Counted from the stretch's first letter, positions 1-43,005 are shown. The stretch: DNA of 43,005 nucleotides from Ignavibacteria bacterium (GCA_016178595.1 JACOSY010000028.1:1-43005); one strand, 5' to 3'. A program made the numbers and translations. The notes: generated by a model not told the origin, from the letters alone.

Positions 1-132
1 ACAAACTTCGACGCTGTCTCCAATGCTGATGTGAAACGTTTAGAACGACGCATGAACAACAGACCAAGAAAAATATTACATTATCAAACACCACGCGAAG
101 TCTTTAACCGACGTGTTGCACTTGCTCATTGA
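1..132 (+). CDS. IS30-family transposase, C-terminal fragment (cut by window start)
   Basis: The open frame enters at base 1 and ends with TGA at 130-132, giving 43 residues. The fragment contains RRMNNRPRKILHYQTPREVF, the typical C-terminal signature of IS30-family DDE transposases (NNRPRK.L.Y.TP.EVF). These enzymes cut and join the element ends by a DDE mechanism; the catalytic residues lie upstream, outside the window. The stop codon sits inside the terminal inverted repeat, as is usual for IS30 elements. The window's last 80 bases encode the N-terminus of a transposase of the same family in the same orientation, so this may be another copy of that element. Identity as IS30 family is firm; the exact element is unknown. 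Confidence 0.88.
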   Translation, partial: TNFDAVSNADVKRLERRMNNRPRKILHYQTPREVFNRRVALAH

Positions 133-133
133 A
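113..133 (+). repeat. Right terminal inverted repeat of the IS30 element
   Basis: Reverse-complemented, these 21 bases match the sequence at 42876-42896 at 16 of 21 positions, with an unbroken AAGTGCAACAC core. This is the IS right end and overlaps the transposase stop codon. The host flank starts at about 134. Confidence 0.7.
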
Positions 134-151
134 TCCAGCTGAGTCAATGCG

Positions 152-261
152 CAGTCTTGACTTTGGAATTATAGTTGTCTACATTTCATCGACTTGCGGG
201 GAGTAATAATGGGTGGTCAAATGAATTCTCGGTGTATCGTTTTTTTTCTGCTCGGTCGTAC
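152..261 (+). repeat. Direct repeat, copy A (leader and signal-peptide start)
   Basis: This stretch is nearly identical to 961-1076, offset by 809 bases. It covers the 5' untranslated region, the ribosome binding site (GCGGGGAG) and the first codons of a secreted-protein gene. Copy A has a 6-base in-frame deletion in the T-rich signal-peptide part and diverges after base 261. The two copies flank the gene at 337-969. Confidence 0.85.
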
Positions 262-301
262 GATTCATGTCTGTAGGAATTTGAAAATATATTCAGATTA
301 A
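209..301 (+). pseudogene. Truncated secreted-protein gene (signal-peptide remnant)
   Basis: ATG at 209 follows the same GGGGAG ribosome binding site as the intact gene at 1018. The first residues, MGGQMNSR, are identical to that gene and are followed by a hydrophobic stretch (IVFFLLG). The frame then runs into unrelated sequence and stops at 299-301 after 30 codons. The signal-peptide cleavage region and the whole mature protein are missing. It looks like the broken 5' end of a paralogue of the propeller protein at 1018-2322, left after a deletion or recombination near the IS30 copy. A functional short peptide cannot be excluded but nothing supports one. Confidence 0.7.
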
Positions 302-336
302 AGAGTGATAAATGTCAATTGTGAGGAGATGCAGTC

Positions 337-969
337 ATGATGAGAAAATATATATTCTTTTTCTTGCTTGGTGTCATACCAGCTTTTTCTCAATCTCTAA
401 GCTACAAAGCATTCGTAACAACCTCAAAAAGTACCGTTTTGTCTACGGAGGAGTTTGTAATCACATACAAGATTTCTCAAATCGAAGGTAAGCTCTACGT
501 TGGATTTGTGAGCAATATGGCGCTGACGGTGGTGGGAAACGATCGTTGGGAGGTTATTGTCCCAAAAGGGCAGTCGAGAAGAATAGAATTCCGAGTTAGA
601 TGCAAGGAAGATTTTCTTAAAAACTACCCCATGGAAAGCTTAAGCTTCGGTGTTACAATAAGTAGAATTCCGTTTAAGGCAGAAATTAATACCACAGAAA
701 ATATGACGATGGGTTCTGTGATACTGCGCGATTACTCGAAACTCAGACAAGATTTTTTAGAAGCAAAGAAAAAAACTTCCCAGAAAACTGTTCAGGACAG
801 CGTAGTAATCAAGAGACAGTCTCAACTTATGCGCCCACCTAACCCATTGAAGTCGGATACTACGCAGATACCGGACTATTCTCCCCTACTTAAGAAAAAG
901 GGAAAAGATTCCAGCGCGGCGCACGGCACTAATCTTGTCGCCCGAAAAAATACTTCTGAACAGTCTTGA
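337..969 (+). CDS. Hypothetical secreted protein
   Basis: This is a 210-residue protein of no family I recognise. It begins with a signal peptide (KYIFFFLLGVIPAFS, probable cleavage before QSLSY). Residues about 20-135 alternate hydrophobic and polar residues, as in an all-beta Ig-like fold. The C-terminal 70 residues are rich in Lys, Ser and Gln and probably disordered. GAGGAG at 323-328 serves ATG 337, or the adjacent ATG 340. The last codons and the stop lie inside direct repeat copy B, so the gene is enclosed by the repeat pair 152-261/961-1076. The sequence is visibly more AT-rich than the housekeeping genes further right. It has no T9SS tail, unlike its downstream neighbour. Confidence 0.65.
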   Translation: MMRKYIFFFLLGVIPAFSQSLSYKAFVTTSKSTVLSTEEFVITYKISQIEGKLYVGFVSNMALTVVGNDRWEVIVPKGQSRRIEFRVRCKEDFLKNYPMESLSFGVTISRIPFKAEINTTENMTMGSVILRDYSKLRQDFLEAKKKTSQKTVQDSVVIKRQSQLMRPPNPLKSDTTQIPDYSPLLKKKGKDSSAAHGTNLVARKNTSEQS

Positions 970-1076
970 CTTTGGAATTGTGGTTTTCTACATTTCATCG
1001 ACTTGCGGGGAGTAATAATGGGTGGTCAAATGAATTCTCGGAGTATCATTCTTTTTCTCTTTCTGCTCGGTTGTAC
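961..1076 (+). repeat. Direct repeat, copy B (leader of the propeller gene)
   Basis: Copy B of the repeat at 152-261. It starts within the last codons of the 337-969 gene and extends through the ribosome binding site and about 20 codons of the gene at 1018. This is the copy attached to an intact reading frame. Confidence 0.85.
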
Positions 1077-2322
1077 TGTGGAGGTTTTTTCTCAATCTTC
1101 CCAGTGGCGATTGCTCACACCTTTGAATAGCGGCTTGCCCGATTCTTTCATCACATCAATAGCTTCTGATCTTCAAGGGAACGTTTGGTTTGGATCATTC
1201 TCCGGAACTGTCACTAGATTCGATGGTGCGCAGTGGAAGAGCTATGGAGTATCCGATGGAGTACCGGCGGCGATGATTACGGCAATCGCAAACGACCCAG
1301 CCGATCGTTCTGTCTGGATCGGATCGCGCGCACATAGTGGTCTCGCGACGCTGGTCGGACAGCACTGGACCGACTATCCATTCAACTCGTGCAGTGGTGA
1401 TTGTGATGTTGAAGTGCTGGCCATCGACTATACTCATACGAAATGGATCGGAACACGGAGCGATGGTCTATGGTCGTTCGACGGATCGATGTGGAGCCTT
1501 CATTCGGCACCAACGGGATATACATTTTCAACAGTAATGAGCATCGCTACTGATGTCGATAGTACTCTCTGGCTCACTGAGGATCAAGGTGACATCGGGA
1601 AAGCAGGCTACGCGCTTTTCCATTATGTCGGCGGGAACTGGATCCATGTAACGCCCGCGAACAGTGGATTGAGCGACAGCAGTATACGACTCGTCGGGAT
1701 CGATCACGGAGACAATAAATGGTTCATATCTGATTCCTCGATCATTAGGTACGACGGCTCGAGGTGGATCATCTATGCCGTTGGCGACAACAACCTCAAA
1801 GAATCACCCCGGTTCTACTTTACGTTTGATTCTTCGAATGCACCATGGATTCTCGTTGATAGCAGCGGAACCTACTGGCTTCAGACTCTACACGGAGGTC
1901 ATTGGGATGAATATCTGTTTCCTGTCAATCCACAGACTGTTTGGGGAATTGCTGTTGATCGGTTCAATAATAAATGGATTGCAACATCGAGCAGTGCGCT
2001 TGAATTTAACGAAAATGGAATCATGACAGATGTAACTGATAGGCTCGAAAAGATACCAAACACTTTTAGACTCTACCCAAATTATCCCAACCCGTTCAAC
2101 CCAGAGACAGTGATACCGTATGAGCTATCCGAGAATGCAGTTGTTCAGATTAAAGTATTTGATATTCTTGGATGTGAAGCCGCAGTGCTCGTCGATCAAT
2201 TCTTGATTGCCGGAAGTTACGAGACAAAGTTTAACGGAAATAACTTAGCAAGTGGTACGTATTTCTATCGCATACAAACAGAGAATTTAACTCTCACTAT
2301 GAAAATGATTTTACTACGATAA
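1018..2322 (+). CDS. Secreted two-component-regulator-type beta-propeller protein with T9SS sorting domain
   Basis: This 434-residue exported protein has a signal peptide (SIILFLFLLGCTVEVFS, cleavage near QSSQW). Repeated blade motifs of about 45 residues follow, such as GNVWFGSFSGTVTRFDGAQW, TKWIGTRSDGLWSFDGSMW and NKWFISDSSIIRYDGSRW. They match the sensor-propeller repeats of hybrid two-component regulators, but no kinase or membrane segment follows. The last 80 residues are a T9SS type A domain (YPNYPNPFNPETVIPYEL ... GTYFYRIQT ... KMILLR), so the protein is expected to be exported through the outer membrane and processed. ATG 1018 is chosen over the in-frame TTG at 1003 because GGGGAG lies five bases upstream. 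Its ligand or role is unknown. Confidence 0.82.
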   Translation: MGGQMNSRSIILFLFLLGCTVEVFSQSSQWRLLTPLNSGLPDSFITSIASDLQGNVWFGSFSGTVTRFDGAQWKSYGVSDGVPAAMITAIANDPADRSVWIGSRAHSGLATLVGQHWTDYPFNSCSGDCDVEVLAIDYTHTKWIGTRSDGLWSFDGSMWSLHSAPTGYTFSTVMSIATDVDSTLWLTEDQGDIGKAGYALFHYVGGNWIHVTPANSGLSDSSIRLVGIDHGDNKWFISDSSIIRYDGSRWIIYAVGDNNLKESPRFYFTFDSSNAPWILVDSSGTYWLQTLHGGHWDEYLFPVNPQTVWGIAVDRFNNKWIATSSSALEFNENGIMTDVTDRLEKIPNTFRLYPNYPNPFNPETVIPYELSENAVVQIKVFDILGCEAAVLVDQFLIAGSYETKFNGNNLASGTYFYRIQTENLTLTMKMILLR

Positions 2323-2405
2323 ACAGTTTAAACTTTTTCTTGGCAAACACTTAGCACAAAAGATATTAAATTTGATTGAACAGTTTATTATTAGAGGAGA
2401 AGGTT

Positions 2406-3161
2406 ATGATCATCATTAGAAATTATATGTTACTAATAGTAGTTTGCGTGGTAGCCCAGCTTTGTTATGGACAGAAGAATCCGGCTTATAAACAAATCCA
2501 AGCATACACCAGGCAACCAGAGAAGTTACAAAAGCTTGGAATGAATCAATACCAGGCAGAGTGGTGTACGTATATGGGTTATAGTGATACAACGGTTAAA
2601 GAGTTTGTCAAGGGCGGCGTAGACTTAGTGAAAGCTATTTCGAGACCTGAACTGCGAGATGAAAAGGATAAAGCCGCGTTGGCAGATTGTATCGTGATTG
2701 GTGTAGTAATGAAAATTGATCACGATTCAAGCGAAGTGCCTTACCATACAATTGCCTACATCAAGGTTGATAGATTCTTGAGAAATGACTTTAACGTAAA
2801 CAAGAAGGAGATTCCCGTCTTGATCCGTTCTGGGCCAGTTAAGGGTGGATTAAGGCTCGAGGCTATGCACGAAGAAAAACTAGAGAAGGGTGAACACGTT
2901 TTGCTTTTTCTAAGCGCTACCTCTTTGCTTTTTGATGCTTACTACTCTTCTCACAGCTCACTTGCGTATTATAAGAAAGTAATTGATCAAAGTGATATTT
3001 CATTCTTGATGAGTTATAAATATTTGATTGATGCAAATCGTGCAATTAACGGGAAAACTGGAAAAGCTAAGGAACTAAACGAGATTATAGACGAAATCGA
3101 GTACGTGACTAGGTTACTGCGTCGCCCACCTTTTGGTACGAATAAAGATAACAAACAATAG
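2406..3161 (+). CDS. Hypothetical secreted protein
   Basis: This 251-residue protein is not assigned to a family. The signal peptide is MIIIRNYMLLIVVCVVAQ with probable cleavage after CYG. The central part (ADCIVIGVVMKI ... YHTIAYIKVDRFLRN ... KEIPVLIRSG ... LEKGEHVLLFLS) follows the strand pattern of small OB/NTR-like beta-barrel domains that end in a GExVLLFL strand. That is a resemblance only. A charged helical tail follows. ATG 2406 is preferred over ATG 2376 because AGGAGAAGG immediately precedes it and a clean signal peptide begins there. It sits 15 bp before the metzincin gene and is probably co-transcribed with it. Composition is AT-rich. It has no T9SS tail. Confidence 0.65.
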   Translation: MIIIRNYMLLIVVCVVAQLCYGQKNPAYKQIQAYTRQPEKLQKLGMNQYQAEWCTYMGYSDTTVKEFVKGGVDLVKAISRPELRDEKDKAALADCIVIGVVMKIDHDSSEVPYHTIAYIKVDRFLRNDFNVNKKEIPVLIRSGPVKGGLRLEAMHEEKLEKGEHVLLFLSATSLLFDAYYSSHSSLAYYKKVIDQSDISFLMSYKYLIDANRAINGKTGKAKELNEIIDEIEYVTRLLRRPPFGTNKDNKQ

Positions 3162-3176
3162 TATTGGAGGATTGCC

Positions 3177-6089
3177 ATGTTAAGTTTAAGAATAATGCCG
3201 TTGATTGAAATTGCGGTGCTCATCCTCGTAAACACTGATTTATATGGACAATGTCCCACGTACTGTCATTCTTTTTACGATGTACGTGCATCCGCTACTG
3301 TAACCTATCGAATCAATAATCGAATGGGGACACAATCCATAACTCAAGCTGGATGGGAGGGAGCTATTGACGCAGGTGCTTCAGCATGGAACAGCGCAGG
3401 TTCATTTTTTTATTTCTTCAAAGGCACTGACACTCCCAATAACTATAATTTCACAACTGCAGACACCGTGAATTGCGTTGGCTGGGATATCTTAGATAAT
3501 CCGTATTTAGGTGAAACTTCTCATTTTTATGATTCTAATAACAAAATTGTTGAAACAGATACGTACGTGAACCAATTCTACACTTGGACTTTAGATCCAT
3601 CCACTTCTTCAGGGTATGACGCTCAATCATTGTTTGCTCACGAGTTTGGTCATTGGATATCCCTTAACGATGAAACAGATGTGTCGTGTCGTGATAATAC
3701 CATGTCTCAACCCCTAAGCTATAATGACATAAAATTCAGAGATCTTACACAAGACGATAAATTTGGCATTCAGGCCCTTTACCCGGTAATCATCGCCAAT
3801 CAAACGTTGACAACTGACCGCACAGTTTTCGAAAAATGGGACGGCGCTATCACTGCGGATCGTGTCACTATACTTCAAGGCGTCACGATTGATGTTCTAT
3901 CAACATGTACGCTTACGGTGCCGGCTGGAAGCTGGCTTAAGGTAAATCCAGGTGCCTCCTTATTCATTGAGTCAGAGGCAACTGTCAATGATAATGCTGA
4001 TATAGTGATCCAAAACTGTGGAAAGGTTCTTAATAAGACTGGCATTACTTTTAGCGGTTCAACGGCGTGTCTTGCAAATCACGGTTTCTACGAATTATCC
4101 AAGGGTAAAACCACAAGTTTTACACAAGGTGGTTTTTTTACCCTTGATTCTACTGCAACGATTCAAGTAGATAGTGGGGCAACTTTTCTTATTGACGCAA
4201 CTGCAAATACGGCTAAGACTAAGTTAACACCGGGTGGGACATTTAAGTTTGGTCAGAATGCAAAACTTCTCTGTTACGATACTCTCGTCGCTGTAGGCAC
4301 GGCTGCCAAGCCAATTATTTTCACGTCCTCCAAAACCTCACCTGCTCCCGGTGATTGGGACGCCATCCGGATGTTTGGTGGTGCCAATTCGTCCAACACA
4401 CTCCAGTACTGCAATGTCTCCTATGCTACCTACGGCATTTTCGTGAACACCGGTTGGAATACAACGATTGACCATTGTACAATTCAGAACTCATCGAATT
4501 ACGCCGTCACAGTGAATAATTCGATAACTACTGTTGCTACCGTCACAGTAAGTAACTCAACGCTCACCAATGATGTTGGCTGTGTAAGCGTGCAGAATGG
4601 CGACATCCACCTTGTCAATACTGTTTGTACTCCTAATAATGGTTGGGGTGCAGTTCTCTGGGCTGGCGGGAAGCTTCACATGGGCAATTCTTCCATTATC
4701 AACGGTACAAACTACGGCATCTATGCTACCGATGTGACTGCCTATGTTACACTCAGCCCCGACGGGGTCTCGCCGGGCAATAATCACATCGAGAGCAACA
4801 GCAGCTCACAAATATTTATTATTGCCGGCGGTGCGTATCTCGGGGAAAGAGCGACAACCACAACCTGTGTCTGCGACGGGGGTGGACAAGCTCTACCAGC
4901 CGATGGAAATAAATTAGATCCGAAGATTTCCCTTCCGCAACAGACAAATCCCTGCCCGCCGCCTTGTTATTGGCAGACAAGTACATGGGAGAATGCAGGT
5001 TATAATTATATTAAGGGGCCATACTATTGGGTTCGAACATCCTCCGCAATTAAAGCACAACTTAATTACTGGGGAGATTGTCCGTATGTGAATCCTGCAA
5101 ATGTGCCAGCGGCATTTTACGGGTCGGTGGATTATTCGAACTATAAGACCATTACGAGTTGCAGCGGAACAGTCATGCAGCCAATTTCAGAAGATCACGA
5201 AGCGGCTTCGTTCACGAGCAGCAATACTGCCCGCTTGGGACAGTACTCCGCTTCCGCACTTTCTGATATAGTGATTCCTGATTCAGTTTTCATTCGGTGG
5301 ATCAATCAACTGCGCACACAAATCGTTTACCATCCGGATGATTTGGCGTCTGCCGATGCACTTAAACTCCTTGCGACACTTGTTGGTCCTTCGGGGCGCT
5401 TTCAAAACGTAGTGGCATGGGACATTCTCCTTGCGGCATTGGCTGTGAACACTTCTTCTTCGGATGAATTGAAGTCAGTTGCCCAAGCGTTCCTTTTGGA
5501 ATCGATCTTGTCAAAACGGGATTTCGACGGGCTCTTCCAGCGTGTCAGCTCGATTCTTGCTGCCAATCCTCCCGACAAGTACTGGATGAACGCACAGACG
5601 CACGTCATACTTGCTTATCTGGCCAAGGGCGATATTCCATCTGCGCAAACGGCCTATGCAGGTATCCAAACTCGAGGGAGTAGAATCAACGCTGCTGCTA
5701 CTGCGCATCTTGCAGAACTGATCGCACTTGCACAGGGCGGCAGTTATTCCGGTCAGCCCGTAGGAGCACCGGTTGGAGAAGAAGTAGTGACAGACCACAG
5801 CAAGGTCATGAGCAAAGTGAAACCCGATGCGTATAGACTCGAGCAGAACTATCCAAACCCATTCAATCCCACCACACGCCTCAACTATGCCATTCCAGTG
5901 GATGCAACAGTCAGCTTAAAGGTCTTTAACGTACTTGGACAGGAAGTGGCAACGGTAATCGATGATTTCCAAACGGCAGGCTACAAGTCGGTTTCATTTG
6001 ATGCCAGCAGTCTCCCAAGCGGTCTCTACTTCTACCGCTTGCAAGCGGGTCACTTTACCGACACGAAGAAGATGCTCTTAGTCAAGTAG
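3177..6089 (+). CDS. Secreted matrixin-like metallopeptidase with beta-helix region and T9SS sorting domain
   Basis: This 970-residue protein starts with a signal peptide (IMPLIEIAVLILVNTDLYG, then QCPTYC). Residues about 30-205 form a metzincin-like peptidase: the zinc motif HEFGHWISLND has His155, Glu156, His159 and Asp165, and a candidate Met-turn follows (DNTMSQ). Asp as third ligand recalls snapalysin-type enzymes; matrixins normally have His there, and here Ser replaces the usual Gly. Residues about 210-640 are repeated short strands (ITADRVTILQGVTIDVLS, then Asn-rich rungs) typical of a right-handed beta-helix. A helical region follows (about 690-860). The T9SS type A tail (NYPNPFNPTTRLNYAIP ... 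LYFYRLQAG ... KMLLVK) ends it. TTGGAGGA precedes ATG 3177. Substrate unknown. Confidence 0.82.
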   Translation: MLSLRIMPLIEIAVLILVNTDLYGQCPTYCHSFYDVRASATVTYRINNRMGTQSITQAGWEGAIDAGASAWNSAGSFFYFFKGTDTPNNYNFTTADTVNCVGWDILDNPYLGETSHFYDSNNKIVETDTYVNQFYTWTLDPSTSSGYDAQSLFAHEFGHWISLNDETDVSCRDNTMSQPLSYNDIKFRDLTQDDKFGIQALYPVIIANQTLTTDRTVFEKWDGAITADRVTILQGVTIDVLSTCTLTVPAGSWLKVNPGASLFIESEATVNDNADIVIQNCGKVLNKTGITFSGSTACLANHGFYELSKGKTTSFTQGGFFTLDSTATIQVDSGATFLIDATANTAKTKLTPGGTFKFGQNAKLLCYDTLVAVGTAAKPIIFTSSKTSPAPGDWDAIRMFGGANSSNTLQYCNVSYATYGIFVNTGWNTTIDHCTIQNSSNYAVTVNNSITTVATVTVSNSTLTNDVGCVSVQNGDIHLVNTVCTPNNGWGAVLWAGGKLHMGNSSIINGTNYGIYATDVTAYVTLSPDGVSPGNNHIESNSSSQIFIIAGGAYLGERATTTTCVCDGGGQALPADGNKLDPKISLPQQTNPCPPPCYWQTSTWENAGYNYIKGPYYWVRTSSAIKAQLNYWGDCPYVNPANVPAAFYGSVDYSNYKTITSCSGTVMQPISEDHEAASFTSSNTARLGQYSASALSDIVIPDSVFIRWINQLRTQIVYHPDDLASADALKLLATLVGPSGRFQNVVAWDILLAALAVNTSSSDELKSVAQAFLLESILSKRDFDGLFQRVSSILAANPPDKYWMNAQTHVILAYLAKGDIPSAQTAYAGIQTRGSRINAAATAHLAELIALAQGGSYSGQPVGAPVGEEVVTDHSKVMSKVKPDAYRLEQNYPNPFNPTTRLNYAIPVDATVSLKVFNVLGQEVATVIDDFQTAGYKSVSFDASSLPSGLYFYRLQAGHFTDTKKMLLVK

Positions 6090-6214
6090 TCTCATTCAGT
6101 CCAAGTGATTCGAAGCCCCCATCTCTTCGGTTCCATGAGAGTCGGGGTTTCGTCCTTTGTGCTTCAGTCATATTCCTTCGTATCCTTCTCAGCGAGCATT
6201 CCGCGCCATTGTGT

Positions 6215-6509
6215 GCATAGCCTGCTCTTACGGTTGCAGCCACCGTTCGCGCTGTACTACCTTCCGGCACGCCCGTCGCACGCGTTGCACTGCGTGGCGC
6301 ACTTACTGCACCAGCCGGTGCAATGCGCAGCTTCTGTAACGTATTGTCTCATAATTGCTTGAGAGGGCGTTGCACCGAGCAATGTATCAAGGAATATTAG
6401 CGGCGCATTGAGGAACACCGCTTGCGCACGAAGGAACACAAGTAGTGCACTCACGACTACGGGCGTTGCATTGAGGAACATGGCTGGTGCAGTCAGGAAG
6501 AAAGCCGTC
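6215..6509. repeat. Degenerate 21-bp periodic repeat region
   Basis: GCA starts recur at 21-base spacing at 6215, 6236, 6278, 6299 and 6320. After a one-base phase slip they recur at 6405, 6426, 6447, 6468 and 6489. The best conserved units begin GCATTGAGGAACA (6405 and 6468), with GCACGAAGGAACA at 6426. Other units are strongly diverged. Because 21 is a multiple of three, all frames give heptad-repeat translations, including a minus-strand GTG frame (6514-6257, 85 codons) with repeated hydrophobic heptads starting FLNA or FLRA. I treat this as a decayed minisatellite rather than a gene. Confidence 0.65.
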
Positions 6510-6565
6510 TTCACTTACCTTCCATAGCAAAGTCACCGATACGCCGTTACGACCCTAGGCTCTGA

Positions 6566-6608
6566 CCCGGCAGCCGGGATGCCTTCGGCACGAGGGGAGA
6601 AAACCTCG
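6566..6608. other. Cluster of three short hairpins, function unknown
   Basis: Three adjacent perfect stems are present: CCCGG-CAG-CCGGG (6566-6578), TGCC-TTC-GGCA (6580-6590) and CGAGG with CCTCG (6591-6595 and 6604-6608). On the plus strand a GGAGGAG ribosome-binding-like sequence follows at about 6631 but no credible reading frame does. It could be the structured end of the 3177-6089 transcript or the leader of a deleted gene. No known riboswitch class fits well. Confidence 0.35.
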
Positions 6609-6675
6609 GAAAATAAACTTCCCCCCTGTAGGAGGAGAAATAAAGAGGGAGTGAGTCGAGGAGTTTGATAGCGAT

Positions 6676-6704
6676 AATAAAAAGCCCCGCGCACTGACGG
6701 GGCT
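6676..6704 (-). terminator. Intrinsic terminator of the 6743-8872 gene
   Basis: Read on the minus strand, AGCCCCG pairs with CGGGGCT across an 8-base loop and is followed directly by TTTTTATTATC. It lies about 40 bases past the minus-strand stop codon. On the plus strand the same hairpin has only a weak T tail. Confidence 0.8.
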
Positions 6705-6742
6705 TCTTCCACATCGAACGGAACTTCCGGGAAGTCGATCGG

Positions 6743-8872
6743 CTACTTCACCAGCACCATCTTCTTCAATTCACTGAATTTTCCTGCGATGAGCCGGTAG
6801 AAGTACACCCCTGATGCCAATCTGCTCGCATCAAATTCCACTTCCTGATCTCCTTCATCCATTAATTCGTTGTGAATCAGCGTTGCCACTTCCTGACCGA
6901 GTACGTTGTAGATCTTCAAAGTTACAATGCTCGGAACAGATAACGAATAACGAATAACAGTTAACGGGTTGAATGGGTTGGGATAATTCTGATGCAAGAG
7001 GAATTCTGCCGGAGCGGTCCTTTCCTCCAAAGTCGTGGGCGGTGACGGAGGTAATTCGAGCGTGGGGGTGATCGCGATGCGCGACAATGGATTTGCCGAT
7101 CCGTGCGGTGAGAAGATCAACGTTCCGTTCTGATTTACTTTCACCCAATAAGCACGTCCCGGCTCCAAACTCGTCGTGATCGAATACGCGGACGATATGA
7201 ACCCGAAGAAATTCGATGAGATGATTCCCGGTGGATCGGAGACAATATCGATACTCGGTGTGATTGGACTGCTAACGGTTCCAAGCATGTTCCAGCCTTC
7301 TCCAACCTCGATTGTGTCATTCGCAATCGGAAGGCCGGAAAAACTCACATTAACCGGAGAGGGCAATCTGATCCAATATCCTGCACCATTCTTTAACGTA
7401 TCGCCGGGAACATATCCGCTCCCGTCGAATGCAAAAAGACTCGAAGTCGCGCTTGGGAAAAGTGTCATCCTCGAAGGATCGTGAACCAGCCGAGGCAAGG
7501 ACACCATGTTCCAGCCTGCATTGTATGCGACGATTGCAGGATAGAAAGGATCGTCGGAGAAATAGACGAGAGGCAGTGTAGTATCTGAAATATCGAGTAC
7601 GAGAGAGCGATCTGATCCGATCATCTCGGAATCGACCCCGTTGCGGAGTGTCTTCCAAAACTTGTACTCGATTGATTGATGGCTCTTGAGGCCGAGCGTT
7701 GTCGCGTAAATACTATCTCCATCGAGATCACGAAGAGTATCGGACGCATGAACCACGCCGTCGATCATGGCGTGCAGCGTTACGGCGTCTCCAAGATCGG
7801 GATGGAAAGCTCCTGCGAACATTTGTACGCCCATGTGGACGCGAAACGTCACGTTCAAATCCAGTTGCTCGCCGCCGTGAGTCGTGTACAGAATTGTGCC
7901 GTTATTGCCGACGGCTGTCCCTGCGTTAGAGCCTGCAAAAAAAATACTGTTTAATCCTTCGGTTGTTTTACTGTCGAGAGTTTTCCACGTGCTTCCGCGA
8001 TCTGACGTTTTCATGATGGCGCCGGTGGAATTCGTAACGTAACCGGTTACGGGATTCGAAAAACTGATGCTTGTGAGTGTCGCACCCGATTCATCCTGGA
8101 ATGTCAACCATGTCGTGCCTCCATCGGTAGTGCGCATGATAGTGCCGGAGTCTCCGACGATGATTGCCAAAGGAGGATCATCGTAAACGCCCCGGTAGTT
8201 CAATGGCGAACCGCCTCCTAAGGGTGATGTCCACGTCAGTCCGCCGTTCGATGTGGTTACGAAGCGTTTGTTTGTGCCCACCGCCATGCCGTTCGTTGAA
8301 TCGGCAAAGGAAAGAGCGAGCAAAACAGTCGTTTCTCCAAAACTCTGTGTCTGCCATGTTGTTCCAGCGTCGGTGCTGCGGAGGATTCCATAGATTTCAC
8401 CGAAAAAAATTGGCGTACCGCCGACAGCGACTACAGTAGTATTATTGATAAAAGTGACATCGAAGAGTTGCATAGCGAAGGGCGATGGTAAACTGTCTCC
8501 ATACAGATTCAGCCAATGGATACCGCCATCGGTTGTTCGGAGGATTGTCGCATTTGCGCTATCGGAAATTCCGATACCCCCGACGGCGACGCCTGTGTCG
8601 GTATTTGCAAATGCAACACTGCCGAGTTGTCTCTTTGTTCCACTTGATTCCGCTGTCCACGTCGTTCCGCCGTTCGTTGTCCGCAGTATCATGCCGCTAT
8701 CGCCGACCGCAACACCCGTGGTTGAATCAATCAAAAAGACGTCGCGGAGGTTTCGTGTTGTGCCGCTAAACTGTAGGTTCCAACCAGGCTGTGCGAATAC
8801 GTGTGCCGAGAAAAGGAAAAGCAACGGGAGAAGGAGTGTAAGGGTGATAATGTTTTTTCCGGATGGTCTCAT
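6743..8872 (-). CDS. Secreted Asp-box (YCF48/BNR-like) propeller protein with T9SS sorting domain
   Basis: This 709-residue protein has a signal peptide (IITLTLLLPLLFLFSAHVFA, cleavage before QPGW). Residues about 30-340 carry at least six Asp-box motifs: TTNGGTTW, TTDGGIHW, STDAGTTW, TSNGGLTW, TTDGGTTW and TSDRGSTW. These spaced repeats, with TGVAVG strands, form a propeller of the YCF48/sortilin type. A starch-binding-like beta domain follows (VTFRVHMGVQ..., about 345-420). Then come two related GWNM(V/L) segments (GWNMVSLPRL, GWNMLGTVSS) and a T9SS type A tail (NYPNPFNPLTVIRYSL ... VYFYRLIAG ... KMVLVK). It is monocistronic, with its own terminator, and divergent from lepA. Family architecture is clear; the bound ligand is not. 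Confidence 0.82.
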   Translation of the reverse strand: MRPSGKNIITLTLLLPLLFLFSAHVFAQPGWNLQFSGTTRNLRDVFLIDSTTGVAVGDSGMILRTTNGGTTWTAESSGTKRQLGSVAFANTDTGVAVGGIGISDSANATILRTTDGGIHWLNLYGDSLPSPFAMQLFDVTFINNTTVVAVGGTPIFFGEIYGILRSTDAGTTWQTQSFGETTVLLALSFADSTNGMAVGTNKRFVTTSNGGLTWTSPLGGGSPLNYRGVYDDPPLAIIVGDSGTIMRTTDGGTTWLTFQDESGATLTSISFSNPVTGYVTNSTGAIMKTSDRGSTWKTLDSKTTEGLNSIFFAGSNAGTAVGNNGTILYTTHGGEQLDLNVTFRVHMGVQMFAGAFHPDLGDAVTLHAMIDGVVHASDTLRDLDGDSIYATTLGLKSHQSIEYKFWKTLRNGVDSEMIGSDRSLVLDISDTTLPLVYFSDDPFYPAIVAYNAGWNMVSLPRLVHDPSRMTLFPSATSSLFAFDGSGYVPGDTLKNGAGYWIRLPSPVNVSFSGLPIANDTIEVGEGWNMLGTVSSPITPSIDIVSDPPGIISSNFFGFISSAYSITTSLEPGRAYWVKVNQNGTLIFSPHGSANPLSRIAITPTLELPPSPPTTLEERTAPAEFLLHQNYPNPFNPLTVIRYSLSVPSIVTLKIYNVLGQEVATLIHNELMDEGDQEVEFDASRLASGVYFYRLIAGKFSELKKMVLVK

Positions 8873-8981
8873 TCTCTGAATGGCATTCGACTAAAAACAA
8901 TCCTTAGCGGAGAAAAGATGACCTGCAATGGCAATATAGCTGAACGCTCGCTGACTATCAAGGTGATTTGGGGTGGTTTTC

Positions 8982-9012
8982 TTGCAACTCACTCTATTAA
9001 ATAGTATATTTT
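8982..9012 (+). promoter_or_regulatory. Putative FCB-type promoter of lepA
   Basis: TTG at 8982-8984 is separated by 20 bases from TATATTTT at 9005-9012. This matches the Bacteroidota housekeeping promoter pattern (TTG near -33, TAnnTTTG near -7). The predicted transcript would include the hairpin at 9019-9045. Confidence 0.5.
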
Positions 9013-9018
9013 AAAGGA

Positions 9019-9045
9019 ATCCCGTCCCGCTTCTTGGGGCGGGAT
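9019..9045. other. Strong hairpin in the lepA leader
   Basis: ATCCCGTCCC (9019-9028) pairs with GGGGCGGGAT (9036-9045) over 10 bp with one G-T pair and a 7-base loop. Neither strand has a good T tract beside it, so it is not a typical terminator. It lies between the putative promoter and the lepA start, 37 bases before ATG. Confidence 0.55.
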
Positions 9046-9081
9046 TGCTGTATTTGACCGATTTGAAATTAAACATCCTTA

Positions 9082-10881
9082 ATGGACTCCATACGTAATT
9101 TCTGCATCATTGCCCACATCGATCACGGCAAGTCGACCATAGCCGACCGCCTGCTTGAGCGCACCGGCACTATTACCGAGCGCGAAATGAAGACCAACCA
9201 GGTCCTCGATGACATGGAGCTCGAACAGGAGCGCGGCATCACGATCAAGCTGCACGCCATCCAGATGAAGTACCGGGCAAGAGATCAGAAGGAATATACG
9301 CTGAACCTGATCGATACACCAGGGCACGTCGACTTCTCCTACGAAGTCTCGCGCTCACTTGCTGCGTGCGAGGGTGCAATACTCGTCGTGGATGCGTCTC
9401 AGGGTGTTGAGGCGCAAACTATTAGCAACCTCTACCTCGCCATCGATGCGGGACTTGAAATCGTTCCCGTCATCAACAAGATCGATCTCCCGAGTGCAAT
9501 GGTGGATACCGTCAAGCACCAGATCATTGACTTGATTGGATGCAAGGAAGAAGAAATCATCCTTGCGAGCGCAAAGATGAAGATTGGCGTGGATGAGATG
9601 CTCGAAGCGGTCGTGCAGCGAATTCCAGCGCCAAAAGGCGACCCGAATGCTTCGTTGAAGGCGTTGATCTTCGATTCAATCTTCGATGGCTACCGTGGCT
9701 CGATTGTCTACATCCGGATCATGGATGGAACGCTCACGGAAAAGGATCGTGTGAGGTTCTTTGCGACCGACAAGATTTTCGCTGCAGAAGAAGTCGGCGT
9801 TCTTGAGATGCAGCGAATTCGAACCAAAGAACTCTCTGCTGGAAATGTCGGCTATCTGATTCCGGGCGCAAAAGACGTTCACGATACAAAAGTCGGCGAC
9901 ACGATTACAACTGCCGATCATCCTGCCGATGGGCCGTTGCCGGGCTACAAGGAAGCGAAGCCAATGGTCTTCGCCGGGCTTTATCCCGTCAACGCCGACA
10001 ATTTTTCTGAGCTGCGGGACTCGCTCGAAAAACTTCGCATGAACGATGCTTCGCTTATTTTCGAGCCTGAGACATCCGTTGCACTTGGCTTCGGTTTTCG
10101 CGCAGGCTTCCTCGGACTTCTGCACATGGAAATCATCCAGGAGCGGCTCGAACGCGAGTATCAACAAGAACTCATCACCACTGTCCCGAACGTCGAGTAT
10201 CGTGTCGTCAAAACAAATGCCGAAGTAGTGCTCGTGGATAATCCAGCATTGATGCCGCCACTGGGTGAGATCGAGCATATCGAAGAACCGTTCATCAGCG
10301 CGCAGATCATCGCACCGGCAGAATATATCGGCAACATCATGAAGCTTTGTACCGAACGTCGTGGTGTCTACAAGGACACGACGTACATCGACACCACGCG
10401 AGCAGATCTCCGTTACGAACTTCCCCTTGCCGATATCATCTTCGACTTTTATGATAAACTGAAATCGACGTCGCGCGGGTACGCTTCGCTCGACTACGAG
10501 TTTCTCGAGTACCGCGAATCCGATCTTGTGAAGCTGGATATTCTTTTGAACGCCGAATCTGTCGACGCCCTTTCGACGATCGTTCATCGTGACAAAGCAT
10601 ACGAGTGGGGAAAGAAACTCTGCGCCAAGCTGCGGAAGCTCATTCCGAGACAAATGTTTGAAGTTGTCATTCAGGCTGCAATCGGCAGCAAGGTCATCGC
10701 CCGCGATTCGATTTCTGCATTACGGAAGAACGTACTTGCGAAGTGCTACGGCGGAGACATCTCCCGCAAGCGCAAACTCCTCGAGAAACAAAAAGAAGGC
10801 AAGAAGCGTATGAAGCAAGTTGGACGGGTGGAAATTCCACAAGAAGCATTCCTTGCGGTTCTGGCAATGGAAGAAGATTAA
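9082..10881 (+). CDS. lepA: Elongation factor 4 (ribosomal back-translocase GTPase LepA)
   Basis: This 599-residue translational GTPase has the usual LepA length. G1 is AHIDHGKST (residues 11-19), G2 lies in ERGITIK (50-56), G3 is DTPGHVDF (78-85) and G4 is NKIDLP (132-137). Domains II, III and V and the LepA-specific C-terminal domain follow; the end ([20 protein letters not shown]) is the conserved Lys/Arg-rich LepA tail. EF4 acts on stalled ribosomes in the cytoplasm and can promote back-translocation. There is no clear ribosome binding site before ATG 9082, but [16 protein letters not shown] is the expected N-terminus. It heads a likely operon with two signal peptidases, as lepA-lepB pairs do in many bacteria. 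Confidence 0.97.
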
Positions 10882-10902
10882 ATTTTTTGAAATGGAGACT
10901 GT

Positions 10903-11763
10903 ATGATTCAGCGATCTGCATTTAAAGCATGGCTCAAGGAAATGGGAATTGTTTTTGGCGCATTCCTCATTCTCAATAGCTTTGTGCTCGCGTCGTTTGA
11001 GGTGCCGACCGGCTCGATGGAGAACGAAATCATGACGGGAGATTTCCTCCTTGTGAACAAATTCGTTTTTGGCGGAACGACTCCCCGAACTATTCCGTTT
11101 ACTAATACAATGATCCCATCGTTCAAGCTTCCGGCCATCTGGAATGTTGAGCGAGGCGACATCATTGTTTTTGTCTTTCCGGGAATGCGCGAAGAGGTGG
11201 AGCCTGCGGAATTTGCGTATTACCTTAAGCGCTGTATGGCTGTCTCCGGCGATACTCTCCGGATTATTGACCGTGTTGTGTATATCAATGGGCAGCCGGT
11301 GCCCGTGCCGCGGAATATCAAGTTTAATTCGACCATCGTGAAGCCTCCCGACTATATCGACCAGCGTATCTTTCCCAAAGGGGCTCCGTTTAACGAAGAC
11401 AACTACGGACCGATCGTCGTGCCGAAGAAAGGCGAAATTATCAAACTCACGCCGGCAAATTTTGAGCGGTGGGAGATTTTCATTAAGCGGGAAGGACATG
11501 TCGCCGAGATGAATGACGGGAAAATCTACATTGATGGCAACGTCAGTGATAGTTATACCGTCAATAGAAATTATGTTTTCGGAATGGGAGACAATCGCGA
11601 TAATAGCTTGGATAGTCGCTTCTGGGGATTCATTCCGGTTGAATCGGTTGTGGGGACACCACTGATCGTCTACTGGTCGTGGGATCCGGATCGCCCCATC
11701 TTCGACGTCGTCAACAAGCTCACCACCGTCCGCTGGAATAGATTTGGAACACTTGTAAAGTAA
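10903..11763 (+). CDS. lepB: Signal peptidase I, first of two tandem copies
   Basis: This 286-residue membrane serine protease of family S26 removes signal peptides from exported proteins. One N-terminal transmembrane segment (about 12-31) precedes the catalytic Ser38 in VPTGSMENEI. The general-base Lys109 lies in YLKRCMAVSGD, and box E is complete (MGDNRDNSLDSRFWG). An extended periplasmic beta region lies between box D and box E. It starts 21 bases after lepA with TGGAGA upstream of ATG. A second copy follows after 7 bases. The enzyme suits a locus surrounded by many signal-peptide-bearing proteins. Confidence 0.95.
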   Translation: MIQRSAFKAWLKEMGIVFGAFLILNSFVLASFEVPTGSMENEIMTGDFLLVNKFVFGGTTPRTIPFTNTMIPSFKLPAIWNVERGDIIVFVFPGMREEVEPAEFAYYLKRCMAVSGDTLRIIDRVVYINGQPVPVPRNIKFNSTIVKPPDYIDQRIFPKGAPFNEDNYGPIVVPKKGEIIKLTPANFERWEIFIKREGHVAEMNDGKIYIDGNVSDSYTVNRNYVFGMGDNRDNSLDSRFWGFIPVESVVGTPLIVYWSWDPDRPIFDVVNKLTTVRWNRFGTLVK

Positions 11764-11770
11764 TAAAACG

Positions 11771-12589
11771 ATGATGCGCGTGAACACATACGATGGAGTG
11801 CATAAAAGACCGAAGGAGGCTTCTGTCCTCACACTTCGTGGAGGCGTCGGAGTACTGTTTGTGTCCGTTCTTGGAGCCCTCATCTTGAAAATATTCGTTC
11901 TCGGCGCGATTCATGTGCCTTCACGATCGATGGAAGGAACGTTGCTCGATGGCGATTATGTCCTCGTCAACAAACTCATCTATGGCGCGCGAGTTCCACA
12001 GCATCTGCCGTTTACGAGGTCTGAGTTTCCGCTTGTTCATGTGCCGGCATTGCGACGCGTCGAGCGAGGCGATGTCGTTGTCTTTGAATTTCCCGTTGAG
12101 AGAACGACGGCACAATCTCCAACGTACTTCGTGAAGAGATGTGTTGCCGTTGGCGGTGATAAAATCGCGGTACGGGATGGCTCTCTTTTTGTCAACGAAA
12201 AAAAGATTGTTGAGAGACAGCGTCCCGGAGATCTCGGAGAATTTTTCGCTGAGGACCTCGGATCGACGACCATACCGCGCTCCGGCGACATCATCGAGCT
12301 AACATCCGAGACCAAAATGATTTGGAAAGATATCGTTCGGAAGGATGGACATCGGCTCTCTCTCGGTCATTCTTCTGAAACGTTCATTGATGGGAAGCAG
12401 GCAACAACATACAGAGTGGAGAAGAATTATTTGCTTGTCCTTGGAGATAATATCGCACATAGTTATGACAGCCGCCATTGGGGATTCTTGTCGGAAGAAA
12501 ATGTTGTTGGTGAGGCGATGATGGTATACTGGTCTGTTTCTCCGTCAGCAGTAATTCGATGGGAGCGCATAGGCAAGTTTGTGGAATGA
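11771..12589 (+). CDS. Signal peptidase I paralogue, second tandem copy
   Basis: This 272-residue S26 peptidase is related to the preceding gene. A transmembrane segment spans about 26-47, the catalytic Ser53 sits in VPSRSMEGTL and Lys122 in YFVKRCVAVGGD. Box E reads LGDNIAHSYDSRHWG: the GDN and DSR parts are intact but the usual Arg-Asp-Asn between them is Ile-Ala-His. Both dyad residues remain, so activity is likely; the altered box E hints at different specificity. No Shine-Dalgarno precedes ATG 11771, consistent with translational coupling to lepB seven bases upstream. Whether the two copies divide labour is not visible from sequence. Confidence 0.9.
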   Translation: MMRVNTYDGVHKRPKEASVLTLRGGVGVLFVSVLGALILKIFVLGAIHVPSRSMEGTLLDGDYVLVNKLIYGARVPQHLPFTRSEFPLVHVPALRRVERGDVVVFEFPVERTTAQSPTYFVKRCVAVGGDKIAVRDGSLFVNEKKIVERQRPGDLGEFFAEDLGSTTIPRSGDIIELTSETKMIWKDIVRKDGHRLSLGHSSETFIDGKQATTYRVEKNYLLVLGDNIAHSYDSRHWGFLSEENVVGEAMMVYWSVSPSAVIRWERIGKFVE

Positions 12590-12669
12590 TGATGGAACAA
12601 CCGCAACGGTCATTTTTTAGTAAAAGCTCGCCGGCAACCATTTTTTAATTTTTCATTTTGACTTGATTT

Positions 12670-13812
12670 ATGGCCAGCCTTTATGTTCATATTCCGTTCT
12701 GTGAGCACAAGTGCATCTACTGTGACTTCTATTCGATCGAATCGCTCGATCCTCTAGAATCATTCCTCACTGCCTTGAGGAAAGAGATTGCCATGTACGC
12801 GGAGTACTCGACCAAGGAGACGATTGAAACAATCTTTTTCGGAGGAGGGACGCCATCCTTGCTTTCGCCTGCGATCATCGCTGAAATTCTAGATCTCTGC
12901 CATCGAACATTCTCAGTTCGACGAGATGCTGAAATTACCCTCGAGACAAACCCCGGCACCGTGGATCGAGACATACTTGCCGGCTTTCGCGCTGCAGGTG
13001 TCAACCGGTTGAGCTTCGGCGTGCAATCGTTCCACGAGGATGATCTTCGCTTCCTCACTCGCATTCATTCTGCCGGGCAGGCGAAAGAGAATATCCGGAA
13101 TGCACAAAAGGTTGGTTTCGATAACATCAGCCTCGATCTTATCTTCGCTCTGCCCAACCAAACTCTTGCGCGGTGGAAAGAAAACCTCCAACAAGCGATT
13201 GTATTGGATACACAACACATTTCAGCGTATAGTTTGATTGTGGAACACGGGACGCCGCTTGCCCGGATGGTCAGATCCAAACAGGTATCCGTTCTCCCCC
13301 TCGATACCGAAGCGGAACTGTATGAATTTACGATGGCCTGCATGCGTGATGAAGGCTTCGAGCATTATGAAGTCTCCAACTATGCGAAGCCGGGTTTCCG
13401 TTCCCGGCACAATAGCAATTACTGGAACCATACGAACTACATTGGCTTCGGTCCATCCGCACACTCGTTCTGGATGAATCGCCGGTGGTGGAACATCCGA
13501 AGCATCGAAAGCTATTGCGAGAAAATCTTGGCCGGCGAGTTCCCGCTTGCCGGCGAAGAACATCTCACGTCCGGACAGTATCTCGATGAAGCAATCATGC
13601 TCGGACTTCGCGGCGAAGGAATCCATCTCGATCGATTGAACGCGCGACACGGCATCGATCTCGTTGCGTCCGATCAGTCTACGATCGATAATCTCATCTC
13701 CGAATGCCTTCTCGTTCACGATCCGCCGTTCCTCCGGCTTACCGATAAGGGATACCTCCTCTGTGACGAAATCAGTAAAGTACTGCTTGCGCACCTTTCA
13801 GTGCCGGCGTAG
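12670..13812 (+). CDS. hemW: HemW-like radical SAM protein (heme chaperone family)
   Basis: This 380-residue radical SAM protein has the cluster motif CEHKCIYC (Cys11, Cys15, Cys18), followed by DF as in HemW. GGGTPS (58-63) binds SAM, and the C-terminal HemN-type domain is present (NYWNHTNYIGFGPSAHSF, DEAIMLGLRGEGI). HemW proteins were long annotated as oxygen-independent coproporphyrinogen oxidase but are heme-binding chaperones. The length and the lack of an N-terminal extension favour HemW over HemN. It lies 80 bases past the second lepB; the gap has two T6 runs but no strong hairpin. Confidence 0.93.
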   Translation: MASLYVHIPFCEHKCIYCDFYSIESLDPLESFLTALRKEIAMYAEYSTKETIETIFFGGGTPSLLSPAIIAEILDLCHRTFSVRRDAEITLETNPGTVDRDILAGFRAAGVNRLSFGVQSFHEDDLRFLTRIHSAGQAKENIRNAQKVGFDNISLDLIFALPNQTLARWKENLQQAIVLDTQHISAYSLIVEHGTPLARMVRSKQVSVLPLDTEAELYEFTMACMRDEGFEHYEVSNYAKPGFRSRHNSNYWNHTNYIGFGPSAHSFWMNRRWWNIRSIESYCEKILAGEFPLAGEEHLTSGQYLDEAIMLGLRGEGIHLDRLNARHGIDLVASDQSTIDNLISECLLVHDPPFLRLTDKGYLLCDEISKVLLAHLSVPA

Positions 13813-13820
13813 CAGATTCC

Positions 13821-13851
13821 TTGCGATTGTAGGATAATTCTTCTATATTAG
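13821..13851 (+). promoter_or_regulatory. Putative FCB-type promoter of the GT117 gene
   Basis: TTG at 13821-13823, a 20-base spacer, then TATATTAG at 13844-13851. The start codon is 60 bases downstream. Confidence 0.45.
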
Positions 13852-13911
13852 AGCCATTATTGTAGCGATCTATGCTGTAAAACCCCGTTTCTATTACTTG
13901 TTGAGGATTCA

Positions 13912-16671
13912 ATGTCGAATAAATTGGTGAACCGAGTTGTCGCGCTCGGTGTGTTTTTGTTTACAGTAGGGATTTACCTCAAGACCCTCTCAACGACAGT
14001 CGTCTTCTGGGACGTTGGCGAATTCTGTGCTGCGTCCCGACTATTGCAAGTTCCACATCCGCCGGGTTCACCACTTTTCCTCTTCTTGGCGCGGATCGCG
14101 TCGCTCATTCCATTTCGAGACGATATTGCCGCTCGTATGCACGCCGTATCGGCAATCGGCAGCGCATTTGGAATTATGTTCCTGTATCTCGTCAGCGTGA
14201 TCTTCATTGAACGCTTTCGCGGTACGGCGCAAACAGCCTTCGATCGTTTTGTCGTGTACGGCTCTGCTGCCATCGGCGCCCTCACATTTGCATTCAGCTC
14301 GACATACTGGGACAACGCAATCGAAGCGGAAGTGTATGGTATGGGTATGCTCTTCGTTTCACTCTGTCTCTGGCTTGCGCTCAAATGGTGGGTTCATGCA
14401 GACGAGTCTCACAATGAGAAGTATCTCCTCATGATTGCGTACGTGCTTGGCCTCTCTACCGGCGTGCATATCCTTGCACTGTTGGTGACGATACCGATTC
14501 TTATGATAGTATATTTCCGCCGTTATGAGTATAGCCGGCGAAGTTTTATTCGGTTCGGGCTGATCGCCATTGGAATATTCTTCGTCATCTATCCGGGTAT
14601 TGTTCAGTTCCTTCCCGGATTGCTCGATGGTGACCTTAAGCTAGGGGAGAAGCATATTAACAGCGAACTGCTCCCCTTTATCCCACCGCTCCTGATCGCA
14701 GCAGCAGCGTATGGTGCATACAAGACTATTCAAACGCGGCAGAAGATACTGCACATCGCTTGTCTCTCATTTCTCTTTATTGTTATCGGCTACACATCCT
14801 ACACGCAGGTCATTATCCGGGCGAATGTTGACAGTATACCCATGAATGAGAACAACCCGAATAATCTTTCTCGCCTTACCAGCTACCTTACGCGCGAACA
14901 GTACGGCGATACACCGCTGCTGAAAGGTGATAGCTGGAATAATGAGACGCAGACTTTTGAGGAAAAGCTGTTTCCACGCCGGTACTCAACGGAAGCGATG
15001 CACGAGCCGACGAGGGCGAACTACTCGAGCGACTGGGATTTCTTCTGGCGGTACCAGGTCAACCATATGTTTATTCGCTATATTCTCTGGAACTTTGTCG
15101 GAGCCGAGGGAGATTGGCAGGATGCGGGCGTCAGTTGGCAAGATACGTGGGGCATTCCGTTCCTTCTTTCGCTTGTAGGTGTCTATTATATCTTTAAGAA
15201 AGACTGGAAGATGGGGTTGGTCCTCCTTGCGATGTGGATTATCATGGGCCTTGTACTCGATCTCTATCAGAACCAGCAAGATCCTCAGCCTCGCGAGCGT
15301 GATTATTTCTACGTCGGTGCGTACTATGTCATGTGTTTATGGATTGCCTTCGGTATTGTGGCGCTCATCGATACCATCCGCAAGTACGTTGCGCAACCGG
15401 GCGGAGTTACATTTGCGACTGCCGGTGTTCTTGCAGTGTGCACGGCAGCAGTTCCTGTCAACCTCATGCGCGTGAATTGGCACGAACATGATCGCAGCGA
15501 GCTCTACATAGCATGGGATTACTCGTACAATCTTCTCCAGAGTGTCGACAGGGATGCTTTACTTTTCACCAATGGAGACAACGATACATTCCCACTCTGG
15601 TATTTGCAGGATGTGGAAGGCGTGCGGCGAGATGTCCGGATTGTGAACCTGAGTCTCGTGAACACCAACTGGTATATTCACCAACTGAAAAACTCGATGC
15701 CGCATGGCGCAAAGAAGGTGCCGATTTCGCTTACCGATCAGCAGATCGAACAGATTCAGCCTGTTCGTTGGGAGACGCGGCAGATTGATATCCCCGTGCC
15801 CAAAGAAGTTGCGCAAAAATTTGGCGTCACTGATACGAGCGTTCTCAACTCCGGCAAAATCTCCTGGACGTTGAATGGTTTACAGTTCCAGCAAGATGTC
15901 CGGTTTCTCCGCGTGCAAGACCGGATGACGCTGAACATCATCCAGACCAATAAGTGGGAACGTCCGCTCTATTTCGCCGTTACCTGCTCGCCCGATTCAA
16001 AGATCGGCCTTGACAATTATCTCTGGATGGAAGGTCTTGCGTTGCATCTACGGCCGGCACGCATGTCATCGCGTGAAGGTGGTTTGGATATTGCAATGAT
16101 GGAAGAGAACTTCCTTGCAAAGAACGTTACTCCTTCGACGACTCCGCAGCACGGATATCTCTATCGCAACTTAAACAATCCCAACGTCTATTACGACGAG
16201 AATGTTCAGCGGATGGTTATGAACTACCGTGCAGGTTTCATGCGGATTGCCGACTACAGAATGAGGAATGATAGTGACAAGGCGAAGGCGAAAACTACAC
16301 TTGCGCAGATGGAAGAAACACTGCCCATCAATGTAATCCCGATGCAGGATTTCACGTACACCTACTACGTAGCAAGAATCTTCAACGATTTGGCAGATCG
16401 AGAACATTTTGAGATCTATGCGAAGGATGTCGAGCAAAAATGCCAGAAGATGATTGACTCGAAGCAGACCCAGACGTCCGACGCCTCGACGAATCCCTAT
16501 GTTGTTTTGTCGGAGATTTATGGCATGCGCAAAGATTACTCAAATGCAATCGACATGTTGAACAGACTCGCCGTCGATTATCCGAATACGCCGTGGATCA
16601 AGACTCAGATCGATATGTATGACAAGCTTCGCAAGAATGGATCGGCACCAGACACCAGCAAGCTGCAATAA
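13912..16671 (+). CDS. GT117 / DUF2723 polytopic membrane glycosyltransferase-like protein
   Basis: This 919-residue protein has a multi-spanning N-terminal half (about residues 10-520) and a soluble C-terminal half. Near the N-terminus FWDVGEFCAASRLLQVPHPP and GSPLFLFLAR match the DUF2723 (GT117) signature. The acidic WDVGEF motif in the first loop is placed like the catalytic Asp/Glu of GT-C protein mannosyltransferases. The family is common in Bacteroidota and is thought to use lipid-linked sugar donors for protein or surface glycosylation. The C-terminal part ends in TPR-like helices (YVVLSEIYGMRKDYSNAIDMLNRL...). ATG 13912 follows TTGAGGA. It lies next to the polysaccharide locus. Precise acceptor unknown. 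Confidence 0.88.
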   Translation: MSNKLVNRVVALGVFLFTVGIYLKTLSTTVVFWDVGEFCAASRLLQVPHPPGSPLFLFLARIASLIPFRDDIAARMHAVSAIGSAFGIMFLYLVSVIFIERFRGTAQTAFDRFVVYGSAAIGALTFAFSSTYWDNAIEAEVYGMGMLFVSLCLWLALKWWVHADESHNEKYLLMIAYVLGLSTGVHILALLVTIPILMIVYFRRYEYSRRSFIRFGLIAIGIFFVIYPGIVQFLPGLLDGDLKLGEKHINSELLPFIPPLLIAAAAYGAYKTIQTRQKILHIACLSFLFIVIGYTSYTQVIIRANVDSIPMNENNPNNLSRLTSYLTREQYGDTPLLKGDSWNNETQTFEEKLFPRRYSTEAMHEPTRANYSSDWDFFWRYQVNHMFIRYILWNFVGAEGDWQDAGVSWQDTWGIPFLLSLVGVYYIFKKDWKMGLVLLAMWIIMGLVLDLYQNQQDPQPRERDYFYVGAYYVMCLWIAFGIVALIDTIRKYVAQPGGVTFATAGVLAVCTAAVPVNLMRVNWHEHDRSELYIAWDYSYNLLQSVDRDALLFTNGDNDTFPLWYLQDVEGVRRDVRIVNLSLVNTNWYIHQLKNSMPHGAKKVPISLTDQQIEQIQPVRWETRQIDIPVPKEVAQKFGVTDTSVLNSGKISWTLNGLQFQQDVRFLRVQDRMTLNIIQTNKWERPLYFAVTCSPDSKIGLDNYLWMEGLALHLRPARMSSREGGLDIAMMEENFLAKNVTPSTTPQHGYLYRNLNNPNVYYDENVQRMVMNYRAGFMRIADYRMRNDSDKAKAKTTLAQMEETLPINVIPMQDFTYTYYVARIFNDLADREHFEIYAKDVEQKCQKMIDSKQTQTSDASTNPYVVLSEIYGMRKDYSNAIDMLNRLAVDYPNTPWIKTQIDMYDKLRKNGSAPDTSKLQ

Positions 16672-17682
<1,011 letters not shown>

Positions 17683-17701
17683 ACGAACGCCGCCGTCCTC
17701 T

Positions 17702-18682
17702 ATGAATATTCTCGTCACGGGTATTGATGGTTTTGTCGGCAGCCATCTGGCAGAGGCATTGGTACGCCAAGGCGAGTCTCATCTCTTTGGCACTATTCCG
17801 CGCAGCGGCGATTTTCAAAACCTTGTCCACCTCAAGGAAAGCATCACTCCTGTCAGGGCCGACATCTTGAGTTTTGATGAGATCCGACAGGCGATCGAAA
17901 AAATATCACCGGAAAAAGTATTTCACCTTGCGGGTCAGGCATTTGTCCCTCTCTCACTGGAAGATCCACGAGGTACTTTCCGTACAAACGTCGACGGTAC
18001 GCTGAACGTTCTGGAAGCGATCAGGCAGTACACAACCTCCCGACGGCGAGAGTGCTCTGTCTTAGTCGTCGGAAGTGGTGAAGAGTATGGCGCTGTTTCC
18101 CCTGAATTCCAGCCGATAGATGAAGACGTGCCGCTGAGGCCGTCGAATCCGTATGCAACGAGCAAGGCATGTATCGATCTTATTGCCAGGCAATACCGTG
18201 CAAGCTATGGCTTGGATGTTATTGTTGCGCGTCCATTTAATCATCTTGGTCCACGCCAGAGTGAGCGGTTTGTCGGATCTGCTTTTGCGAAGCAGATTGT
18301 CGAGGTAAAGCTCCGGAAGCGTGAGCCAAAGCTTCTGGTAGGTAATTTATCGCCCGAGCGGGATTTCACGGATGTACGCGATGTCGTTCGAGCATACCTC
18401 ATGCTTCTCGACCATCCGCTGGAACACGATGTATTCAATATCTGTTCCGGCAAAGGAGTTGCTGTTCACGATCTTCTTCAGCATCTCATTGCCCTGGCCG
18501 GCGTGGACATCGACATCGTATCCGACCCGTCGCGGAAACGGGCAAACGAACCGCAAAGCATTGTTGGGAGTGCCGAGCGGCTCAGACGAACAACGGGGTG
18601 GATACCCACGACTCCACTTCACGAGACGCTGAAAGATTTGCTCGTCTACTGGGAAGAACGCATCGGGCACGACTCAGTATGA
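17702..18682 (+). CDS. rmd: GDP-6-deoxy-D-lyxo-4-hexulose reductase-like protein (GDP-D-rhamnose synthesis)
   Basis: This 326-residue NAD(P)-dependent reductase of the extended SDR family has GIDGFVG at residues 7-13, Ser125/Glu127 in VGSGEEYG, and Tyr151/Lys155 in NPYATSK. VARPFNHLGPRQ and LSPERDFTDVRDVVRAY are typical of Rmd-type reductases that reduce the Gmd product to GDP-D-rhamnose. GDP-fucose synthase (WcaG) is less likely because its characteristic motifs are missing. The order gmd-rmd also supports Rmd. The stop overlaps the next start (ATGA), indicating translational coupling. Function is confident at pathway level; the exact stereochemistry is inferred. Confidence 0.85.
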   Translation: MNILVTGIDGFVGSHLAEALVRQGESHLFGTIPRSGDFQNLVHLKESITPVRADILSFDEIRQAIEKISPEKVFHLAGQAFVPLSLEDPRGTFRTNVDGTLNVLEAIRQYTTSRRRECSVLVVGSGEEYGAVSPEFQPIDEDVPLRPSNPYATSKACIDLIARQYRASYGLDVIVARPFNHLGPRQSERFVGSAFAKQIVEVKLRKREPKLLVGNLSPERDFTDVRDVVRAYLMLLDHPLEHDVFNICSGKGVAVHDLLQHLIALAGVDIDIVSDPSRKRANEPQSIVGSAERLRRTTGWIPTTPLHETLKDLLVYWEERIGHDSV

Positions 18683-19803
18683 AAATCCTTATCTTCAATT
18701 GGCAGGATATCAAGAATCCGCTGGCCGGCGGGGCAGAGGTACACCTTCATGAAATTTTCTCTCGTATCGCGAAGATGGGACATGAAGTTACCCTTTACTG
18801 TTCGTCCTTTCCTGGCGCTCTCAAAGAAGAAAGCATCAATGGCATTCGGGTGATTCGCGAAGGCGGACGGTATTTCTTTAACTTCATGGTACCGCTGAAA
18901 TACTTTGCCCGTTTCCGTCATGAGCGGTATGATCTTGTCATCGACGACATGAACAAAATCCCATTCTTCACCGCGCTGTATGTTCATGAACCGCTCTACA
19001 TCATCACGCATCACCTCTTCGGTAAGAGCATTTTCTTGGAAGTTCCCTGGCCGCTTGCGCTCTATGTCTACGTAACCGAAAAGATGGGTTTTGCCCTGTG
19101 CCGCATGCGGAAAATTCCGTTTATTGTCGGCTCGCCGAGTACGAAGCAAGAATTGCTTGAGATGAATTTTCTCTCCAGCAAAGTGGATATCATCAATTAT
19201 TGTGTCGATCATGAAATCCATCATCCGGGCGACGTTTCCCGCAGCCCGGGTCCTCTCATCGGGTACTTCGGTCGGCTAAAAAAGTATAAGGCCATTGAGC
19301 AGCTTCTGCAGGCGCTTGCTCAGGTGCGAAGCGAAGTGCCGGATATCCGACTTGTGATCGTGGGAGAGGGCGATAACCGTAAAATGTTGGAGGCTCTCGC
19401 CCGCGATCTCGGTATTGCCGACGCAGTGCGATTTACAGGATTCGTCGATGAGCGCGAAAAAGTACGGCTACTCCAGGAAGTCTGGTTCGTTGTCAACACA
19501 TCATCGAAGGAAGGGTGGGGTCTCACCGTCATCGAAGCGAATGCCTGTGGCACCATAGTCCTGGCAAGTAACGTTCCGGGTCTTCGCGATGCTGTTCGCA
19601 ATGGTGAGACAGGGATCCTGTATGAGTTCGGGAATATCGAAGAGCTGACCGAAAAAATCCTCCTTCTCCTACGCAACTCGTCAATGCGGAAATCACTCGC
19701 ACGGACGGCATATGCATGGGCAAAGACTTTTGATTGGGAGAAAGCAGCACAGCGGACACTTGAGCTTCTTCAACGACGTGTGACGTCAACATTCACAACG
19801 TGA
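18679..19803 (+). CDS. GT4-family glycosyltransferase
   Basis: This 374-residue GT-B fold enzyme would transfer a sugar from a nucleotide donor during polysaccharide assembly. The N-terminal Rossmann domain starts MKILIFNWQDIKNPLAGGAE, with the Gly-rich loop common in GT4. The C-terminal donor domain begins at GPLIGYFGRLKKYKAIEQLL and has the EX7E motif in KEGWGLTVIEAN. ATG 18679 overlaps the rmd stop by four bases, so I reject the longer frame from 18598. Donor and acceptor cannot be read from sequence; GDP-D-rhamnose made by the two preceding genes is a plausible donor. Confidence 0.88.
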   Translation: MKILIFNWQDIKNPLAGGAEVHLHEIFSRIAKMGHEVTLYCSSFPGALKEESINGIRVIREGGRYFFNFMVPLKYFARFRHERYDLVIDDMNKIPFFTALYVHEPLYIITHHLFGKSIFLEVPWPLALYVYVTEKMGFALCRMRKIPFIVGSPSTKQELLEMNFLSSKVDIINYCVDHEIHHPGDVSRSPGPLIGYFGRLKKYKAIEQLLQALAQVRSEVPDIRLVIVGEGDNRKMLEALARDLGIADAVRFTGFVDEREKVRLLQEVWFVVNTSSKEGWGLTVIEANACGTIVLASNVPGLRDAVRNGETGILYEFGNIEELTEKILLLLRNSSMRKSLARTAYAWAKTFDWEKAAQRTLELLQRRVTSTFTT

Positions 19804-19812
19804 CGGTGGATT

Positions 19813-20799
19813 TTGTTGAAACGTTATGTCGATATATTGTTTGTCGCTGCATTCCATGCTCCATTTGTTCAAGACGATGCCGACACGCTGGAGAAAAATT
19901 TCAACGTAAAGAAATACATCGGCCACGGATACTTTGCGGTGGTGAAAATTATTCTCAACCTGATGACTGCCGACGTCGTCTTCTGTTGGTTTGCGTCGGT
20001 CTATGCAGGAGTGGCGGTTCTTGTAGGAAGAGTACTCGGCATAAAATCGGTCATCGTCGTCGGTGGTGTGGATGTGGCGAAGGAGCCGGAACTCAATTAT
20101 GGTATCTGGCTCAGTCCGTGGAGGGCCAAATTCGTGCGGTATGCTCTGCGGCACGCTGACCGTGTCCTCGTTGTTGATCCTTCTCTCCGACATGATGCAA
20201 CGCGCCTTGCAGAATATGATGGACAAAACATTGCCTACGTCCCGACCGGATACGACTGCGAGAAATGGAAGCCGACCGGTGTGAAAGTGCCTGTCGTGTT
20301 GACGGTTGCAGTTGTGCAAGATGAAGCCCGAATCAAGGTGAAGGGACTCGATGTACTTCTTCAGGCGGCGACGAGGCTTCCCGATACGCGGTTCGTCATT
20401 GTTGGAACGACACAGAAGATTGCTACAGCATTGCGAGTGCCATCGAACGTCACGTTTCATCCACTCATGGAGCGCGAAAAGCTTTTGCCATTTTACCAAC
20501 ATGCAAAAGTGTATTGCCAGCCTTCTCGACGTGAAGGACTTCCGAATACGCTGTGCGAAGCGATGCTCTGTGGGTGTATCCCCGTTGCGTCGAATGTGGG
20601 CGGCAACCCGACGGCAGTCGGTCAAGCAGGCCTGCTCTTTCCCTCCGGTAGTGTTGAAGACCTCGTCAAAGCACTGGAACATGCACTTTCTCTGGATGAG
20701 CAAGCATCGTTGAAAGCCCGTGCGCGTATTGTATCGCTCTTTCCAAAGGAAAAACGCGAGGCTGAGCTTGTCCGGATCATCGAAGGACTCTTCGCGTGA
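19813..20799 (+). CDS. GT4-family glycosyltransferase
   Basis: This is a 328-residue retaining GT-B glycosyltransferase. The donor domain includes GLDVLLQAATRLPDTRFVIV and an EX7E motif in REGLPNTLCEAMLCG. The N-terminal acceptor domain is short and has a hydrophobic stretch around residues 40-80 (VVFCWFASVYAGVAVLVGRV), possibly for membrane association. There is no ATG at the front; TTG at 19813 or 19816 with GGTGG upstream is the likely start. The stop overlaps the next start (GTGA). Substrate unknown. Confidence 0.82.
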   Translation: MLKRYVDILFVAAFHAPFVQDDADTLEKNFNVKKYIGHGYFAVVKIILNLMTADVVFCWFASVYAGVAVLVGRVLGIKSVIVVGGVDVAKEPELNYGIWLSPWRAKFVRYALRHADRVLVVDPSLRHDATRLAEYDGQNIAYVPTGYDCEKWKPTGVKVPVVLTVAVVQDEARIKVKGLDVLLQAATRLPDTRFVIVGTTQKIATALRVPSNVTFHPLMEREKLLPFYQHAKVYCQPSRREGLPNTLCEAMLCGCIPVASNVGGNPTAVGQAGLLFPSGSVEDLVKALEHALSLDEQASLKARARIVSLFPKEKREAELVRIIEGLFA

Positions 20800-22193
20800 A
20801 ACGTCTCTCGAAAAATTTTTTCGCAATCCTGCTTAGCGATGCAAGCCGTCGCTTCCTTGGTTTTCTTACACTGGCATATCTCACACGAAGGATCGCGATC
20901 GGAGACTTTGGCGCAATAAACGTCGGCATTACCGTGCTCTCCTACGCAATGATGGCGAGTTCCGGGGGACTGAGCAGCTACGGGACTCGAGCCGTGGCAC
21001 GCGGCGAGAACCCCTCTCTCGTCAGCAACATTCTCAGCCTGCGGCTGGTAAGTTCATTCATCGCTTATGTGCTCATCAGTGTTGTTGCAGTCCTGTTCGT
21101 ATCGAACGATTTTACCATTCAATTTATTCTCCTGTTTGGTCTTTTGCTCTATCCTAATGCACTCTTTCTCGATTGGTACTTCCAGGGGAAAGAGCAAATG
21201 GGTGTCATCGGACTTGCGCGACTACTCTCGGCAGTTCTCTACCTGATCCTGATCTTTGCCCTCGTCAGTTCATCGAGCAATCTTTTCTGGGTTCCGATCG
21301 CTGCATTACTGGGCGACGCGCTTGCTGCCGCAGCATTGATCATATCCTACAAACGCCGTCATCCGGAAGCAAACATTCGTTTTGATCTCGGAGAATGGAA
21401 ATCTACCGTGGCACATGCATTCCCGCTTGGCGCCGGTTCGATCCTTGCGCATTTCAGCATCAGCCTCCCGCCAATTGTTCTCGGCATCCTCATGAGTAAT
21501 ACGGAAGTCGGCATCTATAGCGCGGCCGGCAAGCTTATTTTTTTTCTTCTCATGCTCGATCGTGTGATCGCAACTCTGCTTCTTCCGGCATCGACTCGAC
21601 TTCATGCGGTCTCGTCCGACATGCTTTCACTGACACTGCGCACTGCCCTCAAGTGGATTGTTGTCATGGCATTGCCCCTCTGTGTGGGCGGGACAATCCT
21701 TGCCGATCGTATTCTCCCTTTTATCTTCGGCAGCCAATATGTCGTTGCCGCCGGGACGCTTCGCATTCTCTTGTGGTATTTCTTCTTCACACTCGTACAC
21801 ACAATTTTTACAACAGGCCTTGTTGCGATCGGGAAGGAAGGAGTGTATGGGAAAGTCATGTTGGTCAGTGCGGTTATCTATGGGGTGAGCATCATCTTCG
21901 GAACGCTGCTCTTCGGGGTGACCGGTGCAGCAGGTGCCGTCGTCGCTTCCGAGGCAATAACACTACTCCTGATGAGGCAGCGCTTCTCACAATTCGTCCG
22001 TCTTCCGTGGCCGATCGGTTCTCTTGTGAAAGCGGCAATAGCATCGATCATCATGGCTGTCGTTGTCGTTACTCTTTCGCCGTTGCACGTGCTTCTGCTT
22101 GTCCTTGTTGGCGGATGCGCCTACGTGCTTTCGGCCTTCGCGCTGCGGGCAATCACTCTTGCAGATGTCACAGATCTTTTGAGGCGTGTCTGA
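20796..22193 (+). CDS. Wzx-type oligosaccharide flippase (MOP superfamily)
   Basis: This 465-residue protein is almost entirely hydrophobic, with about 12-14 predicted membrane spans, as in polysaccharide flippases that move undecaprenyl-linked repeat units to the periplasm. The N-terminus (FFAILLSDASRRFLGFLTLA, then RRIAIGDFGAINVG) and the mid-protein YFQGKEQMGVIGLARLL match Wzx/RfbX members. GTG 20796 overlaps the previous stop by four bases. No Wzy polymerase or chain-length regulator is visible in the locus. It is not a multidrug MATE pump given its context. Confidence 0.87.
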   Translation: MKRLSKNFFAILLSDASRRFLGFLTLAYLTRRIAIGDFGAINVGITVLSYAMMASSGGLSSYGTRAVARGENPSLVSNILSLRLVSSFIAYVLISVVAVLFVSNDFTIQFILLFGLLLYPNALFLDWYFQGKEQMGVIGLARLLSAVLYLILIFALVSSSSNLFWVPIAALLGDALAAAALIISYKRRHPEANIRFDLGEWKSTVAHAFPLGAGSILAHFSISLPPIVLGILMSNTEVGIYSAAGKLIFFLLMLDRVIATLLLPASTRLHAVSSDMLSLTLRTALKWIVVMALPLCVGGTILADRILPFIFGSQYVVAAGTLRILLWYFFFTLVHTIFTTGLVAIGKEGVYGKVMLVSAVIYGVSIIFGTLLFGVTGAAGAVVASEAITLLLMRQRFSQFVRLPWPIGSLVKAAIASIIMAVVVVTLSPLHVLLLVLVGGCAYVLSAFALRAITLADVTDLLRRV

Positions 22194-23746
22194 TGCAGCT
22201 GCGGGTCGGGATCATGGGAGGAAGTGCCGGGTGGAGCTTGCTGCTTCAGCAGGAGGGAATATCGTTTTCGATCGTTCAGGATGGCGAGCGACTGCAAAAC
22301 TTCAGCGCCATTATTGCCGGCGACGATCCGACAAAGAATGAACTCAACGAGCTCCGCCATTACCTCGATACCGGCGGCGGTGTTCTCTGCTCAGCAAGAA
22401 TTTTTGCGGAGATGTCATCCATCCGGATCCATGAGCGTTACATCAGATCCCTTGTTCCGGAACCGGAATCAAACTTCTCTACTATTGGGTTCGTCGACGT
22501 GTTTTCGGCCTGCGCCATACCTGCGGGAGCTAACGCGGTTCTTGCCGATGGCGAGTTTGCTCTACGCGAATCGCCATTCGGTGGAGGGTATGTCGTCGTT
22601 CTGCCGTTCGATGCCGGTCGGTTGATCGTTGACGATCGCCAATCGCCGAAATCCTTTTACGCCAAGACGAAGCGACTCCCATTCGAACGCGTCTCATTGG
22701 TTTCGAAGGGCGGTGTTCGCAAGCTTATCTCGCGAGCGCTGGAAATTCTCCATCATCGTCGTGGAATGCCTTTCATTCATCTCTGGTATTATCCGGAAGA
22801 TGCACGCTCGGTGTTTTCTTTCCGGATCGATACGGACTTTGGAAATGACGATGCAATCGAAGAGTTGTATGATCTCTCAAGGACAAGCGGCATCCCGTTC
22901 ACATGGTTTCTTGATGTGGAAAGCCAGGAACCTCTGTTACCATTCTATGAGAAGATGGAAGGGCAGGAGATCGGGGTTCACTGCTACGAGCATCGACAAT
23001 ATGATTCCGCGGAGAAGACGATTAGCGATATTGAGCGAGCCCTGAAAGCGTTGAAGCGATCACATATCGAGGCTCGCGGCTTTGCGGCACCATACGGCCA
23101 GTGGAATGGCGCAATTCATGAGGCCATTGCTCACTATGGTTTTGAGTATTCCTCCGAATTCTCGTATGATTACGACAACCTCCCTTCGATGTTTTCAATC
23201 GGAAGCGCATTCTATACTGCTCTACAGGTTCCCATTCATCCTGTGAGCATCGGGACGTTGCGCCGGCAAGGCTTCGGCGTTGATCACATGGGAGAATATT
23301 TCAAAGATATCGTGGAACAAAAACATTCCCAGCGCGACCCGATCATCCTCTATCACCATCCGAAGGACAAGCATGTTGCCGTCCTTGAACGGGTGTTTTC
23401 AATCGTCCGGCAGTTGAAGATTCCAGCCATGCGCATGGTTGATTATGCGCTATGGTGGAAGGAGCGCAACGCCATCTCGTTGCGCATCGAGATGGAAGAA
23501 ACCACGTGCAGTGTGAAACCTGCGCTGCTCACCGCGACGCAGTGGCTGCACGTTACACGTGAGAATGGAACCGAAGCGTTCACTCCCATGACGAACGCCA
23601 TCGATCTGAACCAGCTTCAGTGGATGCCGGTACCGGTTGTGCCGTCTCTGCCACTGGACATTCACCGCATCCGGAGGTTTAATCCATGGATACCTCTTCA
23701 GCGCACAGAGGATTTCCTCTTCAAGTCGTTTGTTCACAAGCTGTAA
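22193..23746 (+). CDS. Polysaccharide deacetylase-family protein with extra N-terminal domain
   Basis: This 517-residue protein has three parts. Residues 1-190 look like an alpha/beta domain resembling amidotransferase/ThuA-like folds (IIAGDDPTKNELNELRHYLD, then TGGGVLCSAR). Residues about 195-420 are a NodB-type deacetylase: the first metal motif is FRIDTDFGND (Asp213/Asp215), the second is HCYEH (His263, His267), and FAAPYGQWN carries the third. The C-terminal 90 residues form a beta-rich module. NodB enzymes remove N- or O-acetyl groups from sugars with a metal ion. ATG overlaps the flippase stop (TGATG). No signal peptide is evident, so action on cytoplasmic lipid-linked intermediates is an inference. 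Confidence 0.82.
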   Translation: MQLRVGIMGGSAGWSLLLQQEGISFSIVQDGERLQNFSAIIAGDDPTKNELNELRHYLDTGGGVLCSARIFAEMSSIRIHERYIRSLVPEPESNFSTIGFVDVFSACAIPAGANAVLADGEFALRESPFGGGYVVVLPFDAGRLIVDDRQSPKSFYAKTKRLPFERVSLVSKGGVRKLISRALEILHHRRGMPFIHLWYYPEDARSVFSFRIDTDFGNDDAIEELYDLSRTSGIPFTWFLDVESQEPLLPFYEKMEGQEIGVHCYEHRQYDSAEKTISDIERALKALKRSHIEARGFAAPYGQWNGAIHEAIAHYGFEYSSEFSYDYDNLPSMFSIGSAFYTALQVPIHPVSIGTLRRQGFGVDHMGEYFKDIVEQKHSQRDPIILYHHPKDKHVAVLERVFSIVRQLKIPAMRMVDYALWWKERNAISLRIEMEETTCSVKPALLTATQWLHVTRENGTEAFTPMTNAIDLNQLQWMPVPVVPSLPLDIHRIRRFNPWIPLQRTEDFLFKSFVHKL

Positions 23747-23788
23747 CATCATGAGCATACATCGTACGATCCACCTCGCATTGTATCG

Positions 23789-24835
23789 ATGAGAGTTTGT
23801 CTTGCAACATATCAATCGGTCATGCTTCTCAAAGGGGGGCCGCGCACACAGATTCTTCAGACCAAACGATGCCTCGAACAACTTGGTGTGCAGGTCTCGC
23901 TCTTCGAGTCGTGGAAGGAATTTCAGAAAGAATCGATCGACCTGGTGCATATTTTCGGCGCCAACGTCGGGACGTACCATTTCGCGCGCGAGATTCAGAA
24001 GCTCAGGATACCGATGGTGATTACACCGATTTTTTATACGAGGCACTCGGCTCCATTTGTCCGGACGGTTGTGGCTGTCAATTCACTTGTACGTTCCGTC
24101 GCTCGTGCAGTGTGGACCGATTACAGTATTACGCAGGAGATCTGCTCGTGGGCAGACGCAGCCCTTCCCAATACAAAAAAAGAGGGAGAGCTGCTTGCGC
24201 GAGGGACTGGTCTACCCAAACAGAAAATCACCGTTGTCCCGAACGGCGTGGAAGAACGATTTTCTCATGGCGATCCTGCACTCTTCAAGAAATCCTTCGG
24301 GCTTGAACACTTCATCCTGAATGTCGGCCACATTGGGCCGCACCGGAAGAACGTTCTCCTGCTGATTCATGCTCTCGAAAAAATCAATGTTCCCTCGGTG
24401 ATCATCGGACGCATCGAAGACAATGAGTATGGTCATCACTGTCTGGAAGAAGCGAAGAAGAACCCGCGACTGCGGATCGTCGATTCACTTCCGAACGATT
24501 CAGAGCTTCTTGCATCCGCGTATGCCGCGTGCGACGTGTTTGTACTCCCGTCTCTCTACGAAACGCCAGGCATCGCGGCACTCGAGGCGGCTCTTGCCGG
24601 TGCAAAGATCGTGGTGACGAAACATGGCGGCACGGAAGAGTATTTCGGCGAACATGCCGAGTATGTCGAGCCAACCTCGTACGAACTCATTCACCATGGC
24701 ATTGTTACTGCACTCAATAAAAAGAAGGATACTGCCTTGCGCGAGCACGTTCGAAAGCATTTTCTCTGGAGCCACGTTGCGGAACAAACAGTGCGCGTCT
24801 ATGAGAAGGTTCTTTCGAGTCGATCAGCCGATTAG
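23789..24835 (+). CDS. GT4-family glycosyltransferase
   Basis: This is a 348-residue GT-B glycosyltransferase and the last gene of the polysaccharide run. The N-terminal domain has LKGGPRTQILQTKRCLEQLG, a variant of the GT4 glycine loop. The donor domain has VPNGVEERF, LNVGHIGPHRKNVLLLIHAL and the EX7E motif YETPGIAALEAALAG. It starts 42 bases after the deacetylase and lacks an obvious Shine-Dalgarno. Substrate unknown. Confidence 0.87.
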   Translation: MRVCLATYQSVMLLKGGPRTQILQTKRCLEQLGVQVSLFESWKEFQKESIDLVHIFGANVGTYHFAREIQKLRIPMVITPIFYTRHSAPFVRTVVAVNSLVRSVARAVWTDYSITQEICSWADAALPNTKKEGELLARGTGLPKQKITVVPNGVEERFSHGDPALFKKSFGLEHFILNVGHIGPHRKNVLLLIHALEKINVPSVIIGRIEDNEYGHHCLEEAKKNPRLRIVDSLPNDSELLASAYAACDVFVLPSLYETPGIAALEAALAGAKIVVTKHGGTEEYFGEHAEYVEPTSYELIHHGIVTALNKKKDTALREHVRKHFLWSHVAEQTVRVYEKVLSSRSAD

Positions 24836-24911
24836 ACGATGGAATGCGCTTGCTCTTTGTGTCTGCTCAAGTTGTAACGAACAAGAAAGGTCCTCTTTTC
24901 TGTTCCTTCCT

Positions 24912-24941
24912 TTGAAATTGCAGCAGATTTGAGTATATTTT
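24912..24941 (+). promoter_or_regulatory. Putative FCB-type promoter of the CYTH-kinase pair
   Basis: TTG at 24912-24914, a 19-base spacer, then TATATTTT at 24934-24941. The CYTH start lies about 80 bases downstream. Confidence 0.5.
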
Positions 24942-25021
24942 CACAACGTAATCAATGAATCCTCCCTTGTTCCCTGCGAACACGAGAGACAAAGTTGCTC
25001 CAACGTTGTCCAACATCCAAC

Positions 25022-25555
25022 ATGCAAAGACGAAACATCGAAATTAAGGCGCACTGCCGCAACCTTGGTCATGTTCGAGATCTCTTGCGCGCTCGTGAGG
25101 CGGACTTCCGTGGAACTGATCACCAGATCGATACCTACTTCAATGTTAGTAACGGCAGACTAAAATTGCGCGAAGGAACGATCGAGAATACCCTCATTCA
25201 TTATGATCGAGAAGATCAAACCGGCCCGAAGCAATCGAATGTCACGCTGTATCCTTTGAAGCCCGGCTCCTCGCTGAAGGACATTCTCCTGAAGGTGTTC
25301 GACGTGCTCATCGTCGTTGACAAGCATCGGGAAATCTATTTCATTGACAATGTCAAATTTCATCTTGATAGCATTGTCGAGCTGGGAGAATTTGTGGAGA
25401 TCGAAGCAATCGACAGCGATGGGGCACGAAGCATCGAATCTCTCCGTGAGCAGTGTACGTCGTACAAGGATTTTTTCGGTATCGCCGAAGAGGATTTGTT
25501 GATGAGTTCTTACAGTGACATGCTCCTCTGTGCCATGAGTTTACATCCACGATAG
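25022..25555 (+). CDS. CYTH-domain protein (class IV adenylate cyclase / thiamine-triphosphatase superfamily)
   Basis: This 177-residue protein covers one CYTH domain. It opens with RRNIEIKAHC, a variant of the ExExK signature in which Asn replaces the first Glu, as is common in the CyaB-like branch. Charged strands follow (DTYFNVSNGRLKLREG, IVELGEFVEIEAID) and line the triphosphate tunnel in this superfamily. Members cleave inorganic or organic triphosphates or make cAMP. ATG 25022 is chosen because the family starts there; no ribosome binding site is visible. It lies 11 bases before a nucleotide-kinase-like gene, probably in the same transcript. The reaction cannot be decided from sequence. 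Confidence 0.85.
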   Translation: MQRRNIEIKAHCRNLGHVRDLLRAREADFRGTDHQIDTYFNVSNGRLKLREGTIENTLIHYDREDQTGPKQSNVTLYPLKPGSSLKDILLKVFDVLIVVDKHREIYFIDNVKFHLDSIVELGEFVEIEAIDSDGARSIESLREQCTSYKDFFGIAEEDLLMSSYSDMLLCAMSLHPR

Positions 25556-25566
25556 GATGCGCCGGC

Positions 25567-26187
25567 ATGAGTAGCCAGGGCTTCCTTCTTGTCATCGATG
25601 GACCGAGCGCCGTCGGCAAGTCAACGATTGTCCGAGCATTATTGCAGCAGAACGATGTTCCGCTGGAACTTGCAAAACGGTGCACGACGCGCTTGCAGCG
25701 CAGCTCGGACGATGACGAGGACATCTATGATTTCATCTCGCACGAAGAGTACCGACGAATGAAGAACGAGGGCGCGTTCATCGAGCAGAAATGCTACAAG
25801 TTCGGTATGTGTTATGCGCTCCCGAAAGAGAATGTGTTGAAACGGCTCGCAGGAGGGCAACACGTTCTTGCGATGATTAATTTAGGGAACATTGAGCGTG
25901 TTCGTGAAGTAGTATCGAATACCTACGGCATTTTCCTTTCGGCATCGTTGGAAACAATCCGGCATCGACTGATGGGAAGAAAGTCGCACCCTGATGAGCA
26001 GATCACGGAGCGTCTCGGGAATGCGGCGGAGTCGCTGAAGTTCATGCCGTTGTACGATCTCGTTATTCAGAATGAAAACCGAAACGTTGAAGAAGTTGTC
26101 CACGAAATCCTCGAACAGTTTCAATCACACACTCGCCGGAAGACAGCTGCAACCTCTGTCCCACCGCGCGGCGGGCGATTGGTTTAA
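25567..26187 (+). CDS. Guanylate-kinase-like P-loop kinase
   Basis: This 206-residue protein has the Walker A loop GPSAVGKST (residues 12-20). KRCTTRLQRSSDDDEDIYDF corresponds to the GMP-binding TTR..R..E..D.DY.F region of guanylate kinase. The lid (MGRKSHPDEQITERL) is present in reduced form. The usual YGT segment reads FGMCYALPKE and an extra 15 residues trail at the C-terminus. It may phosphorylate GMP or another small phosphate ester; PhnN-type ribose bisphosphokinases share this fold. Pairing with the CYTH gene 11 bases upstream suggests a nucleotide or polyphosphate role. Canonical Gmk is possible but the divergence argues for a paralogue. Confidence 0.75.
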   Translation: MSSQGFLLVIDGPSAVGKSTIVRALLQQNDVPLELAKRCTTRLQRSSDDDEDIYDFISHEEYRRMKNEGAFIEQKCYKFGMCYALPKENVLKRLAGGQHVLAMINLGNIERVREVVSNTYGIFLSASLETIRHRLMGRKSHPDEQITERLGNAAESLKFMPLYDLVIQNENRNVEEVVHEILEQFQSHTRRKTAATSVPPRGGRLV

Positions 26188-26265
26188 CGATCTGCGACGA
26201 AACAGATGGTGACGGTAAACGAACTATCGCATGATTACAACGATGTCTAATACCAAGGAGGATAT

Positions 26266-27054
26266 GTGAGTCGACGATCGTGTATCCTGGTTGCATCTCT
26301 GCTATGTTTCGCAATGCCGGGTTGTCGTTCCTCACGGCTCTCACGGTATCCGGATTTCCCCGAACAGAAAAAGAACTTGGGAAGCCTCACCGTGCTTTCC
26401 GACTGCATGATTGTGCAGTCGCTTCGCGGTGATACGGATAAGATCGATCTCATGGAGAATGAAGATGTGGGCGTCCGGGTTCTTCAAATCTGCGCCGATA
26501 TGCTGAGAGAAAAGGGATACACGGTGAATAACACAATATTCTCCTCGATCGGCCTGCTGATGAAACAAAACCAATTATACAAAGTCATTCGTACTGCCGA
26601 CGAACGTCGGCTTGATGACGGAAAGCTTCCGCTTGCATCGGCACCATTCTACGTCAACAAGGCGATAATACGTGACAGCACATTTCTCGTTCGTCTCGCG
26701 TACGTCTACAACGCACTTCTCAACGCACGACAAGAGGAGCAGGGATCGAAGACGATCGTTCGCGAAGCAATATCGATCGGCAAAACGATCGGTAACGGCG
26801 CTCTTGCCGTTGTGTTGACCGGGGGTTACAATGTTCCTGTATCGAAGAAGCTCGGCGAGCCCGCACGGAATACAAGCCTCACACAAAACGTCGTAACGAT
26901 GCAAAGCATTTCACACCTTTCCATGGTGTTCTTTATCATCGATACGAAGACCGGTGAAGTGATCTGGGATGATCGCCAATTCAAGAATGAAGGAGTTGTG
27001 ATGCCGGAGAAGTACTTCAGCATGATCAAGGATATGTTGCAAGATTTACCCTGA
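26266..27054 (+). CDS. Hypothetical lipoprotein
   Basis: This is a 262-residue protein of unknown family. A short signal peptide ends in FAMPGC, giving a lipid-modified Cys20. The mature part alternates helices and strands (LGSLTVLSDCMIVQSL, DVGVRVLQICADMLREKGY) and ends with STAND-like surface strands (SMVFFIIDTKTGEVIWDDR). The last motif resembles lipoproteins of the CsgG/GNA1162 type that report on envelope assembly, but I do not assign it. The start is GTG 26266, four bases past a strong AAGGAGG. It sits 78 bases after the kinase gene. Confidence 0.7.
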   Translation: MSRRSCILVASLLCFAMPGCRSSRLSRYPDFPEQKKNLGSLTVLSDCMIVQSLRGDTDKIDLMENEDVGVRVLQICADMLREKGYTVNNTIFSSIGLLMKQNQLYKVIRTADERRLDDGKLPLASAPFYVNKAIIRDSTFLVRLAYVYNALLNARQEEQGSKTIVREAISIGKTIGNGALAVVLTGGYNVPVSKKLGEPARNTSLTQNVVTMQSISHLSMVFFIIDTKTGEVIWDDRQFKNEGVVMPEKYFSMIKDMLQDLP

Positions 27055-27339
27055 AGGGATGACAGTTCTCGCGAGCATGCGTTATCCTGAGCGGTGACGC
27101 GTATGTCTGCGCGATTGAGAGGACAGTTATCCGACATTCGGAGATCTCGTTGAACAGGCCGATAGATTGTATAGCGTACAGCCGGATCGTCTACAAGGCT
27201 TAGAATCCATGGGAGATACAGACAACCGCCAGCCGATCTTTCCTATCGATATTTTCAAGCGTTTTCCTAAAACATTTCGTTAGGATCATCCGTACAATTT
27301 GAGAAAGAAGAATTCGGGTCTAACGAAGAGAGTTACAGT
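27055..27339. other. Intergenic stretch with no recognised feature
   Basis: These 285 bases hold no credible reading frame, hairpin terminator or repeat. A TACAATTTG at 27293-27301 resembles a -7 box but lacks a correctly placed TTG, so I do not call a promoter. Confidence 0.5.
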
Positions 27340-28185
27340 TTGAGACAGCACATTGTTCTGCTTCTTGCCCTTGCGGGACTCGGGCTGCACTGCAACAGCG
27401 AAGTTCCGACGGAACGTTCGATACACAAACATATTATGATCGTTGCGCACCGCGGAGCGCCGGCCTACGCACCCGAGAATACATTAAGCTCATTTCGGAA
27501 AGCGCTCGAGCTTCATGCCGATGCACTGGAACTGGATGTCCATCAGACAAAGGATAGCCAAATTGTCGTTATGCACGATGGTTCCATCAATCGGACGACA
27601 AATGGAAAAGGAAATGTTCGCAACGTGACGCTCGCTGAGTTACGCAGGTTGAGCGCAGGCAAGTGGTTCGGTGCAGAATTCGAGTCCGATAAAGTCCCGA
27701 CGCTTTATGAAGTCATCGGGTTGTGTGATTCATCCACCACACTCATCGTTGAACTGAAAGAAGGCTCCGACGAATCACCCGGGATCGAGGATCGAATCAT
27801 CACGATCGTCCGCAGCGCTGGTACGAAGAAGCGCATCATACTCAAATCGTTCGATCGGTCGGTGCTCGCTCGATTGCATCGGAAGGCTCCGGAGATTCCA
27901 CTCCTGTATGTGTATGTTTTCTCTATTCCTTGGATTAATTTTACAGTCGATCACGGACTTTCTACCGGTGATATTTTTTCACTCGATGTCGATTACTTGC
28001 AGCCGCATAACATTCTCTTGACGAAATCATTTATCCATTCTGCACACCGGCACGGCTACAAAGTGATCGCCTGGGATGTTCAAAGCGAAAGCTCGATGCA
28101 AGACATGCTCGCAATCGGAGTAGACGGCATAGAAACCGACTATCCGGATAAGCTCACAAAAGTGCTTGAAAATGGTCAAAAATAA
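27340..28185 (+). CDS. Glycerophosphodiester phosphodiesterase
   Basis: This 281-residue GDPD-family enzyme hydrolyses glycerophosphodiesters to glycerol-3-phosphate and an alcohol. The catalytic pattern is complete: His37-Arg38 in VAHRGAPAYAPENT, Glu46, Glu64 and Asp66 in LELDVHQT, and His79 in VMHDGSINRTT. An N-terminal hydrophobic segment (HIVLLLALAGLGLHC) exports it. Cys18 could be a lipidation site, but His at -1 is not a normal lipobox. The start is TTG 27340 with GAGAG upstream. It is probably periplasmic or outer-membrane anchored and used for phosphate or glycerol scavenging. Confidence 0.9.
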   Translation: MRQHIVLLLALAGLGLHCNSEVPTERSIHKHIMIVAHRGAPAYAPENTLSSFRKALELHADALELDVHQTKDSQIVVMHDGSINRTTNGKGNVRNVTLAELRRLSAGKWFGAEFESDKVPTLYEVIGLCDSSTTLIVELKEGSDESPGIEDRIITIVRSAGTKKRIILKSFDRSVLARLHRKAPEIPLLYVYVFSIPWINFTVDHGLSTGDIFSLDVDYLQPHNILLTKSFIHSAHRHGYKVIAWDVQSESSMQDMLAIGVDGIETDYPDKLTKVLENGQK

Positions 28186-28208
28186 ACAAAAAATCTTGCT
28201 CAAATCTC

Positions 28209-28239
28209 TTGAGATTCATTGTCGGAGTTTGTATCTTGA
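28209..28239 (+). promoter_or_regulatory. Putative FCB-type promoter of the SRPBCC gene
   Basis: TTG at 28209-28211, a 20-base spacer, then TATCTTGA at 28232-28239. It lies 80 bases before the chosen ATG and inside the longer, rejected reading-frame extension, which supports the later start. Confidence 0.5.
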
Positions 28240-28319
28240 CAGACAGCGATCAACATTCGTTACCTCCCGCACGTGATTCTCAAACGACAACCCAACCACA
28301 CATGGAAGGAGTGTTTGTT

Positions 28320-28778
28320 ATGAAGCACCGAGGCACCACCAGTACTATGAAGGACAAACGTGAGCAAGGGGGACAACGGCAACTCACCAAAACGATTAAG
28401 CAAAAAGAATTCATTCCCGCGCCGCCTGGCGAAATCTACGACGCTCTTCTCAATGCTCAGACGCATTCAGCATTTACCGGCGCCAAAGCAACGTGCGAGC
28501 GTTACGTGGGTGGAAAATTCTCAGCCTGGAATGGGTACATTACCGGCAAGAATGTGAAGCTGGAAAATGCGCGGCGTATTGTGCAGGAATGGAAAACCTC
28601 GGAATGGCCGAATGGGTTTGGCCCTTCACTGATCGAGTTTACATTTCAACCCAAAGGAAACGGCACGGAAGTGTACCTCACCCAGAGCAACGTCCCCGCG
28701 ACACAAGCGAAATTTTATAAGAAGGGTTGGTCGGAATTCTACTGGAAACCGCTTCGGAAGTATTTCGGGAAGCAATAG
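28320..28778 (+). CDS. SRPBCC / AHSA1-like (START fold) protein
   Basis: This 152-residue cytoplasmic protein belongs to the activator-of-Hsp90-ATPase-homologue-1-like branch of SRPBCC. Hallmarks are KEFIPAPPGEIYDALLNAQT, the central GGKFSAWNGYITGKN and the C-terminal GWSEFYWKPLRKYF helix. The fold makes a hydrophobic pocket for small ligands; bacterial members have few assigned roles. ATG 28320 is chosen because GGAAGGAG lies 8-9 bases upstream and the putative promoter lies within the longer frame. The first 25 residues (MKHRGTTSTMKDK...) are polar and unconserved, so ATG 28347 is an alternative. Confidence 0.85.
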   Translation: MKHRGTTSTMKDKREQGGQRQLTKTIKQKEFIPAPPGEIYDALLNAQTHSAFTGAKATCERYVGGKFSAWNGYITGKNVKLENARRIVQEWKTSEWPNGFGPSLIEFTFQPKGNGTEVYLTQSNVPATQAKFYKKGWSEFYWKPLRKYFGKQ

Positions 28779-28826
28779 AAGAGTCGCTGACAGAGTCAAG
28801 CGTTTCGACGTTCCGGACGACCTGTT

Positions 28827-29040
28827 TTAGTGTGTGTTGTCAACCCGCTTCAATTCCAGTTCCGTAAAATCGAAGTCCGGATTGGGAATATCGATTCTCA
28901 TCTCCGACGAAACTTGGTATTGGTACAAAGTGTGCAGCAAGTTTTTCTTTTTCCACTTCCACTCGAACATCCCCGTACATCTCGCTTCGGTAGATGCCTG
29001 CGAAACATTTTCGGAATGACGGGACCTGAAAATGACCCAC
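28827..29040 (-). pseudogene. Decayed C-terminal DUF3471 domain (beta-lactamase/PBP-type serine hydrolase remnant)
   Basis: On the minus strand, residues CFAGIYRSEMYGDVRVEVE and FVPIPSFVGDE resemble the DUF3471 domain that trails serine beta-lactamase-like hydrolases ((Y/F)xGxYxxxxYGxVxV ... F.G). The frame then slips by one base: the conserved end continues in another frame as RIDIPNPDFDFTELELKRVD and stops at 28827. The catalytic SxxK part is absent. At about 70 codons it is only the domain's end. It lies in the 349-base gap between the SRPBCC and M16 genes, and the M16 promoter borders its truncated 5' side. Confidence 0.65.
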
Positions 29041-29065
29041 TACCGATGAACATGAACGAGCGAAT

Positions 29066-29095
29066 TTGAAATCCTCCCAAAACTCGCTATCTTCG
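29066..29095 (+). promoter_or_regulatory. Putative FCB-type promoter of the M16 peptidase gene
   Basis: TTG at 29066-29068, a 19-base spacer, then TATCTTCG at 29088-29095. Transcription would begin at about 29102, beyond the ATG at 29098, which supports the start at 29128. Confidence 0.55.
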
Positions 29096-29127
29096 AAATG
29101 ATGCAGCCCAATTTGGAAAGGAATTTC

Positions 29128-31953
29128 ATGAAGCGTTTAGCACTTCTTCTCGCACTGCTTTTGAATGTCTCACGCCTCTCAATTTCGCAGACAACACTAT
29201 CTGTTACTGACAAGCTCGCGTCCGACGCACAAAAAAATCTCCCTGTCGATACTGCGATCACGACGGGCAAGCTGGACAATGGCCTGACGTACTACATCAA
29301 AGCGAACAAGAAGCCTGAGAAGCGCGCTGAGCTGCGGCTCGTCGTCAAGGCCGGCTCTATCCTGGAGGATGACGACCAGCGTGGCCTTGCCCACTTCTGC
29401 GAGCACATGGCATTCAACGGCACGCTCAACTTCAAGAAGAACGAGCTTATCAATTACCTCGAGTCGATCGGGATGCGCTTCGGCGCTGATGTAAACGCCT
29501 ATACGAGCTTCGATGAAACCGTCTACATGCTGCAGATCCCGACGGACACTCCTTCCGTCGTCGAAAAGTCGTTCGATATCCTGGAAGACTGGGCGCATCT
29601 CGTGAGCTTTGATGACGATGAGATCGAAAAAGAACGCGGCGTGGTGATCGAGGAATGGCGCCTCGGTCGCGGCGCGGCCGCACGAATGCGCGACAAACAG
29701 TTTCCAATTCTCTTCAAAGATTCCCGGTATGCCGAGCGGCTCCCCATCGGACAAAAGTCCATTTTGGATTCCTTCCGGCACGAGACGCTTCGACGCTTCT
29801 ACCGTTCGTGGTATCGTCCGGATCTGATGGCGGTTGTTGCCGTCGGCGATTTCGAAAAGCCGGAGATCGAAAAGCTTATTAAAAAACATTTTTCCGGCAT
29901 TGAATCCCTCCGTGCAAAGAAAGAGCGTGTCTACTATCCGGTCCCCGACCACGACGAGACGCTCTACTCTATTGCAACCGATTCCGAAGCGACGCTCTCG
30001 AGCGTGAGCATCGACTGGCTGCGCGCCGTAGACTCCGGCAACACCGAGCGCGATTATCGCCGGTCGCTGGTCGAAGGGATGTACAACAGCATGTTGAACG
30101 ACCGGCTGAACGAGCTGACGAAGAAACCCGATCCGCCGTTCCTGTTCGCGTCTTCATCAAACGGACGCCTCGTTCGAACGAAGAGCGACTACGGTCTCGA
30201 GGCAGGAGTAAAAGACAATGGCATTCTTCGGGGAATGGAGGCGATTCTCGCCGAAGCCTATCGCGTCCGGAAATTCGGCTTTACACAATCGGAGCTCGAC
30301 CGGCAGAAAAAAGAAATGCTCCGCGGGATCGAGCGCACGTATGCCGAGCGTGACAAGACAGAATCGAGCTCCTTCGCGGCCGAGTATATTCGAAACTTTC
30401 TCACCAACGAATCCATTCCCGGCATTGCCTTCGAATACGCATTGTATAAGAAGTACGTCCCGACGATCGTGCTCGAAGAAGTAAACCAGCTTGCGAGCAC
30501 GTGGATGGTGGATAAGAACCGCGTTGTCCTGGTGAACGCTCCTGCTAAATCCGGAGTTGCTGCGCCGAAGCAGGAGGAGCTCTCGGCGGTCTTCGATTCT
30601 GTGGTGAAGAGGGATATCCAGCCGTACACCGAGAATATTGCCAACGTTCCGCTTGTCGATGAGCTGCCGCATCCGGGAACAATCAGGGATGAATCGAGAA
30701 TTCCTGAGCTTGGAGTAACGCAGTGGGATCTCTCCAACGGCATACGCGTCGTGCTCAAGCCAACCGACTTCAAGAACGATGAAGTGATCTTCACTGCCTT
30801 CAGCCCGGGCGGAACGTCGCTTGTTCCGGACTCGAATTACATTCCGGCGATTACCGCCGCTTCGATCATCGACCAGGGCGGGCTTGGAAAGTTCGACGAG
30901 ATCACGCTTCAGAAAATGCTCTCCGGTAAGATCGCCGGCGCTTCACCCTTCATCGGCGAGATGGAAGAAGGACTTTCGGGCGGCGCATCTCCGCAAGACC
31001 TTGAGACGATGTTTCAGTTGATCTATCTTTCCTTCACGGCGCCACGCATGGACAGCTCCGCCTTCCTTGCGTACCAATCCCGCATCCGGGGATACTTGCA
31101 GAATCGAAATGCCAGACCGGAATCGGCATTCGACGACACGATACAGGTGACGATGGGGCAGTACAATCCACGCCGCCAGCCCTGGTCGGAAGCGTTGTTC
31201 GACAAGATGGATCTCCGGAAGTCGTATGCCATTTACCGCGACCGGTTTTCGGACGCGAGCGACTTTACGTTCGTCTTCGTCGGGAATTTTTCACCCGATT
31301 CGATCAAGCCTTTCATTACGACATACCTCGGCAGCCTTCCTGCCACCCATCGCGGGGAGAACTGGAAAGACCTCGGCATCAACCCGCCGAACGGCGTTAT
31401 CGAGAAGACGGTGAAGAAAGGGATGGAGCCGAAAAGCAGGGTGCGGATACTCTTCACAGGTAATTTCATCTGGTCTCAGGAAAACCGTTACTTCCTCAAC
31501 TCCCTCACCAGTGCGATGACGATCAAGCTGCGCGAAGTCTTGCGCGAGGAGAAGGGCGGAACGTACGGTGTCGGAGTCTCCGCGACATTCGAGCGCGATC
31601 CTCTGCCGCAGTACGAGATCGGCATCGGCTTCGGCTGCGCGCCTGAGCGAGTCGACGAGCTGACGAAGCTTGCGTTCGCAGTGATCGACAGCGTGAAGCG
31701 TTTCGGGATCGATTCATCGTATGTACAAAAAGTAAAAGAGACGCAGCGGCGCGAACGCGAGACGAGCCTGAAGCAGAACCGCTTCTGGCTTTCGAACCTG
31801 CAATTCTATTACGACATGGGTGAAGACCCGCGGCGCATTCTCAACTACGAGCGGCTTGTTGAAACCTTGCGGCCGATGCACTTGCAGCAAGCCGCGCAGT
31901 ATTTCTTCGACATGAACAACTATGTGAAAGTTGTGCTGATGCCGAAGGAGTGA
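29128..31953 (+). CDS. Secreted M16-family zinc metallopeptidase (insulinase/PqqL-like)
   Basis: This 941-residue protein has a signal peptide (KRLALLLALLLNVSRLSIS, then QTTL). The inverted zinc motif HFCEH gives ligands His89 and His93 with catalytic Glu92. The third ligand region EKERGVVIEEW lies about 80 residues later. The second half (from about 510: VTQWDLSNGIRVVLKPTD) is the inactive M16 partner domain, as in single-chain PqqL-type proteases. These enzymes form a clamshell that degrades small unfolded peptides, here probably in the periplasm. ATG 29128 follows AAAGGAA and begins the signal peptide; an upstream frame from 29098 conflicts with the promoter. Confidence 0.93.
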   Translation: MKRLALLLALLLNVSRLSISQTTLSVTDKLASDAQKNLPVDTAITTGKLDNGLTYYIKANKKPEKRAELRLVVKAGSILEDDDQRGLAHFCEHMAFNGTLNFKKNELINYLESIGMRFGADVNAYTSFDETVYMLQIPTDTPSVVEKSFDILEDWAHLVSFDDDEIEKERGVVIEEWRLGRGAAARMRDKQFPILFKDSRYAERLPIGQKSILDSFRHETLRRFYRSWYRPDLMAVVAVGDFEKPEIEKLIKKHFSGIESLRAKKERVYYPVPDHDETLYSIATDSEATLSSVSIDWLRAVDSGNTERDYRRSLVEGMYNSMLNDRLNELTKKPDPPFLFASSSNGRLVRTKSDYGLEAGVKDNGILRGMEAILAEAYRVRKFGFTQSELDRQKKEMLRGIERTYAERDKTESSSFAAEYIRNFLTNESIPGIAFEYALYKKYVPTIVLEEVNQLASTWMVDKNRVVLVNAPAKSGVAAPKQEELSAVFDSVVKRDIQPYTENIANVPLVDELPHPGTIRDESRIPELGVTQWDLSNGIRVVLKPTDFKNDEVIFTAFSPGGTSLVPDSNYIPAITAASIIDQGGLGKFDEITLQKMLSGKIAGASPFIGEMEEGLSGGASPQDLETMFQLIYLSFTAPRMDSSAFLAYQSRIRGYLQNRNARPESAFDDTIQVTMGQYNPRRQPWSEALFDKMDLRKSYAIYRDRFSDASDFTFVFVGNFSPDSIKPFITTYLGSLPATHRGENWKDLGINPPNGVIEKTVKKGMEPKSRVRILFTGNFIWSQENRYFLNSLTSAMTIKLREVLREEKGGTYGVGVSATFERDPLPQYEIGIGFGCAPERVDELTKLAFAVIDSVKRFGIDSSYVQKVKETQRRERETSLKQNRFWLSNLQFYYDMGEDPRRILNYERLVETLRPMHLQQAAQYFFDMNNYVKVVLMPKE

Positions 31954-31980
31954 GAGAAGAGTGGGGATAGTTTTTTTTCA

Positions 31981-32268
31981 GAACTCACCCTAAATCCCTC
32001 TCTTAGCAGACTGTTGAAAAACTCTCTGCGGTGCGGTTTGCCACGACCTTCAGGTCGTGGTTATTGGTATCCAAAAAAAATCGATGGGCTTTAGCCCCCA
32101 CAAAACGGGTCTCTCCGATGGAATGGGTTAAAACCCATCACGATTTTTCTAGGATTGTTCTCCACGAGCTGAAGCTCGTGGCTATGAATTCTCTTTTTCA
32201 ACAGCCTGTTAGGAAGAGAGGGACTTGCACTCCCTTCTCTTTGTAAGAGAAGGGCTGGGGATGAGTTC
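31981..32268. repeat. Composite palindromic repeat interrupted by a nested element
   Basis: The outer arms GAACTCACCC (31981-31990) and GGGGATGAGTTC (about 32257-32268) are near-complementary. Inside them CCCTCTCTT (31996-32004) pairs perfectly with AAGAGAGGG (32214-32222), and a second hairpin CCCTTCTCT/AGAGAAGGG spans 32232-32254. The first hairpin's loop holds a separate 204-bp element (32006-32209). Without that insert this would be a compact two-hairpin repeat of about 80 bases. Confidence 0.6.
32006..32209. mobile_element. MITE-like element with terminal inverted repeats and four internal palindromes
   Basis: The ends GCAGACTGTTGAAAAA and TTTTTCAACAGCCTGT are inverted repeats (14 of 16 matching), each flanked by TA, which suggests a TA target duplication. 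The interior has four palindromes: CCACGACCTTCAGGTCGTGG (32041-32060), GGGCTTTAGCCC (32086-32097), GGGTTAAAACCC (32125-32136) and CCACGAGCTGAAGCTCGTGG (32162-32181). There is no coding capacity. Palindrome trains like these are typical of REP elements moved by REP-associated tyrosine transposases, but no transposase is in the window. Confidence 0.65.
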
Positions 32269-32354
32269 CGAAGAGCCATTGACTCCGCAACGCTTTTTCC
32301 GTACCTTGGAAAAAGATTGCCGGAGGAGTGAGAGAAAATGTGTGGAAGGTTTTG

Positions 32355-32435
32355 CACGGTGGTGTCGTATGTTTCCATCCGACACTTCAAAGACGCCATT
32401 GAAGAATGTCAGATCGGAAGACCTGACACCACGTG
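32355..32435. repeat. Cloverleaf-like palindromic element
   Basis: GTGGTGTC (32359-32366) pairs perfectly with GACACCAC (32425-32432), and CAC/GTG extends the stem past one bulge. The interior contains CTTCAA/TTGAAG (32385-32404) and TGTCAG/CTGACA (32407-32428), plus an alternative GTGTCG/CGACAC pairing (32362-32385). The overall design is a closed stem with internal hairpins, as in REP/BIME-type repeats. It contains no gene. Confidence 0.55.
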
Positions 32436-32552
32436 AAATCTATACATCTCTCCCGGTTTGATGGATTTTTTTCAGCGGGTTCAATACGCACACCAACAAG
32501 TTGGTCCTCCATAGAAGCAGTTACAAAATGTGATCATTCACTCGTCACCAAA

Positions 32553-32581
32553 GTTGTTCGACAGTTCAACTGTCGAACAAC
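32553..32581. repeat. Perfect 29-base palindrome upstream of the VOC gene
   Basis: GTTGTTCGACAGTT (32553-32566) and AACTGTCGAACAAC (32568-32581) are exact reverse complements around a single C. It ends 18 bases before the VOC start codon, so it could be an operator or hairpin in the leader. A degenerate relative at 42417-42444 suggests a dispersed repeat family instead. Confidence 0.7.
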
Positions 32582-32599
32582 ATGGGGCGAGATTAGCCA

Positions 32600-33133
32600 A
32601 TGAAGAACACCACATCTCAATCTAGCAGCACAAAAAAATCCATGCAGGAGCAACCGATTCATCCTGGGACGTCGATCGGCCACGTCCACCTGAAAGTGTC
32701 CGACATTGAACGCTCCGTGAAATTTTATACCGAAGTATTGGGATTCGAAATCACGACGTGGTATGGGCGCAGTGCGGCGTTTCTTTCCGCCGGAGGCTAT
32801 CATCACCACATCGCACTCAACACGTGGGAAAGCGCAGGCGGCTCACCTCCCGCGCCGGGCGCCACGGGATTGTATCACTTCGCGATCCTCGTGCCGAACC
32901 GGAAGGAGCTTGCCCGTGCATTGAAGCGACTGCACGACCATCACTGGCCCATCGACGGCGCATCCGATCACGGAGTGAGCGAGTCGATCTACTTGCGCGA
33001 TCCCGATGACAACGGGATTGAGATCTATGCCGACCGATCTCGCGATCAATGGCCTCGTGACTCGGAGGGAAACCTCACGATGTACACGCGCCGGCTCGAC
33101 CTCGATGCGCTCATGGCAGAGCTGGAGGAATGA
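32600..33133 (+). CDS. VOC-superfamily (glyoxalase/extradiol dioxygenase-like) protein
   Basis: This 177-residue protein has two beta-alpha-beta-beta-beta modules. The first begins IGHVHLKVSDIERSVKFYTE, the second GLYHFAILVPNRKELARAL. Candidate metal ligands are the His of GHVHLKV, the His of YHFAILV and the Glu of NGIEIYAD, the pattern of CatE/type I extradiol dioxygenase relatives. The substrate cannot be told. The first 20 residues are Ser/Thr/Gln-rich and probably disordered, so an internal start at 32642 is possible. It stands alone between repeat-rich DNA and the GH133 gene. Confidence 0.85.
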   Translation: MKNTTSQSSSTKKSMQEQPIHPGTSIGHVHLKVSDIERSVKFYTEVLGFEITTWYGRSAAFLSAGGYHHHIALNTWESAGGSPPAPGATGLYHFAILVPNRKELARALKRLHDHHWPIDGASDHGVSESIYLRDPDDNGIEIYADRSRDQWPRDSEGNLTMYTRRLDLDALMAELEE

Positions 33134-33191
33134 ATCCATTCAACAGATTGACAAGAGCGAAGTGAACCAGCTCGTCCCATTCCTCCCCCAA

Positions 33192-33222
33192 TTGAAATAA
33201 ACCCCAAAAGTCCGTATCTTTG
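33192..33222 (+). promoter_or_regulatory. FCB-type promoter of the GH133 gene (best consensus match)
   Basis: TTG at 33192-33194, a 20-base spacer, then TATCTTTG at 33215-33222, an exact TAnnTTTG. The start codon lies 45 bases downstream. Confidence 0.65.
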
Positions 33223-33267
33223 GTGCGACTTCTGTCTCTATTCACTACTCAATCACTCTAACGGACA

Positions 33268-36200
33268 ATGAAATTTGCAGCATCTCTGCTCCTTTTCGCA
33301 TCCTTATGCTTCAGTCGGCAAACTCCACCACCTCAGCAACGCACTCCCATTACGATGGACGACATGGTGATCGACGTGACCGGCCCATCGCGGGAGATCG
33401 CGTACACGAATAAGATCGCCGGCGTCTTCTACACCGAGACGAACGCTCAGCACCGCTCGGCCTGGCAGGGATGGCGTATTTACGGTAAGGAAGTCATGGA
33501 AGATTACCGGATCACTTTCGACGGAAAGGAGTTGAAGCGGTCGGACGTGGTTCGTACGCGTGTCTATCCGCACCAGTTCATTCGCGAATATAAGAACGGC
33601 ATCATTGAAAAAGTGACACTTGCCGATACCGTCAACGCGATCATCATCGAGCTGAATAACGTTCCGGGCAAGAACGTCTCGATCGAGCCGCTCTTCAGTG
33701 GTATTCATCGGCCCGAGGAGTACTACATCCGAACCAATGGAGGCATCATGGTGATTGCACGAGAGGATCACCGCACGACCACCCCGGAAGAACAATATCC
33801 CGGTTGGATTGCAGTTGCCGTGTCGCCGGGCCGCATCTACTCGCTGCCCTTCTACTTCCCCAATCAATACGGGAAGAATTTCTCGCGCGCCTATCTCGAA
33901 TCAGTGGTGCCCAGTAAAGAGTATGCGATGGTGATTACCGCGGGCGATTCCGGTAATCAAGCGTTCGGTGTGGCTGAGAAATTGATCGATAACTATCCCG
34001 ATAATCTCGACAACAGGAAAGCACGCTTCGAACGCCTGCTGAACGATTCGTACTTCAGAACCGATAACAGGCAGCTCGATCTTGCGGTGAACTGGGCGAA
34101 AGTCTCAATGGATGCGCTCATCATGCATCAGGGACAAAAGGGAATTTTCGCCGGCTTGCCGTGGTTCGATACTTATAGGGGACGAGACACGCACATCTCT
34201 CTTCCCGGCGCAACACTGGTGACCGGCAACTTCGCCGATGCGAAGACGATCCTCCGCACGTTTGTTTCATGGCAGGATACGGATGCCACGAGCACGAGCT
34301 ACGGACGCATCCCGAATCAAGTCACGACGAATGCTATCTCGTACAACACCGCCGATGGAACGCCAAGGTTTACCATCGCCCTGCAAGAGTATCTGGATTA
34401 TTCAGGCGATACGGCTTTTGCTCACGAGATGTATCCGGTCGTGAAACGCGCCGTTGAAGGAACGATCAAGTACCACACCGATACACTCGGCTTTTTGACA
34501 CACGGTGATGCTGAGACATGGATGGATGCTGTTGGTCCAAACGGACCCTGGAGCCCGCGGGGAAATCGTGCCAACGATGTCCAGGCGTTGTGGTACAAGC
34601 AGCTTCGTGCCGCAACATCGCTTGCCGACTTCGTGAATGCAAAGGGAAGCGAGAACGCATCGATAGATCGGTGGTCGAAGCTTGCCGAAAAGGTGATGAA
34701 GAATTTCCAAAAATATTTTATCGATCCCCAATCGCATCTCGTGTACGATCATCTCAATGTCGACGGCACTCCCGATCGGCAGCTCAGACCCAACCAGCTC
34801 TTCACGTTCGATTTGATTCAGGATCGAACGATCAGGGCGCAGGTTTTGAAGACGGTTACCGAACAGCTCGTGTACTCTCATGGAACAGCGTCACTATCAC
34901 AAGATGACGACAACTTTCATCCGTATCATCATGACATGCCGTTCTATGTACAGGATGCCGCATACCATAACGGCGTTGTGTGGACATGGCTTGCGGGTGA
35001 ATGGATCGATCAAGCGACTACCGGCGGGATGAGCGATCTTGCATTTCAAGTGACACTCAACATGGCTCGTCAAATGCTCGATCGCGGAGCGGTCGGTACA
35101 TTATCCGAGTTGATTGACGCGGCACCGCGGACGGGCGGAACGGAGCCGCAGCTCTCCGGCGCTTACTCGCAGGCTTCGAGCCTGGCGGAGTTCATCCGCT
35201 CGATCTATCAATCATACTTAGGAGCGAAGGTGAGCGGAATGGGTTCCACGCTGTCGCTTGATCCGAGAGTTCCATCCATGATCCGATTTGCCGATTTCAA
35301 TGTGCCGGTCGGATCGACCACTGTCCAAGTGCAGTACCGTCGTGCGGGCGATTCGCTCGTTGTCAATATGTCTTCTCCGAAGAATGGAAAAGAGATTGGC
35401 GTCGAATGCACGAGTTCGCCGGAATCCGTAACACAGCGGATCTCTTCCGGAAAGACGACGCTTGCTCCGAATTCTCAAATAACGCTGCTTCTCGATAAGA
35501 ATGGCATCGTGCAGCAGCATGGTCAAGGCGAGAAAAAAAATCCCACAGAAACAGTGATAGGCAGAATCGATGCTTCGGTGCTTGCGGGCGTTCAACTCGC
35601 AACACCTGTCGTCCGGCCCGATCTCAAGTCGCTCAAGGGTCCCGATCATCCACTGCTTAAGAATGATGAGATCAAACAGCCGGCTTCATCGGCAACACTC
35701 CTGTATAGTGTCGGTGATCCTGTTGGAGATGATAAAGGAACAGGCTCGTACACGTATCCGAAAATTTCGTTACTAAAACCCGGCAGTCTCGATATTACAC
35801 ACTTCACTGTTTCCGCCGATGAGAAGAACGTCTACTTCACGCTCGTGTTCGATACGCTATCGGATCCGGAATGGCATCCCGAATACGGTTTCCAGTTGAC
35901 GTATGCCGCCATCGCCATCGATAAAGACAAGAGATCCGGTTCCGGACAGACGAAGGTTGGGATGAATGCACACTACGCGTTCAAGAAAGATTTCGCATTC
36001 GAAAACATCATCTATGTCGGCGGTGGTATTGAGATAGACGATGCCCAGGGGAACATACTCGCCGAGTACATTCCCGTGCCCGGAGATGAGGCGAATCCAC
36101 TCGGCAGCACACAGACGAAGACCGTGGAGTTCTCGCTTCCTGTGAGTCTGATAGGAAAACCGCGGCCAGTCTGGCGATACGCAGTGCTGATCGGTGCACA

Positions 36201-36336
36201 GGACGATCATGGCGGTGCGGGCATTGGTGAGTTCCGGAACGTCGGTGCGACCGCGTCGAGTTTGGTTGGTGGTGGCAAGACGAAGCCGACTGACCCGAAC
36301 GTGTACGACGCCATATTGCCGTCGAAGTCGAAATAG
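33268..36336 (+). CDS. Secreted amylo-alpha-1,6-glucosidase-like (GH133) protein with glucodextranase-type C-terminal domain
   Basis: This 1022-residue protein has a signal peptide (KFAASLLLFASLCFS, then RQTPP). Residues about 40-240 are the N-terminal beta domain of glycogen debranching enzymes. Residues about 260-650 form the (alpha/alpha)6 barrel with LPWFDTYRGRDTHISLPG, HGDAETWMDA and RGNRANDVQALWY, the hallmark acidic segments of GDE C-terminal domains. Residues about 810-1000 (GDPVGDDKGTGSYTYP..., LDITHFTVSADEKNVYFTL) match the C-terminal module of glucodextranase. It probably hydrolyses alpha-1,6 or related glucans outside the cytoplasm. Export is odd because most GDEs are cytoplasmic. 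The next gene starts immediately after the stop. Confidence 0.88.
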   Translation: MKFAASLLLFASLCFSRQTPPPQQRTPITMDDMVIDVTGPSREIAYTNKIAGVFYTETNAQHRSAWQGWRIYGKEVMEDYRITFDGKELKRSDVVRTRVYPHQFIREYKNGIIEKVTLADTVNAIIIELNNVPGKNVSIEPLFSGIHRPEEYYIRTNGGIMVIAREDHRTTTPEEQYPGWIAVAVSPGRIYSLPFYFPNQYGKNFSRAYLESVVPSKEYAMVITAGDSGNQAFGVAEKLIDNYPDNLDNRKARFERLLNDSYFRTDNRQLDLAVNWAKVSMDALIMHQGQKGIFAGLPWFDTYRGRDTHISLPGATLVTGNFADAKTILRTFVSWQDTDATSTSYGRIPNQVTTNAISYNTADGTPRFTIALQEYLDYSGDTAFAHEMYPVVKRAVEGTIKYHTDTLGFLTHGDAETWMDAVGPNGPWSPRGNRANDVQALWYKQLRAATSLADFVNAKGSENASIDRWSKLAEKVMKNFQKYFIDPQSHLVYDHLNVDGTPDRQLRPNQLFTFDLIQDRTIRAQVLKTVTEQLVYSHGTASLSQDDDNFHPYHHDMPFYVQDAAYHNGVVWTWLAGEWIDQATTGGMSDLAFQVTLNMARQMLDRGAVGTLSELIDAAPRTGGTEPQLSGAYSQASSLAEFIRSIYQSYLGAKVSGMGSTLSLDPRVPSMIRFADFNVPVGSTTVQVQYRRAGDSLVVNMSSPKNGKEIGVECTSSPESVTQRISSGKTTLAPNSQITLLLDKNGIVQQHGQGEKKNPTETVIGRIDASVLAGVQLATPVVRPDLKSLKGPDHPLLKNDEIKQPASSATLLYSVGDPVGDDKGTGSYTYPKISLLKPGSLDITHFTVSADEKNVYFTLVFDTLSDPEWHPEYGFQLTYAAIAIDKDKRSGSGQTKVGMNAHYAFKKDFAFENIIYVGGGIEIDDAQGNILAEYIPVPGDEANPLGSTQTKTVEFSLPVSLIGKPRPVWRYAVLIGAQDDHGGAGIGEFRNVGATASSLVGGGKTKPTDPNVYDAILPSKSK

Positions 36337-36810
36337 ATGAATAAACGATACATCGTTTCAAAAATATTGCTCGTCGACGGCATCCTGCTGATCGTTCTCG
36401 CATTCATTCATCTCTTCGCAACTCCGCTCATCAACAAGTGGCTTGCCTATGAGTTGACTGCGCGGGTGCTTGAGCAGGTTTCGCCGGCATTTCTTCTGAA
36501 CCATATCGTGGTAGGCATTCTCCTTATCCCTTTCGGCATCAGCACACTTTATAGCTCAATCGGCGTCCGTGCAGGCCAGGCATGGGCGCGCGGCATTGCG
36601 ATCACGAACGCCCTTGCCGTCATGTCGATGCCTCTCTTGGTCGTGATGATCATGGGACCGCAATACTTCGAAGCGCGGGTATTCCTTGCGGCAGCCGTTC
36701 TGGTCACGGTCATCGGTCTAACGATGATCTTGCCGCTCATTTGGCTCTGGGGAGATTCGAGGAAAGGGGATAGTGCACACGACCATGATAAGCTGCAAGG
36801 ATTGAGATAA
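36337..36810 (+). CDS. Small integral membrane protein, unknown function
   Basis: This 157-residue protein has four predicted membrane spans at about 8-28, 50-72, 85-105 and 112-137 (ILLVDGILLIVLAFIHLFAT, AFLLNHIVVGILLIPFGIS, ALAVMSMPLLVVMIMG, FLAAAVLVTVIGLTMILPLI). The tail is short and charged. I do not recognise the family. ATG directly abuts the stop of the GH133 gene (TAGATG), so it is translationally coupled. A role linked to that enzyme is only an inference from position. Confidence 0.7.
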   Translation: MNKRYIVSKILLVDGILLIVLAFIHLFATPLINKWLAYELTARVLEQVSPAFLLNHIVVGILLIPFGISTLYSSIGVRAGQAWARGIAITNALAVMSMPLLVVMIMGPQYFEARVFLAAAVLVTVIGLTMILPLIWLWGDSRKGDSAHDHDKLQGLR

Positions 36811-36898
36811 GGCTTTTGCGCTCTTCATCTCACCCCTTTCATTGCCGTTTCGTCATGATCATGAAAATTCGTACATTCAGAAGCGTTATCGAAGATTG

Positions 36899-36929
36899 TT
36901 GGAGTGTGAAGATAAATTCTCTATGTAAA
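36899..36929 (+). promoter_or_regulatory. Putative promoter of the DinB-like gene
   Basis: TTG at 36899-36901, a 20-base spacer, then TATGTAAA at 36922-36929. The -7 element is a poorer match than the others in this window. Confidence 0.35.
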
Positions 36930-36982
36930 TTTTCAGGTCAGTTTCAGTGCCACAACATGATCACATCATAAGGAGTTCCACT

Positions 36983-37576
36983 ATGCGAAAGCTTCAACAT
37001 ATGCTTTTGTTTTTCATTCTTTGTTCCTTCCAGTCTGCGCTGGCGCAAGATACGACGAGCACAATTGCCACAGCTGGAGCGAGCTTTAAAACCGCATTCT
37101 TCTCGCAACTGAACGATGTCGAGAAGAAGATCGTCGATCTTGCCGACGCAATGCCTGCAGAGAAATATACATGGCGGCCGATGGAAGGTGTCCGCTCGGT
37201 GAGCGAAGTCTACATGCACATCGCCGGAGCAAACTATCTCCTACCCACCTTCATGGGAGTCAAAGCGCCGGAAGGAATAGATCGTGATGCGGAAAAGAAG
37301 ATCACCGAGAAGGGGCAAGTCATCGAATTCCTCAAGAAATCCTTTGTGCACGTCCGGAAAGTCGTCGATGATACGCAGGAGGCAGACTTAACCAAGCCGG
37401 CGAAGTTTTTTGGTCAGGAGACAACCGTTCTGGGCATCATTATGAATATCGCGGTGCACATGCACGAGCATCTCGGCCAATCGATTGCCTACGCGCGGAT
37501 GAACCAGATCGTTCCGCCGTGGACAGCCGCCGAGCAGGCGAAGCAAGCGAAGGAGAAAGAGTCGAAGAAGAACTAA
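36983..37576 (+). CDS. Secreted DinB-superfamily protein
   Basis: This 197-residue protein has a signal peptide (LQHMLLFFILCSFQSALA, then QDTT) and a four-helix DinB/YfiT-like bundle. The metal-binding His set is visible: His in EVYMHIAGAN and two in NIAVHMHEHLGQ. The superfamily includes thiol transferases and many unassigned metal proteins. WRPMEGVRSVSEVYMHIAGA is typical of the DinB_2-type members found exported in Bacteroidota and Acidobacteriota. ATG 36983 is chosen over 36947 because AAGGAG lies nine bases upstream and the signal peptide starts there. It converges with the transporter gene. Confidence 0.85.
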   Translation: MRKLQHMLLFFILCSFQSALAQDTTSTIATAGASFKTAFFSQLNDVEKKIVDLADAMPAEKYTWRPMEGVRSVSEVYMHIAGANYLLPTFMGVKAPEGIDRDAEKKITEKGQVIEFLKKSFVHVRKVVDDTQEADLTKPAKFFGQETTVLGIIMNIAVHMHEHLGQSIAYARMNQIVPPWTAAEQAKQAKEKESKKN

Positions 37577-37600
37577 ATTTTTCTTTCAAGGAACAATCTC

Positions 37601-37636
37601 GGCGCGCGGCCTCGATGGTGTGCGCCGTTTTCATTT
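37601..37636 (+). terminator. Intrinsic terminator after the DinB-like gene
   Basis: GGCGCGC (37601-37607) pairs with GTGCGCC (37620-37626, one G-T pair), followed by GTTTTCATTTTCC. It overlaps the stop codon of the converging transporter gene by a few bases. Confidence 0.55.
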
Positions 37637-39115
37637 TCCTTCTCTCAACGCTGAACGCCCAATTCCCCAGAACAGCAGACTCACGAAAAGCCCCGGGTAC
37701 ATCGGCTCGATGCCAAGAGGATATGAATCCGAATGGAGGATTGTGTATCGCGACACCATCCATGCAAGCGAGGTGAGCCATCCTAACAGCATCGAGAGGA
37801 ATGCGTACCGTGGAGGTATCTTGATTCCATCGAAATAGCTCGCAATGAGCGGAACCAGCAATCCGGGAATAATGATTGTGCCGATCGTGTACCAGAGCTG
37901 GATGACGCTGGGAATGAGCAGCGCGAGAGCGACTGAGACACCGAATGAAACGATTAATCCGACTTGAGTGAGCAGGACGGATGAATGAAGCCGGTTTGGG
38001 GTTTGGGGTTGGAGGTTTGAGAGAGAGCTTTTCCACTCAAACCCCGAACCTCGAACCTCGAATCTCGTTCCAATCCTCGAACCCAGAACCCCCAACCTCA
38101 TCACAATATCTCTGCCCAACGTCTGTGCAGACACAAACGCCAGCGTATTCAACGTCGACATGATTGTTGCGAGCATTCCCACGTAGAATAATCCTTTCGC
38201 AATCGGAGGCAAAACAGCTTCAGCGAGCATTGGATATGCCATGATCGGCTGTTGGAGATCGGGAAGCGCCGCGCGTGCGTACAGTCCTGCAGTTGCCGTC
38301 ATGAAATCAAATAGAAACCAAAAAAAAATAGAAATAAGGATACCGTGCTGTGCGATGCGCCCGTCTTTTGCGGCATAACAGCGCTGGTGAAACGCCGGAT
38401 CGACGAGTGTCCAGAGCGCGATGAAGAACCACACCAGGATGTACTGGATGGAATTTCCTCCGTGCCATGTCAGATGAAGCGGCGGAAGATGTTGATTGAG
38501 AAAATCCGATCCTCCAAACCGATTGAAACAAAAGGGAATGATGACGGCAAACCCTGCAAACATCAGCACGAATTCCAACACGTCCGTTTCGACATCCGAA
38601 CGGAATCCTCCCACGTAGAGATAGGAAACGGCAACGATTGCCGTAACGATCAAGCTCACAAATAAACTCCATCCGAACAACATTTGCAGGAAAACACTCA
38701 ACATCAGGATGTACGGCGCCGGTGTCATCAAGATAAATGTCAGAAAAGACCCGAGGAGCGCGGTCTTCTTGTCGTACGATTGCGCGAGCTTGTCGGGAAT
38801 ACTGTAAAGATTGGTTGCGCGAATTTTTTTTGCAAGCAGAAATGCGAACACCGCCGCAAAAATATAGTACGGCACACCTTGCACGATCCAATTGGAAATC
38901 CCGTAACGGTACGAAAACTCTCCGACACCAAGGATCCCTCCGTACCATGTTGAGACGAGCGTCATCACGAAGATGGGAAGCGTCAGCGACCGGCCTGCAA
39001 GAAGAAAATCTTCTGCCGAGGATTGTGTCTTCCGTCCCGCACGGAATCCGACGAACAGCACGGCGCCGAAATAGAGCGCGATGATGATGGTGTCAGTGAA
39101 CGCCAGGTGGATCAT
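37631..39115 (-). CDS. Sodium:solute symporter (SSS) family transporter, candidate thiamine importer
   Basis: This 494-residue inner-membrane protein has about 13 hydrophobic spans. SSS signatures include IIALYFGAVLFVGFRAGRK at the N-terminus, EDFLLAGRSLTLPIFVMTLV, TWYGGILGVGEF and GLFYVGMLATIMSTLNTLAF. It is the last gene of the TPP-riboswitch operon, 26 bases after the thiamine pyrophosphokinase gene, with GAGGG before ATG. Context therefore points to Na+-driven uptake of thiamine or a precursor. SSS-type candidates under THI-box control (ThiV) have been proposed in other bacteria. Residues about 338-374 (GVLGSRIGTRFEVRG...) come from an inserted palindromic repeat that keeps the frame. Transport specificity is inferred. 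Confidence 0.85.
   Translation of the reverse strand: MIHLAFTDTIIIALYFGAVLFVGFRAGRKTQSSAEDFLLAGRSLTLPIFVMTLVSTWYGGILGVGEFSYRYGISNWIVQGVPYYIFAAVFAFLLAKKIRATNLYSIPDKLAQSYDKKTALLGSFLTFILMTPAPYILMLSVFLQMLFGWSLFVSLIVTAIVAVSYLYVGGFRSDVETDVLEFVLMFAGFAVIIPFCFNRFGGSDFLNQHLPPLHLTWHGGNSIQYILVWFFIALWTLVDPAFHQRCYAAKDGRIAQHGILISIFFWFLFDFMTATAGLYARAALPDLQQPIMAYPMLAEAVLPPIAKGLFYVGMLATIMSTLNTLAFVSAQTLGRDIVMRLGVLGSRIGTRFEVRGSGFEWKSSLSNLQPQTPNRLHSSVLLTQVGLIVSFGVSVALALLIPSVIQLWYTIGTIIIPGLLVPLIASYFDGIKIPPRYAFLSMLLGWLTSLAWMVSRYTILHSDSYPLGIEPMYPGLFVSLLFWGIGRSALREGK
37992..38101. repeat. Palindromic repeat inserted in frame in the SSS transporter gene
   Basis: The left arm (37992-38020) is built from GGTTTGGGG and GGTTGGAGG units ending GGTTTGAG. 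The right arm (38035-38066) is its imperfect complement, starting CTCAAACCCCG with AACCTCG units. A loop of about 14 bases separates them. Further related CCTCGAACCCAG and AACCCCCAACC units run to 38101. The low-complexity translation is unlike a transporter loop, yet the frame stays open. Confidence 0.7.
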
Positions 39116-39141
39116 TGCACCCTCATGCGGATGGAAATTTG

Positions 39142-39765
39142 CTACCGATCATGAAACTGATAGACCAGTAGAGTGCCGCGCCGGACTGTGATGGTGACGC
39201 TTGTTGCCAGCGCTTCGTTGCTGATTCCTTCACGAACACCAAGCTCGAGCGTGTCGTTCGCTAACGGGTACTTGAGATTCTTTGTCGTGATGCCGGTGGT
39301 TTTCTCGACGGGAATGAGTGAAAGCCGCTGTCCGATCTTCGTCTGCAGCCGGATCCGTCGTTTGACAAGCGTGAGTTTTCCGACAGAGTCGATGAGTGTG
39401 ATGAGTGCCTTGCCGGAAAATTTCTTCAAGATGCCGAGCGCCCCGGTCGTGTGGTCGATGCGGTTTCCGAGGGCGCCGATGATGTCGATCGATGTGCACT
39501 TCCGCTCGATGCAGTAACGGATTGCCTTTTCCAGATCGGTGCTCTCTTGATCGGCAATATGGAGGAGTGGAATTCTCTTGTAGATGAGCTTCGTCGACGG
39601 CGAAATCGAATCGAGATCGCCGAGGATGATGTCGGGTCGGATGCCATACTGGCGGGCAAGGTTCGCGCCGCCATCGGCGCAAACGATAAGATTGGCAGAC
39701 GATGCCAGCGAGCGAACAAGCTGACGGGAGGGAAGTTGTCCGTTCGCGATGATGAGTACTTTCAT
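39142..39765 (-). CDS. thiN: Thiamine pyrophosphokinase
   Basis: This 207-residue enzyme transfers pyrophosphate from ATP to thiamine, giving TPP in the cytoplasm. The catalytic-domain motifs are ICADGGAN-like (VCADGGANLA), RPDIILGDLDSIS with Asp50 and Asp52 for metal binding, QESTDLEKAI, and GALGNRIDHTTGAL for thiamine binding. The C-terminal beta domain is present (GQRLSLIPVEKTTGIT...). MKVLIIANG at 39765 is the family N-terminus, so the longer frame from 39813, which would overlap the receptor gene, is rejected. It sits between a TonB receptor and a transporter under a TPP riboswitch, so it traps imported thiamine by phosphorylation. Confidence 0.95.
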   Translation of the reverse strand: MKVLIIANGQLPSRQLVRSLASSANLIVCADGGANLARQYGIRPDIILGDLDSISPSTKLIYKRIPLLHIADQESTDLEKAIRYCIERKCTSIDIIGALGNRIDHTTGALGILKKFSGKALITLIDSVGKLTLVKRRIRLQTKIGQRLSLIPVEKTTGITTKNLKYPLANDTLELGVREGISNEALATSVTITVRRGTLLVYQFHDR

Positions 39766-39788
39766 GGCATTTTCGATGAGCGCTCCGG

Positions 39789-42050
39789 TTATAGGTTCGC
39801 TGTGATGCCGCAAATGTAATTCCGCTCTGCCGCAGGGAAGAAGGCGTCGCCTTCGCCGTTCTGGAAGTAAAGATTGTTGAAGATATTCCGGATTTCACCT
39901 CGCAACGTGAACTGCGATCCGAGAACACGAGGGAGACGATAGAGAAACTCAGTATTCACGACTGTATAAGCGTCATTCTTGCGCGTTTCATTGTTGGAAT
40001 TGTCGGTAGAGAACTCGCCGACGTATTTTGTAACTATCGATGACGTTACGCTTTCGGTTTTGTATGTCAGGCGCACGTTGCCGAGCACGTCCGGAAAACC
40101 GGCAATCGGGTTGTCATCAAAGCTGACCCGCGTACCACTGTCGTCGATCAGACTGTAGCGGATGAGTCGATTGCGAGAGAGCGAGACATTTCCACTGAGT
40201 TGAAATGTGCTGCTCAGAGTTGCGCTGCCATCAAGCTCGACGCCGAGGTGTCGCGTGCGCTCTGCATTGCCCGTTACCGGCTGGCCGAAAATATCGAGCT
40301 GGCCATTTTTTACCAGCTCGTCGGTGAATTCCATCCAGTAGACGTTTGCGGTGAGCTGCGCATTGGCATTGCGAAAGCCCGCGCCCAACTCAACGTCGAG
40401 CAGCCGCTCAGGCTTGGCAAGGGGCTTATTGAAATCAAATCGCACGATACCCGTAGCCGTGTCGGCTTGGAATTGCGGCGTTGCACCGAAGTACGAATCT
40501 TCAGCGGCATACAAATTTCGCAATTGCGGCTCCCTCGACGTATAACCGACGGAGAGATACGTATTCCATTCATCGGTCATGTTATAATTGATGCCTGCGC
40601 GAGGGTTCACAAAGTCGTAGGGAAAGCTGAAGGTGTTTCCCAGATATTTTTCGTTCGCAATGCCGTAGCGGTTGTATACGAACTGAATGTCGGCGAGGAT
40701 CGTTAGGTTCTTCTGCGGCCGGAAGAGTTCATGCACGAAGAGCGAAAGGATATCCTTCTCGCCATTATATCCATAGAAGTGATAATCGGGATCGAAGCCC
40801 GAGGGCAATCCTTCCGCGAATTGAATCCTTCCCCAATGTGTCGAGCGATGAATGCGTAGTTCTGCGCCGAATGTCATCGTTCCATTACCGTGATCGACTT
40901 CGACTCGCGGCAGCCAGCCCCATTGTTTGTTACCGACGAATGCACGAACAAGTGCATTGGTTGGATTCTGTGTCGTTGGAATTCCATACGCAGTTCCGAG
41001 CCGTAACATTGACGTGTCAGCCCATGAAGCATCGTAATCGAAATAGCCATCGCCGGTGTAGTAGAAGAGAGTGTTGTGAAGCGTGAGCGTTGGGGAAACA
41101 CGCCATTCATTCATCAACTCGTAGTGAGGCTGCGAGAAGCTTTCAGTTTCCTGGGGCCGGCGAGGTATCGCGTAGCTAAATCCCTGGCCCGTCGAATCAA
41201 GTCCCCAATCGACTAAGTTCTGGCGGCGGAGTTTCTTATCGTCCTTCGCGAACTTCGGAAGACCGAAGTACGCAAGCCCGTCCGTCAGTGGTCCACCGAA
41301 GAAGTGAAAGCGCGTCGTTGTATTCTGGTCGAAGCGGGCAGCGCCGAGGAAATATGAGTTCAATTCCACCCACGAGTTCTGCCGGTATCCGTCGCTCAGA
41401 ATTTTTCCCAATCGACCGTACAGCATGTACTGTTTCTCGATGAGACCCGAGTTGATTGTCACGTCGAATTTTTTTGTATTGAGAGGAAGCGAGCGTGAGC
41501 TATCGCCGAACTCCTGGAGGCCGAACATCGATTCGAGTGTCACGCCCGGCCGCTGAGTGAATGGATTCGTCACGAGATTGATCGATCCGCCGATCGCAGG
41601 TGGACCGTAGAACGCGCTTCCCGCACCGCGCTGAACCTGAACCGTTCCGGTGCTCGCAAGGAGATCCGGGAAATCGATCCAGTAGACGTTATGATCTTCG
41701 GGATCGTTCTGAGGAATGCCATTGACCATCACCGAGAGTCGCCGTTGATCGAAGCCGCGCAGGTTGATGTAGTTGTAGCCGATGCCGTTTCCGTTCTCGG
41801 AGTAGAATGTCATCGAGGGAAGCTCCGAGAGCAACACGGGCACATCCTGCACCGAGTAGCGCTCCGCAAGTTGTTCTCGATTCATGTTGGAAAATGTTGC
41901 GGGCGTCTCTCGTTCTTTCGCCTGCGTTGGATTTATGATAACAGGTGATAGGTAATAGGTGCTGGTATCTTGCACAGTCGATGTGGCATCTTGTGCGATG
42001 GCGGAGAGGGCAAAGAGAAACGTACATAATAGTATAATCGGAATACGCAT
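39789..42050 (-). CDS. TonB-dependent outer-membrane receptor, candidate thiamine receptor
   Basis: This 753-residue outer-membrane protein has a signal peptide (IILLCTFLFALSAIA, then QDAT). The plug domain (about 40-165) contains NYINLRGFDQRRLSVMVNGI, VQVQRGAGSAFYGPPAIGG and SINLVT. The 22-strand barrel follows and ends YICGITANL with the usual aromatic-rich terminal strands. It lacks the CarboxypepD-like N-terminal extension of SusC proteins, and no SusD is nearby. It is the first gene after the TPP riboswitch, so it is expected to import thiamine or its phosphates across the outer membrane, powered by TonB. It resembles the riboswitch-controlled OMR receptors of Bacteroidetes in role; specificity is inferred from context. 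Confidence 0.9.
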   Translation of the reverse strand: MRIPIILLCTFLFALSAIAQDATSTVQDTSTYYLSPVIINPTQAKERETPATFSNMNREQLAERYSVQDVPVLLSELPSMTFYSENGNGIGYNYINLRGFDQRRLSVMVNGIPQNDPEDHNVYWIDFPDLLASTGTVQVQRGAGSAFYGPPAIGGSINLVTNPFTQRPGVTLESMFGLQEFGDSSRSLPLNTKKFDVTINSGLIEKQYMLYGRLGKILSDGYRQNSWVELNSYFLGAARFDQNTTTRFHFFGGPLTDGLAYFGLPKFAKDDKKLRRQNLVDWGLDSTGQGFSYAIPRRPQETESFSQPHYELMNEWRVSPTLTLHNTLFYYTGDGYFDYDASWADTSMLRLGTAYGIPTTQNPTNALVRAFVGNKQWGWLPRVEVDHGNGTMTFGAELRIHRSTHWGRIQFAEGLPSGFDPDYHFYGYNGEKDILSLFVHELFRPQKNLTILADIQFVYNRYGIANEKYLGNTFSFPYDFVNPRAGINYNMTDEWNTYLSVGYTSREPQLRNLYAAEDSYFGATPQFQADTATGIVRFDFNKPLAKPERLLDVELGAGFRNANAQLTANVYWMEFTDELVKNGQLDIFGQPVTGNAERTRHLGVELDGSATLSSTFQLSGNVSLSRNRLIRYSLIDDSGTRVSFDDNPIAGFPDVLGNVRLTYKTESVTSSIVTKYVGEFSTDNSNNETRKNDAYTVVNTEFLYRLPRVLGSQFTLRGEIRNIFNNLYFQNGEGDAFFPAAERNYICGITANL

Positions 42051-42077
42051 GGTAGTTTGTCCTTAAATTATTCTTTG

Positions 42078-42152
42078 ACCCTCACCCCGTGACCCCTCTC
42101 CCATTGGAGAGAGGTGTTTCGCTTCATTTCGAAAGCGAAACGGGGTGAGGGT
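42078..42152. repeat. Nested palindromic repeat in the receptor leader
   Basis: The outer arms ACCCTCACCCCGT (42078-42090) and ACGGGGTGAGGGT (42140-42152) are perfect 13-bp complements. They enclose two hairpins: CTCTCC/GGAGAG (about 42098-42111) and TTTCGCTT/AAGCGAAA (42117-42140). The element can fold as a three-way junction. It ends 28 bases before the receptor ATG, so it lies in the mRNA leader downstream of the riboswitch. Confidence 0.7.
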
Positions 42153-42167
42153 ACAGAAAACACAAAT

Positions 42168-42212
42168 GCCGTTTTCCCGATCTCCCGGCGAATGGGAGAA
42201 AAGAAAAACGGC
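42168..42212 (-). terminator. Riboswitch-controlled terminator (expression platform)
   Basis: On the minus strand GCCGTTTT pairs with AAAACGGC (42205-42212 and 42168-42175), with an inner TCTCCC/GGGAGA stem, followed by ATTTGTGTTTTCT. The 5' arm can instead pair, as CCGTTT, with AAACGG at 42232-42237, whose last five bases form the aptamer's closing stem. Ligand binding would therefore free the arm for termination. Confidence 0.6.
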
Positions 42213-42231
42213 ATGTATCGAAACGCGTTTT

Positions 42232-42318
42232 CCGTTTCCCTACGCTGGCATAATCCAGATCAGGTTCCTAGGGTGTAATCTCAGTCCCGGCTGTTATTCT
42301 CCGGGACACCCCTAACGG
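42232..42318 (-). ncRNA. TPP riboswitch (THI box)
   Basis: Read on the minus strand, the element opens with CCGTTAGGGGTG, continues with CTGAGATTACACCC, then GAACCTGATCTGGATTATGCC and AGCGTAGGGAAACGG. These are the conserved TPP-aptamer segments: the CUGAGA pyrimidine-sensor helix and the ACCUGAUCUGG-UAAUGCCAGCG pyrophosphate-sensor helix. Closing stem P1 is CCGTT with AACGG. It lies 182 bases upstream of the TonB receptor and in the same orientation as the receptor-thiN-transporter operon. TPP binding should lower expression. Confidence 0.96.
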
Positions 42319-42325
42319 AGTTCAC

Positions 42326-42358
42326 CAAAAGATACGGAGATGGGGGGAAGAATGCAAA
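42326..42358 (-). promoter_or_regulatory. Putative FCB-type promoter of the thiamine operon
   Basis: On the minus strand TTTG (42358-42355), a 20-base spacer, then TATCTTTTG (42334-42326). The -7 box has one extra T compared with TAnnTTTG. Transcription would start just before the riboswitch. Confidence 0.5.
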
Positions 42359-42416
42359 TTGTTTCTGTTGTCATGCCATACATGGATTCCGACTGGAAGC
42401 ATGTCGGAATGACTAT

Positions 42417-42444
42417 GTTGTCGAGCGTTCAGCTCTCGAACAAC
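42417..42444. repeat. Degenerate relative of the 32553-32581 palindrome
   Basis: The sequence runs GTTGTCGAGCGTTCAGCTCT then CGAACAAC. It shares the GTTGT...CGA...TTCA...TCGAACAAC frame with the perfect palindrome at 32553-32581 but its arms are imperfect. It lies between the thiamine operon promoter and the 3' end of the YdeI-like gene. Confidence 0.45.
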
Positions 42445-42455
42445 GATTCCACAGT

Positions 42456-42803
42456 TCACTTCCTCATATACTTCCAATTCCTCGATTTCCCTTCCGCCAT
42501 CCACTCGACGGCAGTTGCGAGACGGCTGTTGCGGGTCTCCTCCGTCTTCGCTTCCGTAATCCACTCGAGGTACTCCTTCTTGTGGGAGTAGCTGAAGCTC
42601 TCGAAGGTCACGAGTGCCTTTTTGTTCTTGCGAAGAGCTGCCACGAAGTAGTCCGGCACGACGAGTTCTGTCTTTGGCTTTTTTGGTTTTGGCGGAAGTT
42701 TTATTCCATCATCGTTCAACTTTTTTGCCTGCTTCATGAGATCAATAATTACTCTATCGGGCGGAAGGTCTTTCAGAGAAGTAATTCTTCCCATATTGCC
42801 CAT
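42456..42803 (-). CDS. YdeI/OmpD-associated (OmdA)-like protein
   Basis: This 115-residue protein has the OmdA/YdeI C-terminal domain: VVPDYFVAALRKNKKALVTF, ESFSYSHKKEYLEWI, TEAKTEETRNSRLATAVEWM. The family has been linked to bacteriocin protection and outer-membrane-protein-associated phenotypes, with the mechanism unclear. A Pro/Lys-rich linker (KLPPKPKKPKTE) precedes the domain. ATG 42803 is chosen because AAGGAGG lies eight bases upstream. The open frame continues back to 42932, but that extension overlaps the IS30 end and is probably not translated. The IS therefore inserted about 70 bases upstream of the gene and may have displaced its promoter. Confidence 0.82.
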   Translation of the reverse strand: MGNMGRITSLKDLPPDRVIIDLMKQAKKLNDDGIKLPPKPKKPKTELVVPDYFVAALRKNKKALVTFESFSYSHKKEYLEWITEAKTEETRNSRLATAVEWMAEGKSRNWKYMRK

Positions 42804-42875
42804 TGCATCTCCTCCTTGATTGCGTCGTTCTTGCAAATAATTCTTAGGATCATTCAGCAATTTCGATTTCATGAG

Positions 42876-42896
42876 TTCTACAAGGAAGTGCAACAC
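42876..42896 (+). repeat. Left terminal inverted repeat of the IS30 element
   Basis: These 21 bases match the reverse complement of 113-133 at 16 positions, including an unbroken AAGTGCAACAC. It lies 29 bases before the transposase start codon, as expected for an IS30 left end. Confidence 0.7.
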
Positions 42897-42925
42897 TCCA
42901 GGAGAGAATTTGTTATTCTTGGAGT

Positions 42926-43005
42926 ATGGCACCTATACCACAGTATCATCAACTGTCTCTTGATGAAAGAGATCATATTGCCGTCTATCGGGCTCAGGGG
43001 TTGTC
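42926..43005 (+). CDS. IS30-family transposase, N-terminal fragment (cut by window end)
   Basis: ATG 42926 opens a frame running off the window after 26 codons. MAPIPQYHQLSLDERDHIAV followed by YRAQGLS matches the N-terminal helix-turn-helix of IS30 transposases (YxxLxxxER..I....xxGxS). TTGGAG precedes the start. Same family and orientation as the C-terminal fragment at 1-132. Confidence 0.85.
   Translation, partial: MAPIPQYHQLSLDERDHIAVYRAQGL

Follow-up and report, generated by a model that had tools for sequence, protein, structure and literature searches.

An SSS-family transporter in the place of PnuT in a TPP-riboswitch operon of Ignavibacteria

Introduction

Which protein carries thiamine across the inner membrane when an operon under a thiamine pyrophosphate (TPP) riboswitch encodes a TonB-dependent receptor and a kinase, together with a transporter of the SSS family? 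This question is raised by a locus of Ignavibacteria bacterium (GCA_016178595.1), which was analyzed here in a window of 43,005 nucleotides (JACOSY010000028.1:1-43005), that is, the whole stretch of DNA under study. In Bacteroides, the OMthi-pnuT-tnr3 system combines a TPP riboswitch, a TonB-dependent receptor, an inner-membrane thiamine carrier, and a thiamine pyrophosphokinase (TPK), often in a single operon (PMC5613172), and is the model for the logic of the operon described here. The inner-membrane step of the Bacteroides operon is PnuT, which has been shown to carry thiamine, whereas the operon in the window encodes an SSS protein, a predicted Na+/solute symporter. The locus thus falls outside the OMthi-PnuT-TPK operon class, given that the SSS gene stands where this class has PnuT (PF04973). 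An earlier note, made from the sequence of the window, had interpreted this arrangement as a Na+-driven route for thiamine, and its claims are considered below together with the comparative evidence.

The Operon and Its Leader

The earlier note placed a promoter, a TPP aptamer, a TonB receptor, a kinase, and an SSS transporter in one minus-strand unit, and all five were recovered in the positions that it gave. The unit runs from approximately 42357 to 37631, in the order promoter-like element, TPP aptamer, hairpins, TonB-dependent receptor, TPK, and SSS transporter, with all of these features on the minus strand. The intergenic gaps among the three genes are 23 and 26 nt, which indicates that they belong to one transcription unit.

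The first gene (39789..42050) encodes a TonB-dependent receptor, with matches to the beta-barrel (PF00593, 102.7 bits) and plug (PF07715, 61.8 bits) domains that both exceed the gathering score, and its product is predicted to be an outer-membrane thiamine receptor, in an OMthi-type role. The second gene (39142..39765; TIGR01378, PF04263, PF04265) encodes the thiamine pyrophosphokinase (thiN/tnr3 role), which scores 154.5 bits against the TIGR01378 equivalog model (cut-off 76.4), and is the only TPK gene of the genome. Its start is likely the ATG at 39765, rather than an upstream TTG. The third gene (37631..39115; PF00474) encodes the SSS-family transporter, a predicted Na+/thiamine symporter of 494 aa. 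The gene upstream of the riboswitch (42456-42932, minus strand) encodes a YdeI/OmdA-type protein that is unrelated to the operon. Elsewhere in the window, a plus-strand gene (33268-36336) encodes a protein of 1022 aa in which GDE_C and glucodextranase C-terminal domains were identified. This protein is likely a glycosidase, either periplasmic or secreted.

The leader contains a TPP riboswitch aptamer (THI element, RF00059) at 42220..42323, which matches the Rfam model over its full length (positions 1-105), with 75.6 bits (gathering score 54.3) and an E value of 2.9e-13. Just upstream of the aptamer is a promoter-like element, TTG-N20-TATCTT (42329..42357). Of 28 related TPP leaders, 22 have a motif of the form TTG-N17-21-TATNTT ahead of the aptamer, whereas in the shuffled sequences this number averaged 0.9 and never exceeded 5. 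A scan of the leader for E. coli-type sigma-70 promoters found no match. The Bacteroidota-type TAnnTTTG promoter was rejected, as it lies near the aptamer in few of the leaders, and the TTG-TATNTT motif provides a far better fit.

Folding of the sequence that follows the aptamer revealed a terminator-like hairpin and then a U-rich stretch (42158..42219), which is probably the expression platform. The minimum free energy of this hairpin is -32.6 kcal/mol (80 nt folded), with a z score of -6.2, and no shuffled sequence was as stable. Similarly, in each of the 28 leaders, the 112-nt stretch 3' of the aptamer exceeds its shuffles in stability (z scores of -1.5 to -6.6). A second palindromic hairpin (42078..42152), with a perfect inverted repeat of 13 nt, had no match in any other locus compared.

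Exchange with PnuT

The claim that the SSS protein stands in the place of PnuT can be evaluated through the relatives of the source organism. An orthologue of the SSS gene is present in 35 of the 40 genomes of the order, and 31 of these genes are on the same contig and strand as a TPP riboswitch, 2.75-5.6 kb downstream from it, while the remaining four sit on broken or short contigs. Across this Ignavibacteria order, the SSS-bearing operon is the standard arrangement. Four genomes that have no SSS gene (G016, G017, G026, and G035) present the order riboswitch-receptor-TPK-PnuT, with PnuT located 3.0-3.2 kb downstream. The slot is the same, and the receptor and kinase genes that precede it are orthologous to those of the SSS operons, so that the receptor keeps its position in the operons with PnuT. 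The identical operon position is thus occupied by PnuT in relatives without the SSS gene, which bears out the earlier note on this point, and provides direct comparative evidence, by position, that the SSS protein takes the place of PnuT. The fifth genome of the order without the SSS gene (G012, 79% complete) had no PnuT match, and one further genome (G036) has the SSS gene in the operon plus a PnuT gene on another contig. In the latter (L170, G036:C48:4735-8043), PnuT, a second candidate for the inner-membrane step, is directly followed by a long receptor-like ORF.

The same relationship is seen in a wider sample of the phylum, for which 99 genomes were drawn evenly. PnuT was found in 42 of these genomes and the SSS protein in 29, with none containing both (12.3 would be expected by chance), although this exclusion largely tracks phylogeny, and its P values are nominal and overstate the independence of the genomes. 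Seventeen of the 30 families have PnuT and 10 have the SSS protein, and both occur in a single family (f23), in different genomes, with PnuT in 11 of its 12 genomes and the SSS protein in the twelfth. The swaps within the order and within this family represent stronger evidence than the exclusion at the phylum level.

In one family (f2, genus g12), the TPP operon also contains ThiE, ahead of the receptor, TPK, and SSS genes (L172, G025:C9:24500-34500), and a ThiE match was also found at G015:C18:483861-484406. The neighbors of ThiE in operons of this type resemble ThiM and ThiL in their sequences, suggesting precursor salvage there.

Thiamine Genes in the Source Genome

The source genome (3.1 Mb, 96.9% complete) provides the context for the interpretation of the operon. 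The earlier note had observed that no thiamine biosynthesis gene was visible in the window, in keeping with salvage, and had proposed searches for pnuT, thiC, and thiE in the genome. These searches recovered none of the three, and no match to ThiN was found either, so that the observation on the window extends to the whole genome for ThiC, ThiE, and ThiN, while all of these searches, including that for PnuT (PF04973), matched the control genomes. The operon contains the sole TPP riboswitch of the genome, and the separate PnuT under another TPP riboswitch, which the earlier note had named as contrary evidence, is therefore absent. Given the lack of a TMP synthase, the precursors cannot be assembled, which leaves intact thiamine, the substrate of TPK, as the only usable form. 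It is predicted that the organism is auxotrophic for thiamine and depends on salvage. As ThiC is absent from all 40 genomes searched in the order, a dependence on outside thiamine or a precursor looks general.

These data also bear on a different role for the transporter, that of a ThiV/SSSP-type carrier of the pyrimidine precursor HMP (or of thiazole), in which case the operon would salvage precursors, rather than intact thiamine. The ThiV of SAR11, which belongs to the SSS family and is likewise controlled by a TPP riboswitch, is a likely HMP carrier (PMC11452348), and the presence of ThiE in the same operon in two relatives (G025 and G015), beside ThiM-like and ThiL-like neighbors, points in the same direction. 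In the genome studied here, however, HMP and thiazole cannot be joined in the absence of ThiC, ThiE, and ThiN, the operon encodes TPK, an enzyme that acts on thiamine, and PnuT, which fills the slot of the SSS gene in four relatives, is likewise a carrier of thiamine (PMC5613172). Precursor transport is unlikely, given these findings and the residues of the transporter itself, which are described below.

The Transporter

The SSS protein matches PF00474 with 103.4 bits (gathering score 22.8), while its score against TIGR00813, a stricter superfamily model from NCBI, is 106 bits and falls short of the cut-off (184). The AlphaFold2 model (pLDDT 90.4) contains 13 transmembrane helices, the number of spans that the earlier note had read from the sequence, and its best structural match is CHT1 (Z 39.5), followed by SiaT (37.4) and SGLT1 (36.2). 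The protein is thus assigned to the SSS family (2.A.21, PF00474), with a LeuT-type fold in the predicted structure. Its closest named relatives are in Ignavibacteria assemblies, at approximately 75% identity, while plasmid records yielded only general SSS matches, at approximately 25% identity. The genome contains three SSF-family genes, and the two other than the operon gene adjoin each other on another contig.

The possibility that the protein belongs with the proline, pantothenate, or sugar transporters, which the earlier note had recognized as fatal to its interpretation, was rejected, as its scores are far below the cut-offs of PanF (88.7 against 328), PutP (47 against 515.5), and YidK (PRK10484, 57 against 401). 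A tree of the 34-member SSS family, with PutP, PanF, ActP, SiaT, vSGLT, SMCT1, and CHT as references, recovered the family as one supported clade (100/99) outside all of the reference SSS proteins, and it did not group with PutP, PanF, ActP, vSGLT, SiaT, or SMCT1; the deep branches of this tree are long, and those of the references very long, and the only conclusion drawn from it is that the family is not nested within the references.

The nearest solved proteins in the sequence profile comparison are choline transporters, and CHT1 and a bacterial CHT (8j74, 9rws) are the best match to the SSS protein by profile, tree, and structure, at approximately 19% identity. The roles of the residues that follow as Na+ ligands are taken from CHT1 (PMC11589582). 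The Na2 pair is aligned, with S320 and T321 (CHT1 S346 and S347, in TM8) being invariant in all 34 family members. At the Na3 site, D178 (CHT1 D188) is retained in the window and is an aspartate in 31 of the 34 members, while CHT1 D349 corresponds to N323 in the window, though it is an aspartate in 26 of the 34, and CHT1 S350 corresponds to T324. Most of the residues of the Na+ sites are thus conserved in the alignment.

Three of the six aromatic residues that surround choline in CHT1 align with W57, Y83, and W408 of the SSS protein, which would suit a cationic substrate. The cage residues W141 and W254 of CHT1 are represented by T131 and D239, and CHT1 Y67 falls in a gap. As the aromatic cage of the CHT class (W62, Y91, W141, and W254, and also W406) is incomplete in the SSS protein, the protein was not assigned to the choline transporters. 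D239 is acidic in 29 of the 34 family members, and a conserved acidic residue within an aromatic site would suit the thiazolium cation of thiamine.

The loop that follows TM8 contains an in-frame insert (38000-38085, residues ~343-371 of the SSS protein), which is rich in short GGTTCGAGG-like repeats and has a pLDDT of less than 50. Two relatives (L038 and L034) bear different inserts at the same loop, and the other relatives have none. This insert looks like repeat-derived sequence that is tolerated in a cytoplasmic loop.

Comparison with Known Systems

The same combination of parts is known from one previous description, that of Caldithrix abyssi (Kublanov et al. 2017, PMC5317091), in which Cabys_3975-3977 encode a TonB-dependent receptor, a sodium-solute symporter, and a thiamin pyrophosphokinase, the TPP riboswitch being 163 nt upstream, and in which thiamine biosynthesis is also incomplete (PMC5317091). 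The operon is thus not new in kind. The Caldithrix description comes from another phylum, and covers a single genome in one paragraph, with no comparison with PnuT, distribution, or analysis of the transporter (PMC5317091). Three findings had no counterpart in the open-licence literature that was searched, namely, the exchange of the SSS protein and PnuT in an identical slot, the wide occurrence of the TPK-SSS pairing, and the lack of the ThiV signature residues.

The ThiV, SSSP, and SSSQ proteins of SAR11, Methylobacillus, and algae are also SSS transporters under the control of TPP riboswitches (PMC11452348, PMC4260697). Unlike the operon described here, they are paired with biosynthesis or salvage genes (such as thiE, thiM, thiG, and tenA). 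The published signature of the HMP/thiamin SSS proteins, in the SiaT numbering, consists of Tyr78 (cTMD2), Asp139 (cTMD3), and Phe254 followed by a histidine or other polar residue (cTMD6) (PMC11452348). The signature tyrosine is replaced by tryptophan (W76 in the window) and the aspartate by tyrosine (Y135), both in all 34 family members, and these replacements also argue against the transport of HMP. Position 254 aligns with D239, and F242-H243 lie three residues further on, where the alignment has gaps according to PMC11452348. Given that the signature is absent at two of its three positions, the substrate is not readable from these residues. Judging from them, the assignment of the protein to ThiV/SSSP is not warranted, although its mode of action may well be similar.

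A further example is the fungal Dur31, a member of the SSS family for which there is genetic evidence of thiamin transport, and which is controlled by a TPP riboswitch in many yeasts (PMC5997356). The likeness is by description, and Dur31 differs in being a protein of the eukaryotic plasma membrane, with its riboswitch located in an intron.

The TPK-SSS Pair beyond the Riboswitch

The pairing of TPK with the SSS protein extends beyond the operons of the order. In a set of 80 loci from Ignavibacteria, Balneolota, and Marinimicrobia, 64 have TPK directly upstream of the SSS gene, by a strict criterion. A further 13 of the 80 were scored by the script criterion as being without TPK, although at least two of these (L033 and L036) do have it. 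In the TPK-SSS loci of Balneolota and Marinimicrobia, no receptor was found nearby, and searches with a custom model and Rfam found no TPP riboswitch upstream of the pair. As the pair occurs in the absence of both the receptor and the riboswitch, the transporter is tied to thiamine independently of the riboswitch.

Five of the 13 loci scored as being without TPK (L039, L040, L043, L045, and L110) were examined ORF by ORF, and have none beside the SSS gene. They represent a related SSS clade with a different conserved neighborhood, beside a gene for a large secreted protein, and possibly have a different substrate or a thiamine set whose genes are scattered.

The distribution of the pair is also relevant to the suggestion that the SSS protein is a passenger for an unrelated cation or amino acid, such as choline, with thiamine entering through another inner-membrane route. 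The members of the SSS family transport many solutes, and the nearest solved relatives of this protein are choline transporters, but the set of six aromatics that contact choline is incomplete, with two of them replaced and a third absent. The TPK-SSS adjacency is also kept in three phyla-level groups despite otherwise different neighbors, PnuT substitutes for the SSS protein in the same slot, and the genome has no PnuT. On this evidence, in which the search for another inner-membrane thiamine carrier covered PnuT, there appears to be very little probability that the protein is such a passenger.

Proposed Function and Implications

The interpretation of the locus as a thiamine operon is well supported by comparative genomics, and it is highly probable that this is a TPP-repressed salvage operon, in which the SSS protein carries thiamine with Na+, in the role that PnuT has in most Bacteroidota. 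When the cellular TPP is low, the aptamer would be unoccupied and the leader read through. The TonB-dependent receptor would then move thiamine through the outer membrane, the SSS protein would move thiamine together with Na+ through the inner membrane, and the kinase would convert thiamine to TPP in one step. The TPP would, in turn, act on the riboswitch to close the operon, with transcription probably terminating at the hairpin that follows the aptamer. Here, thiamine is the substrate that we infer from the operon context, and Na+-coupled transport by the SSS protein is a prediction.

A broader reading, which is favored here with some reserve, is that these proteins constitute a subfamily of the SSS transporters, as yet without a name, that takes up thiamine with Na+. 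This subfamily would be distinct from ThiV/SSSP, with the choline transporters as its nearest relatives, and would have repeatedly swapped with PnuT in one slot, behind an otherwise unchanged riboswitch-receptor-kinase cassette, across Bacteroidota sensu lato. The cell would thus alternate between uptake driven by ions and facilitated diffusion with trapping by the kinase.

An uncharacterized transporter subfamily is marked by these findings as the likely thiamine importer in the Ignavibacteria order, Balneolota, and Marinimicrobia, which are mostly uncultured. Given that PnuT and the SSS protein exchange in a single slot, an ion-driven and a facilitated carrier that serve the same pathway can be compared cleanly in a natural setting.
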